A stretch of 64,000 nucleotides of DNA, from the NCBI GenBank assembly GCA_020853095.1, contig JADYZN010000040.1, positions 62,001 to 126,000 on the forward strand. Direction: 5' to 3'. This document shows positions 1-64,000 of this stretch, piece after piece (the first letter of the stretch is position 1; every line of letters begins with the position of its first letter). The position numbers and the translations under genes were made by a program. The notes beneath the pieces were generated by a model, which was not told where the DNA came from, searched no databases, and saw nothing but the letters and a program-made list of their open reading frames with translations. Origin of the DNA: Phycisphaerales bacterium. GTDB lineage: Bacteria; Planctomycetota; Phycisphaerae; Tepidisphaerales; Tepidisphaeraceae.

Positions 1-306
1 AATCATGTTCTGGTCGCCGGCCCAACCACCGGAACCATCACGCGCGCGGCCGTCTGCGCCGGCGCCTGTGGCGAACTGCTACAGGATGCCCGCAATCAAA
101 ATGCGCAACTTTATCTCACCGGCGAAATGCGACATCACGATGCCCTGTCGGCCGCCCTGGATGGCATGACGATCGTCTGCACGCTCCACTCCAACAGCGA
201 ACGGGCCGTCCTGAAACGCTTGGAGAAAAAATTACTTTCTGAATTGCCTGGGATTAAGATCGAATGCAGCCAAAACGATGCCGATCCATTCCAGATATTT
301 CATTAA
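1..306 (+). CDS. Nif3-like dinuclear metal-centre protein, C-terminal part
   Basis: The reading frame is open from the window edge and ends with TAA at 304-306, so only the last 101 residues are seen. They contain a Gly/Ala/Cys-rich turn (AVCAGACGELLQDA), the segment LYLTGEMRHHDAL and a closing DPFQIF. This matches the C-terminal lobe of the Nif3/YbgI family, in which the TGE..HH segment supplies metal ligands. The family folds as a hexameric toroid; a GTP cyclohydrolase-like role has been suggested, but the cellular function is not settled. The start and the first metal-binding half lie outside the window. The family call is fairly secure; the function is not. Confidence 0.75.
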   Translation, partial: NHVLVAGPTTGTITRAAVCAGACGELLQDARNQNAQLYLTGEMRHHDALSAALDGMTIVCTLHSNSERAVLKRLEKKLLSELPGIKIECSQNDADPFQIFH

Positions 307-357
307 ATACATGCAATATAAAGACTTATATCTGTTTAATAATCAATAAAATTACCC

Positions 358-386
358 TTGACCCGCCCTCCTGATTACCGTACAAT
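358..386 (+). promoter_or_regulatory. Sigma-70-type promoter for top6B-top6A
   Basis: TTGACC (358-363) and TACAAT (381-386) are separated by 17 bases, close to consensus. Transcription would begin near 393, leaving about 80 bases of 5' leader before the top6B ATG at 474. Confidence 0.7.
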
Positions 387-419
387 CACCTAACTATTGT
401 AGCCGGAACCCACCCGCTG

Positions 420-439
420 CCGATAACCTTGGTTATCGG
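420..439 (+). promoter_or_regulatory. Perfect palindrome in the top6B leader
   Basis: CCGATAACC-TT-GGTTATCGG has 9-bp perfect arms around a 2-base centre. It lies downstream of the predicted transcription start and 34 bases before the top6B ATG. The tiny spacer favours a DNA operator for a dimeric regulator over an RNA hairpin. Its role is inferred from position only. Confidence 0.45.
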
Positions 440-473
440 AACCTTGCAATCCCACCGACAAGGGAGGAGAACC

Positions 474-2555
474 ATGGCCAAAAATGCACCCTCGGATCAG
501 TTGAAAATCCAAACCCAAGGAATCGTCAATCCCATGAAAGCATCGGAAGCGCCCGCATCGAATAAAACATCCTCCAAAGCGTCCGCGACCCGCGCGCCGC
601 GCGAAACCGCCGAGTCGATGGCGTCCAAACAAAAAGAGATCGCCGTCAGTGAATTTTTCGCCAAGAACCGCCACCTGCTCGGCTTTGACAACCCCCGCAA
701 GGCGCTGCTCACCACCGTCAAAGAAGCGGTGGACAACGCCTTGGACGCCTGCGAAGAGGCCGGCATCCTTCCCGAAATCTGGATCAAGATCGAAGCCCTC
801 AATGGTGGATCAAAATCCCCCGCCCCTGCCCCGGCTGAAAAGCCCGGCAAGAAAAAGAAAGACGACCAACCCTCGCTCATCGAAGCCGCCGGTACCGACG
901 GCGCGCAAACCGTTGCCCCTTCCATCTCCAATGCGACTCGATTTCGTGTCACCGTTCGCGACAACGGCCCCGGCATCGTCCGCGCGCAAATCCCCAACGT
1001 CTTTGGACGACTTCTTTATGGTTCCAAATTCCACCGTCTGCGAATGAGTCGCGGCCAGCAGGGCATCGGCATCAGTGCCGCGGGCATGTACGGCCTGCTC
1101 ACCACCGGCCAAAGCGTCCAGATCGTCTCCCGCACCGGCAAAAAAAAGCCCGCGCACCGTTTTGAACTTCAGATCGACACGCTGAAAAACCGCGCCGAGA
1201 TCATCGTCGATCAGGAAGTTGCCTCATGGACGATCGAAAATCTTCCCTATGCCGAAGGAGGCCCCGAAGGTCAGGAAATGGACCACGGCACGGAAGTCGC
1301 CATCACCTTGGAAGCCAAGTTCCAGCGCGGGCGGGCGTCGGTCGATGAATATCTGGAACAAACCGCCATCGCCAACCCCCACGCATTCATTCACTGGATC
1401 GCCCCCGATGGCATCACCCGTGATTTTCCCCGCGAAGTGCAGGAAGTGCCCCCTTCCCCCGAAGCCATCAAGCCCCATCCCTATGGCGTTGAACTGGGCG
1501 TTCTGATTCGGATGCTCAAGGAGACCGACCACAAACATCTGGGCGCGTTTTTACAGGAGGAATTTTCCCGCGTCTCATCCAAAGTCGCCAAGGAAATCTG
1601 CGAAAAAGCGGGCCTGAGCACCAATACCTGGTGTACGCAAGTCGCCCGTGAAGAGGCCGACCGGCTTCATGCCGCGATTCAAAACACCAAGATCATCGCA
1701 CCGCCGACCGATTGCCTGGTTCCCATCGGCCCGCAGCAGATTCTCAAAGGATTGCTGAAGGAAATTAAGGCCGAATTTTATACCGCCGAAACCCGCGAGC
1801 CGGCCGTCTATCGCGGCAACCCGTTCCAGATCGAAGTCGGCATCGCCTATGGCGGCAATCTGCCGGTGGAAGACCAGGCCCGCGTGATTCGATTTGCCAA
1901 CCGCGTGCCGCTGCTCTATCAACCGTCGGCCTGCTGTATCACCAAAAGCGTGATCGACACCAACTGGCGAAACTATGGACTCAGTCAGCCCCGCAGCGGC
2001 CAGCCCGAAGGTCCGTTGATCATTTTTGTCCACATGGCCAGCGTCTGGGTTCCGTTCACCAGCGAATCAAAGGAAGCCATCGCCGACTACGATGAAATCC
2101 GCAAGGAAATCAAACTGGCGATCCAGGAATGCGGACGCAAGCTCAACACCTACATCCGCCGACGCCAGCGCATCGCCCGCGAAGGGCAACGACGGCACAT
2201 CTTTGAAAAATACATCGGCGAAGTCGTCATGGCCTGCGGGAAGATGACCACCGTGGATGCCAAAAAACTCTACGCACAGCTTCAGGAGGTCGCCAAGGCA
2301 CGCACCGCCACCGCGGACGTTCAGTTTGACGAGGATGGCAACCCCATCAAGCCCACCCCCAACGCCGGGCGGCTGGAAGGGGATGAAAACGTCGTCGTCA
2401 TCGAAAGCGCCGTCAGCGACGCGGCCGAGGCCGCCACCGAGGAAATCCTCGAACCTGAAACCGACGACCCCAAACCAACCCGTAAAAACGCCAAGGCCAA
2501 ATCCAAAGGCTCAAAATCCCAGCAGGATCTGTTCGCCGATTCCGAAGCGGCCTGA
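474..2555 (+). CDS. top6B: DNA topoisomerase VI subunit B (ATPase)
   Basis: This is the ATP-binding half of the A2B2 type IIB topoisomerase that relaxes and decatenates DNA by passing duplexes through a double-strand break. The protein is 693 residues. The GHKL/Bergerat ATPase signatures are visible: EAVDNALDA (84-92), DNGPGI (163-168) and the glycine loop GQQGIG (194-199). A Lys/Pro-rich insert lies at about 110-150 and a charged low-complexity tail ends the protein. I chose the ATG at 474 because GGGAGGA lies 6 bases upstream; an in-frame ATG at 429 has no such site. The subunit A gene follows 28 bases downstream, so the two form an operon. Topo VI is the standard archaeal enzyme and is scattered in bacteria. 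Confidence 0.95.
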   Translation: MAKNAPSDQLKIQTQGIVNPMKASEAPASNKTSSKASATRAPRETAESMASKQKEIAVSEFFAKNRHLLGFDNPRKALLTTVKEAVDNALDACEEAGILPEIWIKIEALNGGSKSPAPAPAEKPGKKKKDDQPSLIEAAGTDGAQTVAPSISNATRFRVTVRDNGPGIVRAQIPNVFGRLLYGSKFHRLRMSRGQQGIGISAAGMYGLLTTGQSVQIVSRTGKKKPAHRFELQIDTLKNRAEIIVDQEVASWTIENLPYAEGGPEGQEMDHGTEVAITLEAKFQRGRASVDEYLEQTAIANPHAFIHWIAPDGITRDFPREVQEVPPSPEAIKPHPYGVELGVLIRMLKETDHKHLGAFLQEEFSRVSSKVAKEICEKAGLSTNTWCTQVAREEADRLHAAIQNTKIIAPPTDCLVPIGPQQILKGLLKEIKAEFYTAETREPAVYRGNPFQIEVGIAYGGNLPVEDQARVIRFANRVPLLYQPSACCITKSVIDTNWRNYGLSQPRSGQPEGPLIIFVHMASVWVPFTSESKEAIADYDEIRKEIKLAIQECGRKLNTYIRRRQRIAREGQRRHIFEKYIGEVVMACGKMTTVDAKKLYAQLQEVAKARTATADVQFDEDGNPIKPTPNAGRLEGDENVVVIESAVSDAAEAATEEILEPETDDPKPTRKNAKAKSKGSKSQQDLFADSEAA

Positions 2556-2583
2556 AATCAAACCCTTTTAATCGAGAAAACCC

Positions 2584-3690
2584 ATGGCTACCAAAACAAA
2601 GAAACACGCCGATACCGCCAAAAAACTGGAGAACATGGCCCAGGTCGTCGTCAAATTCGCCAAGGCGAAGGAAGACCCCGGCTTTGACATCCCTTCGCGC
2701 ACGCTTTCCAACGCGCGCTTTGATGAAAAGAAAAAGATCATCACGATGGGACAGAGCGTCCAGCGACGAAATTTCTTCAACCTCGGCCAGGCGAAAAAAT
2801 TCATGCAGACCATGCTGATCGCCTCCGGCTGCAAGGAACTGGCGGACCAGGCGAAAAGCACCTCGATCCGCGACATGTACTATCACACCAAGCACACCAT
2901 CGAGGGCACCAGCGAAAACACCTTTGACGATCAGTCCGAATCGGACCCGATCATCGAAGACCTCGAAGTCGCCATCACCAGCTTGCGCGAGGAGCTCGGC
3001 CTGTTCGCCGAAAACCGCGGCGCGATGGTCGGCCCGATGACGCTGGTGGACAATGGCGACACCATCGACCTGACCCGCATGGGATCGGGCGGATGGGCGG
3101 TCCCGTCCATCGTCGAAGAGGACATCATCCAGTTCAAAAAACACAGCGCCAAATACATCCTGCTGATCGAAAAAGGGGCGGTCTGGAACCGCTTCAACCA
3201 GGACCGCTTCTGGGAAAAGGAAAAATGCATCATCATCCACGGCCAGGGCCAGCCTCCGCGCGGCGTCCGGCGGCTGATGTATCGCCTGCACAACGAATTG
3301 AAACTGCCGGTCTTCGTCCTGACCGACAACGACCCGTGGGGCTATTACATCTATTCGGTGGTCAAACAGGGTTCGATCAACCTGGCGTTCGAGTCTCAGC
3401 GCATGGCCGTCCCCGCGGCGCGTTTTATCGGCATGAGTTCGTTTGACGTTGAACGGTTCGGCATCAACAAAACCGTCACCATCAAGCTGACCGACGAGGA
3501 CACACGCCGGGCAAAGGAAATCATGAACTATCCCTGGTTCAAGAACAAAAAAGACTGGCAAAAGGAAATCCAGAAAATGCTCCAGACCCAGGTCAAACTG
3601 GAACTGGAAGCGCTCAGCTCCAAGGATTTCTCCTTCATCACCGAGACGTATCTGCCCGAGAAGTTGAAGAAAAAGCAGTGGCTGGACTAA
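2584..3690 (+). CDS. top6A: DNA topoisomerase VI subunit A (Spo11-like)
   Basis: This is the DNA-cutting subunit of topoisomerase VI, homologous to eukaryotic Spo11. It is 368 residues, the usual length. The winged-helix part carries SIRDMYY, with the catalytic tyrosine at Tyr99 or Tyr100 (by family pattern the second). The Toprim part shows Glu196 in LLIEKGAV and the acidic pair Asp248/Asp250 in LTDNDPWGYYIY, which bind Mg2+. All residues expected for activity are present. The gene directly follows top6B, so the holoenzyme is encoded in one transcript. The GH42 gene downstream begins 20 bases after the stop and may be read through. Confidence 0.95.
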   Translation: MATKTKKHADTAKKLENMAQVVVKFAKAKEDPGFDIPSRTLSNARFDEKKKIITMGQSVQRRNFFNLGQAKKFMQTMLIASGCKELADQAKSTSIRDMYYHTKHTIEGTSENTFDDQSESDPIIEDLEVAITSLREELGLFAENRGAMVGPMTLVDNGDTIDLTRMGSGGWAVPSIVEEDIIQFKKHSAKYILLIEKGAVWNRFNQDRFWEKEKCIIIHGQGQPPRGVRRLMYRLHNELKLPVFVLTDNDPWGYYIYSVVKQGSINLAFESQRMAVPAARFIGMSSFDVERFGINKTVTIKLTDEDTRRAKEIMNYPWFKNKKDWQKEIQKMLQTQVKLELEALSSKDFSFITETYLPEKLKKKQWLD

Positions 3691-3710
3691 CCTCGGCGCG
3701 GAGGGATGCG

Positions 3711-5711
3711 ATGAAAATCGGAACCTACTATTATCCCGAACAGTGGCCTCGTTCGCAGTGGGAGCGGGATTTTGACAACATGGCCGCGATGGGCCTGAAG
3801 ATCGTCCACATGGGCGAATTCGCATGGTTTTCCATGGAACCGGCCGAAGGCGACATTCGGCTCGACTGGCTTGGTGAATGCGTCGAGATGGCCGCGAGCC
3901 GCCAACTGGACGTGATTCTTTGCACCCCCACCGCCGCCCCGCCGGTCTGGCTGGTGCAAAAACATCCGCAAATCCTGATCGTCGACCGGCACGGCGGATG
4001 TCAGCGATTCGGCGGGCGGCGACACTATTCCCCCACGTCGCCCGACATGCACGAGGCGACAAAACGGATCGTCACCGCGCTGGCCGAACGATTCGCGGGG
4101 CATCGCTCCGTCATCGGGTGGCAGATCGACAATGAATACGGCGGCGCTTTTGACCAGAACGATCACGCGCACGCAGCGTTTCGCCAGTGGCTTCAGGATC
4201 GCCATGGCACGCTGGATGAATTGAACCGCGCCTGGGGATGTCAGTTCTGGAACACCTATTACACCGATTTCAATCAGATTCTGCTGCCGGTGGACCGCGA
4301 TCCGCGTTATGCCAATCCGCACCAGCACCTTGATGCGTCGCGGTTCTGGTCCAATGCGTATGCGCGGTTCAACAAACTTCAGGCGGACATCCTCAAGGCG
4401 CATCTCAAACCACTGCCCGATGGACGACTGCCGTTTGTCACGACCAATTTCATGCCGTTTCATCCTGACTGCAACCCCGCCGACATGGCGGAAGATCTGT
4501 CGTTGATGTCGTGGGATTCGTATCCCGTGGGGATTTTCGCGGACAAGCTGGCGGATGAGACGTTCCGAATTGGAAACCCCGCCCAGATCGGCCTGATGCA
4601 CGACGTGATGAACAGCCATCACAACCGATGGGCGCTGATGGAGATTCAGCCGGGGCAGGTCAATTGGGCCGAAGCGCCGGTGCTGCTTTATCCGGGATCG
4701 GTGCGATTGTGGCTGTGGACGGCGCTGGCTCACGGCGCTGAATTTGTCACAACCTACCGCTACCGTCAGCCTCGTTTCGGAATCGAGCTGTTTCATCACG
4801 GGCTGGTTGGCCCCGATGGAACCACGCCCAGCCCCGGCGGGCGGGAATTCGTGCAGGCCATCGACGAGATCAAACACCTGGATCTCGACCTGCTCAACAA
4901 GGCCCCATCCACCTGTCCTGTCGGTGGAAAGGTTGGATTTCTGTTCGATTTTGAACAGCTTTGGTATTTTTTAACCCTGCCGCAGGCGCCCAAGTGGAAT
5001 CTGGTCGAATTCTGGCAGACTTGGTATGCCGCGTTGATGCGGCTTGGACTGAGCGTTGAGGTCATCCATCCGGGTCGTCCCTGGCCGGCGGATTTGTCAT
5101 TGATCGTGGCGCCGGCAATTCAAATGGTCGATGGCGATTTGATCACCCGGTTGGAGCAGCACGTCCAGCGCGGCGGCCACCTGCTGCTGACCTGCCGCAG
5201 CGCCCTGATGGACCGCACCGGACAGTTGTGGGAAGGACCATCCGGCAAGCCCATCGTGAACCTGATCGGCGGCGCGATCGAAGCCTATGATGCGCTGCCC
5301 AGGTCCGTTGTCGGCACGGTCGAGATGGACGGAAAAAAATATCCATGGGATGTCTGGGGAGACCTGTTGTATGCCGATCCGGATACAAAAGTTCTGGCCA
5401 AATACGCCGACCAGTTTTATGCCGGCGCGGCCGCCATTTTGCAAAAATCTCATGGCGATTCGATCGTCACCTATTGCGGGGTCCATCCCAACGTCGATCT
5501 GGCCGGCGCCCTGATCGAAAAACTGGCCGGGCAGATGAAAATCCCCGTCACGCCACTGCCTCCGCGCGTGCAATGGCTGCGTCGTGGCGATTACAACATT
5601 TTGCTAAACTATCAGGACAAGCCGATGGACGTGCCGGCATCAAAATCCGCCCGTATTATTGTTGGAAGCCGCCAGATAGAACCGGCGGGCGTGGCGGTGT
5701 GGCAGGAGTAA
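3711..5711 (+). CDS. GH42 family beta-galactosidase
   Basis: This is a glycoside hydrolase of family 42 that removes terminal beta-galactosides, probably in the cytoplasm since no signal peptide is visible. The protein is 666 residues. A TIM barrel comes first (about 1-390), with the acid/base Glu142 in WQIDNEYG and the nucleophile Glu311 in LMEIQPGQVNW. A trimerisation domain (about 400-610) and a short beta domain follow. The ATG at 3711 is chosen because GGAGGG precedes it; the open frame extends to a GTG inside top6A. An oxidoreductase gene starts 11 bases after the stop, suggesting a sugar-use pair. Activity on arabinosides is also possible in this family. Confidence 0.9.
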   Translation: MKIGTYYYPEQWPRSQWERDFDNMAAMGLKIVHMGEFAWFSMEPAEGDIRLDWLGECVEMAASRQLDVILCTPTAAPPVWLVQKHPQILIVDRHGGCQRFGGRRHYSPTSPDMHEATKRIVTALAERFAGHRSVIGWQIDNEYGGAFDQNDHAHAAFRQWLQDRHGTLDELNRAWGCQFWNTYYTDFNQILLPVDRDPRYANPHQHLDASRFWSNAYARFNKLQADILKAHLKPLPDGRLPFVTTNFMPFHPDCNPADMAEDLSLMSWDSYPVGIFADKLADETFRIGNPAQIGLMHDVMNSHHNRWALMEIQPGQVNWAEAPVLLYPGSVRLWLWTALAHGAEFVTTYRYRQPRFGIELFHHGLVGPDGTTPSPGGREFVQAIDEIKHLDLDLLNKAPSTCPVGGKVGFLFDFEQLWYFLTLPQAPKWNLVEFWQTWYAALMRLGLSVEVIHPGRPWPADLSLIVAPAIQMVDGDLITRLEQHVQRGGHLLLTCRSALMDRTGQLWEGPSGKPIVNLIGGAIEAYDALPRSVVGTVEMDGKKYPWDVWGDLLYADPDTKVLAKYADQFYAGAAAILQKSHGDSIVTYCGVHPNVDLAGALIEKLAGQMKIPVTPLPPRVQWLRRGDYNILLNYQDKPMDVPASKSARIIVGSRQIEPAGVAVWQE

Positions 5712-5722
5712 TTCCAAAGGAC

Positions 5723-6841
5723 ATGAACGTGCCAAACCGAATCAGACTGGGCGTCGTCGGGTGCGGAGCGATCAGCGGGGCGTACCTGGGGATGGCGAAG
5801 AATTTCCCGATTGTCCAGGTCGTCGCCTGCGCCGACCTGGACATGGAAAAGGCACGCGCCAAGGCGGCGGAATATGGCGTGCCAAAGGTCCTGGGCGTCG
5901 ATCAGCTTCTGGAATCTCCGGAGATTGATCTGGTGATGAACCTGACGGTTCCCAGGGCGCACGTCGCGACGGCGTTGCGGGCGGTTGAGAATGGCAAGCA
6001 CACCTACAGCGAAAAACCGCTGGGGGTGGATCGCGCGGAGGGGATGAAACTGCTTGAGGCGGCCAAGAAGAAAAACGTCCTGGTCGGCTGCGCTCCCGAC
6101 ACGTTCATGGGATCGGGCATCCAGACGGCGAGAAAACTGCTGGATGAAGGGATTATCGGCCGGCCGGTAGCGTTCACGGCGATGATGATGTGCCCGGGGC
6201 ACGAACACTGGCACCCAAGCCCGGAGTTTTATTATCAGGCGGGCGGAGGCCCGATGTTTGACATGGGGCCGTACTATCTGACGGCGTTATTAAATCTGCT
6301 GGGTCCGGTGAAGCGGATCAGCGGCATGGCCTCGGTGGCGATCTCGCTGCGGACGATCACCAGTAGGGACAAATATGGCCAGACCATCGTTGTCCAGACC
6401 CCGGACCACGTCTGCGGGATGTTGGAATTTCAAAACGGCGCCGTGGGAAGCCTCATCACCAGCTTCGCGACGCGATTTCCAACGTATGATTGGCAACAAC
6501 CGATCACGATTTACGGCACGGAAGGGACGATGCGCGTGATTGATCCGAACACGTTTGACGGGCCGGTGCATTATCGCCGCAAGGATGATGCGGATTGGGT
6601 GGAAGCGCCGCCGCAGTTTGTCACCGGCTACGGACGTTCGGTGGGCGTGGCGGACATGGCATTTGCGTTGCAAGGCGGGCGGGCGCATCGAGCCAGCGGC
6701 AGCCAGGCCATGGCGGTGCTGGATTTGATGCGGGGATTTCTGGACTCATCCGAAAGCGGGCGCTCATACGAGCCTGTGACATCGTATGAGCGACCCGCTC
6801 CAATGCCGGCGGGGTTGCCGTTCGGGGTGTTGGACCTGTAG
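5723..6841 (+). CDS. Gfo/Idh/MocA family oxidoreductase
   Basis: This is an NAD(P)-dependent sugar or cyclitol dehydrogenase of 372 residues. The N-terminal Rossmann fold begins IRLGVVGCGAISGAYL. The family EKP motif is in YSEKPLGVDRAE, and the C-terminal sheet contains GGGPMFDMGPYYLTAL, where substrate-binding and catalytic residues normally sit. The open frame runs much further upstream across the GH42 gene, but ATG 5723 fits both homology and the AAAGGA just before it. It is probably cotranscribed with the beta-galactosidase. The substrate cannot be read from sequence. It converges on aroF, 14 bases away. Confidence 0.88.
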   Translation: MNVPNRIRLGVVGCGAISGAYLGMAKNFPIVQVVACADLDMEKARAKAAEYGVPKVLGVDQLLESPEIDLVMNLTVPRAHVATALRAVENGKHTYSEKPLGVDRAEGMKLLEAAKKKNVLVGCAPDTFMGSGIQTARKLLDEGIIGRPVAFTAMMMCPGHEHWHPSPEFYYQAGGGPMFDMGPYYLTALLNLLGPVKRISGMASVAISLRTITSRDKYGQTIVVQTPDHVCGMLEFQNGAVGSLITSFATRFPTYDWQQPITIYGTEGTMRVIDPNTFDGPVHYRRKDDADWVEAPPQFVTGYGRSVGVADMAFALQGGRAHRASGSQAMAVLDLMRGFLDSSESGRSYEPVTSYERPAPMPAGLPFGVLDL

Positions 6842-6855
6842 CCGAAACGATACGT

Positions 6856-7878
<1,023 letters not shown>

Positions 7879-7944
7879 GACCAGACTCCTTGGATGTAAA
7901 ATCGCCAATATCGAATCACGTTGACCTCGATGAATGCATAAACA

Positions 7945-7976
7945 AATAACCCCGGGATCGGCGTCCCGGGGTTATT
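7945..7976 (-). terminator. Intrinsic terminator (attenuator) in the aroF leader
   Basis: A perfect 13-bp stem (AATAACCCCGGGA / TCCCGGGGTTATT) encloses a 6-base loop. In the aroF direction it is followed by a U-rich tract (UUAUUUGUUUAU). It lies 66 bases before the aroF start and after the leader-peptide stop codon, so it would end transcription before aroF unless disrupted. No gene end lies next to it, which argues against an ordinary terminator. Confidence 0.8.
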
Positions 7977-8038
7977 GATTGTTTGATGAATCGAACCACT
8001 CAGGACGCGCGTTGGCCGACCGGATAAAAATATCCGTC
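7956..8038 (-). promoter_or_regulatory. Alternative leader structures of the aroF attenuator
   Basis: Two competing RNA foldings can be drawn. A protector hairpin (8018-8038) has core arms CGGAUA/UAUCCG and a UUUU loop. It lies exactly on the leader codons Gly-Tyr-Phe-Tyr-Pro. An antiterminator can form when GGUCGGC (8015-8021) and GUCCU (8002-8006) pair with GGGACGCCGAUC (7956-7967), which removes the 5' arm and loop of the terminator. A ribosome stalled on the aromatic codons would melt the protector hairpin and free the antiterminator strand. The pairings were found by eye; their energies were not computed. Confidence 0.55.
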
Positions 8039-8074
8039 AAACCAGAAGCCAAAGCCCGCGAATCGAGTGTTCAC
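8000..8074 (-). CDS. Aromatic-rich leader peptide of aroF
   Basis: This is a 24-residue reading frame starting at GTG (8072-8074) and ending at TGA (8000-8002). It contains FAGFGFWF followed by DGYFYP: five Phe, one Trp and two Tyr, so one third of the residues are aromatic. The gene it precedes makes the common precursor of Phe, Tyr and Trp. No Shine-Dalgarno sequence is present. The -10 box lies only 7 bases upstream, so translation probably starts at or next to the 5' end of the transcript. The peptide itself is unlikely to have a function beyond sensing charged aromatic tRNAs. Confidence 0.7.
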   Translation of the reverse strand: MNTRFAGFGFWFDGYFYPVGQRAS

Positions 8075-8081
8075 GGGTTGA

Positions 8082-8109
8082 AATTTACCACGGATTTGGG
8101 CCAAGTCAA
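8082..8109 (-). promoter_or_regulatory. Promoter for the aroF leader and aroF
   Basis: On the minus strand TTGACT (8104-8109) and TAAATT (8082-8087) are separated by 16 bases. Transcription would begin within a base or two of the leader peptide GTG. Confidence 0.6.
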
Positions 8110-8170
8110 CTGTTTTTCGGGAATTTTTTGACGACTTGAGGGAAATTTCACGAGGCGATATGTTCGGGGG

Positions 8171-9121
8171 ATGCAAGATAAACCGGTTGTATTGGTGACC
8201 GAAGGCGGAGACCCCAGGCCTTTGGCGTGGTTGAAGGAACGGGCGCGGGTGATCGAGGCGAAGGTGGATGAACCGGCGTATGCCGCCGCGCTGGGAGAGG
8301 CGCAGGGGTTGAGCGTCCGGACGTACACCCGGGTCGATCAGGCGTTGCTGGAACGGATGCCGAAATTGCGGGTGGTTGGCCGGGGCGGGGTGGGATTGGA
8401 GAACATCGACGTGGCGGCCTGCCGGTCGAGGGGGGTGGAGGTGGTTTACACGCCGGATGCCAACACGCTGGCCGTGGGGGATTACGTGGTCGGGTATATG
8501 TTGCAGTTGCTGCGGCCGTGGGAATTTTTTTCGGATGCGCCGTACGGTCCGGCCGAGTTTAAGCGGATTCGCAACACCGTTCGAGGCCGGCAGCTTAATG
8601 AACTGACGATCGGCATCCTGGGGATGGGAAGGGTGGGCCGTCGGGTGGGACATCTGGCGGCCAACGGGTTTGGCATGCGGGTGCTGTACAACGACCTGCT
8701 GGACGTGTCGAATCAATTGATGTTTCCCGCCCGATCGGTGGAGAAGGAAGTGTTGTTCGCCGAGGCCGATGTCCTGACGATTCACGTGGACATGCGGCCG
8801 GGGAACGAACATCTGGTGTGTCGTGATCAACTGTCGCGAATGAAGCCGACGTCGATCGTGATCAACACCAGCCGGGGGGAGGTATTGGACGCGGCCGCGC
8901 TGGCGGAAGCGATCCGGTCAGGGAAATTGTTCGGCGCGGCATTGGACGTTTTTCATCCCGAACCGCCGGGGGAGGATTTTCCGCTGTTGGGATTGAACAA
9001 CGTACTGTTGACGCCGCACATCGCCGCGCGGACGCAGACGGCGATGGAGAACATGAGCTGGGTGGTGCGCGATTTGATCGAGGTGCTGGAAGGCAGGAAG
9101 CCGAAGTATCCCGCGCCGTGA
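8171..9121 (+). CDS. D-isomer-specific 2-hydroxyacid dehydrogenase
   Basis: This is a 316-residue NAD-dependent dehydrogenase of the phosphoglycerate dehydrogenase/D-lactate dehydrogenase fold. The nucleotide-binding loop GILGMGRVGRRVG is in the middle. The catalytic set is visible: Arg in INTSRGEVLD, Glu in FHPEPPGED and His in LLTPHIAA. There is no C-terminal ACT domain, so it resembles short SerA-like proteins rather than regulated SerA. It is divergent from aroF with about 100 bases between this start and the aroF leader peptide. It could make 3-phosphohydroxypyruvate or act on another 2-hydroxyacid; the sequence does not decide. Confidence 0.88.
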   Translation: MQDKPVVLVTEGGDPRPLAWLKERARVIEAKVDEPAYAAALGEAQGLSVRTYTRVDQALLERMPKLRVVGRGGVGLENIDVAACRSRGVEVVYTPDANTLAVGDYVVGYMLQLLRPWEFFSDAPYGPAEFKRIRNTVRGRQLNELTIGILGMGRVGRRVGHLAANGFGMRVLYNDLLDVSNQLMFPARSVEKEVLFAEADVLTIHVDMRPGNEHLVCRDQLSRMKPTSIVINTSRGEVLDAAALAEAIRSGKLFGAALDVFHPEPPGEDFPLLGLNNVLLTPHIAARTQTAMENMSWVVRDLIEVLEGRKPKYPAP

Positions 9122-9131
9122 TGGAGTGCGT

Positions 9132-10628
9132 TCAGGCCGCTTTGGGCTGGGCTTTGGGGGGAGAGAAGACCCGGACGCAGTTTCGGCCGGCGTGTTTGGC
9201 GGCGTAGACGGCCAGGTCCGCGGCTTTGATCAATTGGGCGGATTCCTTGAACACAAAGGGTGGTTCGAGGGTCGCGACGCCGAAACTGGCGGTGACGGGA
9301 ATGCTTTGGGTTGCCGTGGCAACCGGTTTGGCGGCCAAGGCTCGCCGGATGGTCTCGGCGGTGGTGGTGGCTTGGGCGCGGGTGGTGGCGGGCAGAACAA
9401 TGCACATTTCCTCGCCGCCGTAACGAACGGCCAAATCCTGCTGTCGGGCGGCGGCTTTCAACAACCGGCCGACAAATTTAAGCACCTGGTCGCCGGTGGG
9501 ATGGCCATGTTTGTCATTGATGGATTTGAACTTGTCCACGTCCAGAAGTATCAGCGACAAGGGTTTGTTTTCGCGGATCGACGCGGCGAATTGCCGGGCG
9601 ATGAACTGGTCGAACGTGGCGCGGTTGTTCAGGCCGGTCAGGGCGTCGGTGGTGGCCTGCACTTTTAATTGCTGGTTTTGCACCTGAAGCGTCGTCGCCT
9701 GCTGCTGGGATCGCAAGGTCAATTCGACCAGCGCCTCGTTGGCTTTTTTCAGAATCGCTTCAAAACTGGTGGTCGGGCCGATGTTGATCTCGAACAACGG
9801 GGCCATTTCGCGCGTGCGGCGGCCGATCTCATCCAGCAACGCATCGCATTCGGCCTCGTTGATCTGATATTTTTCCTGGCAGAATTTGCGGACCTTGCCG
9901 ATGGGGCCGGCCGCGTTCTCATCGACGAAAACGTCGGAACAAATCCCCGACAAATAAACCAGATCGGCCAGTTTGCGCAGCGACGGGTCCTCCACCTTTT
10001 CCGGATCGTGGTGAAACGCCATGGGAACGCTCAACAAGGGAGGCAGCTTCCATTGCTCGGCGAGCATCCCGCTGACCTGGGCGTGGGTGAGTTCAAACGC
10101 CTCCTGTTCGGCGGTGGGCAATTCGGAATGGGTGGAGATTTTTTCGCAGACCGCTCCATATTGATCGCCCAGAACCTGATCGAACACCAGCACGCCGATG
10201 TCTTTCATCAACGCGGCCAGAAAACATTCCTCCTGCTGAACGAGCTTGATCTTGCCGGCGATGGTCCGGGCGGCGGTGGCGCTGTAGATGCTTCGACGCC
10301 AGAAGGTCAGATGTTTGAATCCCTTGCCTTTGTCCTTGGCCAGCGTCGTGACCAGCGAGAATCCCAGCACCAGCGTCTTGACCGATTGCAGGCCCAGGAT
10401 GACCAGCGCGTGGCTGATGGTTCCGATGCTCTGGCTGCGGCCATAAAAACTGGAATTGACCGTGCGGAGAATTTTTGAGGAGAGCGCCGGGTCCTTGGAA
10501 ATCACCCGCGCGATCTCAGCGATGTCCACCGACTCGCGTTGCGCCAGATCAAGAACCTGGATGGCGATGGTGGGAAGCGAAGGCAAGGTTGGACATTCGC
10601 GGATTCGACTCAGTAGCTGATCATTCAT
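9132..10628 (-). CDS. HDOD-GGDEF protein, probable diguanylate cyclase
   Basis: This 498-residue cytoplasmic signalling protein has an HDOD domain (about 9-205), a linker that looks helical (290-325) and a GGDEF domain (about 330-485). The active-site loop reads GGEEM (404-408) instead of GGEEF or GGDEF. An allosteric inhibition site RQQD (395-398) sits at the usual five-residue spacing before it. LLDVDKFKSIND supplies metal and nucleotide contacts. It should make cyclic di-GMP with product inhibition, provided the final Met is tolerated. HDOD domains lack phosphodiesterase residues and usually mediate regulation. No EAL partner is nearby. Confidence 0.88.
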   Translation of the reverse strand: MNDQLLSRIRECPTLPSLPTIAIQVLDLAQRESVDIAEIARVISKDPALSSKILRTVNSSFYGRSQSIGTISHALVILGLQSVKTLVLGFSLVTTLAKDKGKGFKHLTFWRRSIYSATAARTIAGKIKLVQQEECFLAALMKDIGVLVFDQVLGDQYGAVCEKISTHSELPTAEQEAFELTHAQVSGMLAEQWKLPPLLSVPMAFHHDPEKVEDPSLRKLADLVYLSGICSDVFVDENAAGPIGKVRKFCQEKYQINEAECDALLDEIGRRTREMAPLFEINIGPTTSFEAILKKANEALVELTLRSQQQATTLQVQNQQLKVQATTDALTGLNNRATFDQFIARQFAASIRENKPLSLILLDVDKFKSINDKHGHPTGDQVLKFVGRLLKAAARQQDLAVRYGGEEMCIVLPATTRAQATTTAETIRRALAAKPVATATQSIPVTASFGVATLEPPFVFKESAQLIKAADLAVYAAKHAGRNCVRVFSPPKAQPKAA

Positions 10629-10825
10629 TCACGGCTCAAAGTTTGCGTACACCCATTGCTGTCGTCGATTTTTCGACGCCGACAACTGTTTTATCGTCCG
10701 TTCGCGTTTGTTACTTTGCTTACAGAAGGAAGAATTATTGAAGGAATCTAATTTAATTGCGGCGGGTTATTTTTTCAGTTGAAAGGCCATGGCCCACAGG
10801 TGATTCGGGCGCTGTGAGAACATCA

Positions 10826-11782
10826 TCACGTCCAATAATTTGAAGGAATGGAACGGGATCGTCGGCGCATGAAAATCATGCGAATTACAATCCAAATTAA
10901 GACTACGATAGCGATGACGATGAAGCCGATTTGCCTTGTAGTGAATCTGATCAAGGGGGTGAACTTCATTGGATCGACAGTGGCCACCGGCAGAAGAACC
11001 GAATCATTGGCATCCGCGGGTGGACCGATGATGCCAGCGCCGCCGTTGGATGGATAAGAGGGACCATGCGTGAAAATGTTATCGTGATTGCAACCGACGA
11101 ATGAGGAAATCACAAATTCAGCGTGACCATCTCCAAAGAGGACATTCTGTCCGTCCTGCTTGTGGTTTTTCGATAAGGTCAGGCGCGTGACCTCCCTGGA
11201 TTGGCTTGGCTTTTGCAATAACTCGGCGGTACCGGGATTCATATCCGCCGCCACGACAAATTCCGCGTTCAGTTTCCCATCCCAACGAAAGCCCCGATCC
11301 ACGGCGGTCTGGTCCGAGTAGGGATTGGCCAGGCTGTATGACAGATACTCGCCGCCGATGAAATTGGAGTATTTCTGTGGTGAATCGCCTTGGTGATCGT
11401 AATCCCATCGACGCAGTGTGGTGTCGGGGCAAATGAATGCATTCGGGTTGATGTCTACGGTACGGAGCAACAGGAACAAAGCGGCGGTGACATCGTTGGG
11501 ATAGGGACCCTCGGAGGCGAAAGGATTCACGGCATTGGGGTGAGAGAACTGGACTGGGCACGGATGGGCGGGATCCCACCGTGTACGGGGATAAGTCCCT
11601 TTGTTCTCAATGGAATAAACCAGAATCGCCTGGCCGATTTGGCGCAAATTGCTGGCACACATAACTCGAGTTGCGGTCTCACTTGTATGGCGTCGGAGAG
11701 TAAGAAAATTCCCCAGCAGAAAAATGCCGATGATCACCAGAAAAACAAGGTCGATCTGAGTGAAAGCACGTCGGGTGGTCAT
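10826..11782 (-). CDS. DUF1559-like pilin-type protein with extra C-terminal membrane helix
   Basis: The protein is 318 residues. It starts like a type IV pilin (RRAFTQIDLVFLVIIGIFLLGN), but the usual G-F-T-L-I-E is changed to A-F-T-Q-I-D, so cleavage by prepilin peptidase is doubtful. The body has CASNLRQIGQAILVY and, late, NHKQDGQNVLFGDGHAEF. This is the H-x-DG signature of the planctomycete DUF1559 family, but with ten residues between His and Asp-Gly instead of nine. A second strong membrane helix (IGFIVIAIVVLIWIVIRMIF) followed by Arg-rich residues ends the protein. It lies downstream of two other membrane-protein genes on the same strand. Confidence 0.75.
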   Translation of the reverse strand: MTTRRAFTQIDLVFLVIIGIFLLGNFLTLRRHTSETATRVMCASNLRQIGQAILVYSIENKGTYPRTRWDPAHPCPVQFSHPNAVNPFASEGPYPNDVTAALFLLLRTVDINPNAFICPDTTLRRWDYDHQGDSPQKYSNFIGGEYLSYSLANPYSDQTAVDRGFRWDGKLNAEFVVAADMNPGTAELLQKPSQSREVTRLTLSKNHKQDGQNVLFGDGHAEFVISSFVGCNHDNIFTHGPSYPSNGGAGIIGPPADANDSVLLPVATVDPMKFTPLIRFTTRQIGFIVIAIVVLIWIVIRMIFMRRRSRSIPSNYWT

Positions 11783-11832
11783 GGCATCCTTTGTGATTCG
11801 ACAAGATTATTGTGCATGGAGGTGCGGAGGAT

Positions 11833-12108
11833 TCAAGTTTGAGGCCGCGATTGGGAAAATCGGCGGCGGATCGCAATAATGGATCGCAGAAGTATCCACA
11901 AGCCGAGCAATCCACCCGCACCATAAAGGATGAAACGTGGAATCAACGATTGCTCCGACGCCATGGGAGGCCCCCCGGGATTGACGGTGGCGACGGGTGG
12001 CAGGATGAACTTCCCCGCATATGGACAAAATGAGTATAGCCTGATTTCATGACGGACATCAACTTCTGGCTGGTTGTGTGAATTTTGGGCGGGATGACGG
12101 GTTGTCAT
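11833..12108 (-). CDS. Small membrane protein resembling the tail of the neighbouring DUF1559 protein
   Basis: This 91-residue frame starts at an ATG overlapping the stop of the DUF3179-like gene (ATGA), so translation may be coupled. It ends 50 bases before the next gene. Its second half, PPVATVNPGG, then a membrane helix and RRRFSQS, parallels the end of the downstream protein (LLPVATVDPM, helix, RRRSRS). It may be a C-terminal remnant of a duplicated DUF1559 gene, or a real small membrane partner. The N-terminal 30 residues match nothing I recognise. Confidence 0.45.
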   Translation of the reverse strand: MTTRHPAQNSHNQPEVDVRHEIRLYSFCPYAGKFILPPVATVNPGGPPMASEQSLIPRFILYGAGGLLGLWILLRSIIAIRRRFSQSRPQT

Positions 12109-13313
12109 CGTGTCGGCGCCGCGGTGTCGGCGGCATGCGGGGTGATGATCGACAGGTCGGGGTACCAGTATTTCATCACCGGCCAGTAGAGCGAATCATC
12201 GGCCGGGATGGGGGTGAGTTTGGCGCCTCGGCGTGCTCCATCGAGGGCGGTTCCATCGGAGTTCCATGCGGTGTTGGTGGCGGTATCGACCACAAACGCC
12301 TTGGGTCGGCGGGTGTCGGTGTTGAGGACAAATCGCAGAAATAAATCCTGTTCGATGCGGCGGTCAAAGGCGCGGAGGGCGCCGGAGCGCGGGTCGCGGT
12401 AGACCAGAACGGTTTGGCCGGCGGCGGTGAGGTTCAGCGGCTTGTCGGCGATGGCGTTTTCGGGCAATGCCAGCGGCGGCAGGGTCTGGATCATGGCGAT
12501 GCGCAAGTTGTTGGATGATTCTCCCGGTTCACGGGGCAGTTTATAATGGGGCAAAACCGGCGCGGTGGGCGCATGGGCAAGGGGTCGGGAAGACTGCAAC
12601 ACCAGGGTTTGAGGATGGAGGGACCGCCAGGTGGACCATGACGTTTTCCAGGTGCGGATCGGATCGCGCACCCCGGCGGGCTTGTCGCCGAGCTGGCGGC
12701 CGAGGTGCTGGGTCAGGCCGGTCAGGCCGTTGATGAACTGGCCGAGGCGGGAGTTGTACACCAGCAGCGCGTTGGCCGGCATGGAAACGATCTCCAGGTC
12801 GCGCCCTTTGAGTTCGCGCGTGATCTCAAAGGCCTGGGCGCGGTTGGCGAAACAGGACCAGAACAGGATCATCCGCCGATCGTGGTCGGATTGAATCACC
12901 ACGGGGCCGGCAAACAACGCGGCGTAGGGATAGGCATAGGCGACATCGGCGAAGATCAGGCCGACGACTTCATCCTCATCGCGGATCATACCGGCCTGCT
13001 GGGCCGTGATGAAGGTGGGATTTTCGATGATCTCCAACGCGCGGAACGAGTCGGTGGAAAACCGATGGAAAAACAGCGCCAAAACGGGCGCCAGTCCGAT
13101 CAGCCACCATGCCCGGCGCTTGGCGGAGACCACCATCGCGATCAGGATGATCGCCAGCAGCATCGACGCCGCCACCAGCAGCCATTGAAATCTTCGACTG
13201 ATGAGGATCAGGTCCAGCCCGTGGGAAAACTGCGCCAGGTTTGGATGCGTGCCGTACGCCATGATGGCGGCGAAGAACACATCCAGGCCGATCACAATCA
13301 GCGGCAGAACCAT
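12105..13313 (-). CDS. Membrane protein with DUF3179-like domain
   Basis: The protein is 402 residues. Three membrane helices come first (residues 1-21, about 43-65 and 68-87). A large domain follows containing ALFAGPVVIQSDHDRRMILFWSCFANRAQAFE and VYNSRLGQFINGLTG, the pattern of the DUF3179 family, whose function is unknown. The open frame continues upstream across the divergent ABC gene, so the ATG at 13313, directly before the first helix, was taken; no clear ribosome site is seen and a TTG at 13343 is possible. It shares a 57-bp intergenic region with the ABC ATPase gene. Confidence 0.65.
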   Translation of the reverse strand: MVLPLIVIGLDVFFAAIMAYGTHPNLAQFSHGLDLILISRRFQWLLVAASMLLAIILIAMVVSAKRRAWWLIGLAPVLALFFHRFSTDSFRALEIIENPTFITAQQAGMIRDEDEVVGLIFADVAYAYPYAALFAGPVVIQSDHDRRMILFWSCFANRAQAFEITRELKGRDLEIVSMPANALLVYNSRLGQFINGLTGLTQHLGRQLGDKPAGVRDPIRTWKTSWSTWRSLHPQTLVLQSSRPLAHAPTAPVLPHYKLPREPGESSNNLRIAMIQTLPPLALPENAIADKPLNLTAAGQTVLVYRDPRSGALRAFDRRIEQDLFLRFVLNTDTRRPKAFVVDTATNTAWNSDGTALDGARRGAKLTPIPADDSLYWPVMKYWYPDLSIITPHAADTAAPTR

Positions 13314-13332
13314 GCGGAGATACTGTACGACT

Positions 13333-13361
13333 TTGGCACGCAATCCGCCAGTTGATACAAT
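13333..13361 (+). promoter_or_regulatory. Promoter of the ABC ATPase gene, near-leaderless
   Basis: TTGGCA (13333-13338) and TACAAT (13356-13361) are 17 bases apart. The start codon follows after 9 bases, leaving a predicted 5' leader of about 3 bases and no Shine-Dalgarno sequence. Confidence 0.65.
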
Positions 13362-13370
13362 CCGGATTCG

Positions 13371-14099
13371 ATGTCGACAGTGGCCTCCATCCAGCAATTG
13401 AGCAAAATCTACCGCAAGCCGGGAACGGACGTGGAGGTGTACGCGCTGCGCGGCATCGACGTCGATTTTGAGGAAGGGGAATTCACCGCGATCATGGGGG
13501 CCAGCGGTTCGGGCAAAAGCACGCTGATGAACGTCATCGGGTGTCTGGATCAGCCGACCTCCGGCCGATACGTGCTGGGGGGGGATGACATCAGCCTGAT
13601 GAACGACGATGCGCTGTCCGAAATCCGCAGCCGCCGGATCGGGTTTGTGTTTCAGAATTTCAACCTGATACAGCAGTTGACGGTGCTGGAAAACCTCGAA
13701 GTGCCGATGTTTTACCTCGGCATCACCCCCCACGAACGCCGCCGGCGGGCGATGGCGATGGCCGAACGGGTGGGATTGACCGAACGGCTGGATCATCGGC
13801 CGATGCAACTGTCGGGCGGCCAGCAACAGCGCGTCTGCATCGCGCGGGCCTTGATCAACCAGCCGCTGATCCTTCTGGCCGATGAGCCGACCGGGGCGCT
13901 GGACAGCAAGACCGGCCAGCAGATCCTTGCCCTGTTCGACGAGCTGGTGGCCGATGGCAAGACCATCATCATGGTGACGCACGATCCCAGCGTGGCGCAT
14001 CGCTGTCACCGCGTGGTTCACCTGCACGATGGGCAGATCATCAAGGATGAGCGCAACGCCCGCCACGCGGTGCATGTCGAGGGGGCACAACTCGCCTGA
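13371..14099 (+). CDS. ABC transporter ATP-binding protein (MacB/LolD type)
   Basis: This 242-residue ATPase has Walker A GASGSGKST (43-51), the Q-loop region FVFQNFNL, signature LSGGQQQR, Walker B LILLADEPT, D-loop GALDS and H-loop VTHD. It belongs to the group that powers MacB, LolCDE and FtsEX-type exporters, which work on the periplasmic or lipoprotein side rather than importing solutes. No permease gene is adjacent: the next gene is on the other strand. The partner must be elsewhere or this subunit is shared. A good promoter with the start codon next to the transcript end lies upstream. Confidence 0.92.
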   Translation: MSTVASIQQLSKIYRKPGTDVEVYALRGIDVDFEEGEFTAIMGASGSGKSTLMNVIGCLDQPTSGRYVLGGDDISLMNDDALSEIRSRRIGFVFQNFNLIQQLTVLENLEVPMFYLGITPHERRRRAMAMAERVGLTERLDHRPMQLSGGQQQRVCIARALINQPLILLADEPTGALDSKTGQQILALFDELVADGKTIIMVTHDPSVAHRCHRVVHLHDGQIIKDERNARHAVHVEGAQLA

Positions 14100-14157
14100 A
14101 CGGGCGGATCGTGGTTCACCCTCGGGCCGATCGGGGGACGATCGGGGGCCGCCGGGA

Positions 14158-14547
14158 TTATTTTTTCAACTGATACAACCCACGGCCGCCGGACACAAAT
14201 CGCTTGTCCTTGATCAGGGTCTGGTTGACGATGGCGCGGAAATTGGGGCTGCTGGATCGATATCCCAATTCCCGCACGGACCGGGCCACGTCGCTGACGA
14301 CGGCGGGTTTGCCATTTTCCAGCACTTTGGCGATCGCATCGGCCAGGCTGATCGAGTTTTTGGCCCGCGTCCGAACGGCGCCGGCAACCGAACCATCGCC
14401 GGCGATCTTTTTGATCTCCCGATCCAGAGCATCCATCTGCGTCTGCAAACGCATCCGTTTTCGCATCAGTTTGTTCAACTGCGATCGGCTGCGGTTGAGC
14501 TTCTGTTCCAACTCATTGATGCTCAGTTCCTTTTGGTGTCGCGGCAT
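14158..14547 (-). CDS. Small coiled-coil and winged-helix protein
   Basis: The protein is 129 residues and highly basic. The first half (LSINELEQKLNRSRSQLNKLMRKRMRLQTQMDALDREIKKI) is a likely coiled coil. The second half (ISLADAIAKVL...YRSSSPNFRAIVNQTLIKDKRF...GRGLYQLKK) has the helix pattern and closing aromatic strand of a HARE-HTH-like winged helix. A DNA- or RNA-associated role is likely but no specific function can be named. GGAATGAG lies upstream of the ATG. The gene stands alone between convergent and divergent neighbours. Confidence 0.65.
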   Translation of the reverse strand: MPRHQKELSINELEQKLNRSRSQLNKLMRKRMRLQTQMDALDREIKKIAGDGSVAGAVRTRAKNSISLADAIAKVLENGKPAVVSDVARSVRELGYRSSSPNFRAIVNQTLIKDKRFVSGGRGLYQLKK

Positions 14548-14657
14548 ACTATATTCTCATTCCAATCAACAACCCCACGTGTAATTAAGATTGACTACTA
14601 TATACATATTACGTTTTCGAATCAAAAGCATACTATAACTGCCCGATCCAATCGCCC

Positions 14658-15608
14658 ATGGCCAACCAATGCACCCGACTCGCCCCCTCTCCCACCGGCG
14701 CCCTGCATCTGGGCAATGCCCGCACGTTTCTGGTCAACTGGCTGTTGGCCCGCCGGCACGGCTGGCGCATCATTCTGCGGATCGAAGACCTCGATGGCCC
14801 GCGCATCAAGTCCGGATCGGCCCAACAGGCGATGGACGATCTGAATTGGCTGGGGCTGGATTGGGATGAAGGGCCGGTTTCGCAATCTTCCCGCCATGGC
14901 CGCTATCAGGAAGCCATCGACCGTTTGATCAACCAGGGCAACGCCTACGCCTGCGCGTGCAGCCGCCGCGAAGTCGAACTGGCCGCCAGCGCTCCCCATG
15001 CCGAGGATGGGGCGGCCATCTATCCGGGAACCTGTCGAGGCCGATTCGCCACGCTGGATGAGGCCCGACGACAATCCGGCCGCCCGCCGGCCATTCGTTT
15101 TGCCGTGCCGGATCGAACCCTGATCGTCAAAGACCGGTTTCTTGGCGATGTTCGATTCAACCCCGCGCATCAACTGGGAGACTTTGTCATCGCCAAAAAC
15201 GATGGCTCGGCCGCCTATCAACTGGCCGTGGTGGTCGATGATGCCGACATGAACATCACCCAGGTCGTCCGCGGGGATGATCTTCTCGATTCAACCCCGC
15301 GCCAGATGTTGATTTACGAGGCACTGGGCTTGTCGGATCGCATACCAGCCTACACCCATCTGCCGCTGGTGGTTGGCACCGATGGCCGGCGATTGGCCAA
15401 ACGACACGGCGACACCCGGCTGTCCACCTACCGCCAGCGCGGCGTACCGGCGGCCAAAGTGGTTCAACTGCTGGCGGGCTGGTGTTGCATCGAAGCCACT
15501 TCCACCCTTCGCCGGCCGGCCGATTGCATCAGCCGGTTTTCACTGGATGCGCTCCCCCGCCGCCCGATCGTATATGATGCCGCGGACGACCCTTTATTGA
15601 AGGATTGA
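14658..15608 (+). CDS. gluQ: Glutamyl-Q tRNA(Asp) synthetase
   Basis: This is a truncated glutamyl-tRNA synthetase paralogue that attaches Glu to queuosine at the wobble base of tRNA-Asp. The 316 residues hold only the catalytic domain; the anticodon-binding domains of GltX (about 470 residues) are missing. The HIGH-like motif is APSPTGALHLGNA, the zinc ligands fit the GluQ pattern (Cys99, Cys101, Tyr122, Cys126), and the KMSKS equivalent is RRLAKRHGD. The lpxK start lies 5 bases after the stop, so the two genes are probably cotranscribed. The zinc motif separates it from GltX. Confidence 0.9.
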   Translation: MANQCTRLAPSPTGALHLGNARTFLVNWLLARRHGWRIILRIEDLDGPRIKSGSAQQAMDDLNWLGLDWDEGPVSQSSRHGRYQEAIDRLINQGNAYACACSRREVELAASAPHAEDGAAIYPGTCRGRFATLDEARRQSGRPPAIRFAVPDRTLIVKDRFLGDVRFNPAHQLGDFVIAKNDGSAAYQLAVVVDDADMNITQVVRGDDLLDSTPRQMLIYEALGLSDRIPAYTHLPLVVGTDGRRLAKRHGDTRLSTYRQRGVPAAKVVQLLAGWCCIEATSTLRRPADCISRFSLDALPRRPIVYDAADDPLLKD

Positions 15609-15613
15609 AGCTG

Positions 15614-16684
15614 GTGCTGAAACAACGGGCACTTTCCCTGATGCGCGATCCGAAACCCGGCCCGATGGGCCGGTTCCTGCGATGTTTCCTGAATCTGCTG
15701 GAAATTCCCTACGCGTTGATGATGCGCATTCGCAATAAATTGTATGACTGCGAAGCGCTGGCGGTCCGTTCACTTGGCCGGGCGACTCTCAGCGTTGGCA
15801 ATCTCACCACCGGCGGGACCGGCAAAACGCCATTGGTGCGCTGGCTGGCCGAACAACTTCACCAGCGCGGCTGGTCCTGCGCCATCCTTTTGCGCGGTTA
15901 CGCGGCCAAAAATGGCCAAAGCGACGAAGAATCGGAGCTGCGCCGACTGCTTCAATCGACGCCTGACAAACCCATCCTGGTCAAAGCCGACCCGGACCGC
16001 CTGTCGGGCGCCCGTCAAATTCTGGCCGATCATCCTCGGATCGACTTGTTTCTCCTCGATGATGCGTTTCAACACCGCCGTGCCGGCCGCGATCTGGACC
16101 TGGTGTTGATCAACGCGGCCGAACCGTTCGGATTCGGGCATGTCCTGCCTCGCGGCCTTCTGCGCGAGCCGATGAGCGGATTGAAACGCGCCGATGCGAT
16201 GGTTCTCACCCGCGTCGACGCCGTTTCAAAGGACCAACTCGATGCGATCACCCAAACCCTTCGGACATACAATTCCTCCGCACCGATTTATCAAACCCGA
16301 CACGTCATCACCGGCTGGATCGATCCCGCCGGTGAACTACATCCCACCGACGCCATCGGGGATCAGGTCGCCATCGCCTTCTGCGGTATCGGCGATCCCG
16401 CCAGTTTCGACCGGCAGGTCCGATCCATGGGAGCCAACCTGGTCGATTCCCGATTTTTTCCCGACCACCACGCTTATACGCTCAAAGACCTGAACCCACT
16501 GGCCTCCCGCGCCGGACTGTTGCTGACCACCGAAAAAGATTGGGTCAAAATCGCCCCGCTGCTTCCACCAAACTTTCCCGCCAAAGTCTGGCGTGCCCGC
16601 CTGCAACTCCAATGGCTCGATGACGATGACCAAAAACTCCTGACCCTGATCGATTCGCGGCTGGGGAAAGCGAGGATTCCATGA
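15614..16684 (+). CDS. lpxK: Tetraacyldisaccharide 4'-kinase
   Basis: This is the inner-membrane kinase that phosphorylates the 4' position of the lipid A disaccharide, evidence for a lipopolysaccharide outer membrane. The P-loop is VGNLTTGGTGKTP. Other family blocks are LLRGYAAK, FLLDDAFQHRR, GHVLPRGLLREP and LLTTEKDWVK. The N-terminal stretch with LLEIPYALMMRIRN is the usual membrane-associated helix. I prefer the GTG at 15614, with AAGGA 9 bases upstream, over the TTG at 15605 that overlaps gluQ; this gives 356 residues. An ATG at 15641 is also possible. Confidence 0.92.
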   Translation: MLKQRALSLMRDPKPGPMGRFLRCFLNLLEIPYALMMRIRNKLYDCEALAVRSLGRATLSVGNLTTGGTGKTPLVRWLAEQLHQRGWSCAILLRGYAAKNGQSDEESELRRLLQSTPDKPILVKADPDRLSGARQILADHPRIDLFLLDDAFQHRRAGRDLDLVLINAAEPFGFGHVLPRGLLREPMSGLKRADAMVLTRVDAVSKDQLDAITQTLRTYNSSAPIYQTRHVITGWIDPAGELHPTDAIGDQVAIAFCGIGDPASFDRQVRSMGANLVDSRFFPDHHAYTLKDLNPLASRAGLLLTTEKDWVKIAPLLPPNFPAKVWRARLQLQWLDDDDQKLLTLIDSRLGKARIP

Positions 16685-16747
16685 ACCTCCCCAACCCCGC
16701 GCCCTTTGCCCTACCTTTCGCCGCAGGGCCGATTACAATCCTCTGCC

Positions 16748-18244
16748 ATGCGGCGATACTTCCCCGATCTTGAAACGTTCACGGAACAGGCGCGATCCGC
16801 GCAGCTGATCCCAGTCTATCGCCAGCTCCTGGGCGACCGCCTGACCCCCGTCAGCGCCTTTGAGGTGCTGGGGCGGGATGAACACGCCTTTTTGCTCGAA
16901 TCGGTGATCGGCGGCGAGAAAATCGGGCGGTACAGCTTCATCGCCACCGCCCCATCGCTGGTCTATCAGGCGGCCGGCGGGCGGGCGTCGGTTCAACAGG
17001 CCGGGCAGAACCCGCACGAATTTGACACCATCGACCCGCTGGCCGACCTTGCCCGGCTGCTGCCGCCGGTCCGCTATCATCACAGCGCCGACCTTCCCGC
17101 TTTCACCGGCGGCCTGGTGGGATACGCCGGATACGACACCATCCGCTATTACGAAGCCGAAAAGCTCACCCATCCGCCCCGTGATGACCGGCGACTGCCG
17201 GAGGTTCTGTTTGGCCTGTATGGCGAGCTGGTCATCTTCGACCACGTCGATAAAACGATCAAAGTGGTCGCCAACGCCGATCTGCGGTTGAATCCCGACC
17301 CTCAAACCGCCTACAACCACGCCTGCCGCCGGATCGACCAGATCGTCTCCCGGCTGGCCCAGCCGCCCTTGTCGGGCCTTGGCGAAATCGACCCGCGCGC
17401 CCCGATGACGCTGAAATTTGAATCCAATTTCACCCGCGAGGCGTTTGAACAGGCGGTCGAGACAGGCAAGCAATACATCCGCGCCGGCGACATCTTTCAG
17501 TTCGTTCCCAGCCAGCGGTTGCGGGTCTACAGTCAGGCGGACCCTTTTGACGTCTATCGCGCGCTGCGGATCATCAACCCCTCGCCGTTCATGTTTTATC
17601 TCAAAAGCCCGGCCTGCACGCTGATCGGCTCCAGCCCGGAAATCCTCTGCCGGGTGGCCGGCCGCCAGGTCACCAGCCGGCCGCTGGCTGGCACGCGAAA
17701 ACGTGGCTCAACGCCACAGGAAGACCAGGCCCTGGAACAGGAATTACTCGCCGATCCCAAGGAACGGGCCGAACACATCATGCTGGTGGACCTGCACCGC
17801 AACGACATCGGCCGGGTGGCCCGCGTCGGCAGCGTCACCATCAGCGATGTCATGACGGTGGAGCGATACAGCCACGTCATGCACATCACCTCCAACGTCA
17901 CCGGCACGCTGGATGATCAATACACCGCACTGGACGCACTTCGGGTGTCGTTGCCGGTTGGAACCGTCAGCGGCGCCCCAAAAGTCCGCGCCATGCAGAT
18001 CATCGACGAACTGGAACCCACCCGTCGCGGACCATACGGCGGCGCGGTCGGCTACATCGATCTCGCCGGCGACATGGACACCTGCATCGCCCTTCGCACC
18101 ATCGTCTGGAGATCTGGCGTGTTTGACGTGCAGGCCGGCGCGGGAATCGTCGCCGATTCGGTCCCTTCCTCCGAATACGAGGAGACCATGAACAAGGCCA
18201 GGGCGATGCTCAAGGCGGTTGAAATCGCGCAAAATGGATTCTGA
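16748..18244 (+). CDS. trpE: Anthranilate synthase component I
   Basis: This converts chorismate to anthranilate, the first committed step of tryptophan synthesis, using ammonia from the TrpG subunit. The protein is 498 residues. The C-terminal chorismate-binding domain has GDIFQFVPSQR, GSSPEILCR, RPLAGTRKRG, VDLHRNDIGRV, PVGTVSGAPKVRAM and the closing AGAGIVADS. The N-terminal LLESVIGGEKIGRYSF region is the tryptophan feedback site of TrpE, which favours trpE over pabB. The ATG at 16748 fits homology. TACAAT lies 8 bases upstream with no ribosome site, so the mRNA may be leaderless. No trpG is adjacent. Confidence 0.92.
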   Translation: MRRYFPDLETFTEQARSAQLIPVYRQLLGDRLTPVSAFEVLGRDEHAFLLESVIGGEKIGRYSFIATAPSLVYQAAGGRASVQQAGQNPHEFDTIDPLADLARLLPPVRYHHSADLPAFTGGLVGYAGYDTIRYYEAEKLTHPPRDDRRLPEVLFGLYGELVIFDHVDKTIKVVANADLRLNPDPQTAYNHACRRIDQIVSRLAQPPLSGLGEIDPRAPMTLKFESNFTREAFEQAVETGKQYIRAGDIFQFVPSQRLRVYSQADPFDVYRALRIINPSPFMFYLKSPACTLIGSSPEILCRVAGRQVTSRPLAGTRKRGSTPQEDQALEQELLADPKERAEHIMLVDLHRNDIGRVARVGSVTISDVMTVERYSHVMHITSNVTGTLDDQYTALDALRVSLPVGTVSGAPKVRAMQIIDELEPTRRGPYGGAVGYIDLAGDMDTCIALRTIVWRSGVFDVQAGAGIVADSVPSSEYEETMNKARAMLKAVEIAQNGF

Positions 18245-18247
18245 CCC

Positions 18248-19396
18248 ATGCCCGCTGCATCCTGGGAACATTTTGAACGGTATCGACAAAAGGGACTCGA
18301 CGCCCGCCGGGCCGGTCAATGGGAATCGGCGCGAATTTATTTATTGGAAGCGGCCCGTTCGATGGTCGCGCTGGGCAGGGAGGCCCAAACCGAGGAACTG
18401 CGCGGCGCCCGCCAGGAAATCGCGGCCAAATTGCTGGAACTGGGCCGTGATTGCGAGTCGGCCCAGAACGAAAAACGCTGCCCGCCGGCGCTGCGCGGAT
18501 CGGCGGCAAACCGCGAAGAATCCTCCGAATCCGAAGGGGGCAAGGATGTTCAGCAATGGATCGTCCGCGAAAAACCCAAATTGCGTTTTGACGACGTGGC
18601 CGGCCTGGACGAGGTGAAACAGGACATTCGCCTCAAGATGATCTACCCCTTCGCCCATCCGGAACTGGCCGAACGATTCGGCATCCGTCCCGGCGGCGGC
18701 GTTCTGCTGTACGGCCCGCCGGGCACGGGCAAAACCATGCTGGCCAAGGCGACCGCCGGCGAAATCGACGCGACGTTTTTCCGCATTTCGCCGGCCGACA
18801 TCCTCAGCAAATGGGTGGGCGAGGCCGAGCAGAACATCAAAAAACTGTTCGACGCCGCCTCGGCCGAAAAACGGGCGATCATCTTCATCGACGAAATCGA
18901 AGCCCTCGTTCCCGCCCGCCGCGATGAAGGTTCCAGCGTCATGCAACGGGTGGTGCCGCAGATTTTGCAGGGGATGGAAGGATTTGACGAGAAGGCGATC
19001 AGCCCGATCCTGTTCATGGGGGCGACCAACGTGCCCTGGCAGCTCGACCCGGCCGTGCTGCGACCGGGACGGTTTGATGAAAAAGTGTACATCCCCCTGC
19101 CCGACCTCGCCGCCCGCGCCAAAATGCTGGAAATCTACCTCTCCCACCGGCCGGTGGCGGACGATCTGCAACTTGACCAATTGGCGCAACAACTGGACGG
19201 ATACAGCGGCGCCGACATCAAATACCTCTGCGACCGCAGCGCCACGATCCCCTTTTTACAATCCGTCGCCACGGGTCAGGAAGGTCAGATCACCAGCCGG
19301 ATCATCGCCGATGTCATCGCCGACACCCCGCGCTCCGTCACGCCTCAGATGCTGGAACGGTTCGATCGGTGGATGAAAGAAGCGAGCACGGCATAA
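18248..19396 (+). CDS. AAA+ ATPase of Vps4/katanin type with MIT-like N-terminus
   Basis: The protein is 382 residues. Residues 1-70 form a helical region with the look of an MIT domain (EHFERYRQKGLDARRAGQWESARIYLLEAARSM). A charged linker follows, then a single AAA module: FDDVAGLDEVK (114-124), Walker A GPPGTGKT (156-163), pore loop KWVGE (188-192), Walker B IIFIDE (211-216), sensor Asn261 and arginine-finger segment LRPGRFD. This order is that of eukaryotic Vps4, katanin and spastin, which pull subunits from ESCRT polymers or microtubules. It begins 3 bases after trpE, but no functional link is evident. Its substrate in this bacterium is unknown. Confidence 0.85.
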   Translation: MPAASWEHFERYRQKGLDARRAGQWESARIYLLEAARSMVALGREAQTEELRGARQEIAAKLLELGRDCESAQNEKRCPPALRGSAANREESSESEGGKDVQQWIVREKPKLRFDDVAGLDEVKQDIRLKMIYPFAHPELAERFGIRPGGGVLLYGPPGTGKTMLAKATAGEIDATFFRISPADILSKWVGEAEQNIKKLFDAASAEKRAIIFIDEIEALVPARRDEGSSVMQRVVPQILQGMEGFDEKAISPILFMGATNVPWQLDPAVLRPGRFDEKVYIPLPDLAARAKMLEIYLSHRPVADDLQLDQLAQQLDGYSGADIKYLCDRSATIPFLQSVATGQEGQITSRIIADVIADTPRSVTPQMLERFDRWMKEASTA

Positions 19397-19424
19397 AACG
19401 GCCGCCACGCCACCGGATTTTCAC

Positions 19425-20822
19425 CTATCCCGCCACCGTCGCCGTCATCGCCCTCTTGGCCAGACCCGCCACGGTGTTCCACGCCGCGCCGGGGATGCGC
19501 TGAGTGTCTTCCAGCACATCCGCCATCGCCGACAAAAACCAGTCCATGTCTTCCTTGCACACCGTCATCGGCGGCAGGAATTTGATGACCTCGGTATGAA
19601 ACCCCGCCACCTGCGTCAGAATCCGGTGCTTCTGCAACAATGGAATGATGATCATCTGCCCGAACACGCCGAAATTCATCTTGTGCAGCATGTCCCAGGC
19701 CATCTTCAATTTCAGGGAAGATTTGGGCCGGGCAAAATCAATGCCGAACATCAGGCCCTTGCCACGCACCTCGGAAACAAACGGACAACTTGAGCCGATC
19801 TCCCGCAATCGTGTCATCGCATATTGGCCCATCTCCGCGGCGTTCTCCACCAGTTTGTCCTCCTCGATCACGTGCAAACTCGCCAGCGCGGCCGCCATCG
19901 CCATGTCGTTTTGTCCAAACGTATTGGAATGAACGACGCACCGCTCCATCGAATTGAACACGCAGTCCATGATCTTCGGCCGGGTGATCACCGCCCCCAC
20001 CGGAACGTAACCGCCCGACAACGCCTTGGCGCAGCAGATGATGTCCGGCTCCACCTCCGGCCAATGCTGGAAGCAAAACCATTTGCCCGTCCGTCCCAGG
20101 CCGCACTGCACCTCATCGACAACCAGCAGCGTTCCATACTTGCGGCACAGCCGCTGCGCCTCGGCCAGATATCCATCCTTCACCACTTCGCAGCTCTTGC
20201 CTTGCACCGGCTCGACAATGAACGCCGCCGCCTCTTTGCGGGACAACGTCTGCTCCAGCGATTCCAGGTCATTAAATACAACCTTCTGATTTCCCGGCAT
20301 CAGTTCCCCGAACCGTTCACGGAAAAAATCAGCGCCGTTGATCGACAGCGAACCGGTCGTCAGACCATGAAACGCATGGTCGCAATACACAATCCCCTGC
20401 CGTCCGGTCATGCAGCGGGCGAATTTGATGGCCGTCTCCACCGTCTCGGTGCCGCTGTTGGTGAAAAACACCCTCGACAACCCCTCCGGCGCGTGCGAAA
20501 CCAGCTTTTCAGCCGCCAACCCGCTCAACAAACTGCAATCCATCCGAACCAGGTTCGGCATGTCCCGCCCGATCAACTGCTGCAAAATCGCCCTGACCTT
20601 CGGATGGTTCCGCCCCAAAGCGAACACCCCCCAACCCGTCAATAAATCCAAATATTGATTCCCCTCCTTGTCCCATAAATAAGGCCCTTCGCCGCGGACG
20701 TATCCCTTGTCAAACCCAATCGTCCGCAACATTTTGACAAACGAAGAGTTGATGTGCTTCTGATGAAGCTCATACTGCCGGCCCTGGTGCTGTTCCAGCC
20801 ACGAGAAAAAATCGGTGTGCAT
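19425..20822 (-). CDS. Class III aminotransferase, candidate hopanoid HpnO
   Basis: This is a 465-residue PLP-dependent aminotransferase of the ornithine/acetylornithine group. Visible blocks are VFFTNSGTETVETAIKFAR, YCDHAFHGLT, LLVVDEVQCGLGRTGKWF and CAKALSGGYVPVGAV with the PLP lysine. The gene is divergent from squalene-hopene cyclase across a 269-bp shared region. In hopanoid producers a class III aminotransferase, HpnO, makes aminobacteriohopanetriol, so this is a reasonable candidate. Other roles, such as ornithine or 4-aminobutyrate transamination, are not excluded. The N-terminal 40 residues extend beyond the minimal fold. Confidence 0.82.
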   Translation of the reverse strand: MHTDFFSWLEQHQGRQYELHQKHINSSFVKMLRTIGFDKGYVRGEGPYLWDKEGNQYLDLLTGWGVFALGRNHPKVRAILQQLIGRDMPNLVRMDCSLLSGLAAEKLVSHAPEGLSRVFFTNSGTETVETAIKFARCMTGRQGIVYCDHAFHGLTTGSLSINGADFFRERFGELMPGNQKVVFNDLESLEQTLSRKEAAAFIVEPVQGKSCEVVKDGYLAEAQRLCRKYGTLLVVDEVQCGLGRTGKWFCFQHWPEVEPDIICCAKALSGGYVPVGAVITRPKIMDCVFNSMERCVVHSNTFGQNDMAMAAALASLHVIEEDKLVENAAEMGQYAMTRLREIGSSCPFVSEVRGKGLMFGIDFARPKSSLKLKMAWDMLHKMNFGVFGQMIIIPLLQKHRILTQVAGFHTEVIKFLPPMTVCKEDMDWFLSAMADVLEDTQRIPGAAWNTVAGLAKRAMTATVAG

Positions 20823-21091
20823 CCGTCAGCTTTCCATCATTCGGGGTTAGACCCAGACCACCCCCCATCATCCCATCGGAGCCTCCCAGTATACCGCCCA
20901 GCCATGGTGACTCTCAAATGAGTATTTGTCCTTAATGCTTTTATACGCTACCTTTCCGATTATCGGGTGTATTATTACAATACGCCCAGTTGGCGGCCGG
21001 ATCAGGCCGCTTGGGATCGTTCAGTATCAGGGCAAGGAACGCAGTGACACTTACGACATCCTCCCATACCGCTTCGCCGCGCTCCGCGGAG

Positions 21092-23014
21092 ATGGCAACC
21101 CACTCCTCCGCCCATTTTACTCCCCGCGCCCATCAAACGAGTTACGAATCGGGATTGGATCACGCCATTTCCATGGCACAATCCAACTTGCTGGACCGGC
21201 AAAATCCAGCCGGCTTCTGGGTTGGCGAGCTTGAGGGTGACACGACGCTCGAAACCGAATATCTCCTCCTGAAATTCATTCTCGGCCAGGAAAACGACCC
21301 CGATCTGCCCCTGATTGCCAATTACGTTCGCCGACAACAAAACCCCAGCGGCGGCTGGAGCCTTTATCCGGGCGGCGCGGACGATGTGTCGGGCACGGTC
21401 AAAAGCTATTTCGTCCTCAAACTGATGGGGGATGATCCCGATGCCCCTCACATGCGAAAAGCGCGCGATGTCGCCATAAGGTTGGGCGGCATCGAGGCCT
21501 GCAACAGTTACACCCGCTTTTATTTCGCCGTCCTGGGACAGATCAGCTACGACCTGTGCCCGGCCATCCCGCCGGAAATCATGTTCCTGCCCCGATGGCT
21601 TTACTTCAACCTCTACAATGTCTCGGCGTGGACGCGGACGATGATCGTCCCGTTGTCGATCGTCACCACGCTCCGCCCCATGCGGCAACTGCCTGCCAAT
21701 AAAGGGATTGCGGAACTGGTCACCGGCGGCCCCACGCCCTTCGATGAGCTGCGCGGCCTGCCGACCAATTGGCGTGAGCTGTTTGTGTTCATCGACCGGA
21801 TGCTCAAGATTTACCAGAAGTTCCCCATCCAGGTCTCGCGCTGGCAGGCGATCCGGGCGGCCGAAAACTGGATCAACGAGCACACCAACGCCACCGGCGG
21901 CCTGGGCGCGATCTTTCCGCCGATGGTTTATATCCTCATTGTCATGCGGGCTTTGGGGTATCCTGATGACCATCCGCGCGTCCTGAAGGCTCATCAGGAG
22001 CTTCAAGACCTGTTCATCCGCCAAGGGGACACGATTCGCATCCAGCCGTGCCATTCGCCCGTCTGGGACACCGCCATCGCCATGCACGCCCTGGCCGAGA
22101 CCGGCTTGACGGCCAATTCCGAAGTCACCCACCGCGCCACCACCTGGCTCTTGAACAACGAATGTCGCGTGGCTTCCGATTGGCGGGCCAACGTGCCGGA
22201 CGTCGATCCATCGGGCTGGTTTTTTGAATTTTCAAACCCTCACTACCCGGACATCGACGACACCGCCATGGTCTTGATGGCCTTGCGTCGAACCGGCGGG
22301 CCGCGTGCCCAGGCCGCTCTCAAACGCGGACTGAACTGGGTTTTCGCCTTCCAAAACGAGGATGGCGGCTGGGCGGCTTTTGATCGGACGCGCGACCGGC
22401 CGATCCTCGAAAAAGTCCCCTTCGCCGACCACAACGCGATGCAGGACCCCAGTTGTCCCGATCTGACCGGACGGGTCTTTGAATGCTTTGGCTATTGCGG
22501 CCTGTCGGCCGACCTGCCGGCGGTCCAAAAAGGAATACGGTTCCTACAAACCCGACAGGAAAAAGAGGGCTGCTGGTTTGGGCGCTGGGGCGTCAATTAC
22601 GTTTACGGCACCTGGCAGGTGCTGGCCGGCCTGCGATCGGTTGGGGCGGACATGGACGCCGACTACGTCCGGCGGGCCGCCGACTGGCTGCGTGGGACAC
22701 AAAAAAGCGATGGCAGTTGGGGTGAATCGTGCGACAGCTATGAAAATCCGGCCTTAAAAGGGCAAGGCCCCAGCACCCCATCCCAGACCGCCTGGGGCAC
22801 GATGGGCCTGCTGGCCGTCGCCGGCCCACATGATCCGGCCGTCCAAAAGGGGATCCGCTGGCTGATTGATAACCAGGCGGATGATGGGAGCTGGGATGAG
22901 CAGTACTTCACCGGGACCGGCTTTCCCAAGGTTTTTTACCTTAAATACCATTTATACCGGTTGTACTTCCCGCTGATGGCCCTGGGACGCTATCGGCGGC
23001 TGATCTCTCGATAA
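21092..23014 (+). CDS. shc: Squalene-hopene cyclase
   Basis: This monotopic membrane enzyme cyclises squalene to hopene, the core of the hopanoid lipids. The protein is 640 residues with two alpha-barrel domains. The catalytic DXDD motif is Asp387-Ile-Asp389-Asp390 in PDIDDTAMVLMAL. Repeated QW motifs are clear, for example QNPSGGWSLYPGG, QNEDGGWAAFD and QKSDGSWGESCD. The open frame reaches a TTG at 20990, and a TACAAT box (20976-20981) could serve that start. The ATG at 21092 gives a family-like length, but no clear ribosome site is seen at either. It faces the candidate hpnO gene. Confidence 0.93.
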   Translation: MATHSSAHFTPRAHQTSYESGLDHAISMAQSNLLDRQNPAGFWVGELEGDTTLETEYLLLKFILGQENDPDLPLIANYVRRQQNPSGGWSLYPGGADDVSGTVKSYFVLKLMGDDPDAPHMRKARDVAIRLGGIEACNSYTRFYFAVLGQISYDLCPAIPPEIMFLPRWLYFNLYNVSAWTRTMIVPLSIVTTLRPMRQLPANKGIAELVTGGPTPFDELRGLPTNWRELFVFIDRMLKIYQKFPIQVSRWQAIRAAENWINEHTNATGGLGAIFPPMVYILIVMRALGYPDDHPRVLKAHQELQDLFIRQGDTIRIQPCHSPVWDTAIAMHALAETGLTANSEVTHRATTWLLNNECRVASDWRANVPDVDPSGWFFEFSNPHYPDIDDTAMVLMALRRTGGPRAQAALKRGLNWVFAFQNEDGGWAAFDRTRDRPILEKVPFADHNAMQDPSCPDLTGRVFECFGYCGLSADLPAVQKGIRFLQTRQEKEGCWFGRWGVNYVYGTWQVLAGLRSVGADMDADYVRRAADWLRGTQKSDGSWGESCDSYENPALKGQGPSTPSQTAWGTMGLLAVAGPHDPAVQKGIRWLIDNQADDGSWDEQYFTGTGFPKVFYLKYHLYRLYFPLMALGRYRRLISR

Positions 23015-23068
23015 ATTGGCCCTTCTGTCGCATTGACGAGATGGGGGGCGGTGCGGATATTGGACGAC

Positions 23069-23797
23069 ATGTACCGCCCGAGCAAGAAGGTCAAGCGTTT
23101 TGACTTCCCCTCCGGGCGGGTGGTGGGGAGCAAATACACCATCGAAAGACCGCTCGGAAGTGGTTGGGAGGGCGAGGTTTACGTCATTACCGAGCGGGCC
23201 ACCGGAATCCGCCGGGCGGCCAAATTCTTCTATCCTCACCGCGATCCGATGGGCAAGGCGGCCATCAGCTACGCCCGCAAGCTGGATGCCCTTCGTCATT
23301 GCCCGATCCTGATGCAATATCACCATCAGGAAGTCGCCTATGTCAGCCGGCGAAAAGTCACGGTGGTCATCAGCGAACTGGTGGAAGGGCAGAAGCTGTC
23401 GGAATTTCTGGCCGAACAACCCAAGCATCGCCTCAGCTCGTTTGAAGCGCTGCACGTGCTGTACACGCTGGCCAAAGGGATCAGCCCCATCCACGCCCGC
23501 GGCGAATACCACGGCGACATCCACGATGACAACATCATGATCCGCCGGCAGGGGATCGGATTTGAAGTCAAGCTGCTCGATTTTTTCGATCTTGGCAAAC
23601 CCAGCAAATCCAAGATTCACAAGGATGTCTTAAACCTGGTGCAGGTTTTTCACACCATCGTCGGCGGGCGCGAACATTACGCCGAACAACCCAGGGTCGT
23701 GAAGGAGATCGTGCGCGGATTGAAGGATTCGCTGATTCTCGAACGCTTCCACAGCGCGGGGGACATTCAACGGCATCTGGAAAATCTTCAGTGGTGA
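23069..23797 (+). CDS. Short eukaryote-like protein kinase
   Basis: The protein is 242 residues, shorter than typical bacterial Ser/Thr kinases, and has no membrane segment or sensor domain. The glycine loop is LGSGWEGEVY (29-38), the ATP-binding Lys is Lys52 in RRAAKFF, the catalytic loop is YHGDIHDDNIM with Asp150 and Asn155, and Asp171 in LLDFFDLG replaces the DFG motif. The HRD motif reads HGD, as in some atypical and aminoglycoside-type kinases. The start at 23069 places the loop at a normal position; the open frame reaches a TTG at 23033. It follows shc by 54 bases. The target is unknown. Confidence 0.75.
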   Translation: MYRPSKKVKRFDFPSGRVVGSKYTIERPLGSGWEGEVYVITERATGIRRAAKFFYPHRDPMGKAAISYARKLDALRHCPILMQYHHQEVAYVSRRKVTVVISELVEGQKLSEFLAEQPKHRLSSFEALHVLYTLAKGISPIHARGEYHGDIHDDNIMIRRQGIGFEVKLLDFFDLGKPSKSKIHKDVLNLVQVFHTIVGGREHYAEQPRVVKEIVRGLKDSLILERFHSAGDIQRHLENLQW

Positions 23798-23818
23798 CGG
23801 GGATGGACCAATCGTCCA

Positions 23819-24913
23819 TCAAAGCACTTCGGTCGCCCTTGGATAGCTTCCCAACATCGTGAGTTGCAGACAATGTTGTTTGGCCTGTTCGATGGCCGTC
23901 TTCATCGCGGCGTCGTCCGCGTGCCCCTGGGCATCGATGAAGAAGTAGTATTCCCAGTTCACTTTTTTGCTGGGGCGTTTTTCGATGTCGGTCAGGTTGA
24001 TGCCGTTTTCCTTGAACACGTCCAGCACCTCGGCCAGGGCGCCGGGCTTGTGGGCGGTGGTGAACATGATGGCGGTTTTGTCATCGCCGCTGCGGCGGGC
24101 GGCTTCGCGTCCGATGACGAAGAACCGGGTGACGTTGTCGGGGTTGTCCTCGATGTTCTCGAACAGCGCCTTCAATCCGTACAGTTCGCCCGCGATGGTG
24201 GAACCGATGGCCGCGACCCCGGGAGTTTTGGCCGCCAGTTCGGCCGCGGCGCTGGTGGAGGCGGCCGGCTGGATGTCCCGGTCCTTGGCGGTGGCCGACA
24301 GCCAGTTGCGGCATTGGCTGAAGACCTCCGGCTTGGAATAGATCCGCCGGACCTGTTCCCACGGCTCGTTGACCAGCAGATTGTGGTGAATGGTGATCAA
24401 CACCTCGGCGCAGATTTTGGCCGAGCTGTGCAAAAACGCATCCAGCGTGTCCACCACCCCCCCGCCGATGGAATTTTCCACCGGAACCAGTCCATAGTCG
24501 ATGTGCCCGCGCGCCACCTCTGAAAAGACCGAGACGATCTCGGTCATCGGGACGTATTGGACCGACGACCCGAATTTTCGCACCGCCGCCGCGTGGGAGA
24601 ACGTCCCCGCCGGCCCAAGAAATCCGATCCGCAATGGCTTTTCCAATGCGAACGATCCACTCATCAACTCGCGATAGACCGCCTCAAGGCAACGATCGGG
24701 CAACGGCCCTTCATTGAGCTGGCGAACTTTTTCCAGCACCGCCTTCTCCCGATCCGGGGCGTAGATCGGGGCGTTGTTCTGCTGCTTGAGTTTGCCGATC
24801 TCAACGACCACGCGGGCCCGTTCGTTGAGCACGCGCACGATCTGTTCATCCAGCCCATCAATGCGCCGGCGGAGTGTTTCAAGCGAATCGTCGATTGGGT
24901 TGGGTTCGGCCAT
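23819..24913 (-). CDS. pheA: Bifunctional chorismate mutase / prephenate dehydratase
   Basis: This is the phenylalanine branch enzyme: chorismate to prephenate to phenylpyruvate. The 364 residues comprise an AroQ chorismate mutase (about 1-90, LRRRIDGLDEQIVRVLNERA), a prephenate dehydratase (about 93-270, GFLGPAGTFSHAAA and NVTRFFVIG with the catalytic Thr) and an ACT domain (GALAEVLDVF and IEKRPSK) for phenylalanine feedback. The ATG at 24913 is chosen because a consensus promoter ends 6 bases upstream and the fold starts there; a GTG 12 codons further up would lie inside that promoter. With aroF and trpE in this window, aromatic genes are dispersed. Confidence 0.95.
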   Translation of the reverse strand: MAEPNPIDDSLETLRRRIDGLDEQIVRVLNERARVVVEIGKLKQQNNAPIYAPDREKAVLEKVRQLNEGPLPDRCLEAVYRELMSGSFALEKPLRIGFLGPAGTFSHAAAVRKFGSSVQYVPMTEIVSVFSEVARGHIDYGLVPVENSIGGGVVDTLDAFLHSSAKICAEVLITIHHNLLVNEPWEQVRRIYSKPEVFSQCRNWLSATAKDRDIQPAASTSAAAELAAKTPGVAAIGSTIAGELYGLKALFENIEDNPDNVTRFFVIGREAARRSGDDKTAIMFTTAHKPGALAEVLDVFKENGINLTDIEKRPSKKVNWEYYFFIDAQGHADDAAMKTAIEQAKQHCLQLTMLGSYPRATEVL

Positions 24914-24919
24914 AACGGT

Positions 24920-24949
24920 TTTGTATCGGTGGTTGGCGGGGACTGTCAA
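24920..24949 (-). promoter_or_regulatory. Consensus promoter of pheA giving a leaderless mRNA
   Basis: On the minus strand TTGACA (24944-24949) and TACAAA (24920-24925) are separated by 18 bases. Only 6 bases separate the -10 box from the ATG, so transcription should begin at the start codon. There is no Shine-Dalgarno sequence. Confidence 0.7.
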
Positions 24950-25011
24950 ACCCGCCGCATTCCGGCTCGGTGGTGGTCCGGAGGCAATTGAGGCGATAAG
25001 ATACCTTCAAG

Positions 25012-25629
25012 ATGAAGTCGATACATTGGATTTTTGTTCTGGCGATCGGCCTGGGATTGGGCGTGGGAATCACTTGGTGGGTGATGAAGCCCCCCAAGAT
25101 TCGCAATGGTGTGACGGCCGTCGTGCCGAATCACATCTATCGCAGCGGCCAGCTCGACCCGGCGGATTTGCAGCGGCAAATCGAGCAGCGTGGGATTAAG
25201 ACGGTCGTAAACCTTGGTTCCACAAAGGATTGGGATGCGGCCGTCTGTCAGGCCAAGGGGGTTGCATACCTTCGCATCCCGGTTGGGGATGTCTGGCAGA
25301 TGGAAAGCCTGCCCAATCCCGAAGCAGGCGGTAAAACCTTTCCCAAGCCGGATTTAAGCAAGGTCTGGCAGGCGATCAATGATCCGGCCGCCGGCCCGGT
25401 GTTGATCCATTGCTGGGGCGGAACCCACCGCACGGGGCTGTTCATCGCCCAATATCGCATCGAAAAGCAGGGTTGGAGCGCGCAGGATGCCATTGATGAG
25501 ATGAAACTCTTTGGTTTTGACACCGAAGACCCCAAATTCGCGGGGGTTTTGGACTATCTTCGGCAACTGCCGCAATCGGCCCGCACCCCCTCCACCCGGC
25601 CGGCGGTGGCGGGCACAAACGCTCAATAA
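25012..25629 (+). CDS. Membrane-anchored dual-specificity/tyrosine phosphatase-like protein
   Basis: The protein is 205 residues. It starts with an N-terminal membrane anchor (about 5-24), and a phosphatase domain follows on the far side of the membrane. The active-site loop HCWGGTHRTG gives the nucleophile Cys134 and phosphate-binding Arg140 (C-x5-R). IYRSGQLDPADLQRQIEQRGIKTVVNLGS is typical of the family's beginning. It is divergent from pheA. The substrate could be phosphotyrosine, an inositol phosphate or a lipid phosphate. No cognate kinase is adjacent; the short kinase gene is 1.2 kb away. Confidence 0.82.
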   Translation: MKSIHWIFVLAIGLGLGVGITWWVMKPPKIRNGVTAVVPNHIYRSGQLDPADLQRQIEQRGIKTVVNLGSTKDWDAAVCQAKGVAYLRIPVGDVWQMESLPNPEAGGKTFPKPDLSKVWQAINDPAAGPVLIHCWGGTHRTGLFIAQYRIEKQGWSAQDAIDEMKLFGFDTEDPKFAGVLDYLRQLPQSARTPSTRPAVAGTNAQ

Positions 25630-25671
25630 ATTCATTCCGGCGGGTCGATAATCCTCAAGAGGAACCGGCCC

Positions 25672-26352
25672 ATGCTCCAGGAACTGTCTTCTCTGATGCC
25701 GCATCAGGTGGGCGAATTCGCCCTATGGATGGTCATGGTCGGCCTTGCGCTGGGGGGTGGGTTGTGGCTGGCGGGGGCCTGTTTCAGCCGGTCGATCATC
25801 ACCCTGTCGCTGGTTGCGGCCGGCTCCTTCGTTGGCAAGTGGCTTCCCGGATGGATGGGGTGGTCCATCGACCCGATGGCGACGGCCGTCGGGGGGGCGA
25901 TTGTGCTGGGGATCAGCGGTTATCTGCTTCATCAATACTGGGTGGGGATCGGGCTGGGGATGGTCCTGGCCGCCTGGACGGCGATGCTGACCTGGAAGGA
26001 CATCGGCCACTCCCTGAATTGGCGGGAGATGGAAGGATGGTCCTCCGCGCGGCTGGCCCTCTCCTTTGCGGTCTGGGGGGCGGGGCTGACCGGCATCGCG
26101 GCGACGTGGCTCTGGCCGAAGGTGGGGCAATCCTTGTTCTACAGCATCACCGGCCTGACGCTGGCATTGGCGATGGCATTGGCTGTCGCGCAGATGGGGC
26201 GGGGGGATTGGCTTGGATGGGTTCCGGCCGAGAACTGGGCGCAATACGCCTCCATGGCCGCGCTGGTCCTGGTGGGCGCGGTGGTGCAATGGAGGCTGGG
26301 ATCGGGATCGTCCAGATCATCCCGCTCCGGCGAACCCGAGGCGGAAGGTTAA
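25672..26352 (+). CDS. Polytopic membrane protein of unknown function
   Basis: The 226-residue protein consists largely of hydrophobic segments, about six or seven helices (for example FALWMVMVGLALGGGLWLAGA and YASMAALVLVGAVVQW), with many glycines in the helices. AGAGGAA precedes the ATG. The next gene, 30 bases on, encodes another glycine-rich polytopic protein, and the two may form a pair. No family was recognised for this one; a distant TMEM198-like relation to its neighbour is possible. Confidence 0.6.
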   Translation: MLQELSSLMPHQVGEFALWMVMVGLALGGGLWLAGACFSRSIITLSLVAAGSFVGKWLPGWMGWSIDPMATAVGGAIVLGISGYLLHQYWVGIGLGMVLAAWTAMLTWKDIGHSLNWREMEGWSSARLALSFAVWGAGLTGIAATWLWPKVGQSLFYSITGLTLALAMALAVAQMGRGDWLGWVPAENWAQYASMAALVLVGAVVQWRLGSGSSRSSRSGEPEAEG

Positions 26353-26382
26353 TCAGATGGCATTCGTAACAAAGGACAGCCT

Positions 26383-27051
26383 GTGACTCCCCCAGTTCAA
26401 ACGCCGGTGACCAGTGGTCAGTTTTTCTCGCTCCCCATGCACTGGCCGGGCCAGATGGACCTGCTGACCTGGTGTCAGACGATGACGCCCGGGATGGCGG
26501 CGCTGCTGCTGCTGGCGGGGGTGATCTATCTGCTGTTCGGATATTACCTGTTCAAGGTGCTGATCACGGTCAACGCGGGGATCATGGGGGGTTATCTGGG
26601 GGCGATGATCGGGATGAAGTTCGACGCGGCGCTGGCCGCGGCGATATTGGGGGCGTTCATCTGCGCCTCGATCTGCTGGCCTTTCATGAAATGGGCGGTG
26701 GCGGTCATGGGGGGCGTGGTCGGGGCGGCGATCGGCGCCAGCATCTGGAGATCGGCCGGACTGGACCCCGCCTTCGCCTGGGCGGGCGCTTTGACGGGGC
26801 TGGTCGGGTTCGGGATGCTCTCGTTCATCCTCTTCCGCGGCAGCATCATGATGTACACCAGCCTGCAGGGGGCGGTCATGCTGGTCTTCGGCATCCTGGG
26901 CTTGATCTACAAATACCACCAGGTCGCCCCGCAGATCACCAGCGGCCTGACCGTCAACGCGCTGGTCATGCCGATGACGATCCTGATCCCCGCGATCATC
27001 GGGATCATCTTCCAACAGGCCAACACGCCCGCCGAAGGGGAAAAGAAGTAA
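26383..27051 (+). CDS. Polytopic membrane protein, DUF4203/TMEM198-like
   Basis: The protein is 222 residues with about seven hydrophobic helices rich in glycine and alanine. The block FKVLITVNAGIMGGYLGAMIGMKFDAALAAAILGAFI resembles the repeated small-residue helices of the DUF4203 (TM7S3/TM198-like) family, whose function is unknown. Translation starts at GTG 26383 with AAAGGA 6 bases upstream. It follows a related membrane-protein gene and is closed by a clear terminator at 27082-27108. Confidence 0.65.
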   Translation: MTPPVQTPVTSGQFFSLPMHWPGQMDLLTWCQTMTPGMAALLLLAGVIYLLFGYYLFKVLITVNAGIMGGYLGAMIGMKFDAALAAAILGAFICASICWPFMKWAVAVMGGVVGAAIGASIWRSAGLDPAFAWAGALTGLVGFGMLSFILFRGSIMMYTSLQGAVMLVFGILGLIYKYHQVAPQITSGLTVNALVMPMTILIPAIIGIIFQQANTPAEGEKK

Positions 27052-27081
27052 CCCTCCGGGCGGCTGGTTCCCACGCCGGCC

Positions 27082-27108
27082 CCACCGCCGCCGGTCGGCG
27101 GTGGTTTT
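27082..27108 (+). terminator. Rho-independent terminator after the membrane-protein pair
   Basis: A 9-bp stem CCACCGCCG / CGGCGGTGG with a 5-base loop is followed by TTTT. It lies 30 bases after the stop at 27051 and before the convergent glutamine synthetase gene. Confidence 0.75.
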
Positions 27109-27133
27109 CGTCGGCAGGTGGCGAGCCTCCCCA

Positions 27134-29314
<2,181 letters not shown>

Positions 29315-29371
29315 GGAAAATCCTTAAAAAAAGAGATTCAACAATCAACGGTCGGGAATTCAGATGGATTG

Positions 29372-29400
29372 TGTATAGACCGGCGCTGCCGGGCCGTCAA
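29372..29400 (-). promoter_or_regulatory. Sigma-70-type promoter of glnN
   Basis: On the minus strand TTGACG (29395-29400) and TATACA (29372-29377) are 17 bases apart, leaving about 50 bases of leader with a good Shine-Dalgarno site. Confidence 0.65.
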
Positions 29401-29422
29401 TCCACCGCCCGCAAAGGCCCAG

Positions 29423-29438
29423 TGCAAAGGCCGCGCCA
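29423..29438 (-). promoter_or_regulatory. Sigma-54-like -24/-12 element upstream of glnN
   Basis: The minus strand reads TGGCGCGGCCTTTGCA. The diagnostic GG and GC are exactly 10 bases apart, with one mismatch to TGGCAC-N5-TTGCA. It lies upstream of the sigma-70-type promoter. In GC-rich DNA such matches also occur by chance. Confidence 0.3.
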
Positions 29439-29570
29439 GATGTAAATTTGCAAATAAACCGCCCCGCCCTGCCTAAAAATCAGGCAACGCTCCATTCACA
29501 GCCCCGATTTGCCCATTTATTCATCACCGCCGGTTGGGGATGGGTTCGAGGGGAAGATCGGGAAGGGTGA

Positions 29571-29653
29571 GCCACGGAGACACGGAGATCACGGAGAAAT
29601 ACAAAGAGATATCGTTTGAATTTTCTTCTTTGTGTCCTCTGTGTCTCTGTGGC
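29571..29653. repeat. Large imperfect inverted repeat (dispersed palindromic element)
   Basis: The left arm begins GCCACGGAGACACGGAG and the right arm ends CTCTGTGTCTCTGTGGC. The arms match over about 27 bp with several transitions and enclose an AT-rich centre. Elements of this kind occur as dispersed non-coding palindromes in many bacterial genomes. Reading frames across it are not convincing genes. Confidence 0.65.
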
Positions 29654-29739
29654 AAAATTTCCCCTCCCCGCGCTGGATCGGCCAGGAGGCCCCGAAGAGT
29701 TTCCGGGAGGTCACGAAGAGTTTTGGGGATGGGCGTAAA

Positions 29740-29886
29740 CCTTTTCCCCCCGGGCATGAGCCTTTTCCCCCCGGGCATGAGCCTTTTCCGCCTGGGCGTG
29801 AGCCATTTCCCCCTGGGCGTAAACCATTTCCGCCTGGGCGTGAGCCTTTTCCCCCTGGGCGTAAACCTTTTCTCCCTGGGCGGAAG
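29740..29886. repeat. Tandem array of seven 21-bp repeats
   Basis: Seven consecutive units of exactly 21 bp follow the pattern CCTTTTCCCCCTGGGCGT plus GAG or AAA. A degenerate unit may follow to 29907. Because the unit is a multiple of three, all frames are open and encode heptapeptide repeats (such as PFPPGRE). No start signal or conserved flank supports a gene. The 737-bp stretch 29315-30051 holds this array, the inverted repeat before it and the glnN promoters, with no credible gene. Confidence 0.75.
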
Positions 29887-30028
29887 GGTTCTGGACCTTG
29901 GCGTAAACGTTCCCTCCCCATCCCGGCGGGAATCACGCCACCCCGCGAACCGCCGTTTTATGGGATGATCGACCGGCGGCCATATCCGGGGGATATTATG
30001 GGATGGGGCGAGGAGCGGGGGACGCGGC

Positions 30029-30060
30029 AATTACCAATTACCAATTACCAATTAGGAATT
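30029..30060. repeat. AATTNNN heptamer repeats on the 3' side of the IVP gene
   Basis: Three copies of AATTACC, then AATTAGG and AATT, form a 7-bp periodic tract. It overlaps the stop codon of the four-helix-bundle gene. A similar tract lies on the other side of that gene. Confidence 0.7.
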
Positions 30061-30408
30061 GGCGGAGGTGGTTTTCTTGATTGCGGTGATGATGCGGCAG
30101 AGTTCCTCGCCGTCGGCGTGGATGCTGGTGAATTGCGTTTCACTCAGGTAATCCGTCTCTTTGAGCAGGCGGAGCCAGTACATAGTTTCGCGCGCTTCCT
30201 TGTAAGCGATGGAGAGTTTCGAGAGGAAGTCCGGCCTCGACTGTCCGCCGATGGCTTCCTCAACGTTGGCCCCGATGCTCGTGCCGCAGCGGAGGAGTTG
30301 CTTGGACAAGACATACTCCCGCTTCTGATCTGTCAGGAACTGACACAGCCGCACGATGCGCACGGCGAATGCGAAGCTCCTGGTCTGAATGATGTTCTCA
30401 CTCTTCAT
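30052..30408 (-). CDS. Four-helix-bundle protein (23S rRNA IVP/S23 family)
   Basis: The protein is 118 residues. It shows the hallmarks of the four-helix-bundle family first seen in rRNA intervening sequences: SFAFAVRIVRLCQFL, YVLSKQLLRCGTSIGANVEEAIGGQSRPDFLSKLSIAYKEARETMYWLRLLKETDYLS. The family is widespread, forms oligomers, and has no agreed function; it is often found near mobile or surface-polysaccharide genes. Here it is bracketed by heptamer repeats and sits next to the CRISPR array, which suggests an inserted unit. Confidence 0.88.
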   Translation of the reverse strand: MKSENIIQTRSFAFAVRIVRLCQFLTDQKREYVLSKQLLRCGTSIGANVEEAIGGQSRPDFLSKLSIAYKEARETMYWLRLLKETDYLSETQFTSIHADGEELCRIITAIKKTTSANS

Positions 30409-30460
30409 CGTCGCCCCACACCGTGTCGATCGCCGCCGTGATCTTCGCCTGACATTCCTT

Positions 30461-30492
30461 AATTCGCAATTCGTAATTCTTAATTCTTAATT
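30461..30492. repeat. AATTNNN heptamer repeats on the 5' side of the IVP gene
   Basis: AATTCGC, AATTCGT, AATTCTT, AATTCTT and AATT follow each other with a 7-bp period. The tract ends 8 bases before the first CRISPR repeat and pairs with the similar tract at 30029-30060. Confidence 0.7.
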
Positions 30493-30499
30493 TCCTCTC

Positions 30500-31448
30500 C
30501 GGTTCACCCCCACGGGCGTGGGGAAAAGCCAACGCCAGCACGTCTTCCCGGCGATCCAATTCGGTTCACCCCCACGGGCGTGGGGAAAAGCGGCGCAGAT
30601 GGCCGCAAAGCTCCCCCAGTGTCGGTTCACCCCCACGGGCGTGGGGAAAAGGTCGAGGACGCCATCCGGGCTTTACCCGACCTCGGTTCACCCCCACGGG
30701 CGTGGGGAAAAGTGACCAAGGCGTATGAGATTTACGGGGATCAACGGTTCACCCCCACGGGCGTGGGGAAAAGGCACCGACACACGGACGGCGGTGGCGG
30801 ATCAACTGGTTCACCCCCACGGGCGTGGGGAAAAGCTCGGGGTCGCCGGCGTCAAGGTGGCGCTGCACGGTTCACCCCCACGGGCGTGGGGAAAAGCAGC
30901 ATTTTTCGCACGCGGTCCGTCAGCGGCTCGGTTCACCCCCACGGGCGTGGGGAAAAGTTGATCGTCGTCGTCCCAAAAGTGCTGCCTGATCGGTTCACCC
31001 CCACGGGCGTGGGGAAAAGTTGAACTGGGCTGGCGGCATTGCCAGCGGCTGCGGTTCACCCCCACGGGCGTGGGGAAAAGCACCCTGGGGTAGGTCTAAA
31101 TCCGATACGTCAAACGGTTCACCCCCACGGGCGTGGGGAAAAGTTCGAGCAAATGCGGGAATGGGTCAATACCTACGGTTCACCCCCACGGGCGTGGGGA
31201 AAAGTGTTTAATGGCGGCATGCACGCGGTCGATAACCGGTTCACCCCCACGGGCGTGGGGAAAAGGGTTTCAACTGGAAGGAGCGATTGAGAATCGACGG
31301 TTCACCCCCACGGGCGTGGGGAAAAGGTATTACAACGAAAACGACCCCAAGATCGCCGCAGGTTCACCCCCACGGGCGTGGGGAAAAGTTGCGACTCTCG
31401 CGCCGCATCGAGCGACTTCTGGTTCACCCCCACGGGCGTGGGGAAAAG
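30500..31448 (-). CRISPR. Type I-E CRISPR array, 16 repeats and 15 spacers
   Basis: There are sixteen repeats of 29 bp, the first at 30500-30528 and the last at 31420-31448. They are identical apart from one terminal base, with spacers of 31-34 bp (mostly 32). On the plus strand each begins CGGTTCACC and ends GGGGAAAAG. The inner palindrome CCCCAC/GTGGGG makes the hairpin. Type I-E handles end in ...ACCG, so the array should be read on the minus strand, giving a crRNA 5' handle GUGAACCG. The leader end is then on the cas2 side. The terminal base that comes from the PAM in other I-E systems is G on the minus strand in 13 repeats and differs at 30807, 31360 and 31420. Confidence 0.97.
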
Positions 31449-31457
31449 ACTGGCATT

Positions 31458-31739
31458 TTACTCGCTGGCGCGGGTTTTGGCCAGTTTGAGGCCATCGAAG
31501 TCTTCGATGAGTCGTTTGGTTTTTCCGCAGGTGCGGATGGCGAAGCCCTGCTCGCAGGAATCGGGGTGGATCAGGATGGCCGCGCCCCCCTTGAGGTCTT
31601 TGCAGATGCGTTCCCAGAGGCGGTCACGAACCCGTGCCGAAAGGGTTCCGACAAACAGTCCGGTGTGGGGCTGGATCAGCCAGCGGGTGAGTTCGCCGCG
31701 AAGGCCGGGGGGGACGCGCTGGAGAACCATGACGACCAT
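31458..31739 (-). CDS. cas2: CRISPR-associated Cas2 (type I-E)
   Basis: This is the 93-residue structural partner of Cas1 in the spacer integration complex. The sequence MVVMVLQRVPPGLRGELTRWL...GLFVGTLSARVRDRLWERI is diagnostic of Cas2e. The start codon overlaps the cas1 stop (TAATG) and GGGAGGTG lies upstream. The stop lies only 9 bases before the CRISPR array, leaving no room for a separate leader. Confidence 0.95.
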   Translation of the reverse strand: MVVMVLQRVPPGLRGELTRWLIQPHTGLFVGTLSARVRDRLWERICKDLKGGAAILIHPDSCEQGFAIRTCGKTKRLIEDFDGLKLAKTRASE

Positions 31740-32722
31740 TACGCACCTCCCGTGGGGCGTGGGGCAGCGCCGGCGAGAATCTGCTGGATGGGGGTCTGGT
31801 CGCCGAAGCCCGCGGGGGTCCACCAGTCGGCCGGAAGCGCCGGGTCATCGTCCAATGGGTCTTCGGAGGCGGCGGCCGGCTCAATGGCGAGGATGGAGGC
31901 GATGTCGGGCAGGATGCGGCGATTGAGTTTGCCCTCCCGAAAACGGTCGCGGCAGGCGAGGCGGACCCTCCGGTCGATCTCCTGGTCCCCTTGGGCGGCG
32001 ATGGAAAAGGCCAGCGGGAGGGTGAACTCGACTTTATACAGGTCGGCGATGTCGTAGATGAACGAGAGCTGTTTGCCGGTGTGGATGAACCCCAGGGCCG
32101 GGGAATAGCCGCCCGAGAGGATGGCGGCGTGGCACAGGCCGTAAAGACAGGCGTTGGCGGCGGAAAGGGCGCGGTTGACCGGGTCGGCCGCATCCCAGTC
32201 CCGGCGCTGGAAGGTGCGGCCGGACCATGGGACGTGGTGGGCGGCGGCGGCATCGGCGTAGGCCTGGCGGACGCGGATCCCCTCCCGGCCGCGCAGCTGC
32301 TGGAGGGTGAGGGCTTTTAAGGAATCTGCGTCGGCGTCGTTGAATCGCCGGAGGTACATGCGGACGACCACCTGCAGGCGGGTCAGCGGATCGGACAGCA
32401 GCGAAGCCTGCCGAAGGAGGTTGCGGCTGTGGCGTGTCCCCCCCTGGCCATGGGCGTAGAAACGGACGGCGTGTTCGCCGGTCCAGATAAGCAGGCAGTT
32501 GGAATCGGCCGCCGTTTTCACCGCCTCGTGGGTGATGCTGGTGCCCGGCCCCAGCAGCAGAACCGCCAGGGCCGCGGCGGGAACCGACACCGTGCCGTCG
32601 GGCCGGTGAAAACAGAGGGCCTTGTCCTCCCGGTCCACGACGGCGTGCTCGACGTACAGATAGGTGAGCTTGTCGTCGAAGCGGGGCAGTTCCTGCAAAT
32701 TGACCTGACGACGGGTCCCCAT
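31739..32722 (-). CDS. cas1: CRISPR-associated Cas1 (type I-E)
   Basis: This is the integrase of the Cas1-Cas2 adaptation complex, about 327 residues. The metal-site residues are visible: Glu in LRGREGIRVR, His in GFIHTGKQLSF and Asp in IYDIADLYK. The C-terminal 50 residues, rich in Pro and Asp, extend beyond the core as in other Cas1e proteins. The start is uncertain: ATG 32722 fits homology, and an in-frame TTG lies at 32743. Neither has a strong ribosome site. It follows cas6e after a short gap. Confidence 0.95.
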   Translation of the reverse strand: MGTRRQVNLQELPRFDDKLTYLYVEHAVVDREDKALCFHRPDGTVSVPAAALAVLLLGPGTSITHEAVKTAADSNCLLIWTGEHAVRFYAHGQGGTRHSRNLLRQASLLSDPLTRLQVVVRMYLRRFNDADADSLKALTLQQLRGREGIRVRQAYADAAAAHHVPWSGRTFQRRDWDAADPVNRALSAANACLYGLCHAAILSGGYSPALGFIHTGKQLSFIYDIADLYKVEFTLPLAFSIAAQGDQEIDRRVRLACRDRFREGKLNRRILPDIASILAIEPAAASEDPLDDDPALPADWWTPAGFGDQTPIQQILAGAAPRPTGGA

Positions 32723-32761
32723 AAGGGGATATTCGGTTGTCAAAGAGCGTAGGCTTGAGCC

Positions 32762-33520
32762 TCATCGAATCGGCGCGACCGAGAGCAGGCCGAAACCGAA
32801 CGCCTTGGCCGGGCCGATGCCGGTAAGTAACGCGCCACGAAAAATCGCGGCGTCCAGAACCTGCAACGTCCCCTCGTAGCGGACGGATCGAAGACGATAG
32901 CCTTGGCCGGATTTTCCGGTCTTATTCACAAAGACGTACCCGGCTTGCGCGCTGGTCAGATCGGTGATCTCAAACCCCGATGTGAGGGCGCGCCGATCGA
33001 TCCAGTTGCGCAGGGAAGCGTCATCACTCGCCACGCCGATCCGTTTACCGACCCATTTTTCATCGATGGCTTGCCCGGAGCGGTGGACCGACTGCTGTCG
33101 CGCCCGGGAGACGGCGTTGACCAACAGACGAAAGCGCAATCGTCGGCCGGCCGCCGGGTTTGGTGCGTACGGCTTGCATTGCGGCGGCGCGGCCAGGAGG
33201 TATTGCGCGTTGGCAAAGGCATAATCCCAGTCCGGTTCAATCGCCGAGAGAGTCAGGATGACGACGTTTCCTCCCGGCTGCGGATCAATGCGGAATAAAA
33301 AACCCGCATTCGGGTTTCTTGGCGTGTGCACCTGCCGTTGGGCGAAGTCGGTCGGGTTGTACGGATCGAGGAACTGGGCGTCGGATTGTTTGCGCTGAGC
33401 CGAGGGGAAGGCCATGCACAGGCGCTGGTGGACGCGATACAGGTTGCGCAGCCACAGGCGCCCGGGGCGCGGGCGGTCGGGGTTGTCGCCGACGTTGATC
33501 AGCAGGTTCGAGAGGTACAT
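32762..33520 (-). CDS. cas6e: CRISPR-associated Cas6e (Cse3), crRNA endonuclease
   Basis: This 252-residue RNase cuts the repeat hairpin and stays bound to the crRNA 3' end in Cascade. His31 in NLYRVHQRL corresponds to the catalytic His of the family, and the glycine-rich C-terminal loop GIGPAKAFGFGLLSV is typical. Its start overlaps the cas5 stop by one base (TAATG), so translation is coupled. Confidence 0.94.
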   Translation of the reverse strand: MYLSNLLINVGDNPDRPRPGRLWLRNLYRVHQRLCMAFPSAQRKQSDAQFLDPYNPTDFAQRQVHTPRNPNAGFLFRIDPQPGGNVVILTLSAIEPDWDYAFANAQYLLAAPPQCKPYAPNPAAGRRLRFRLLVNAVSRARQQSVHRSGQAIDEKWVGKRIGVASDDASLRNWIDRRALTSGFEITDLTSAQAGYVFVNKTGKSGQGYRLRSVRYEGTLQVLDAAIFRGALLTGIGPAKAFGFGLLSVAPIR

Positions 33521-34638
33521 TATTCGACCTCCTCGGGTTCAAAGCGACGACGGCGGGTTTCCAGCGAGCGGAAGGAGATGATTTCCTCCCGCTTGGAGAT
33601 GATCCTGTCTCGCCATTGCCCGTCTTCCGGGTCGATCCGATCCAACCCCATCCCAAGCCCGTATTCGATCATGGTGACGGCGTCGTGGCAGAGGCGGCAG
33701 AGGGCGCGCAGGTCCTCCTGGGATTCGTTGCCGCCGGCACGACGATAGGTGATGTGCTGCACCGTGGTGGCGGGCGATTTGCAGAAGACGCACAGGCCGT
33801 GGTCGGCGTCGAGGCGGGCGGCGCGACGTTTTTTATATTCGGCGTTGGCGTAGTCGGCGCGGGGTCGCGGCGGCGCGGGGGTGCGGCGTTGAATCGGCTC
33901 GCCGACGCTCACCCCCACCGTATCGCGCATCACCAGGCGCGGATGGTGCACCGGCGGATCGAAGCAGACCGGCTCATCGTACCAGACGTCGGCCTCCGAC
34001 GGCGCGATGTCCCGTTCATCCCTCCCGCGCCATTCGATCAGACCGGGCAGGTTTTTGGGAGGCGCTTCACCAGCATATCGCGGAGACCATGGCACGGCGG
34101 ACAGGGCCGCTTTCAAACCCCCGTCGATCACCGTCGGGTTGGTCCATGACTCATCACGGTCCTTGCGCGGCTGCACAAAGACCGGCAGCGACGGCGGGCA
34201 GGATTTGCGTCCCAGATAAAGCGCCCATTTCGGCGACCGCAGCGCCTCGGCAACCTGTTGGATGATCTTCCCATCCCCTTGCAGCGCGACGAGGAAACTG
34301 GCATCCGCCAGATACTCGCGTCGCGTGATGAGCGTGCCCTGCGCGCCGTGCTTCAATCCACCGGCCGCGGTTGTCAGGCCGATGCCGGCGCCGACGGTGT
34401 GATAGTCCCACCAGCGGGTGCCGGGGCGGTCGATGCGCACGCCCATCGCCAGCGTGTTGAGTTCCGCCAGCCTCGCTCTTGCTTCGGCCCGCGACAGGCC
34501 CATGGCGCAGCAGACCAGCCCCAGAACGCCTGATTTTGTCGGGGCCTCCATCGTGCGCCGGATGACGAACTTCGACGGATCGCCCCAGGACTGGAGCGGG
34601 CCATCGAGGCGAAGAAAGAGGGTGTTGGGCACAGTCAT
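33520..34638 (-). CDS. cas5: Cas5e fused to an HNH nuclease domain (Cas5-HNH)
   Basis: The protein is 372 residues against 220-250 for ordinary Cas5e. Residues 1 to about 250 are Cas5e (LFLRLDGPLQSWGD, TRWWDYHTVGAG), which holds the crRNA 5' handle. After a Pro/Arg linker, residues about 265-335 form an HNH domain. Zinc pairs are Cys283/Cys286 and Cys314/Cys317, and the catalytic triad is His295 (TVQHITYRR), Asn304 and His318 (CRLCHDA). All HNH residues are intact. The locus has no cas3, so this domain is the likely target-DNA nuclease. HNH-bearing type I-E systems without Cas3 have been reported recently, and this fits them. The start overlaps cas7 by 4 bases. Confidence 0.95.
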   Translation of the reverse strand: MTVPNTLFLRLDGPLQSWGDPSKFVIRRTMEAPTKSGVLGLVCCAMGLSRAEARARLAELNTLAMGVRIDRPGTRWWDYHTVGAGIGLTTAAGGLKHGAQGTLITRREYLADASFLVALQGDGKIIQQVAEALRSPKWALYLGRKSCPPSLPVFVQPRKDRDESWTNPTVIDGGLKAALSAVPWSPRYAGEAPPKNLPGLIEWRGRDERDIAPSEADVWYDEPVCFDPPVHHPRLVMRDTVGVSVGEPIQRRTPAPPRPRADYANAEYKKRRAARLDADHGLCVFCKSPATTVQHITYRRAGGNESQEDLRALCRLCHDAVTMIEYGLGMGLDRIDPEDGQWRDRIISKREEIISFRSLETRRRRFEPEEVE

Positions 34639-35789
34639 GCTCTCTCCGTGCCGGCCGCGCCTGTGTTGGCCGCCGCCATGACCTTTTGGACAAAGGCATT
34701 AAAGTTGCCTTCGCTGGTGACTCCGTCGATGCTCTTCTCCTGCTCGCCGGCAACGTGCGTCAAGGGAGAGCGGCCGGAGGGTGAAAACCAGAATCGTTCG
34801 GCCTCTATTGCGTACCCATCCATCAAATCGTGAAGGTATTGCCCCAGTCGGGCGATGCTTTCACCAACCAGCCCGCGCTGAGCCTTTTCCGGGACCGGAT
34901 CGGCGAAGGCGTTGGCGTAACTGATCGGCGTGGGGGACTTGGTCTTGATTTCGACGAGGATGCCATCAGGCGGATTGAAGGCCGCATAGGCGTGCTGCTT
35001 GCCGGAGGGGTTGGCCTTGACCGCTCCTTCGAGAAAGCACTTGACGGTTGTCTTGGCCAGCGCCTCATCCCCGCCGAGGTTTTTTACCAGTTGTTCCCAG
35101 TCGATAACGAAGTGCTTGTAGAAACAGGCGGAGGTGAAGATCGCCTCGTTGACGTGGCCAGCGCCTGCATCGGGGCCTGGCACGTCGTCGGCGGCGGTGA
35201 AGTAGTCGATTTCGTTGATGTTGGCGTGGGTGGAGATGGCGTGCGCGGCCGAGAGCGCGGCCTCGACGGTGAATTTTCCCTTGAGGTTCTCAAACGGTCC
35301 CTTGGCGTCGAACTCGGTCATTCGCCCGCATAGGGCGATGTCGGGAGTTTGGACGAATTGGCCAATAATTTTGGCGAATTGTCCGCCGAGGTTTTCCTGT
35401 CCGGCTTTCACGGCATCGCCCATTTCCTTGATCGCCGACTGGGGAAGGAAAAAGAGGATGTCGGACCTGTTGACATCGTTCTTGTCCAGTCCGACGCCGC
35501 CATCGTTGAAGACTTTGCGAATCGCATCCAGGTCTGCTTTCTTCGGTTCATTGCCTTTGCCGGCTGCGGCTTTGGCGATTTCCTCTATCAGCCGCCGCGT
35601 GCGGACGCCCCCATCTCGTTCCAGCGCCGCGGCGAACTCCCCGCTGCGGCGGATGGACCGCTTCAGGCACTGGCTGGAGATGCGCGCCCGCGTCACGCCG
35701 CCGAAGAGGCAGGTCTTGGGCGCGCCCAGGTCATCCCGGTTGAGGTTTGACGGGCTGTGGTTCTGGATCATGTGTATCTCGATCAGCAT
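34635..35789 (-). CDS. cas7: CRISPR-associated Cas7e (Cse4/CasC), Cascade backbone
   Basis: This is the 384-residue RNA-binding backbone subunit, normally six copies per Cascade, lining the crRNA spacer. It begins MLIEIHMIQNHSPSNLNRDDLGAPKTCLFGGVTRARISSQCLKRSIR, the family signature. Further blocks are LCGRMTEFDAKGPF and VEAALSAAHAISTHANINEIDYFTAADD. The stop overlaps the cas5 start. Nothing is missing from the family core. Confidence 0.96.
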   Translation of the reverse strand: MLIEIHMIQNHSPSNLNRDDLGAPKTCLFGGVTRARISSQCLKRSIRRSGEFAAALERDGGVRTRRLIEEIAKAAAGKGNEPKKADLDAIRKVFNDGGVGLDKNDVNRSDILFFLPQSAIKEMGDAVKAGQENLGGQFAKIIGQFVQTPDIALCGRMTEFDAKGPFENLKGKFTVEAALSAAHAISTHANINEIDYFTAADDVPGPDAGAGHVNEAIFTSACFYKHFVIDWEQLVKNLGGDEALAKTTVKCFLEGAVKANPSGKQHAYAAFNPPDGILVEIKTKSPTPISYANAFADPVPEKAQRGLVGESIARLGQYLHDLMDGYAIEAERFWFSPSGRSPLTHVAGEQEKSIDGVTSEGNFNAFVQKVMAAANTGAAGTERA

Positions 35790-35799
35790 GGCAATCTCC

Positions 35800-36375
35800 T
35801 TATGGTTTGTGGTTCGTTGCGTTCAAATACTGCTCGGCCCAGAGGTCGCGGATGTCGCGGCCGCGGCGGTATTGTTCGTCCCGGTCCCAGATGGATAGAT
35901 CATCCAGCAGTTGTGCCCAGTCGATCCCTTTGACGCCCGCAGCGCGCGGCACACGACCGGCAACCGCCCGGCCGATCTCATCCAGCGCCCAACTCAGCGG
36001 CGGCTCGATGCCCGACAGCGGCGCGCAGAGGATCGCATCAAAGCGTGTGCGAAAGCGATTGCGCGCCATGAACTCCGGCGGATCAGATGGTTCGCACAAC
36101 CCCAGCACGGCGGGCAGGGTTGGCCCGTTTCCAAATTCGGGTCGAACGTGGGGCACGGACGAGCCGAACGCTCCGAACAGCTTGACAGCCAGCCAGCTTG
36201 TTTCCCGCCGGGGTGTGGCCGGACTCTTCTGCCGCAGCGGCCACCACAGGCCGGTGAACAGGTCGAAGCCCGCGAGCGTCTGATCCAGCGGCCGCCCCGC
36301 CAGCCGGCGCAGGCGCGAGCGTTCGCCTTCCTTGAGATCTTCCAGTCGGCGGATGAATGCGAGAGTCTGGCTCAT
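35800..36375 (-). CDS. cse2: CRISPR-associated Cse2 (Cas11e), Cascade small subunit
   Basis: The protein is 191 residues, mostly helical and Arg-rich. It begins FIRRLEDLKEGERSRLRRLAGRPLDQTLAGFDLFTGLW, the usual Cse2 opening, and ends in a helical DEIGRAVAGR...WAQLLDDLSIWD region. Two copies stabilise the R-loop in Cascade. Its start overlaps the cas8e stop by 4 bases, and cas7 follows 10 bases later. Assignment rests on both sequence and operon position. Confidence 0.92.
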   Translation of the reverse strand: MSQTLAFIRRLEDLKEGERSRLRRLAGRPLDQTLAGFDLFTGLWWPLRQKSPATPRRETSWLAVKLFGAFGSSVPHVRPEFGNGPTLPAVLGLCEPSDPPEFMARNRFRTRFDAILCAPLSGIEPPLSWALDEIGRAVAGRVPRAAGVKGIDWAQLLDDLSIWDRDEQYRRGRDIRDLWAEQYLNATNHKP

Positions 36376-37910
36376 GTCGCGGCGACTTTCTTCTTTCGGG
36401 CGCGTTTGGGTTTTTCGGCAGCCCCATCGACAGCCGCTGACCCGGGCGGTTGATTCGCACTGTTGACCAGTTTATCAATCACCTTGCGCAGTAAGCGTTG
36501 CGCATCATTCATTGCAGCGCGGCGGCGCAGCGGTGAACCGCGCGCCGTGGACGCAAGGACCCGCTCTACCAATGGCTCAAAGATTTCTCGCAGATGCTCT
36601 CCGTCGTCCGCTGTTGCGCCGGGTGCGTCCAAAGATGCGCGAATATTTCCTTCCGTATCCGGCGTCAGCAGAACAATCGCCGCATGGATTTCAGGATGCC
36701 GGCGGTCGGGGTTCGGGGTGACCTGCTTCAGTAAGCCTCGTAACTTCTTATTGCAATCCGCGGTAAGCCCGGCCCGCGTCTGAGCAGAGGATTTGGGCAC
36801 ATCCACGCAAACGGCGTCCTGGAACGTGAACTTGATCACGACGGGGCCGATCGCGACGACCTTGCCGGCCCGCGCGCCGCGCAGGTCGAGAGCATCCCGC
36901 CAAAATCGTGAGCTGTGAGCGCCCACGTTTGTCCCCAGTCCCGGGAGCGATATCGGCTCGCCATCTTTCAACAGGTGAGGGTCTTCAGCCCAAAACTTCT
37001 TTGTCGCGCCCGGAGTCGTCGGAGTCGGCCATCCGCCTTCATTGCACAGGCTCTCAATCATTACGCCCGCGCCGCCGCAGTTCGCGCAAGTGCCTGGGTC
37101 CCGCGCGACATTTAGCCAAAGCTTGCGTGGCCGCCAGGCAAGATAAGACGCGGCGCCTGCCGAACAGGGCGGCGCGTTGGACAACCACGGCGCATCGCCG
37201 GCGTGCGCCGTTGCTTCAGGCAGATTGGCGGCAAGAGTCAGCAGCAGGTCGCTGCCTTCGGTGATGGCATAGGCCGCGGATCCCGGATTGACGGATGCCG
37301 GATAGTATTGGTTGGCCGATGCCCAGACCGACAGCCGCAGGATTCCCAGCGCGCAGCACGCCGGACAGAACCCGTAGGAGCCATGTACGACGTGCCGCAT
37401 GTGGTTGACCGAATCCGCGCCGGGGAACTCCACGAGGAGATTGGCGATCGGGCATAAATCAGCTTTATCCAGCGATGTCGGACGAAGCGATTTGGGGGAT
37501 GTGCGGGACTTTTTCTTTTTCTGTTTGTCATCCCACTTTTTCTGCTTGGATTTCAGCAGGTCGTCGAGGATTGTCTTATCCTGATAAAACCGCTTGCCCT
37601 CCCCAAGCAGATTGAATTTCGCCTTGTTCTCCTCCAGTTTGTTAAGCCACCCCTCTGAAATGCCATCGGCGCTCTCAAGCTGCGCACGGTCTTCGTCGCT
37701 CAAATCCGGTTTGCACCACAGCAGCACCGCCAGTAGGAAACGCAGCAGCGCCACGCGGTCCATCGGATTGCTCGCCGCGATCTGGCGGATCGTTCCCGCT
37801 TCGGTCAGCGCGGCCTTGATCCCGACGTGCTCGAATCGCCCATCCTGCCGGAGAACCGGAATCCACCGTTCGTCCAGCAGATTGTAACCGTTGCCGTCTG
37901 CTTGCCCCAT
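36372..37910 (-). CDS. cas8e: CRISPR-associated Cas8e (Cse1), Cascade large subunit
   Basis: This is the PAM-recognition subunit, 512 residues, near the family length of about 500. It begins NLLDERWIPVLRQDGRFEHV, the Cse1 signature. Zinc-type cysteines are seen in FCPACCALG and CANCGG. A Lys-rich stretch (KSKQKKWDDKQKKKKS) and a basic tail (KPKRARKKK) are notable and could touch DNA. In systems with Cas3 this subunit recruits it; no cas3 is present here. I chose ATG 37910, with AAGGGAG upstream, over an in-frame ATG at 37958 that lacks one. It is the first gene of the operon. Confidence 0.95.
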   Translation of the reverse strand: MGQADGNGYNLLDERWIPVLRQDGRFEHVGIKAALTEAGTIRQIAASNPMDRVALLRFLLAVLLWCKPDLSDEDRAQLESADGISEGWLNKLEENKAKFNLLGEGKRFYQDKTILDDLLKSKQKKWDDKQKKKKSRTSPKSLRPTSLDKADLCPIANLLVEFPGADSVNHMRHVVHGSYGFCPACCALGILRLSVWASANQYYPASVNPGSAAYAITEGSDLLLTLAANLPEATAHAGDAPWLSNAPPCSAGAASYLAWRPRKLWLNVARDPGTCANCGGAGVMIESLCNEGGWPTPTTPGATKKFWAEDPHLLKDGEPISLPGLGTNVGAHSSRFWRDALDLRGARAGKVVAIGPVVIKFTFQDAVCVDVPKSSAQTRAGLTADCNKKLRGLLKQVTPNPDRRHPEIHAAIVLLTPDTEGNIRASLDAPGATADDGEHLREIFEPLVERVLASTARGSPLRRRAAMNDAQRLLRKVIDKLVNSANQPPGSAAVDGAAEKPKRARKKKVAAT

Positions 37911-37979
37911 TGAAACTTGACTCCCTTGGACACCCTTGCACAGCCCTTCAATGGCCATTCTTCACCGACAGGTCAGGTC

Positions 37980-38008
37980 ATTATCGTATCCTTCCTCATT
38001 CAATGCAA
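37980..38008 (-). promoter_or_regulatory. Promoter of the cas operon
   Basis: On the minus strand TTGCAT (38003-38008) and GATAAT (37980-37985) are 17 bases apart, about 70 bases before the cas8e start. No other promoter this good is seen in the interval 37911-38439, which otherwise holds an inverted repeat, a REP-like palindrome and no gene. Confidence 0.6.
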
Positions 38009-38023
38009 GCATATCTCCTGCCA

Positions 38024-38041
38024 CTGACAACACCCTGTCAG
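38024..38041. promoter_or_regulatory. Inverted repeat just upstream of the cas promoter
   Basis: CTGACA-N6-TGTCAG lies 15 bases upstream of the -35 box of the cas operon promoter. Its placement suits an activator or repressor site, but no regulator gene is nearby. Confidence 0.35.
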
Positions 38042-38136
38042 TCCCGCTCATTGAGCGCCGGCAGGGCATCTGGTGTGGAGCGATTGGAGTCCGCCGGCAT
38101 CGCGGGGGCGGGATGATGCAAGAAGGCGAAATAAAC

Positions 38137-38155
38137 GGCGTCGCGGAGCGACGCC
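38137..38155. repeat. REP-like palindrome
   Basis: GGCGTCGC-GGA-GCGACGCC is a perfect 8-bp inverted repeat with a 3-base loop. It is followed by CTCCAGGATC. The 26 bases 38140-38165 recur exactly at 40233-40258, so this is a dispersed element. Confidence 0.65.
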
Positions 38156-38439
38156 CTCCAGGATCGTACCGCATCCCCCCGCCGGGAAAAGCGGATGGGA
38201 ATCCAATGCCCGGATGCGGGAACGGGGAATAAAAAAACAAATTTTCTCAAAAATCCCCCGCAACCGCTAAAGCCGCCCACAACCTTCGTCGAAGTCAAAG
38301 GATGAAAGAACCGCGCAAGAGGATTAAACGGCCTCTTGAAAAAACCCGGCATCGGCCCCTCATCACACATTTTCGCGGGATCGTCCCGCACGGATGACGG
38401 CGGCGGCGCTGGGCGAAACAACGGTTCAAGGAGTTCCTT

Positions 38440-39123
38440 ATGGCAGACTTTCTGCCCAATCGGGAGTCGGAACTGGTCACCTGGGCCAACAACTTCAACA
38501 CGTTGATCCAGGCCGGGGCCATCACCTATGGCCTGACCACGCCGCAGGCATTGCAGATGGGGTCGTTTTACTCGGCCTTCGCGGCCGCCTACCAGACCGC
38601 CAACGATCCGGCCACCCGATCGCCATCGGCCATCATTGCCAAGAACACCGCGATGAAAAACATGGTCTCCTTCATCCGCCTGCTGGCGCGGATCATCCAG
38701 GCCAACCCCAACTTGTCCGCCCAGCAGAAATCCAACCTGGGATTGACCGTGCGGGACACCGACCCCTCATCGGTCAACCCGCCCGGCAGCGCCCCGATGA
38801 TGGACATCGTGTCGGTCGTCGGCCGAACCGCTAAGTCCCGCCTGCACGACTCGGCCAACCCCACCCGCCGCGGACGGCCCGAAGGCGTCGCCGGGGCGAG
38901 CATTTACAGTTTCGTCGGCGCCACCCCGCCGGCCGAACTGTCGGCCTGGACGTTCGTCGGCAACACCAGCCGGACCACCTGTGATGTGCAGTTTGACGCC
39001 GATGTCCCGGCCGGCGCGGTTGTCTGGCTGACCGCCTGCTGGTTCAACGCCAAGGCCCAGAACGGGCCGACCTGCGCCCCGGTCAGCACCAACCTCCCCG
39101 GCGGCGGCGCGGTGGCGGCGTAA
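38440..39123 (+). CDS. Hypothetical protein
   Basis: The protein is 227 residues and not confidently assigned. The N-terminal half (SELVTWANNFNTLIQAGAITYGLTTPQALQMGSFYSAFAAAYQTANDPATRS) is helical. The C-terminal half has a beta-type segment (ASIYSFVGATPPAELSAWTFVGNTSRTTCDVQF...VWLTACWFN) that resembles a fibronectin-like fold. AAGGAG precedes the ATG, and a strong terminator follows at 39148-39193, so it is a single-gene unit. No signal peptide is visible. Confidence 0.7.
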   Translation: MADFLPNRESELVTWANNFNTLIQAGAITYGLTTPQALQMGSFYSAFAAAYQTANDPATRSPSAIIAKNTAMKNMVSFIRLLARIIQANPNLSAQQKSNLGLTVRDTDPSSVNPPGSAPMMDIVSVVGRTAKSRLHDSANPTRRGRPEGVAGASIYSFVGATPPAELSAWTFVGNTSRTTCDVQFDADVPAGAVVWLTACWFNAKAQNGPTCAPVSTNLPGGGAVAA

Positions 39124-39147
39124 TCGCACCTACCGCCAATGAATCGG

Positions 39148-39193
39148 CGCCGGTGATGGATCGGACCTGGCCATCACCGGCGTCTTTTGTTTT
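39148..39193 (+). terminator. Rho-independent terminator
   Basis: A perfect 12-bp stem CGCCGGTGATGG / CCATCACCGGCG with an 11-base loop is followed by TCTTTTGTTTT. It ends the 38440-39123 transcript. Confidence 0.85.
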
Positions 39194-39321
39194 CATCGCG
39201 TTGGTTGATTCATCCCCCCAAGGAACGCACGCGAATCGTCACCTGATCCCCGCGTCGGCGGCGCTCAGATGCGGATGCTTGCGCAGAATGTCATCCCGGC
39301 CCGCCCCGGATGCCACCCATT

Positions 39322-39455
39322 CCAGGATCAGGTTGGATCATGCTGTGGGGTGTGGGTACCGCCGGTTTTGGAGAGGAGTTTGATGCCGTCGATGACCATC
39401 GTCTTGTCGATGGCCTTGCACATGTCGTAGATCGTCAGGGCGGCGAGGGAGACGG
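39322..39455 (-). pseudogene. Duplicated 3' end of moaC
   Basis: These roughly 134 bases match 40251-40385, which covers the last third of moaC and its 3' flank, at about 90% identity by eye. The shared part encodes the DMCKAIDKT region and the end of MoaC. There is no start and the frame is lost at both ends, so it is a gene fragment. It lies 930 bp from the intact copy in direct orientation, with a toxin-antitoxin pair between. The interval 39194-39511 holds nothing else recognisable. Confidence 0.75.
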
Positions 39456-39511
39456 GTGGGCAAGACGTCCGTCAATGGCCAACGGTCAGGCTCAAATTCG
39501 ATTTTTGGCCT

Positions 39512-39847
39512 TCAGGCCACATCCGCTGCCACGGTATGAAAGCGAACCCCGATCGCACCGGCGACTTTGAGAATGGTTGCGAAGCTGGGGTTTCCGTTTT
39601 TGTCCAACGCCCGGTAGAGGCTTTCCCGGCTCAAGCCGGCGTCTCTGGCCACCTGGCTCATCCCCTTGGCGCGGGCGATGTCCCCCAGCGCCCGCGCGAT
39701 CCCTGAAGCATCCTCCGGAGCTTCGGACAGCCAGGCATCGAGATAGGCCGCCATTTCCTTGGGCGTGCGAAGATGTTCGGCCACATCATAAGGCGTCGTG
39801 AGCGGCCGAACGGTTTTTCGCCGCGGTTTACTGGATGATTTGGCCAT
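39512..39847 (-). CDS. Antitoxin, HigA-like/addiction-module Xre family
   Basis: The protein is 111 residues. It has the pattern of the putative addiction-module antidote family: LTTPYDVAEHLRTPKEMAAYLDAWLSEAPEDASGIARALGDIARAKGMSQVARDAGLSRESLYRALDKNGNPSFATILKVAGAIGV, with a helix-turn-helix at GMSQVARDAGLSRESLYRAL. Such proteins bind their toxin and repress the operon. ATG 39847 has GGGAG 8 bases upstream; a GTG at 39856 overlapping the toxin stop is also possible. The toxin gene precedes it, the usual order for this family. Confidence 0.88.
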   Translation of the reverse strand: MAKSSSKPRRKTVRPLTTPYDVAEHLRTPKEMAAYLDAWLSEAPEDASGIARALGDIARAKGMSQVARDAGLSRESLYRALDKNGNPSFATILKVAGAIGVRFHTVAADVA

Positions 39848-39852
39848 GGCCT

Positions 39853-40101
39853 TCACTCCCGAAATCGTCGATTGAGCGCGATCGCATTTTGAACGTCCCG
39901 CCGTTGCGTGGATTTATCGCCGCCGCCGAGCAGGAGCAGAAGCCTGTCTCCTCGAATCGAGTAATAAACCCGATACCCGGGACCGAAGTCGACCTTGAGT
40001 TCGCAGACGCCTCCGGTCAGGTTTCGATGCGCACCCGGATTGCCGTGAATCAACCGGTCGATCCGCATGAGAATCCGCGCCCGGGCGGCCTTGTCCTTCA
40101 A
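39853..40101 (-). CDS. RelE/ParE-family toxin, apparently broken at the 5' end
   Basis: The usable frame, from TTG 40101, gives 82 residues: LKDKAARARILMRIDRLIHGNPGAHRNL...CELKVDFGPGYRVYYSIRGDRLLLLLGGGDKSTQRRDV. This is the core of the HigB-like/Gp49-type toxin family, a ribosome-dependent mRNA interferase group. The family's first 15 or so residues (beta strand plus F..W..L helix) are encoded just upstream in the same frame (KTGAFGRWIDN), but no ATG, GTG or TTG lies in that frame. ATG codons at 40145-40148, at the right distance from a good promoter, are out of frame by one base. A frameshift or sequencing error is likely. Confidence 0.7.
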   Translation of the reverse strand: MKDKAARARILMRIDRLIHGNPGAHRNLTGGVCELKVDFGPGYRVYYSIRGDRLLLLLGGGDKSTQRRDVQNAIALNRRFRE

Positions 40102-40151
40102 GTTGTCGATCCACCGGCCAAACGCCCCGGTCTTCTCGACCGCATCATCGG

Positions 40152-40180
40152 ATTGTATCCCATAGGCTACACCACTTCAA
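40152..40180 (-). promoter_or_regulatory. Promoter of the toxin-antitoxin pair
   Basis: On the minus strand TTGAAG (40175-40180) and TACAAT (40152-40157) are 17 bases apart. An ATG lies exactly where transcription would start (40145), but its frame does not match the toxin. Confidence 0.55.
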
Positions 40181-40232
40181 GCCGATGGTCCGCGATACGG
40201 CGATCCGTTCCGCCGCCGGACATGGACGCGCT

Positions 40233-40258
40233 GTCGCGGAGCGACGCCCTCCAGGATC
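40233..40258. repeat. Second copy of the REP-like element
   Basis: These 26 bases are identical to 38140-38165. The core GTCGC-GGA-GCGAC is palindromic, and the final CCAGGATC runs into the duplicated moaC flank. Confidence 0.65.
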
Positions 40259-40266
40259 ATGTTGGA

Positions 40267-40764
40267 TCATGGTGGAGGGGAGTGGGTTCCGCCGGTTTTG
40301 GAGAGGAGTTTGATGCCGTCGATGAGCATGGTTTTGTCGATGGCTTTGCACATGTCGTAGATCGTCAGGGCGGCGAGGGAGACGGCCGTGAGGGCTTCCA
40401 TCTCGACGCCGGTTCTGGCGGTGATGCGGGCGGTGGACACGATGCGGATGGAAAGGCGCTGGTCGTCGTCGGGGGGGAGTTGGGGAAGCTCGAAATCGAC
40501 CGAGACGCTGTCGAGGGAGAGGGGGTGGCACAGGGGGATCAGCTCGCCGGTCCGTTTGGCGGCCATGATGCCGGCGAGGCGGGCGGTTCCCAGCACCTCA
40601 CCCTTGGCGATGCGTTCCTCGGCGATGGCGCGCAGCGTCGCGGCGCCCAGGTGGATGAATCCCTCGGCCACGGCCACCCGCGCGGTGATGGGCTTGTGGC
40701 CGACATCCACCATGCGCGCCCGCCCTTGTTCATCCAGATGGGTCAATGTCGTGCCCTTGGCCAT
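40267..40764 (-). CDS. moaC: Cyclic pyranopterin monophosphate synthase
   Basis: This is the second step of molybdenum cofactor synthesis, closing the pyranopterin ring. At 165 residues it is full length. Blocks include [31 protein letters not shown] and the active-site MCKAIDKTM near the end. It follows kdsA by 6 bases and is probably cotranscribed with it. The other moa genes are not in the window. Its 3' third is duplicated 930 bp downstream. Confidence 0.94.
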
Positions 40765-40770
40765 GGTGAA

Positions 40771-41577
40771 TCACCAGTCCTTTCGCAGTTGCGCGATCTG
40801 GAGGCAGCTTTTGAGGATCGGCTCGACCTGATCCAGCGAAAGCATCGTCGCGGCGTCGCTCTTGGCGTTTTTGGGGTCCGGGTGGCATTCGAGAAACAAC
40901 CCCTCCACGCCGGCGGCGACGGCCGAGCGGGCCAGCAGCGGGCTGTAGTGCGGGTTGCCGCCGCTGGAATTGCCCAGGGCGGCCGGCTGCTGGGTGGAAT
41001 GGGTGATGTCGAAGATCACCGGCACGCCGAATTCCCTCATCACCGCCAGGCCGGTGAAATCGTTGACCAGCCGGTTGTAACCGAAGAACGTCCCCCGTTC
41101 GGTGAGCATCACCTTCGGATTGCCGGCGCTTTGGACTTTGCGGACGGCGTTGCCCATCTCGGCCGGGGACATGAACTGCCCTTTTTTGACGTTGACCGCC
41201 CGGCCGGTCCGGCCGCACGCCAGCAGCAGGTCGGTCTGCCGGGCCAGAAAGGCGGGAACCTGAAGGATGTCCACCACGCCGGCGGCGGCCGCCGCCTGAT
41301 TTGGCTCGTGAACGTCCGTCAACAGCGGCACGCCGATCTCGCGGCCGATTTTTTGAAGGATGCGCAAGCCTTCTTCGAGGCCCGGCCCGCGAAACGAGCT
41401 GTCGCTGGAGCGGTTGGCCTTGTCGAAGGAGGCCTTGAAGATGTAGGTCAGCCCCAGTTGCGAGCAGAGTTGCTTCATCCGCTGCGCGATGCGCAGGGAG
41501 AGTTCCTCCGTTTCCAGCACGCACGGGCCGGCGATCACGAACAGGGGGGTTTTGCCCAATCCCAGCAAAGATTCCAT
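40771..41577 (-). CDS. kdsA: 3-deoxy-8-phosphooctulonate synthase
   Basis: This makes Kdo-8-phosphate from arabinose 5-phosphate and phosphoenolpyruvate, supplying the inner core sugar of lipopolysaccharide. The 268-residue barrel has VIAGPCVLET, FKASFDKANRSS, LLTDVHEP, VPAFLARQTDLL, FGYNRLVNDF and LECHPDPKNAKSD. The last segment has the metal-site Asp; Asn in place of Cys at the other metal position (KASFDKAN) is common to metal-independent enzymes, but this was not analysed. GGAG precedes the ATG by 9 bases. It supports a diderm cell with lpxK. Confidence 0.95.
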   Translation of the reverse strand: MESLLGLGKTPLFVIAGPCVLETEELSLRIAQRMKQLCSQLGLTYIFKASFDKANRSSDSSFRGPGLEEGLRILQKIGREIGVPLLTDVHEPNQAAAAAGVVDILQVPAFLARQTDLLLACGRTGRAVNVKKGQFMSPAEMGNAVRKVQSAGNPKVMLTERGTFFGYNRLVNDFTGLAVMREFGVPVIFDITHSTQQPAALGNSSGGNPHYSPLLARSAVAAGVEGLFLECHPDPKNAKSDAATMLSLDQVEPILKSCLQIAQLRKDW

Positions 41578-41583
41578 CGTTGA

Positions 41584-42480
41584 CTACTCCACCACGAAAT
41601 CGAGTTTTCGTTCCATCATCTCAAGTCGAACCGGCGTGAAACCGGCCGGCTCTCCATCCACCTGCACGGCGACCGGGCGATCGGATTCGATCTGGACGAG
41701 TCGGGCCTTGACGCAGGCCGACCCTTCCTGCTGGGCGTGTTCGCCGGCGGCCGCGTGCAGGAAGAGCTTCATCATCTGCAATCTCGACCCGCAGGGCAAC
41801 GCGCACACATCCAGCAACCCATCGTCCGGCCGTGCCCGCGGCAGCATCGGAAAGCCGGTTCCATATTCGCTGATGTTCCCCACGAACGCCACGCCCGGCC
41901 GGGGGCCGAAAATGCGCCGGCCGTCGGCGTGGACGGTGATCGAAGGGAAATCATACCCCCCCACCACCCGCGCGGCCGGCCAGAGATAGCTGCTCTTGCG
42001 GATCGGGCCGCGCCGACGGCGGTCGACTTCATGGACGATTTGCGCATCCACCCCAACGCCGGCCATCAGCAGGAACAACCGGCCGTTGGCCCGGGCGGCG
42101 TCGAGGCTGACGATCCGCCGCCGCCGGATGGCCGCCGCCACCTGTTCGGCGGCGTGGCGGGGATCCCAGCGGATGCCCAGGTGTTGGCCCATCAGGTTGG
42201 CCGTCCCCATCGGCACGACCAGCAACGGCGGCCAATCCTCCCGCGGGCAATGGTCCACCATCCGCCCCGCCACGGCACGCAACGTCCCATCCCCGCCGAT
42301 GACCACGATGCAGCGTACTTCCCGTTCGCAGAGGGTCATGGGGTCGATCGTGTCGGGGCGATCGTGCAGCAGTTCGCAGCGATACCCTTCGCCGGTCAGT
42401 CGGTCGGCCAGGCTCCTTCCCAGCCCCATCGCCGATCCCCGGCCGGCGATGGGGTTGGCGAACAGGAGCACCTTTGGCAT
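41584..42480 (-). CDS. Diacylglycerol kinase/YegS-type lipid kinase
   Basis: The protein is 298 residues of the DAGK catalytic fold. NPIAGRGSA opens the nucleotide site, VVIGGDGTLRAVAGRM is the GGDGT motif, and PMGTANLMGQHLGI is the second conserved block. A beta-sandwich domain ends in VQVDGEPAGF. The lipid substrate may be diacylglycerol, phosphatidylglycerol or a long-chain base. It heads an operon with kdsA (6 bases on) and moaC. No upstream ribosome site is clear. Confidence 0.88.
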   Translation of the reverse strand: MPKVLLFANPIAGRGSAMGLGRSLADRLTGEGYRCELLHDRPDTIDPMTLCEREVRCIVVIGGDGTLRAVAGRMVDHCPREDWPPLLVVPMGTANLMGQHLGIRWDPRHAAEQVAAAIRRRRIVSLDAARANGRLFLLMAGVGVDAQIVHEVDRRRRGPIRKSSYLWPAARVVGGYDFPSITVHADGRRIFGPRPGVAFVGNISEYGTGFPMLPRARPDDGLLDVCALPCGSRLQMMKLFLHAAAGEHAQQEGSACVKARLVQIESDRPVAVQVDGEPAGFTPVRLEMMERKLDFVVE

Positions 42481-42640
42481 CCAATGATGGTATCACATCG
42501 GGCCGTTGTTTTCGCCCGCGCGGCGGGATTTTCGGGATTTGGTTGACCGGCCGGAGACTGGTGGCCTAACATGGGGGCGTGGCGGCGGTCGACCGCCGGG
42601 GATTTGTATTGGATGTGACCGATCACTGAAGGAGTCGGGC

Positions 42641-43384
42641 GTGCGATTGTTGATCGCCATTCCGGTTTACAACGAACGCCAGTACGTCCAGCAGGTACTG
42701 GACAAGGTGAAGTCGTATCACGACCAGGTGCTGCTGGTGGACGATGGCAGCACGGATGGAACGGCGCAATATCTGATGGGCCGGCCGGACATTCACCTGA
42801 TTCGCCACGCGGAAAACAAGGGGTATGGCCAGAGCCTGATCGACGCCTTCGCCTACGCCGATGAACGGGGGTTCGACTGGGTCATCACGATGGATTGCGA
42901 CGAGCAGCACGAGCCGGAGCGGATTCCGGATTTCATCAAGGCGATCAATGAGGACCGGTGGGACATCGTCAGCGGGTCGCGGTATCTGCGGGCGATGACC
43001 GACAACGACCTGCCGCCGGGGGATCGGCGGACGATCAACGCGACGATCACATCCCTGATCAACAATCTCTTTGAGATGAACCTGACCGATGCGTTCTGCG
43101 GGTTCAAGGCGCATCGGGTCAGCGCGATGCGAAGGTTGAAGCTGGATGAGCCGGGGTATGCGTTTCCGATGCAGCTCTGGCCGCAGGCGTTTTCCGCCGG
43201 GCTGCGGATCACGGAAATTCCGGTTCGGCTGATCTACAACGACCCCAACCGGCATTTCGGGGGATTGCTGGACAACGCGCAGAACCGTTTGCAGCATTAT
43301 ACGAACGTGCTGTACGGTGAAATGCGGAAGCTGGGGACCAAATCCGACCGGGTTGACGAGGTCTGTTCGGGCTGCTGTCAATGA
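42641..43384 (+). CDS. Family 2 glycosyltransferase (dolichol-phosphate mannosyltransferase-like)
   Basis: The protein is 247 residues. It starts MRLLIAIPVYNERQYVQQVL, with LLVDDGSTDGT and the metal-binding MDCDEQHEP typical of GT2 enzymes that load a polyprenyl phosphate. No C-terminal membrane helices are present. GTG 42641 is chosen: GAAGGAG lies 6 bases upstream and the fold starts there, although the frame is open further up. Its stop overlaps the next start by 4 bases (ATGA), so it leads an operon that runs to 45998. Confidence 0.88.
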   Translation: MRLLIAIPVYNERQYVQQVLDKVKSYHDQVLLVDDGSTDGTAQYLMGRPDIHLIRHAENKGYGQSLIDAFAYADERGFDWVITMDCDEQHEPERIPDFIKAINEDRWDIVSGSRYLRAMTDNDLPPGDRRTINATITSLINNLFEMNLTDAFCGFKAHRVSAMRRLKLDEPGYAFPMQLWPQAFSAGLRITEIPVRLIYNDPNRHFGGLLDNAQNRLQHYTNVLYGEMRKLGTKSDRVDEVCSGCCQ

Positions 43385-44892
43385 GGCGCGGGTCAATGGA
43401 TTATCCACAATGGAAGGCGCCCGCGGAGGATGGTCAGGTGTTGATCTGGCCGTCGCCCGATCGGATTCTTGATCAGACCCGACAAAACAACCGTTTGCTC
43501 AATGGGGCGAAGGCGACCATCCAGGGAATCGCACTGGGAGAGCTTCGTCGTCAACAGCGGCAGTGGCTGGGACATGCGGATGCGGATCGGCCGATCATCG
43601 CCACCGGCCACCAGAGCGAGTTGTACCATCCGGGGGTGTGGGCCAAAAATGCGTTGATCGACGCGGCGGCGGAGCGATTGGGTGGGGATGCGGTTCACAT
43701 CGCGGTGGACAGCGATGAGCCGAAGCATCTGAATTTGCGATGGCCGGGGGGAAACGAGCCGCTGACGGACGATCCCAATCTGCCCACGGCCGCGTGGAGC
43801 GGATTGCTCGAAGGGCCGACGCCGGCCCATCTGGATCACGTGGAGGGGCATCTGCGGCGGTCGGCCGGTGCGTGGGCCTTTGAGTCGACGATGATGATCT
43901 GGCCTTTTCTGCACTCGATGCGGAAACTGGCGATGGAATCGAGCGAGTTGTCGGCCGGGTTGATCAACGCGATGCACCAGTTGGATTGGCAGATGGGGTT
44001 GAAGCACCATGCGCTGGCGGCGGCGCCGGTGTGGGAATCGCCGGCTTACCTGGTGTTTGTCCATCATCTCATGGCGAACGCCGGTGAGTTAGCCGAACAG
44101 TACAACGGGGCGTTGGCCGACTATCGCATCGCCAACCGGATCGGCAATCCCGGCCGGCCGATGCCTGATTTGAAACAACAGGATCAGCGGTGCGAATCCC
44201 CCTTCTGGGTGGATGATCTTGGACAAGGACAGCGCGGGCGGGCGATGCTCCTGCGGGAGGGGGATCGATGGGTGTTGCGGCACGGGGAGGAGGCTTTCGC
44301 GTTCGACCCGCGCAAGGAGGGTTGGAAGGGAGCCGAGGAACTGGCGGGATGGATGCGGGGGGTGCGGTTGCGACTTGCGCCGCGGGCGCTGATGTTGACG
44401 ATGTTTTTTCGGCTGCTGGTGGCGGATCAATTCATCCATGGCATCGGCGGCGGCCAATATGACCAGGTGGCGGACGACCTGATCGCCCGGCATTTCGGCA
44501 TCGAGCCGCCGAAGTTCGCCGTCACCACCGCGACGCTTTATTTCCCGCTGGCGGTGGGACGAAGCCGGGCCTGTCTGCCCTGCATCCGGCAGGAGGGACA
44601 TCGGTTGCGACATGGCATCCTGGGTGAGCGAAAGATGGAGATGGTCCGTACAATCAATGCGCTGCCGCGACGGTCCATGGAACGGGCGGAGGTGTTCAGC
44701 GCGATGCACCGGCGGCTGGATGAATCGGCCCGGGATGGGGAGATCGTGCGGTGGGAGGAGCGTTATCGCCAGGCGCAGGCGGCCGATGTCGAGGATCAGG
44801 GCATTTTCGATCGTGAACTTTTTTATGCCCTGCAGCCGCGCGATCGGCTGGAGGCGCTGATCGACAATTACCGGCGGGCCTTTTCAGGTTGA
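43381..44892 (+). CDS. Conserved-looking protein of unknown function
   Basis: The protein is 503 residues with no recognised family. The block DRPIIATGHQSELYHPGVWAKNALIDAAAERLGGDAVHIAVDSDEPKHLNL is striking: the G-H-Q followed by Lys-Asn and a D/E-rich segment recalls the N-terminal region of BshC-type cysteine-adding enzymes, but the similarity is weak and only by eye. FHGI-like segments (FIHGIGGGQYDQVADDLI) and two cysteines (CLPC) follow. It overlaps the glycosyltransferase stop and is followed by a sugar epimerase-like gene, so it may act on a sugar or sugar-linked compound. Confidence 0.6.
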   Translation: MRRGSMDYPQWKAPAEDGQVLIWPSPDRILDQTRQNNRLLNGAKATIQGIALGELRRQQRQWLGHADADRPIIATGHQSELYHPGVWAKNALIDAAAERLGGDAVHIAVDSDEPKHLNLRWPGGNEPLTDDPNLPTAAWSGLLEGPTPAHLDHVEGHLRRSAGAWAFESTMMIWPFLHSMRKLAMESSELSAGLINAMHQLDWQMGLKHHALAAAPVWESPAYLVFVHHLMANAGELAEQYNGALADYRIANRIGNPGRPMPDLKQQDQRCESPFWVDDLGQGQRGRAMLLREGDRWVLRHGEEAFAFDPRKEGWKGAEELAGWMRGVRLRLAPRALMLTMFFRLLVADQFIHGIGGGQYDQVADDLIARHFGIEPPKFAVTTATLYFPLAVGRSRACLPCIRQEGHRLRHGILGERKMEMVRTINALPRRSMERAEVFSAMHRRLDESARDGEIVRWEERYRQAQAADVEDQGIFDRELFYALQPRDRLEALIDNYRRAFSG

Positions 44893-44899
44893 TGCGGCG

Positions 44900-45748
44900 A
44901 TGAAACTGGCTTTTTCCACCAATGCGTACACGCTCCATTCGCTGGAGCGGGCGATCGAGGGAATCGCCGAGGCCGGTTTTGAAGGGGTGGAAATTCTGGC
45001 GGATGTTCCCCACCTGTGGCCGGGGTCGGCCGATGCGAAAGAGGTGGCGGCGATCCGCCGGCAACTGGAGCGGCTGAAACTTCAGGTCAGCAACCTCAAC
45101 GCCAATTGCTCGTTCGGGTATTGGAAGGATGCCCCGCCGGAGCCTTATTTTGAGCCGAGCCTGATTTCACCCGATCCGCGCCATCGCGCGGACCGGATCG
45201 GGCTGATTCACAGGACGCTGGAGCTGGCGCGCGAATTGGGATCGGCCAACATCAGCATCACCAGCGGCAGGATGCTCGGCGGAATGCCGCCGGATTTGGC
45301 GGCCGGACAGTTCATCGAGTCCATCAGGCCGATCCTGGATCACGCCGAACGATTGAAGATCGACGTGGGAATCGAATGCGAGCCGGGGTTGTTCATCGAA
45401 TATGTGGCGGAACTGCGTGACTGGATCGAGCGGCTGAACCATCCCCGCCTGGGGGCGAATCTGGACGTGGGGCATTGCCAGGTGATCGGGGAGGAGGTCG
45501 CCGGAGCGGTGTCCATCCTGGGCGGACGAATCTGGAACCTGCACGTGGAGGACATTCCCGGCCGCAAACATTATCACCTGATCCCCGGCCATGGCACGAT
45601 GGACTGGGCGGGGCTGGTCAAGGCGTTGCGGGGGATTGGATACGATCGCTTTTTAACCGTCGAGTTGTACACCTGCACGCGCAACCCGCAGGCCGCGGCG
45701 GTGGAGAGCCATCAATTTCTCAGTCGACAGGTGCGCGGCCATGGATGA
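44900..45748 (+). CDS. Sugar phosphate isomerase/epimerase family protein (AP endonuclease 2-like TIM barrel)
   Basis: The 282-residue TIM barrel begins MKLAFSTNAYTLHSLERAIEGIAEAGFEGVEIL. Metal-binding residues are seen at the barrel's C-terminal end: GIECEPG, LGANLDVGHC, LHVEDI, IPGHGTMDW and the closing TVELYT. The substrate cannot be inferred. It lies 7 bases after the previous gene and overlaps the next by 8 bases, so it is part of the 42641-45998 operon. Confidence 0.85.
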   Translation: MKLAFSTNAYTLHSLERAIEGIAEAGFEGVEILADVPHLWPGSADAKEVAAIRRQLERLKLQVSNLNANCSFGYWKDAPPEPYFEPSLISPDPRHRADRIGLIHRTLELARELGSANISITSGRMLGGMPPDLAAGQFIESIRPILDHAERLKIDVGIECEPGLFIEYVAELRDWIERLNHPRLGANLDVGHCQVIGEEVAGAVSILGGRIWNLHVEDIPGRKHYHLIPGHGTMDWAGLVKALRGIGYDRFLTVELYTCTRNPQAAAVESHQFLSRQVRGHG

Positions 45749-45998
45749 ACTGATTTTATACGGCAAGCCGGGTTGTCACCTGTGTGACGTGATGAAGGAA
45801 GTCGTTCAGGAGGTTGCAAAAAGCCGGCCATTGAGGCTGCTGGTGAAAAACATCCTCGACGATCCTGAAATTTATCAGCGATACCGATACGACATCCCGG
45901 TGTTGCTGGTCAACGGGCGGGAAATCGTCCGGCATCGAGTGACCGTGGGGCAGATCGAGTCGGCGCTGGGGGTGGGGGCGGATCACACGGGGGCGTGA
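45741..45998 (+). CDS. Glutaredoxin-like protein (DUF836 family)
   Basis: The protein is 85 residues with a thioredoxin fold. The active-site motif is [12 protein letters not shown] (C-x-x-C), followed by the cis-Pro segment [18 protein letters not shown]. It is a small redox protein, likely cytoplasmic. It overlaps the end of the epimerase-like gene and is the last gene of its operon. Its partner is not evident. Confidence 0.85.
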
Positions 45999-46011
45999 AC
46001 AAGTTGGGCGC

Positions 46012-46040
46012 TTACATCAAAACGCTCTGGCGTTTATAGT
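46012..46040 (+). promoter_or_regulatory. Promoter of leuS giving a leaderless mRNA
   Basis: TTACAT (46012-46017) and TATAGT (46035-46040) are 17 bases apart. The ATG follows after 7 bases with no Shine-Dalgarno sequence. The spacer contains AACGC-TCTG-GCGTT, a 5-bp inverted repeat. Confidence 0.6.
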
Positions 46041-46047
46041 CTGTTGC

Positions 46048-48912
46048 ATGGCATACAATTTCACCGCCATCGAGAAAAAATGGCAGCGGTACTGGCTTGA
46101 GAACAAGACTTTCGCGGCGCTGGACCCGGCCGAGGCGGGCGGAATGTCCAAGGCGTACGTGTTGGACATGTTCCCCTATCCCAGCGGGTCGGGGTTGCAT
46201 GTGGGGCATCCCGAAGGATACACGGCGACGGACATCATCTCGCGTTATCTGCGGATGAAGGGGGTCAACGTGCTGCATCCGATGGGTTGGGATGCGTTTG
46301 GATTGCCGGCCGAACAGTACGCGATCAAGACCAACACCCATCCCCGACAGACGACCGAGCGGAACATCGGGAATTTCCGCCGGCAGATTCAGATGCTGGG
46401 CCTCAGTTACGACTGGGACCGCGAGGTGGACACCACCGACCCGGATTATTACCGCTGGACGCAGTGGATATTCCTGCAACTGTTCAACAGTTATTTTGAC
46501 CCGGTTGATCAGAAGGCCCGGCCGATCAAGCACCTGTTGCAGGAACTGATGAACGAAAACCTGGTCGTCGCCCCCGATGGGAGCGTGGTCCTGAACCCGA
46601 CGCAGGAGGGGATGGAGAGTATCGCCGGCGAGATGCGGATCGAACGGCTGTGGCGCGAATTGCCCGCCGATGAACAGCGGGACGTGATCGACGCCCAGCG
46701 GCTGGCCTACATGGACGAGATTCCGGTCAACTGGTGTCCGGGGCTGGGGACGGTGTTGTCCAACGAGGAGGTGATCGACGGCAAGAGCGAAGTGGGCGGG
46801 TTCGCGGTGGAGCGCCGGCCGATGCGGCAGTGGATGCTGCGGATCACGGCCTATGCCGACCGTCTCTTGGCGGATCTGAACCTGCTGGAATGGCCCGAAT
46901 CGCTCAAGGAGATGCAGCGAAACTGGATCGGCAAAAGCGTCGGGGCGGAGGTGGATTTTGAGATGGACGGGGATGAGGACCTGGCGGTGAGTGTCTTCAC
47001 GACCCGGCCGGACACGCTGTACGGCGCAACCTACATGGTGTTGGCGCCGGAACACCCGCTGGTGGATCGCATCACGCCGGCGGATCGCAGGGAAGCGGTC
47101 GAGTCGTACCGAAGGATGATCGCCGCGCGCAGCGACCGGGAACGCATGGCGGATGGCAAACAAAAAACCGGCGTTTTCACGGGGGCGCACGCCGTCAATC
47201 CGGTCAACGGTGAAAAGATTCCGGTTTACATCGCCGATTACGTTTTGATGGGATACGGGACCGGCGCGATCATGGCCGTGCCGGCGCACGATGAACGCGA
47301 TTTTGATTTCGCCAGGGCGAACAACCTGCCGATCCGGCCGGTGGTCAAGCCGGCCGATGGATCGACGCCGCCGGCCGACCGGGCGTTTGTCGGCGAAGGG
47401 ATCGCGATCCATTCGGATGTGATCAACGGTCTTCCGACGGCCCAAGCGAAGGAAAAAATCATCGCCGTGCTGGATGGCGAGGGGACGGCGCACCGATCGG
47501 TCAATTACAAGCTGCGGGACTGGCTGTTTTCGCGGCAGCGTTACTGGGGCGAGCCGTTTCCGATCCTGCTGGACAAGGAGGGCCGCGCGGTGGCGATTGA
47601 TGAATCGGAGCTGCCGCTGCGGTTGCCGGAGATGGATGATTTCAAGCCCACCGGAACGCCCGAACCTCCGTTGAGCAAGGCGGCCGACTGGCTGAACGTT
47701 CAGCGTGATGGACAGACCTACACCCGCGAAACCAACACCATGCCGCAGTGGGCCGGTTCGTGCTGGTATTACCTGCGATACATCGATCCGCACAACAAGG
47801 ATCGCTTTGTCGATCCGGACAAGGAGCGATATTGGATGCCGGTGGATCTGTATGTCGGCGGGGTTGAACACGCGGTGTTGCATCTGCTGTACGCCCGCTT
47901 CTGGCACAAGGTCCTGTTTGACCTTGGGCACGTCAGCTCCAACGAGCCGTTCGCCCGGCTGGTGAACCAGGGATTGATCCTGGGGGAGACCGAGTACCAC
48001 GTCTTTGAGAGCGCATCCGGTTCGCCGGTCAGCGCGGCCGAGGCGAGGAACATCGGCGAGGAGAACACCGGATCGGGCATCCAACTGGTCGCGTATCGCA
48101 AAAATGGCGACGAAAAGCTGATCGGCCGTCGGCTGGATGAGGCGGAGGTGGAAAAAGTGGCCGATGGATACGTGCTGCGGGACAACCCGGCCATCCGCGT
48201 GGACGTTCGCAGTTTCAAGATGTCCAAGTCGCGCGGCAATGTGGTCAACCCGGATCAGATCGTGGGGGACTACGGGGCCGATTGTTTTCGACTGTATGAG
48301 ATGTACATGGGGCCGCTGGAGGCGCAAAAGCCGTGGAACACGCGGGACATCGTCGGGATGTCGCGGTTTCTCAACGCGGCCTGGCGAAACCTGGTCGGCG
48401 ACGATGAACCGGCCGGTTCGGCCGTGCGGATCGTCGATTCGGCCATCCCCGATGACCTGAATCGGCAGATGCACCGGACGATCAGGAAGGTGGGCGAGGA
48501 CATCGCCGCCCTGCGGTTCAACACCGCCATCGCCGAACTGATCAAGCTGAACAACGACATGGGAAAACTGACGGCCGTGCCACGCGAACTGGCGGAGAAT
48601 TTCACGCTGCTGCTGGCTCCTTTCGCGCCGCACATCGCCGAGGAATTGTGGCAGCGGCTGGGCCATCACAAGAGCCTGGCCCGGCGGCCCTGGCCGACGT
48701 TTGATGAATCGAAGCTGGCGGAATCGACGATGGAGCTTCCGGTGCAGGTGAATGGAAAACTGCGCGACAGGATCAGCGTCCCGGCCGATGCGGATGAACA
48801 AACCATTCTCGCGGCGGCCGCCAAATCGGAGAAGGTTCAACCCTGGCTGGCGGGCAAAACCCTCCGTAAGCAGTTGTACGTGCCGGGGAAACTGGTAAAT
48901 TTCGTGGTGTAA
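46048..48912 (+). CDS. leuS: Leucyl-tRNA synthetase
   Basis: This 954-residue class I synthetase charges tRNA-Leu and edits misacylated tRNA. The HIGH region is [19 protein letters not shown], the editing domain (CP1) spans about 230-430 with [20 protein letters not shown], and the KMSKS loop is [14 protein letters not shown]. It is longer than the bacterial average of about 860. An insert between the catalytic core and KMSKS (around [25 protein letters not shown] to [13 protein letters not shown]) accounts for much of it. The start codon lies 7 bases after a -10 box. Confidence 0.97.
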
Positions 48913-48959
48913 ATCCGGCCGGGCCGCCACCCGCCAACGATGTGCGGTGGAATCGTGCC

Positions 48960-49499
48960 TTACAGGGTCTCCACGCGGATGTTGGTGTTGGTGTAGATGC
49001 AGAGTTCGCCGGCGATTTTCAACGCCGATTCGACGATTTGCCGGGCGTCCAGCGCCGAATGCTGGAGCAGCGCCTTGGCGGCCGATCCGGCATAGGGGCC
49101 GCCGGAACCGATGCCGATGATCCCATCGGTCGGCTCGATGACATCTCCCGCGCCGCTGACGATCAGGCTGACGTTTTGATCGGCGACCGCCAGCATCGCC
49201 TCGAGCCGCCGCAAGACCCGGTCGGTGCGCCATTCCTTGGCCAGCTCGATGACGGCCCGGCGGGTGTTGTCGGGAAATTCGCCCAGCCGTTTTTCAAAGC
49301 GTTCCAGCAGCGCGAATGCATCGGCGGCGCTGCCGGCGAAACCGGTCAGGACCTTGCCGCCGGCGAGCCTGCGGATTTTCACCGCATCGGCCTTGGCGAC
49401 GACCTGTCCGAGGGTGACTTGCCCATCGCCTCCGAGGGCGACCTGTCCGTTTCGTCGAACGCTCAAAATCGTGGTGGATCTCGCGGGAAGTTGTGCCAT
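48960..49499 (-). CDS. hslV: ATP-dependent protease proteolytic subunit HslV
   Basis: This is the threonine protease core of the HslVU complex, 179 residues. The mature N-terminal threonine should be Thr9, in [26 protein letters not shown], preceded by an 8-residue propeptide (MAQLPARS). [22 protein letters not shown] and [16 protein letters not shown] are family blocks. Most HslV proteins start with Met-Thr, so the propeptide is longer than usual. hslU is not adjacent. A promoter with the start codon next to its transcript end lies upstream. Confidence 0.93.
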
Positions 49500-49507
49500 G
49501 GGGTAGA

Positions 49508-49536
49508 CTCATACCGGTTCGGGCGCACCGGATCAA
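49508..49536 (-). promoter_or_regulatory. Promoter of hslV giving a leaderless mRNA
   Basis: On the minus strand TTGATC (49531-49536) and TATGAG (49508-49513) are 17 bases apart, with 8 bases to the hslV ATG. No Shine-Dalgarno sequence is present. Confidence 0.5.
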
Positions 49537-49557
49537 GCCACAGCGGGGCAAATTGGC

Positions 49558-51837
49558 ATGTCGGACGATTCATCTATCGTATTCCAAAACCCCCGCCTGC
49601 TCGTTGCGGGGGTGGCGCTGGGCCTGGCGATCGTGGCGATCTTTTTGTTGCGACGAAGAAGATTGCCGGTCCGGAGCGTCACCCTGGGGTTGGCCGGGTT
49701 GGTGTTGTTGTGCCTGGGGGCGGGCGGGATTTCGTTGAAATGGGCCGGCCAACCCGCCATTGTGGTGATGGTGGACCTGTCCCCCAGCACGCGCACGGCC
49801 CGATATCGGGATGTTTCTTTTCTGCGTCAACGGGTGGATCAACTGCTGGGGAGCCAGCCCCATCGATTCATCCGGTTTTCGGGTCACAACATCGAGGGTC
49901 CGTTGGATCGGCCCGCCGGCGAGTTGGTGGAGATGGAGTCCGATCGGACGATTTTCGACCCGCCGGCCGATGGATCCGCGGTGTTGCTGTTCAGTGATGG
50001 GCAATTTGAATTGCCTTCCATCACGCCGAAGGTTTTCCCCGTGGTCGATCCCAACCTGCAATCCCCGGCCGATGCGGCGGTGATGGAGATGGACCGGCTG
50101 GCGGACCGCGCGGGGGTGCGGACAAGCGTGCGCGGCGCACCACGGCTTTTGCACGTTGATGAGCGGATGCAAACCATCAACCCACCCGGATGGATGGTCA
50201 TGGCGATGCCGGCGGGAGATTCTCCGGTGGTGGCGTGGTTTGAGAAGGCCGATGCCTGGCCGCAGAACGATCGGATGGAATTGTGGCCGATGCGGGAGAT
50301 GGAGCAGTGGTGGTGGGTGGGAGAGGGAGCGCCAACGGGTTGGCGGACGTTTTCCGCCGAACAGTTGCCCATCGCCGCGGCGGATTATCTTCATCCATCC
50401 GTGATCGTTCTGAACAACGTGCCGGCGGATCGATTGACCGATGCGCAACAGCGGCGGCTGGAACAGTACGTGCGAGATCTGGGGGGCGCCCTGCTCATCG
50501 TCGGGGGGGATCAATCCTTCTCGGCCGGCGGATCGATCGGAAGTAGATTGGAGGAATTGTCTCCCCTGTCGAGCCAACCACCCCGCCCGACGGTTCATTG
50601 GATTCTTCTGGCCGATGCCAGCGGATCCATGGCACAACCGGTCGCGGGTACGACGCGATGGGAGATCGCCCGCGCGGCGATGCGGGAAGTGATCAGTCAA
50701 CTGCCGCCGGAGGATCTGCTGAGCATCGGCTCGTTTTCGGATCGCGTGACGTGGTGGTCGACCGGAAAAAGCGTCCGCCAAACCCACTGGCCGGTTGATC
50801 ATGTCACGCCCCATGGACCGACAAACCTGACCGCCGTGCTGGATGGGCTGGGGGAGGAATTGAAAGATGGATTGCCCAAACAATTATTGTTGTTGACCGA
50901 TGGGCAGGCCCCCCCGCCGGATGGACGAAAACTCATCGAATCGTATCGGAAGGCGGATTTGCACTTTCATCTCCTGGCGCTGGGCCCGGGCGAGGCGGTG
51001 GAGGTGTTGCGGGAGGTGGCCAGGGCAACGGGCGGGTCGGTGGTGGAGCAGTTTGACGCACAGCGGTGGGTGCGATCGGCCCGCGATTGGTTGCGCGGGG
51101 TGATGGCCGGCGGGGTTTCCCATCGACCCGTGAAGATGAAATGGATCGGGCCGGCGGGATCGGGCGATTGGTATGATGCTCGAATCTCAACGTGGAATCG
51201 CGCCTGGTTGAAACCGCGGGCGGATTTGTGGGGTAAGACAACCGGCGATGCGCAGGAGAACCCCCTGGCAGCGCATTGGAACCTGGGATTGGGACAGGTG
51301 ACGGCGCTGGCCTTCGCTGCGCCCAATGAAATGACTTCTGCCCTCGCGCATCAGGTGGCCGGCCGGCCTCGAGATCCGCATTGGAAGGTCCGGTGGAACA
51401 TCGGACCGGAAGTGGAAGTGAGCGTTGAATCCACCGGCGAACCATTCATCAATGCGGCGGCGATGAAACTTCGCATCGCGGGGCAGGATGAACACGAGCC
51501 TGAGCGGACCATTACGATTCCGCAGACCTCTCCGGGCCGATACGCGCTGCGGTTTGATGCGCCCCGGAGCGCCTCTTATGCGGCCGTCGAGATCGGTGGC
51601 CGGTTGGTGGATCGCCGGGCGCTGGCGGGGATGTACGCGCTGGAATATGCGGCCATCGGCAACAACCTCACGGCTCTGCGCGCACTGGCGGATCGGTCCG
51701 GCGGACGGTTGATCGAACCGGCGGATCGATCGCAACTGGACCTTGCGGGGAATGAACGAACCCTTCCGCTGCGCAGCGCGGTTGTTTTTGTCGGCGCCAT
51801 GCTGGTGCTGGGCGCGGCGGCATTCGGGCGGAAATAA
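49558..51837 (+). CDS. Membrane protein with von Willebrand A domain
   Basis: The protein is 759 residues. Two N-terminal membrane helices (about 13-30 and 40-58) are followed by a short VWA-like stretch (IVVMVDLSPSTRTARY), a glutamine-amidotransferase-like segment (LGGALLIVGGDQSFSAGG) and a full VWA domain with the metal-site motif LLADASGSM and later LLLLTDGQ. A last hydrophobic helix (SAVVFVGAMLVLGAAAFG) ends the protein. This is the layout of large BatA/YegE-like membrane VWA proteins of planctomycetes. Its role is unknown. It is divergent from hslV across 58 bases. Confidence 0.8.
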   Translation: MSDDSSIVFQNPRLLVAGVALGLAIVAIFLLRRRRLPVRSVTLGLAGLVLLCLGAGGISLKWAGQPAIVVMVDLSPSTRTARYRDVSFLRQRVDQLLGSQPHRFIRFSGHNIEGPLDRPAGELVEMESDRTIFDPPADGSAVLLFSDGQFELPSITPKVFPVVDPNLQSPADAAVMEMDRLADRAGVRTSVRGAPRLLHVDERMQTINPPGWMVMAMPAGDSPVVAWFEKADAWPQNDRMELWPMREMEQWWWVGEGAPTGWRTFSAEQLPIAAADYLHPSVIVLNNVPADRLTDAQQRRLEQYVRDLGGALLIVGGDQSFSAGGSIGSRLEELSPLSSQPPRPTVHWILLADASGSMAQPVAGTTRWEIARAAMREVISQLPPEDLLSIGSFSDRVTWWSTGKSVRQTHWPVDHVTPHGPTNLTAVLDGLGEELKDGLPKQLLLLTDGQAPPPDGRKLIESYRKADLHFHLLALGPGEAVEVLREVARATGGSVVEQFDAQRWVRSARDWLRGVMAGGVSHRPVKMKWIGPAGSGDWYDARISTWNRAWLKPRADLWGKTTGDAQENPLAAHWNLGLGQVTALAFAAPNEMTSALAHQVAGRPRDPHWKVRWNIGPEVEVSVESTGEPFINAAAMKLRIAGQDEHEPERTITIPQTSPGRYALRFDAPRSASYAAVEIGGRLVDRRALAGMYALEYAAIGNNLTALRALADRSGGRLIEPADRSQLDLAGNERTLPLRSAVVFVGAMLVLGAAAFGRK

Positions 51838-51956
51838 TTGTGCAAATCAGTCATTTGGCGGGTTGTCAGACCATCGCATCGGGGATAAGGTGCGGTTGAA
51901 GAGGTGGGGCTTGTCGGCAGCTCAATCCCGCATCGCGGTTTTTCCATCAAGAGGCC

Positions 51957-54146
51957 ATGAAACGACAGTTGATCAACGTCTCAAACCGTCTTCCCGTGAC
52001 GCTGGGGGAGGAAATTAAAAAATCGTCCGGCGGGTTGGTGTCGGCGCTGGCGGGGTTGGAGCGGGAGGATTTGGCGTTGCGGTGGATCGGCTGGCCGGGC
52101 AAGGCGGTGGAGGTCGATCAACAGTCGGACATCGAACGGCGATTGCGCCAGGAACACCACTGCATGCCGGTGTTTCTGGATCAGTCGACCGCGCACGGGC
52201 ATTACGATGGGTTGTCCAATTCCAGCATCTGGCCGCTGCTGCATTACATGCCGACCTATTTTCGTTACCAGCCGGAATGGTGGCCCGATTTCGTGGCGGC
52301 CAACCGGCTGTTCGCCGACAAGGTGCAGGAGGTGGCCGGAGAAAACGACCTGGTCTGGGTGCATGATTATCAGTTGATGCTGCTGCCGAGGATGCTGCGG
52401 GAGAGAATGCCGAACCTGAGGGTGGGATTTTTCTGGCACACGCCGTTTCCATCGTACGAGGTGTTTCGCTGCCATCCGCACCGGGAGGATTTGATCGAGG
52501 GGGTGCTGGGGGCGGACCGGGTGGGATTTCACACGTTCGGCTATTTGCGCCATTTCCGCGAGGCGGTGGTGCGGCTGCTGGGGATCGAGTCGGAGATCAC
52601 GACGATCCGCCAGCCCACCCATCAGACCCAACTGGCGGTCTGTCCCATCGGGATCGACGCCCGTCGGCTGGAAGAGACGATGAAAGGGGAATCGTTCGCC
52701 GGACATTATCAGAAATTGTGCGAGACCTATCGCGATCAGAAGATCATTCTGTCGGTGGAGAGGCTGGATTACACCAAGGGGATTTTAAGACGGCTGAACG
52801 CGATCGACCGATTTCTGTCGAAGGCTCCGGACGTGGATCGGTTGAAATTCATATTCGTCAGCGTCCCCTCCCGCGAGGGGGTGGAACAATATCAGGAATT
52901 GCGCCAGGAGGTCTCGCGGCGGATCGGGCAGATCAACGGCAGGCACGCGACGCTCAACAACAGCCCGATCCATTTCATTCACGGGACGGTGGAGTTTGAA
53001 CAACTCTGCGCGCTGTATGCGCGGTCGGACGTGGGGCTGGTGACGCCGTTGATCGACGGGATGAACCTGGTGGCCAAGGAATACGTGGCCGCCCAGAGCG
53101 AGCCGGGCCGGGTCGGGACGTTGATTCTGAGCGAATTCGCCGGGGCGGCCGAGGAATTGTTCAACGCGCTGGTCGTCAATCCGTACGACCCCGGAGCGGT
53201 GGCCGATGCGATCGGGATGGCGCTGGCGATGGATGCCAGGGAGAAGGCCGACCGGATGGCGCCGATGCGAAACCGGGTGATGCGGATGGATGCGCGGGCG
53301 TGGGCGCGGGCGTTCGTAGACGACCTGGCGGCGATCGAACCGGCCGTGGAACCGGCCCGAAAGATCGAGGCGGCGATCGACCGGGTGAAAGAGGCGATGA
53401 ACGGCGGCGGCCGGTTGGCGATGTTCCTGGACTACGATGGAACGCTGCGCGAGATCGAGCGCCAACCCTCTGCGGCCGTGCCGACGGCGGAAATCCGTGA
53501 ACTGCTGGAACGACTGGCCGCGATGCGGAAGGTGGACCTGACGATCATCTCCGGGCGATCGGAGGAGGATTTGTCGGCGTTTGTCGGCCGGCTGCCGGTG
53601 AGGTTGATCGCCGAACATGGGGCGTCGATCCGCGCGGCCGGAGGCCGGTCGTGGGAACGGCTGGACCGGAACATCAGCACGGCATGGAAGGAACAGATCC
53701 TTCGGTTGCTGCAATTGTACGAGCAATCGACGCCGGGGAGCCGGATCGAGAACAAACGCACCTCGCTGGTGTGGCATTATCGAAACGCGGACCCGGAATT
53801 CGGAGCCTGGAAGGCGGGACACCTGGCATCGGAACTGGCGGCGCTTCTGGCCAATGATCCGGTTCACATCCGGCACGGCCGCAAAATCGTGGAAGTGACC
53901 CCTTCGGGCATCCACAAGGGGTCGGCCATCGTGCACGCGATTGGTGAGGTCCGTTACGAGCTGATCCTGTGTGCCGGTGACGACCAGACCGATGAGAGCA
54001 TGTTTCGGCTGGGACTGGAAAATCTGCTGTCGATCAAGGTGGGCGACCGGCAGACGTCGGCACAATATCGATTGCCCACGCCGGCCGCGTTTCGGGCGTT
54101 TTTGCGCCGTTGCATCGGGGATTTATCAATAAACCCTGCAGACTGA
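51957..54146 (+). CDS. Fused trehalose-6-phosphate synthase/phosphatase
   Basis: This 729-residue fusion makes trehalose in two steps. Residues 1 to about 470 are a GT20 synthase (VSNRLPV, VWVHDYQLMLLPRMLRE, FFWHTPFPSYEVFRCHP, SVERLDYTKGI, DGMNLVAKEYVAAQ) that uses UDP-glucose and glucose 6-phosphate. From about 485 a HAD phosphatase follows: LDYDGTLREI with nucleophile Asp492, TIISGRSEEDL and GDDQTDESMF. Both halves keep their catalytic residues. In E. coli these are separate OtsA and OtsB proteins. AAGAGG precedes the ATG. It should support osmotic or desiccation tolerance. Confidence 0.94.
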   Translation: MKRQLINVSNRLPVTLGEEIKKSSGGLVSALAGLEREDLALRWIGWPGKAVEVDQQSDIERRLRQEHHCMPVFLDQSTAHGHYDGLSNSSIWPLLHYMPTYFRYQPEWWPDFVAANRLFADKVQEVAGENDLVWVHDYQLMLLPRMLRERMPNLRVGFFWHTPFPSYEVFRCHPHREDLIEGVLGADRVGFHTFGYLRHFREAVVRLLGIESEITTIRQPTHQTQLAVCPIGIDARRLEETMKGESFAGHYQKLCETYRDQKIILSVERLDYTKGILRRLNAIDRFLSKAPDVDRLKFIFVSVPSREGVEQYQELRQEVSRRIGQINGRHATLNNSPIHFIHGTVEFEQLCALYARSDVGLVTPLIDGMNLVAKEYVAAQSEPGRVGTLILSEFAGAAEELFNALVVNPYDPGAVADAIGMALAMDAREKADRMAPMRNRVMRMDARAWARAFVDDLAAIEPAVEPARKIEAAIDRVKEAMNGGGRLAMFLDYDGTLREIERQPSAAVPTAEIRELLERLAAMRKVDLTIISGRSEEDLSAFVGRLPVRLIAEHGASIRAAGGRSWERLDRNISTAWKEQILRLLQLYEQSTPGSRIENKRTSLVWHYRNADPEFGAWKAGHLASELAALLANDPVHIRHGRKIVEVTPSGIHKGSAIVHAIGEVRYELILCAGDDQTDESMFRLGLENLLSIKVGDRQTSAQYRLPTPAAFRAFLRRCIGDLSINPAD

Positions 54147-54165
54147 TTCGAAATCCATCGCCTGA

Positions 54166-56217
<2,052 letters not shown>

Positions 56218-56225
56218 TTACGTCT

Positions 56226-57227
56226 TTACGCCGGCAGCAGGCGGGCAAGGGCATGCGCGGAATAGGAGATGATCAGATCCGCACCGGCGCGTTTGATGGC
56301 CGTCAGTGATTCGAGGATCGCCCGATCCCGGTCGATCCAACCCTTGGCGGCGGCCGCCTCGATCATGGCGTATTCCCCGCTGACCTGATAGGCGACCAGC
56401 GGCACGCGGATGGATTGTCGCACGGCACGGATCACGTCCAGATACGCACCGGCCGGTTTGACCATCACCATGTCCGCCCCCTGCTCGATGTCCAGCCGGG
56501 CTTCTTCAATCGCCTCGTCAACGCCGCGGGAAGGGTCCATCTGGTAGGATTGTCGGTCGCCAAATTCAGGGGCCGAATCGGCCGCATCGCGGAAGGGACC
56601 ATAGAAGGCGCTGGCGTATTTCACCGAGTAGGAGAGGATCGACACATCGGCAAACCCGGCCGCATCCAACCCGCCACGCAGCGCGCCGACCGCTCCATCC
56701 ATCATCCCGCTGGGGGCGACGACGGCCGCGCCGGCACGGGCATGATTGATGGCCTGTTTGACCAGAAGATCCACCGTGCGATCGTTGTCCACCGTCGATC
56801 GGTCGGCCGTCAGCGGCCCGCAATGGCCGTGGCTGGTGTATTCGCAGAAACACAAGTCCGTAATGCCGGCCATGGGAATTTCCCGTTCGTTCACCGCCCG
56901 CAACAACCGGCAGACGACGTTGTTCTCATCCAGCGCGGGCGAACCTTCGGGGTCTTTTTTCGCCCGGTCCACCACGCCAAACACCAGGTACGCGCCAAAT
57001 CCCTCCCCGGCACGTCCGGCCAGCCAGGGAACGGCCACATCCACCGACATCTGATGAACCCCCGGCATGGAAGCCACTTCGCGCTGAACGTTTTCACCTT
57101 CAACCACAAAGACCGGAACGATGAAGTCGCTTCGACGCAGCTTGACCCCCTGAAGCATCCGCCGCAGCGGTTCGCGCAGGCGCAATCGTCTTGGACGGCG
57201 GGGAAGATTCAACGGTGATTGGGACAT
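56226..57227 (-). CDS. hemB: Delta-aminolevulinic acid dehydratase (porphobilinogen synthase)
   Basis: This joins two 5-aminolevulinates to porphobilinogen in haem synthesis. It is 333 residues. The zinc-type cysteine cluster is DLCFCEYTSHGHCG, and the Schiff-base lysines are in SYSVKYASAFYGPFRDAA and MVMVKPAGAYLDVI. The cysteine cluster places it in the zinc-dependent class. TATAAT lies 10 bases before the ATG with no obvious ribosome site, so the leader is at most a few bases. The ligA start lies 56 bases beyond its stop. Confidence 0.96.
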   Translation of the reverse strand: MSQSPLNLPRRPRRLRLREPLRRMLQGVKLRRSDFIVPVFVVEGENVQREVASMPGVHQMSVDVAVPWLAGRAGEGFGAYLVFGVVDRAKKDPEGSPALDENNVVCRLLRAVNEREIPMAGITDLCFCEYTSHGHCGPLTADRSTVDNDRTVDLLVKQAINHARAGAAVVAPSGMMDGAVGALRGGLDAAGFADVSILSYSVKYASAFYGPFRDAADSAPEFGDRQSYQMDPSRGVDEAIEEARLDIEQGADMVMVKPAGAYLDVIRAVRQSIRVPLVAYQVSGEYAMIEAAAAKGWIDRDRAILESLTAIKRAGADLIISYSAHALARLLPA

Positions 57228-57245
57228 TGGCCGGAAAATTATAGC

Positions 57246-59066
57246 CTATTCCAACGGCGGACCACAGAACGGCCCTTCCTTGCGCTGCATCGCCTCCATG
57301 ACGCCGATGTGTTCGGGAACCGCGTATCGTCTTAAGTGCGGATCAAATATCAATTTATAAAGTGTAAAACGATCCAGCGGAGAGGTTTCCCGGCGGGTTT
57401 TTTCACTTTGGACGATCTCCCGCACCGTGCCGAGTTGACGCAAGGCCGACTCATCGCGGGCGCGGGTAATCACATATACCTGCGGCGAAGTGATGTTTTG
57501 ATCGCGCAAAAAAGTCAGGTTGTGCAACAATCTCGCATCGGCGGGCAGATAAAACTGCAACCGGAAAAAGTCGAGCGTGTAGGTGGCCGCATTGATCATC
57601 AGCGGTTCGCCCGACGGAACAAGCCGGTTGACCTGCCTCAAAAACCGCATGTCGGCGGCCGTGTTGTCGCTGCTTGGCGCGGCGATGCTCTGTGCCCACC
57701 CATAGGCGACCACCATGCCCAACAACAGCGAGGCCATGACCACCCCTCCGCGCCGCCCGGACAGGCCGACGTAAAACAGCCATACGCAGACGAGCCAGAC
57801 GCCCGCCAGGCCGATCGTCACCCAGGTCGGGCCGGGAATCCACCGCGCAAACGCCCCCAGCGCGATCGCGCCCGGCAAACCAAAGACCAGCAATCCAAAC
57901 CATGGCCGACGGGACCATTCGGGGCCTTTGCCATTGAACAGCACTTTGGACGCCTCGAACAGTCCGATGCCGCTGAGAACCCCCCATGGCGCAAGAACCG
58001 GCACGAGATAATGATGGTGTTTGCGGCCGGGGATGGACAGGACGACGATCGGGACAATCGCCCAGCACCAGAGGAATCGTTCAAAGCCGCTTCGACGGTG
58101 CCATGCCGCGCGGGCGGTGGCGAACAGGCCGATGAAGGCGAACAGCGTCCAGGGCAACAGCGCATACCCCGGCAGCATCAACAGGTAATGCCACCACGGT
58201 TTGGCGAACTGAAAATTCTCCTCCCCCTGCCCGCGATAGTCGTACATCCAGTTGTCCCAGATGCCCGGGTATCGCCGCCACGCCAGGTATGGCCAGGCGA
58301 TGGCCAGGATCAGGAAAACGATCCACCCCCACAGCCAGATGTATCGGCTGATGCGGCTCAACTTGCGCTGGCCCATCAGAAACACGCCGACTGTGGCGAC
58401 GACCGGAACCGTGCCGACCAGCGGGCCTTTGACCAGGTTGCTCAGTCCCAGGAGTACGAAAAGCCCCAACACTTCCCAGCGACGCCAGGTGAAAAACCGC
58501 ACGAGAAGCGATTTGGCCGAAACCGGCGGCGGTTCTGCGCCCTCCGAAAATTCCGCTTTCACAAAAAACGCCATCGCCAGGCAGACGATCGCCGCCAGGT
58601 AAATGTCATCCTCCGCCAGGCTGGCGTACTGGTACAGCTCGAACATCGTCGCCATGGCCGCGCCGCCCAGCAGGCCGATGGTTCGTCCAAAATGCCGGCC
58701 GGCCATCCACGCCACCAGCAAAACGATGCACGCTCCCATGACCGCCGACGGAAACCGCACAATCCATTCCCGATCCGTGCGCCCGAAAATCGCATCCGAG
58801 CCGGCGATGAACCAGTGCGGCAACGGCGGCCGTTCCAGCCAGGGACGTCCGCCGCTTTGGGGCAACAGCCATTGCCCGGTCTGGAGCATCTCGCGGGCCA
58901 ATTCCGGCAGTCTCGCCTCGTGCATCGTCAATGGCCGGCCGCTGATGGCCGACCAGCCATACAACGCCGCGCACAGGACAACCAGCAAAAGATAATCCGA
59001 CCCGCGCATCTTCTCCGATGCGAGCGGGTTGGGTCGGGTGATCGGGGTGGATTGGGATGAAGTCAC
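57246..59066 (-). CDS. Glycosyltransferase family 39 (ArnT/PMT-like) membrane protein
   Basis: The protein is 606 residues with about 12 hydrophobic helices. The first periplasmic loop carries the family's acidic and aromatic features: RPLTMHEARLPELAREMLQTGQWLLPQSGGRPWLERPPLPHW, with the Glu that binds metal in this family. Such enzymes use a polyprenyl-phosphate sugar to modify lipid A or proteins. The start codon is GTG 59066; a second possibility is ATG 59009, just before the first helix. The substrate is unknown. Confidence 0.85.
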   Translation of the reverse strand: MTSSQSTPITRPNPLASEKMRGSDYLLLVVLCAALYGWSAISGRPLTMHEARLPELAREMLQTGQWLLPQSGGRPWLERPPLPHWFIAGSDAIFGRTDREWIVRFPSAVMGACIVLLVAWMAGRHFGRTIGLLGGAAMATMFELYQYASLAEDDIYLAAIVCLAMAFFVKAEFSEGAEPPPVSAKSLLVRFFTWRRWEVLGLFVLLGLSNLVKGPLVGTVPVVATVGVFLMGQRKLSRISRYIWLWGWIVFLILAIAWPYLAWRRYPGIWDNWMYDYRGQGEENFQFAKPWWHYLLMLPGYALLPWTLFAFIGLFATARAAWHRRSGFERFLWCWAIVPIVVLSIPGRKHHHYLVPVLAPWGVLSGIGLFEASKVLFNGKGPEWSRRPWFGLLVFGLPGAIALGAFARWIPGPTWVTIGLAGVWLVCVWLFYVGLSGRRGGVVMASLLLGMVVAYGWAQSIAAPSSDNTAADMRFLRQVNRLVPSGEPLMINAATYTLDFFRLQFYLPADARLLHNLTFLRDQNITSPQVYVITRARDESALRQLGTVREIVQSEKTRRETSPLDRFTLYKLIFDPHLRRYAVPEHIGVMEAMQRKEGPFCGPPLE

Positions 59067-59078
59067 TTGGGTCTACAT

Positions 59079-59312
59079 TCAGCGAACGATAAAAAACCGG
59101 GCATCCGTTCCCCCCTGCCCCACCGCGAACCGCACCGGCTTGCCGCATTTCGGACAGCGGCCATGATAGCTTTGCCCATCCCGGTCGCGGTAAATCCGCT
59201 GATACACGCCGCAACAGGCGAATTGCACGGATAAATAGGGCCTTGCGGTCGATTGTTCGGCGGGGCTGGCCGCCGACGACAAATCGAGTTTGTAATCACG
59301 CTGGTCGGTCAT
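59079..59312 (-). CDS. Small zinc-ribbon-like protein
   Basis: The protein is 77 residues. Its second half holds FACCGVYQRIYRD and CPKCGKPVRFAVGQGG, which gives cysteine pairs for a zinc site. The start codon overlaps the stop of the cyclodeaminase gene (ATGA), so translation is coupled. The longer frame extending across that gene is not real. The function is unknown; nothing further can be inferred. Confidence 0.7.
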   Translation of the reverse strand: MTDQRDYKLDLSSAASPAEQSTARPYLSVQFACCGVYQRIYRDRDGQSYHGRCPKCGKPVRFAVGQGGTDARFFIVR

Positions 59313-59935
59313 GGCCCTTTGTCGTAGCGATCCCAGATCCTTGGGATGACCCGCCGGATGATGCCGACGGCATGGTCCAGCATCCGGCCGGTGGTCGATT
59401 GAATCGAAGCGCGATCTTCCTGGTCGGCGATGTCGCCAAGGTTCACCCGGACGTTGTAAACCGCGCAACGCACGGTCGCCATCGCCAGGTCGGCGCACAC
59501 CGCCAAGTCCGACAACAGATAACAATTCACCCGATCCGCCAACTGGTCGCACAGTTCCAGTATCGCAACCCCGGTCGCGGCAATGGTTTGCGGCGTGCGA
59601 ATGCATGCCAGCAGCGCCGCAGGAAATCGATCCTGGCGTTCTGTCGAATCCGCCGGCAGTTTTTTGATGGCCGAGATCGTCTCGAATGCGGACTGATCCT
59701 CCACCATCAGTTGCACCAGCAACTGCCGGGCGCGGTTGAATGAGGACAAAGCCCCCTTCAACTGTTCGACATGTGCGGCCAGGTCCTTTTTGCCCACGCT
59801 GTAATTCAGCACCATTTCCCCCATCGAAGCCGCCAGCGCCCCGGCCAGCGCGGCCACGGCCCCGCCGCCCGGCGTCGGCTTTTTGGCGGCGGCGGCATCC
59901 AGAAAATCCCGGATTGTCACGGTCTGATCGATCAT
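59309..59935 (-). CDS. Cyclodeaminase/cyclohydrolase family protein (FTCD C-terminal-like)
   Basis: The 208-residue helical protein begins TIRDFLDAAAAKKPTPGGGAVAALAGALAASMGEMV, the signature of formimidoyltetrahydrofolate cyclodeaminase and methenyltetrahydrofolate cyclohydrolase (FchA). It probably processes a one-carbon folate. The start is uncertain: ATG 59935 has GGGGGTG upstream, and a GTG at 59950 overlaps the peptidase stop. No other folate gene is nearby. Confidence 0.83.
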   Translation of the reverse strand: MIDQTVTIRDFLDAAAAKKPTPGGGAVAALAGALAASMGEMVLNYSVGKKDLAAHVEQLKGALSSFNRARQLLVQLMVEDQSAFETISAIKKLPADSTERQDRFPAALLACIRTPQTIAATGVAILELCDQLADRVNCYLLSDLAVCADLAMATVRCAVYNVRVNLGDIADQEDRASIQSTTGRMLDHAVGIIRRVIPRIWDRYDKGP

Positions 59936-59942
59936 GGTTGAA

Positions 59943-62837
59943 TTAATCACCCCCGCCGTTGTCGTGTTGAACGCCGCGCGGCGTCAAATCCACCTGCGGG
60001 AAGGATGAATACGTTCGCGTTCCGGTTTCGATTTTAACCGCTTCGGGCATGGGCGTGCTGATCGTCACAACGCAGTTTTTCAGCCGCGCGGATGACACAT
60101 CCCGCACCTGATCCAGCGTCACCGCGTTGATCTTTCCGGCAAACAGGTCGTGATGGTCATAACCCATGCCGTACAGCTCATCCAACGCGGCCGTCGACGC
60201 CTGTTCCGAAGGCGTTTCATTGCTCATCGCGTCGCTGATGGTGATCAGTTGTTTGGATCGGTCAAACCACTGCGGCTGCACATCCTGCGCCGTCCCCTGC
60301 ACGCGGGCGATATTCTGCAAAATGACATCCACCACTTCGTTGACGTTGCGCGGATCGCAACCGGCATAAACCAGGAACGTGCCCTTGTATTGGTCGCCAC
60401 GTCCGGGCTGATTGACGGCATGGACGACATAGACCAGCCCCCGGCCACGCAAAATCTCGTGCAGATAGCCGGTCGGATAGGTGTAGCCGCTGGTCATCGT
60501 GTCGGCCACCGCCAGCGGATAATTGGCCGGTTCTCCAATCACCGTATCGGCATCGTATCCAATCACCACGCCCGCCAGCGGCTGTGCGGTCTTCTGCACC
60601 TCTACCCGGCGCACGTTCACCGATGGCTCGCCGGCCGGCGGTGTGGCGGCGAGCGTTTGACTTAGAACCGGATTGGCTTCAATTGCCGGCAATTTTTCGC
60701 CGGTTCCCAGATATTGATTGGCCAACGCTTTGGCTTCCTGCGGGTCGATGTCGCCAAATATCGCCAGCACGCGCGGCGCCTTCATCACCTTGTCCGCATA
60801 CCACTGCGACAGATTGTCGGATGCCAGCTTATTGACGTTTTCCTCCGTACCAATCGTGGTGAACTGATAGGGTGAATCCATCGGGCCGTAGAAGACTTTT
60901 TTGAAGTATCGGAACGCCTGCGAGGTCCAATCCGCATCCTGCGATGCGATGACGGCCAACACCCGCTGTTTCATCGTCTCCAATTCATCGGCGGCAAACG
61001 ATGGGTGATTGACCACATCTCCATAGATTTCCATCGTCTTTGCCAGGTTGTCCTTCAGGCAGGTGGCCGACCAGTACCAGGAATTGTTGCCACAGCCGGC
61101 GCTGATGTCGCCGCCGATGGAGTCGAAATATTCGGCGATCTGTTGTGCGGATCGGGTTTTGGTTCCCCGTGGCAGCATGAGCATGGTCAAATTGCCCGTG
61201 CCGTTGCTGGCGGCGTCCTCGGCCGTCAGGCCGCCAAGGGCATACATGCGGATCTCGACGATCGGCGAGGTGGTGATGCGTTTCAGGAGCAGCACCGTGC
61301 CGTTGTCCAGCACGATTCGTTGAATTTTTGAGGAGGAATTGTCTTCGGCCGGCCGGGTGGTCGGGGTTGTGGGACGGATCAAATCCACCGCTTTGGGAAG
61401 TCCGCCCGCGCCGACGTATTCGGCCGGCAACATGACGGTCGTCAGCAACTTCTGCTTGTTAAAATACTTGCGCGCCACCTGCTGAACCTGCTCGGCCGTC
61501 ACGTTTTGGATGCGCTGGGCATACAGATCGGTGAAATGCGGATCGCCGGTGCTCATGAAATCGGTGGCCAGCGAGGCGGCGATGTTTTCCGCACCCTGCA
61601 ACGACCGCACACGGTTGACGCGAACCTGGGTTTTGGCCCTTTCCAGCCGATCGGGACTGACGCCGTCCGATTGGATCTGTTCGATCAGTTTCATCACCGC
61701 CTGCGTGGCCGGGTCGATCTTTTCCGGGTCCAGTTGCAGATAAAACGAAAATTCCCCCTGTACGTAACTGGGGGTGTCGCTGGAGGCGCTGATGGAGGTA
61801 ACCAAGTGTTGTTTGTCACGCAATTCTTCGGGCAGGATGGCGCTGTCGCCCCACGACAGCACGGCCGCCAGAAGGTCCAGCGCGTACAAATCCGCATCCT
61901 GCAACTGGATGGTCGGGAAGGACAATTCCAGCGTCGCCTGACCGAGCTTTGGAAAGGTCGCCACGATCGTCCGCGGGGCCATGACCGGAGGTTCGGGGGG
62001 CAATTCGCGGGTGAACGCCCGGCCGGGCTTGGCATCGGAGAGGTATTTTTGCATGGCCTTGAGCATCACCTCCGGGTCCATGTCGGCCGCCACCGAGAAG
62101 ACCATGTTGTTGGGGATGTAGGCCATTTTGTAATAGTCATACACATCGTCGCGGCTGAGGCCCTGGATCACCTCCTGATATCCGATGACCGGAACCCGCG
62201 CGGGGCTGACCAGGTAGCGGTTGGTGGCGCTCATGTAGGCGAATTGGCGCATCGGTTCGCCTTTGCCTTTTTCCAGCTCGCGCTGAACCACCTGATATTC
62301 GCGGTGATATTCATCGGGCGTGATCAACGCCCCCAGCATCCAGCCGGTCAACAGATCGGCGGCCTGTTCAAGGTGGTCGGGGGTGGTGTTGATGAAATAG
62401 GCGGTGTGTTCCGCGGTGGTGTAGGCGTTGGAATCGTTGCCGATGGCCTGCAGCAGATTGCGGTTTTCGGACTCGGTTCGGCGTTGGCTGCTGCCGCCGG
62501 CGACCAGGTGTTCCAAAAGGTGGCTCAGGCCGCCGCCAAGCCATTTGCCTTCGTAGACGCCGCCGGTGTAGACGTAGCCGCGCACCGCGCAGACGGGAGA
62601 GGAGACCCGCTTGGTGATGACCACCGCGCCGTTGTAAAGAATGGAGACGATCTCATCCTTCTGGTTGACCAGCCGATAACGTTCGGCCGCATAATCCCTG
62701 GCCGGCGCGGATTCAACCGCCGACGGGGTGGAGGAGGCCGGTTGTGCCGGTTCAGTGGTCGGCGGCTGCGCCTTGCTCATGCAGCCGAAAACCGACAACA
62801 CGCCCGCGGCCGCCACGACAACCCATCGTCTGGTCAT
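59943..62837 (-). CDS. M16-family zinc metallopeptidase, lipoprotein
   Basis: The protein is 964 residues. It starts with a lipoprotein signal (RRWVVVAAAGVLSVFGC, Cys19), so it is membrane-anchored outside the cytoplasm. The inverted zinc motif HLLEH is at 106-110, followed by the downstream Glu in VVQRELEKG. A second M16 half (from about 500) lacks the motif, the usual active/inactive two-half arrangement that forms a peptide chamber. GGAG precedes the ATG by 8 bases. It precedes the cyclodeaminase gene with little or no gap. Confidence 0.9.
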   Translation of the reverse strand: MTRRWVVVAAAGVLSVFGCMSKAQPPTTEPAQPASSTPSAVESAPARDYAAERYRLVNQKDEIVSILYNGAVVITKRVSSPVCAVRGYVYTGGVYEGKWLGGGLSHLLEHLVAGGSSQRRTESENRNLLQAIGNDSNAYTTAEHTAYFINTTPDHLEQAADLLTGWMLGALITPDEYHREYQVVQRELEKGKGEPMRQFAYMSATNRYLVSPARVPVIGYQEVIQGLSRDDVYDYYKMAYIPNNMVFSVAADMDPEVMLKAMQKYLSDAKPGRAFTRELPPEPPVMAPRTIVATFPKLGQATLELSFPTIQLQDADLYALDLLAAVLSWGDSAILPEELRDKQHLVTSISASSDTPSYVQGEFSFYLQLDPEKIDPATQAVMKLIEQIQSDGVSPDRLERAKTQVRVNRVRSLQGAENIAASLATDFMSTGDPHFTDLYAQRIQNVTAEQVQQVARKYFNKQKLLTTVMLPAEYVGAGGLPKAVDLIRPTTPTTRPAEDNSSSKIQRIVLDNGTVLLLKRITTSPIVEIRMYALGGLTAEDAASNGTGNLTMLMLPRGTKTRSAQQIAEYFDSIGGDISAGCGNNSWYWSATCLKDNLAKTMEIYGDVVNHPSFAADELETMKQRVLAVIASQDADWTSQAFRYFKKVFYGPMDSPYQFTTIGTEENVNKLASDNLSQWYADKVMKAPRVLAIFGDIDPQEAKALANQYLGTGEKLPAIEANPVLSQTLAATPPAGEPSVNVRRVEVQKTAQPLAGVVIGYDADTVIGEPANYPLAVADTMTSGYTYPTGYLHEILRGRGLVYVVHAVNQPGRGDQYKGTFLVYAGCDPRNVNEVVDVILQNIARVQGTAQDVQPQWFDRSKQLITISDAMSNETPSEQASTAALDELYGMGYDHHDLFAGKINAVTLDQVRDVSSARLKNCVVTISTPMPEAVKIETGTRTYSSFPQVDLTPRGVQHDNGGGD

Positions 62838-62890
62838 ATTGATGCTCCATCATTCAAAAGAAAAGAGACTGCCTCGGAAACGAATCGGAT

Positions 62891-63382
62891 TTATCCGATG
62901 GTTTCCTCATCCTGTTCGATTTCGTTCAGATAGGTCAGCGCCCGCTCCAGTTCGCCCTTGAGATGCCGGACGCGCAGCAGGCTCTTGACGCGCGTCAACA
63001 GTTCAAATTTGTTCACCGGCTTGGAAACAAAATCATCCGTGCCGCAATCGGTGGCTTCTTCGATGTCGCCCAGTTCGTTGAGCGCCGTCACCATCAGGAT
63101 TTGAATGTCGCGAGTCTTTGGATCGCCCTTGAGCTTGCGGCAGACCTGAAAGCCGCTCATCCGCGGCATCATGATGTCCAGCAGGATCAGGTCCGGCTGA
63201 TGCTGCTCCACTTTTTCCAGCGCCTCCACCCCGTCGGCCGCCGTCACCAGCCGCACCGGCAGCGATTCCAGAAACGCCTGCAGCAGCTCGACGTTCTGTT
63301 GATTGTCATCCACGATCAAGACCGTGGATTGCGGCAAAAAGGCCTCGTTGTTGACGCTCGCCGGCGGGTTTTGTTCGCTCAT
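62891..63382 (-). CDS. Response regulator receiver protein
   Basis: The protein is 163 residues, one receiver domain with a short helical tail. The acid pocket is Asp25/Asp26, the phosphorylated residue is Asp69 in LILLDIMMPRM, with Thr99 and Lys121 completing the site. The C-terminal tail (LLRVRHLKGELERALTYLNEIEQDEE) is probably a coiled coil. It has no output domain, so it likely works by protein contact. The longer frame upstream is not supported: AAGGGA lies 3-4 bases before ATG 63382. The cognate kinase is not in the window. Confidence 0.9.
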   Translation of the reverse strand: MSEQNPPASVNNEAFLPQSTVLIVDDNQQNVELLQAFLESLPVRLVTAADGVEALEKVEQHQPDLILLDIMMPRMSGFQVCRKLKGDPKTRDIQILMVTALNELGDIEEATDCGTDDFVSKPVNKFELLTRVKSLLRVRHLKGELERALTYLNEIEQDEETIG

Positions 63383-63555
63383 AATCCCTTCATGTTCAAC
63401 CAGGCATCCCACGCATCCCACCGCGATGGCGCCCACATTCAAATCGACTATACGACTGGCCCCAAACCCTGTAAAGCGGCCCCATTGATCCAAAGGTTCC
63501 TGTGACGGGTTGCCATCAACCTGTGCAACTCATCGCCGTGGCGATTGGCCGGCCT

Positions 63556-64000
63556 TCACCGGATCGTTTGAATTTCGACCAGTTCCACCCAATTGCCGGC
63601 CGGATCCAGCAGCAGCAGGCTTTCGCGGCCGGCCACCAGACCGCGCTGGCGGGTGTATTCCATTTTCGCTTCGATCAATTTCAATTCCGTCCGGGCCAGC
63701 GACCGCACCTCGATCGTCACCGGCTTCATGTCCACCTCCGCCCTCTCCTGTTCGATCCATTCAAAACAGAGATTGAAATTGTCCGAGCGATAAACCGGCC
63801 CGCACATGGTTTGTTCCGACTCAAACTCCAGCAGGTCCAGATAAAACTGATCGAGCGCCGGCCCATCTTTCGGCCGGCCGGCCATTTTCACGTCCGAAAC
63901 CGCCACCAACCGAACCGGCAATGGCTCATCGAGCCGGGGCCGTCGATCCACCTCTGGCTGAAAATCACCGCGACTGGGTTCCAGTTCCACCGTTCGTGCC
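63556..64000 (-). CDS. VOC-family (glyoxalase/dioxygenase fold) protein, partial
   Basis: The frame is open to the right window edge, so the start is missing. At least 148 residues are seen. GPALDQFYLDLLEFESE is the first beta-alpha module of a vicinal oxygen chelate domain, and ESLLLLDPAGNWVELVEIQTIR is its characteristic ending. The strongly charged N-terminal stretch (ELEPSRGDFQPEVDRRPRLDEPLPVR) does not look like the fold. The function within the superfamily is not identifiable. Confidence 0.65.
   Translation of the reverse strand, partial: ARTVELEPSRGDFQPEVDRRPRLDEPLPVRLVAVSDVKMAGRPKDGPALDQFYLDLLEFESEQTMCGPVYRSDNFNLCFEWIEQERAEVDMKPVTIEVRSLARTELKLIEAKMEYTRQRGLVAGRESLLLLDPAGNWVELVEIQTIR

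Follow-up and report, generated by a model that had tools for sequence, protein, structure and literature searches.

Organization of the aroF Upstream Region

The region upstream of aroF in this Phycisphaerales genome raises the question of whether a short, aromatic-rich reading frame, lying between a promoter and a terminator hairpin, regulates the DAHP synthase gene behind it, and which amino acids it would then sense. Within the window (the whole 64,000-nt stretch of DNA that was analysed), the minus strand carries, from 8109 to 6856, a promoter-like pair of boxes, the leader frame, the terminator hairpin and the DAHP synthase gene, in this order. The earlier note had described a promoter, a GTG-started frame of 24 codons, a 13-bp terminator and aroF, and had placed each of them correctly. 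The gene aroF (6856–7878, minus strand, ATG at 7878) encodes a DAHP synthase with an N-terminal ferredoxin-like regulatory domain (PF18152) and a DAHP synthase domain (PF00793; NF006421), and is preceded by the Shine-Dalgarno sequence AGGAGT (7885–7890, minus strand). The nearest named relatives in the enzyme search come from metagenome-assembled genomes of Phycisphaerales/Tepidisphaeraceae, with 80–96% identity, and put the genome close to Tepidisphaeraceae in the class Phycisphaerae. On the opposite flank lies a 2-hydroxyacid dehydrogenase gene (8171–9121, plus strand); because this upstream neighbour is divergent, the predicted attenuator terminator has no other nearby same-strand gene to serve.

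The genome encodes a second DAHP synthase (L002, G000:C14), 45% identical to the first, in whose upstream region a scan found no aromatic leader; genes reading as triose-phosphate isomerase and SecG follow it. The window itself holds a distant relative of the enzyme (L003, G000:C40:102792-103640; window 40792–41640, minus strand), with 31% identity over residues 66–333, and the stretch aligned to the aroF enzyme contains one TAG.

The leader frame (8000–8074, minus strand) starts with GTG and encodes the 24-codon peptide VNTRFAGFGFWFDGYFYPVGQRAS followed by a stop codon, with five Phe, two Tyr and one Trp. Of the window's 1121 distinct short ORFs, no other has at least six aromatic residues in ten. 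The promoter-like pair consists of a −35 box TTGACT (8104–8109, minus strand), with a TTGAC[AT] box likewise placed in most relatives, a 16-nt spacer, and a TG-extended −10 box TAAATT (8082–8087, minus strand) that ends about 7 nt 5′ of the leader start codon. In-frame TTG codons are also found upstream, at 8176 and 8104, and the GTG at 8074 is favoured as the start because of its conservation and the position of the promoter. Most of 29 leaders compared (17 from Tepidisphaeraceae and 12 from the sister family f80) have a TTGAC[AT] −35 box and a −10-like hexamer, mostly ending 6–10 nt before the start codon. The leader has no Shine-Dalgarno sequence before it, whereas aroF of these genomes does have one. 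The closeness of the promoter and the absence of a Shine-Dalgarno sequence suggest that the mRNA starts at the leader start codon, so that it is probably leaderless. Precedents for leaderless leader peptides exist in Actinobacteria (PMC8079986).

Conservation of the Leader among Tepidisphaeraceae

Relatives were scored as carrying the element when an aromatic ORF was followed by a terminator within 5–60 nt. Among the Tepidisphaeraceae (f1) loci with readable upstream DNA, 17 of 18 carry it upstream of aroF, whereas shuffling of upstream regions yields it in 2 of 1055 cases and reverse complementation in 0 of 211. The exception is L145 (G153), where the element is absent and a short region with a simple promoter directly precedes aroF. 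The leaders share the motif FGFWFxGYFYP and start with GTG or ATG; they mostly have 24 codons, with 28 in two leaders and 25 in one. Aromatic residues stand at columns 8, 10, 11, 12, 15, 16 and 17 in 11–13 of the 13 ungapped leaders, in which most other columns drift, and residues outside the codons for the aromatic amino acids, the hairpin described below and the antiterminator 5′ arm are mostly unconserved. Comparison with relatives thus bore out the earlier note, the peptide, terminator position, antiterminator and hairpin all being kept with compensatory changes.

A covariance model built from 15 leaders and searched in 26 Tepidisphaeraceae genomes gave one strong match in 19 of them, with a single copy in the source genome. 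Two of the matches are new members, L237 (MNRFDAAFGFWFTGYFYPADQSAS), with aroF downstream, and L244 (MSRRNATFGFWFSWYFYPPQTCAF), which lies at a contig end; wherever the downstream gene is readable, strong matches precede aroF. Other leaders were sought before trpE, pheA, pheS and a second chorismate-binding gene, the last two scanned only roughly; trpE (16706–18244) and pheA (24949–23819), both in the window, have no aromatic leader. Covariance models of the Rfam leader families and the T-box gave no match at gathering score within 7500–8500.

Predicted Terminator, Antiterminator and Hairpin within the Leader

The transcript from 8074 to 7878 folds at −67.8 kcal/mol, compared with −57.0 ± 4.4 kcal/mol for shuffled sequences (z −2.5; 4 of 200 shuffles do as well). 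The predicted intrinsic terminator, formed by segments 3 and 4 (7945–7976, minus strand), has a 13-bp stem (AATAACCCCGGGA/TCCCGGGGTTATT) and a 6-nt loop, followed to about 7935 by the tail TGTTTATG, which is U-rich but interrupted. Segment 2, the 5′ arm of the antiterminator (7993–8012, minus strand), comprises the last leader codons, the stop codon and the next bases, with the core GCGTCCTGAG at 8008–7999. Segment 3, its 3′ arm (7958–7974, minus strand), corresponds to the 5′ arm and loop of the terminator (TAACCCCGGGACGCCGA). The computed duplex of segments 2 and 3 reaches −21.5 kcal/mol, versus −11.2 kcal/mol when shuffled. The competing antiterminator pairing, which according to the earlier note can be drawn, was recovered by computation, and relatives have it at the corresponding site across the stop codon, with compensatory changes.

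In all 29 leaders, a terminator-like hairpin begins 23–45 nt past the leader stop (23–34 nt in Tepidisphaeraceae alone), and the 5′ arm and loop of this hairpin can pair with a stretch made up of the final two leader codons, the stop codon and the bases behind it. The partners differ between families, GCG TCC TGA G pairing with CUCAGGACGC or CCCGGGACGC in Tepidisphaeraceae and CGGCGGGCU with AGCCCGC in f80; segment 2 of Tepidisphaeraceae reaches −18.7 kcal/mol when matched with its own partner, versus −7.3 kcal/mol with those of f80. Nearly all 29 duplexes of segments 2 and 3 are better than those of shuffled segment 2 (mean z −2.8). Double changes preserve these pairs in L040 and L042, and A-U to G-C double changes preserve the terminator stem. 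Two f80 members, L050 and L056, have aromatic ORFs but no convincing pairing of segments 2 and 3. In these two, a CGGGCT stretch able to pair with the terminator arm sits among the aromatic codons instead of at the stop codon, and their switch may be differently arranged.

The codons for Gly-Tyr-Phe-Tyr-Pro form a further hairpin, CGGATA-UUUU-UAUCCG (8021–8036, minus strand). Its presence on the Tyr-Phe-Tyr codons had been pointed out in the earlier note and is supported by covariation; the number of pairs is corrected here to six (CGGATA/TATCCG), and the protecting role suggested for it stays at the level of inference. Both this hairpin and the terminator are selected by RNAalifold without guidance. 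In a comparison of 15 distinct sequences, 86.7% of cells are paired and eight cells are changed on both sides. The covariation score is 0.363, compared with 0.153 for shuffled alignments, and none of 500 shuffles reached it; shifting the partner by one column about halves the pairing. In L038, L072 and L144 the closing pair is exchanged by changes in third codon positions, and L044 replaces GYFYP by AYFYA with all pairs kept (GCATA/TATGC). Randomisation of synonymous codons gave a weak signal per sequence, and an exchange of complete 3′ arms, with five pairs considered, gave 125/10000.

In ribosome-free folds of single sequences, segment 1 (8064–8073, minus strand) pairs with segment 2, and in nearly all Tepidisphaeraceae leaders the Tyr-Phe-Tyr hairpin forms the apex of a long hairpin running from the start to the end of the leader. 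Applied to the first 85 nt, RNAalifold found the Tyr-Phe-Tyr hairpin alone and not the outer helix of segments 1 and 2, whose sequence is not conserved, and for this reason conservation of the outer helix is not claimed. The Tyr-Phe-Tyr hairpin could possibly act as a protector or as a pause signal.

Proposed Mechanism of Attenuation

The sequence design, the conservation and the alternative pairings obtained by computation correspond to what characterizes leaders of the trpL/pheL type, namely a short ORF rich in aromatic codons, a terminator between leader and gene, and a competing antiterminator that a ribosome can mask. We therefore consider it probable, at roughly 0.8, that this DAHP synthase is controlled by ribosome-mediated attenuation of transcription, of the trp/phe type. 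RNA polymerase would start at or beside the leader start codon, and ribosomes would translate the leaderless leader directly. With ample charged tRNA-Phe, tRNA-Tyr and tRNA-Trp, the ribosome would reach the stop codon and cover segment 2 (8012–7993), segments 3 and 4 would pair, and transcription would end near 7940. Shortage of any of the three aromatic amino acids would stall the ribosome between codons 5 and 17 and leave segment 2 free to pair with segment 3, allowing read-through into aroF. That transcription terminates, that the ribosome stalls and that each amino acid affects induction are all inferred steps.

The geometry of this proposal was modelled by folding the transcript as far as the terminator loop with the ribosome footprint masked. 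With the A site at codons 2–18, about 13–15 antiterminator pairs remain in the aroF leader; with the A site at codons 21–25, less than one remains, and the last aromatic codon is codon 17. In the model, therefore, a stall at any aromatic codon allows antitermination, whereas arrival at the stop codon forbids it. Several observations speak against the attenuator, i.e., ribosome-free equilibrium folding prefers pairing of segments 2 and 3 before the 3′ arm of the terminator is made, which leaves the state of an untranslated leader uncertain, the U tail is interrupted, the outer helix of segments 1 and 2 appears in single-sequence folds only, and L145 does without the element.

Amino Acids Proposed to Be Sensed and Alternative Explanations

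Codons for Phe, Tyr and Trp are all present in the 17 Tepidisphaeraceae leaders. The Trp codon is found away from codon 11 in several of them, at codon 14, 15 or 16 in L034, L035 and L043 and at codon 4 in L144; that it moves and yet is never lost in the 17 leaders lends indirect support to the idea that Phe, Tyr and Trp are all sensed. The suggestion of the earlier note that all three are sensed therefore gains from the codon content and from the modelled geometry, with a known system of Corynebacterium glutamicum advising caution. By the account given in PMC11802643, the aroR leader of that species, with the codons Phe-Tyr-Phe, answers Phe and not Tyr. This precedent lends some weight to a genuine attenuator with no more than one or two amino acids as its input, Phe and Tyr being the likeliest and the Trp codon being minor, as do the five Phe and two Tyr against one Trp in the aroF leader and the analogous leaders of other groups that have no Trp (L027, L031, L089, L134). 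We regard such a restricted input as rather unlikely, however, given the retention of the Trp codon in all 17 leaders despite its shift between codons 4 and 16, the location of every aromatic codon inside the modelled permissive window, and the lack of an aromatic leader before trpE and pheA of the source genome. The broader proposal, that trivalent attenuators with leaderless leader genes occur across the phylum at the entry step of the pathway and that shortage of Phe, Tyr or Trp would each induce DAHP synthase, stands in our judgement at about even odds.

The unusual constancy of FGFWFxGYFYP in Tepidisphaeraceae could also be expected from a nascent-peptide sensor of the TnaC type, in which the aromatic chain would bind free amino acids and arrest the ribosome at the end of the leader. 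Its regulatory sign would be the same, with segment 2 covered and the terminator in place under an ample supply of amino acids. However, the order of the aromatic residues differs from family to family (RFWFYYFTG, FFWFYFYG, YCYWVFYYFKYYYK), which fits codon content and not an arrest sequence, and RNA pairing accounts for the constancy of Gly and Pro, as L044 turns both into Ala with the pairs kept. Such a sensor is accordingly improbable. The leader peptide or the terminated leader RNA might instead act in trans, as a small protein or small RNA, with the terminator merely ending the transcript, and peTrpL of Sinorhizobium meliloti is presented in PMC7298713 as a leader peptide acting in trans. 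A function of this kind would leave the pairing across the stop codon and its constant spacing without purpose, and most residues encoded elsewhere than in the aromatic codons, the hairpin and segment 2 are not conserved, which makes it very improbable. Finally, a chance aromatic-rich frame before a constitutive or bidirectional terminator, to which the scoring of the aroF-leader hairpin as a terminator on the plus strand too might point, is practically negligible in view of the conservation and covariation in relatives, the rarity of passing shuffles, and the one strong copy per genome, which lies before aroF wherever the downstream gene can be read.

Analogous Leaders in Other Groups

With groups taken from sequence-record naming and genome-table family codes, an aromatic peptide with a terminator behind it precedes aroF in 8 of the 17 loci from f80 and its neighbours, in 16 of the 31 from other planctomycetes, in 7 of the 56 from further Phycisphaerae, in 5 of the 15 from Chloroflexota and in one locus from Acidobacteriota. 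The combination was found in none of 43 loci of Omnitrophota and others, none of 8 of Bacillota and none of 20 second-type aroF loci. The distant leaders carry Phe, Tyr and Trp in other orders than Tepidisphaeraceae, and 20 of 29 show pairing of segments 2 and 3 at z below −1.64. In the stretch searched, ten (L011, L012, L018, L019, L020, L023, L027, L089, L094 and L124) have no adequate pairing; for these ten, as for L050 and L056, the claim is limited to peptide and terminator, because the pairing falls short.

In three Anaerolineales loci (L094, L124 and L089), the leader stop lies about 510–600 nt upstream of aroF. As read from its sequence, L094, which belongs to the Chloroflexota loci counted above, has the aromatic leader and terminator, then a gene reading as an AroH-type chorismate mutase, and then aroF; if the chorismate mutase reading holds, an operon of this type would be attenuated as a whole.

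An attenuator needs a ribosome close behind RNA polymerase, and the proposed mechanism, if true, would therefore imply coupled transcription and translation in planctomycetes. A spatial separation of the two processes has reportedly been claimed for Gemmata, and in planctomycetes the aroF leaders would allow coupling to be tested by simple genetics. They could also act as multi-input aromatic sensors.

Comparison with Known Attenuators

Leader-peptide attenuation would be extended by these leaders to Planctomycetota and probably to Chloroflexota. In 2010, a survey of premature terminators, whose main text mentions neither planctomycetes nor Chloroflexi, gave leader peptides as known only from Proteobacteria and Actinobacteria and added Firmicutes (PMC2965389). 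A literature search, with subscription journals largely outside its reach, found no such planctomycete leader described.

The closest known arrangement is aroR-aroF of C. glutamicum (Neshat et al. 2014), also noted in PMC4046766, in which an aromatic leader peptide likewise precedes a DAHP synthase gene and ribosome-mediated attenuation, as proposed here, is involved; its leader responds to Phe, with Tyr having no effect, by the account in PMC11802643. It belongs to another phylum, and the present leader has eight aromatic residues including Trp, the two being set apart by description. The uORFC-13-1 motif, with 24 representatives from Acholeplasma and environmental sequences only, is also a predicted uORF with one or more Phe codons and a terminator before aroF; at least one Phe is described for it and Tyr or Trp are unreported, so that it too is set apart by description (PMC8632094).

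The proposed arrangement of segments 1 to 4, with competing 1:2, 2:3 and 3:4 pairings, of which 1:2 is the least certain here, and stalling at codons for pathway products, would be that of pheL-pheA, pheST and trpL-trpE of E. coli. Those systems, however, sense one amino acid each, have leaders with a ribosome-binding site, and control genes of terminal branches or a tRNA synthetase instead of the common first step. The remark of the earlier note that classical attenuators usually sense one amino acid is too strong, as the ilvGMEDA and ilvBN leaders of E. coli contain mixed branched-chain codons (PMC6123439). The aroF leader resembles these in combining, in one leader, codons for several products of one branched pathway; they concern branched-chain amino acids, and shared sequence is not expected. 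The mechanism is thus a classical one, but an attenuator for Phe, Tyr and Trp together, and one in Planctomycetota, appears to be undescribed. Judged from sequence, what would be new relative to known attenuators is the trivalent aromatic input, together with the leaderless state of the leader and the groups of hosts, and one leader could report on Phe, Tyr and Trp at their shared biosynthetic step.
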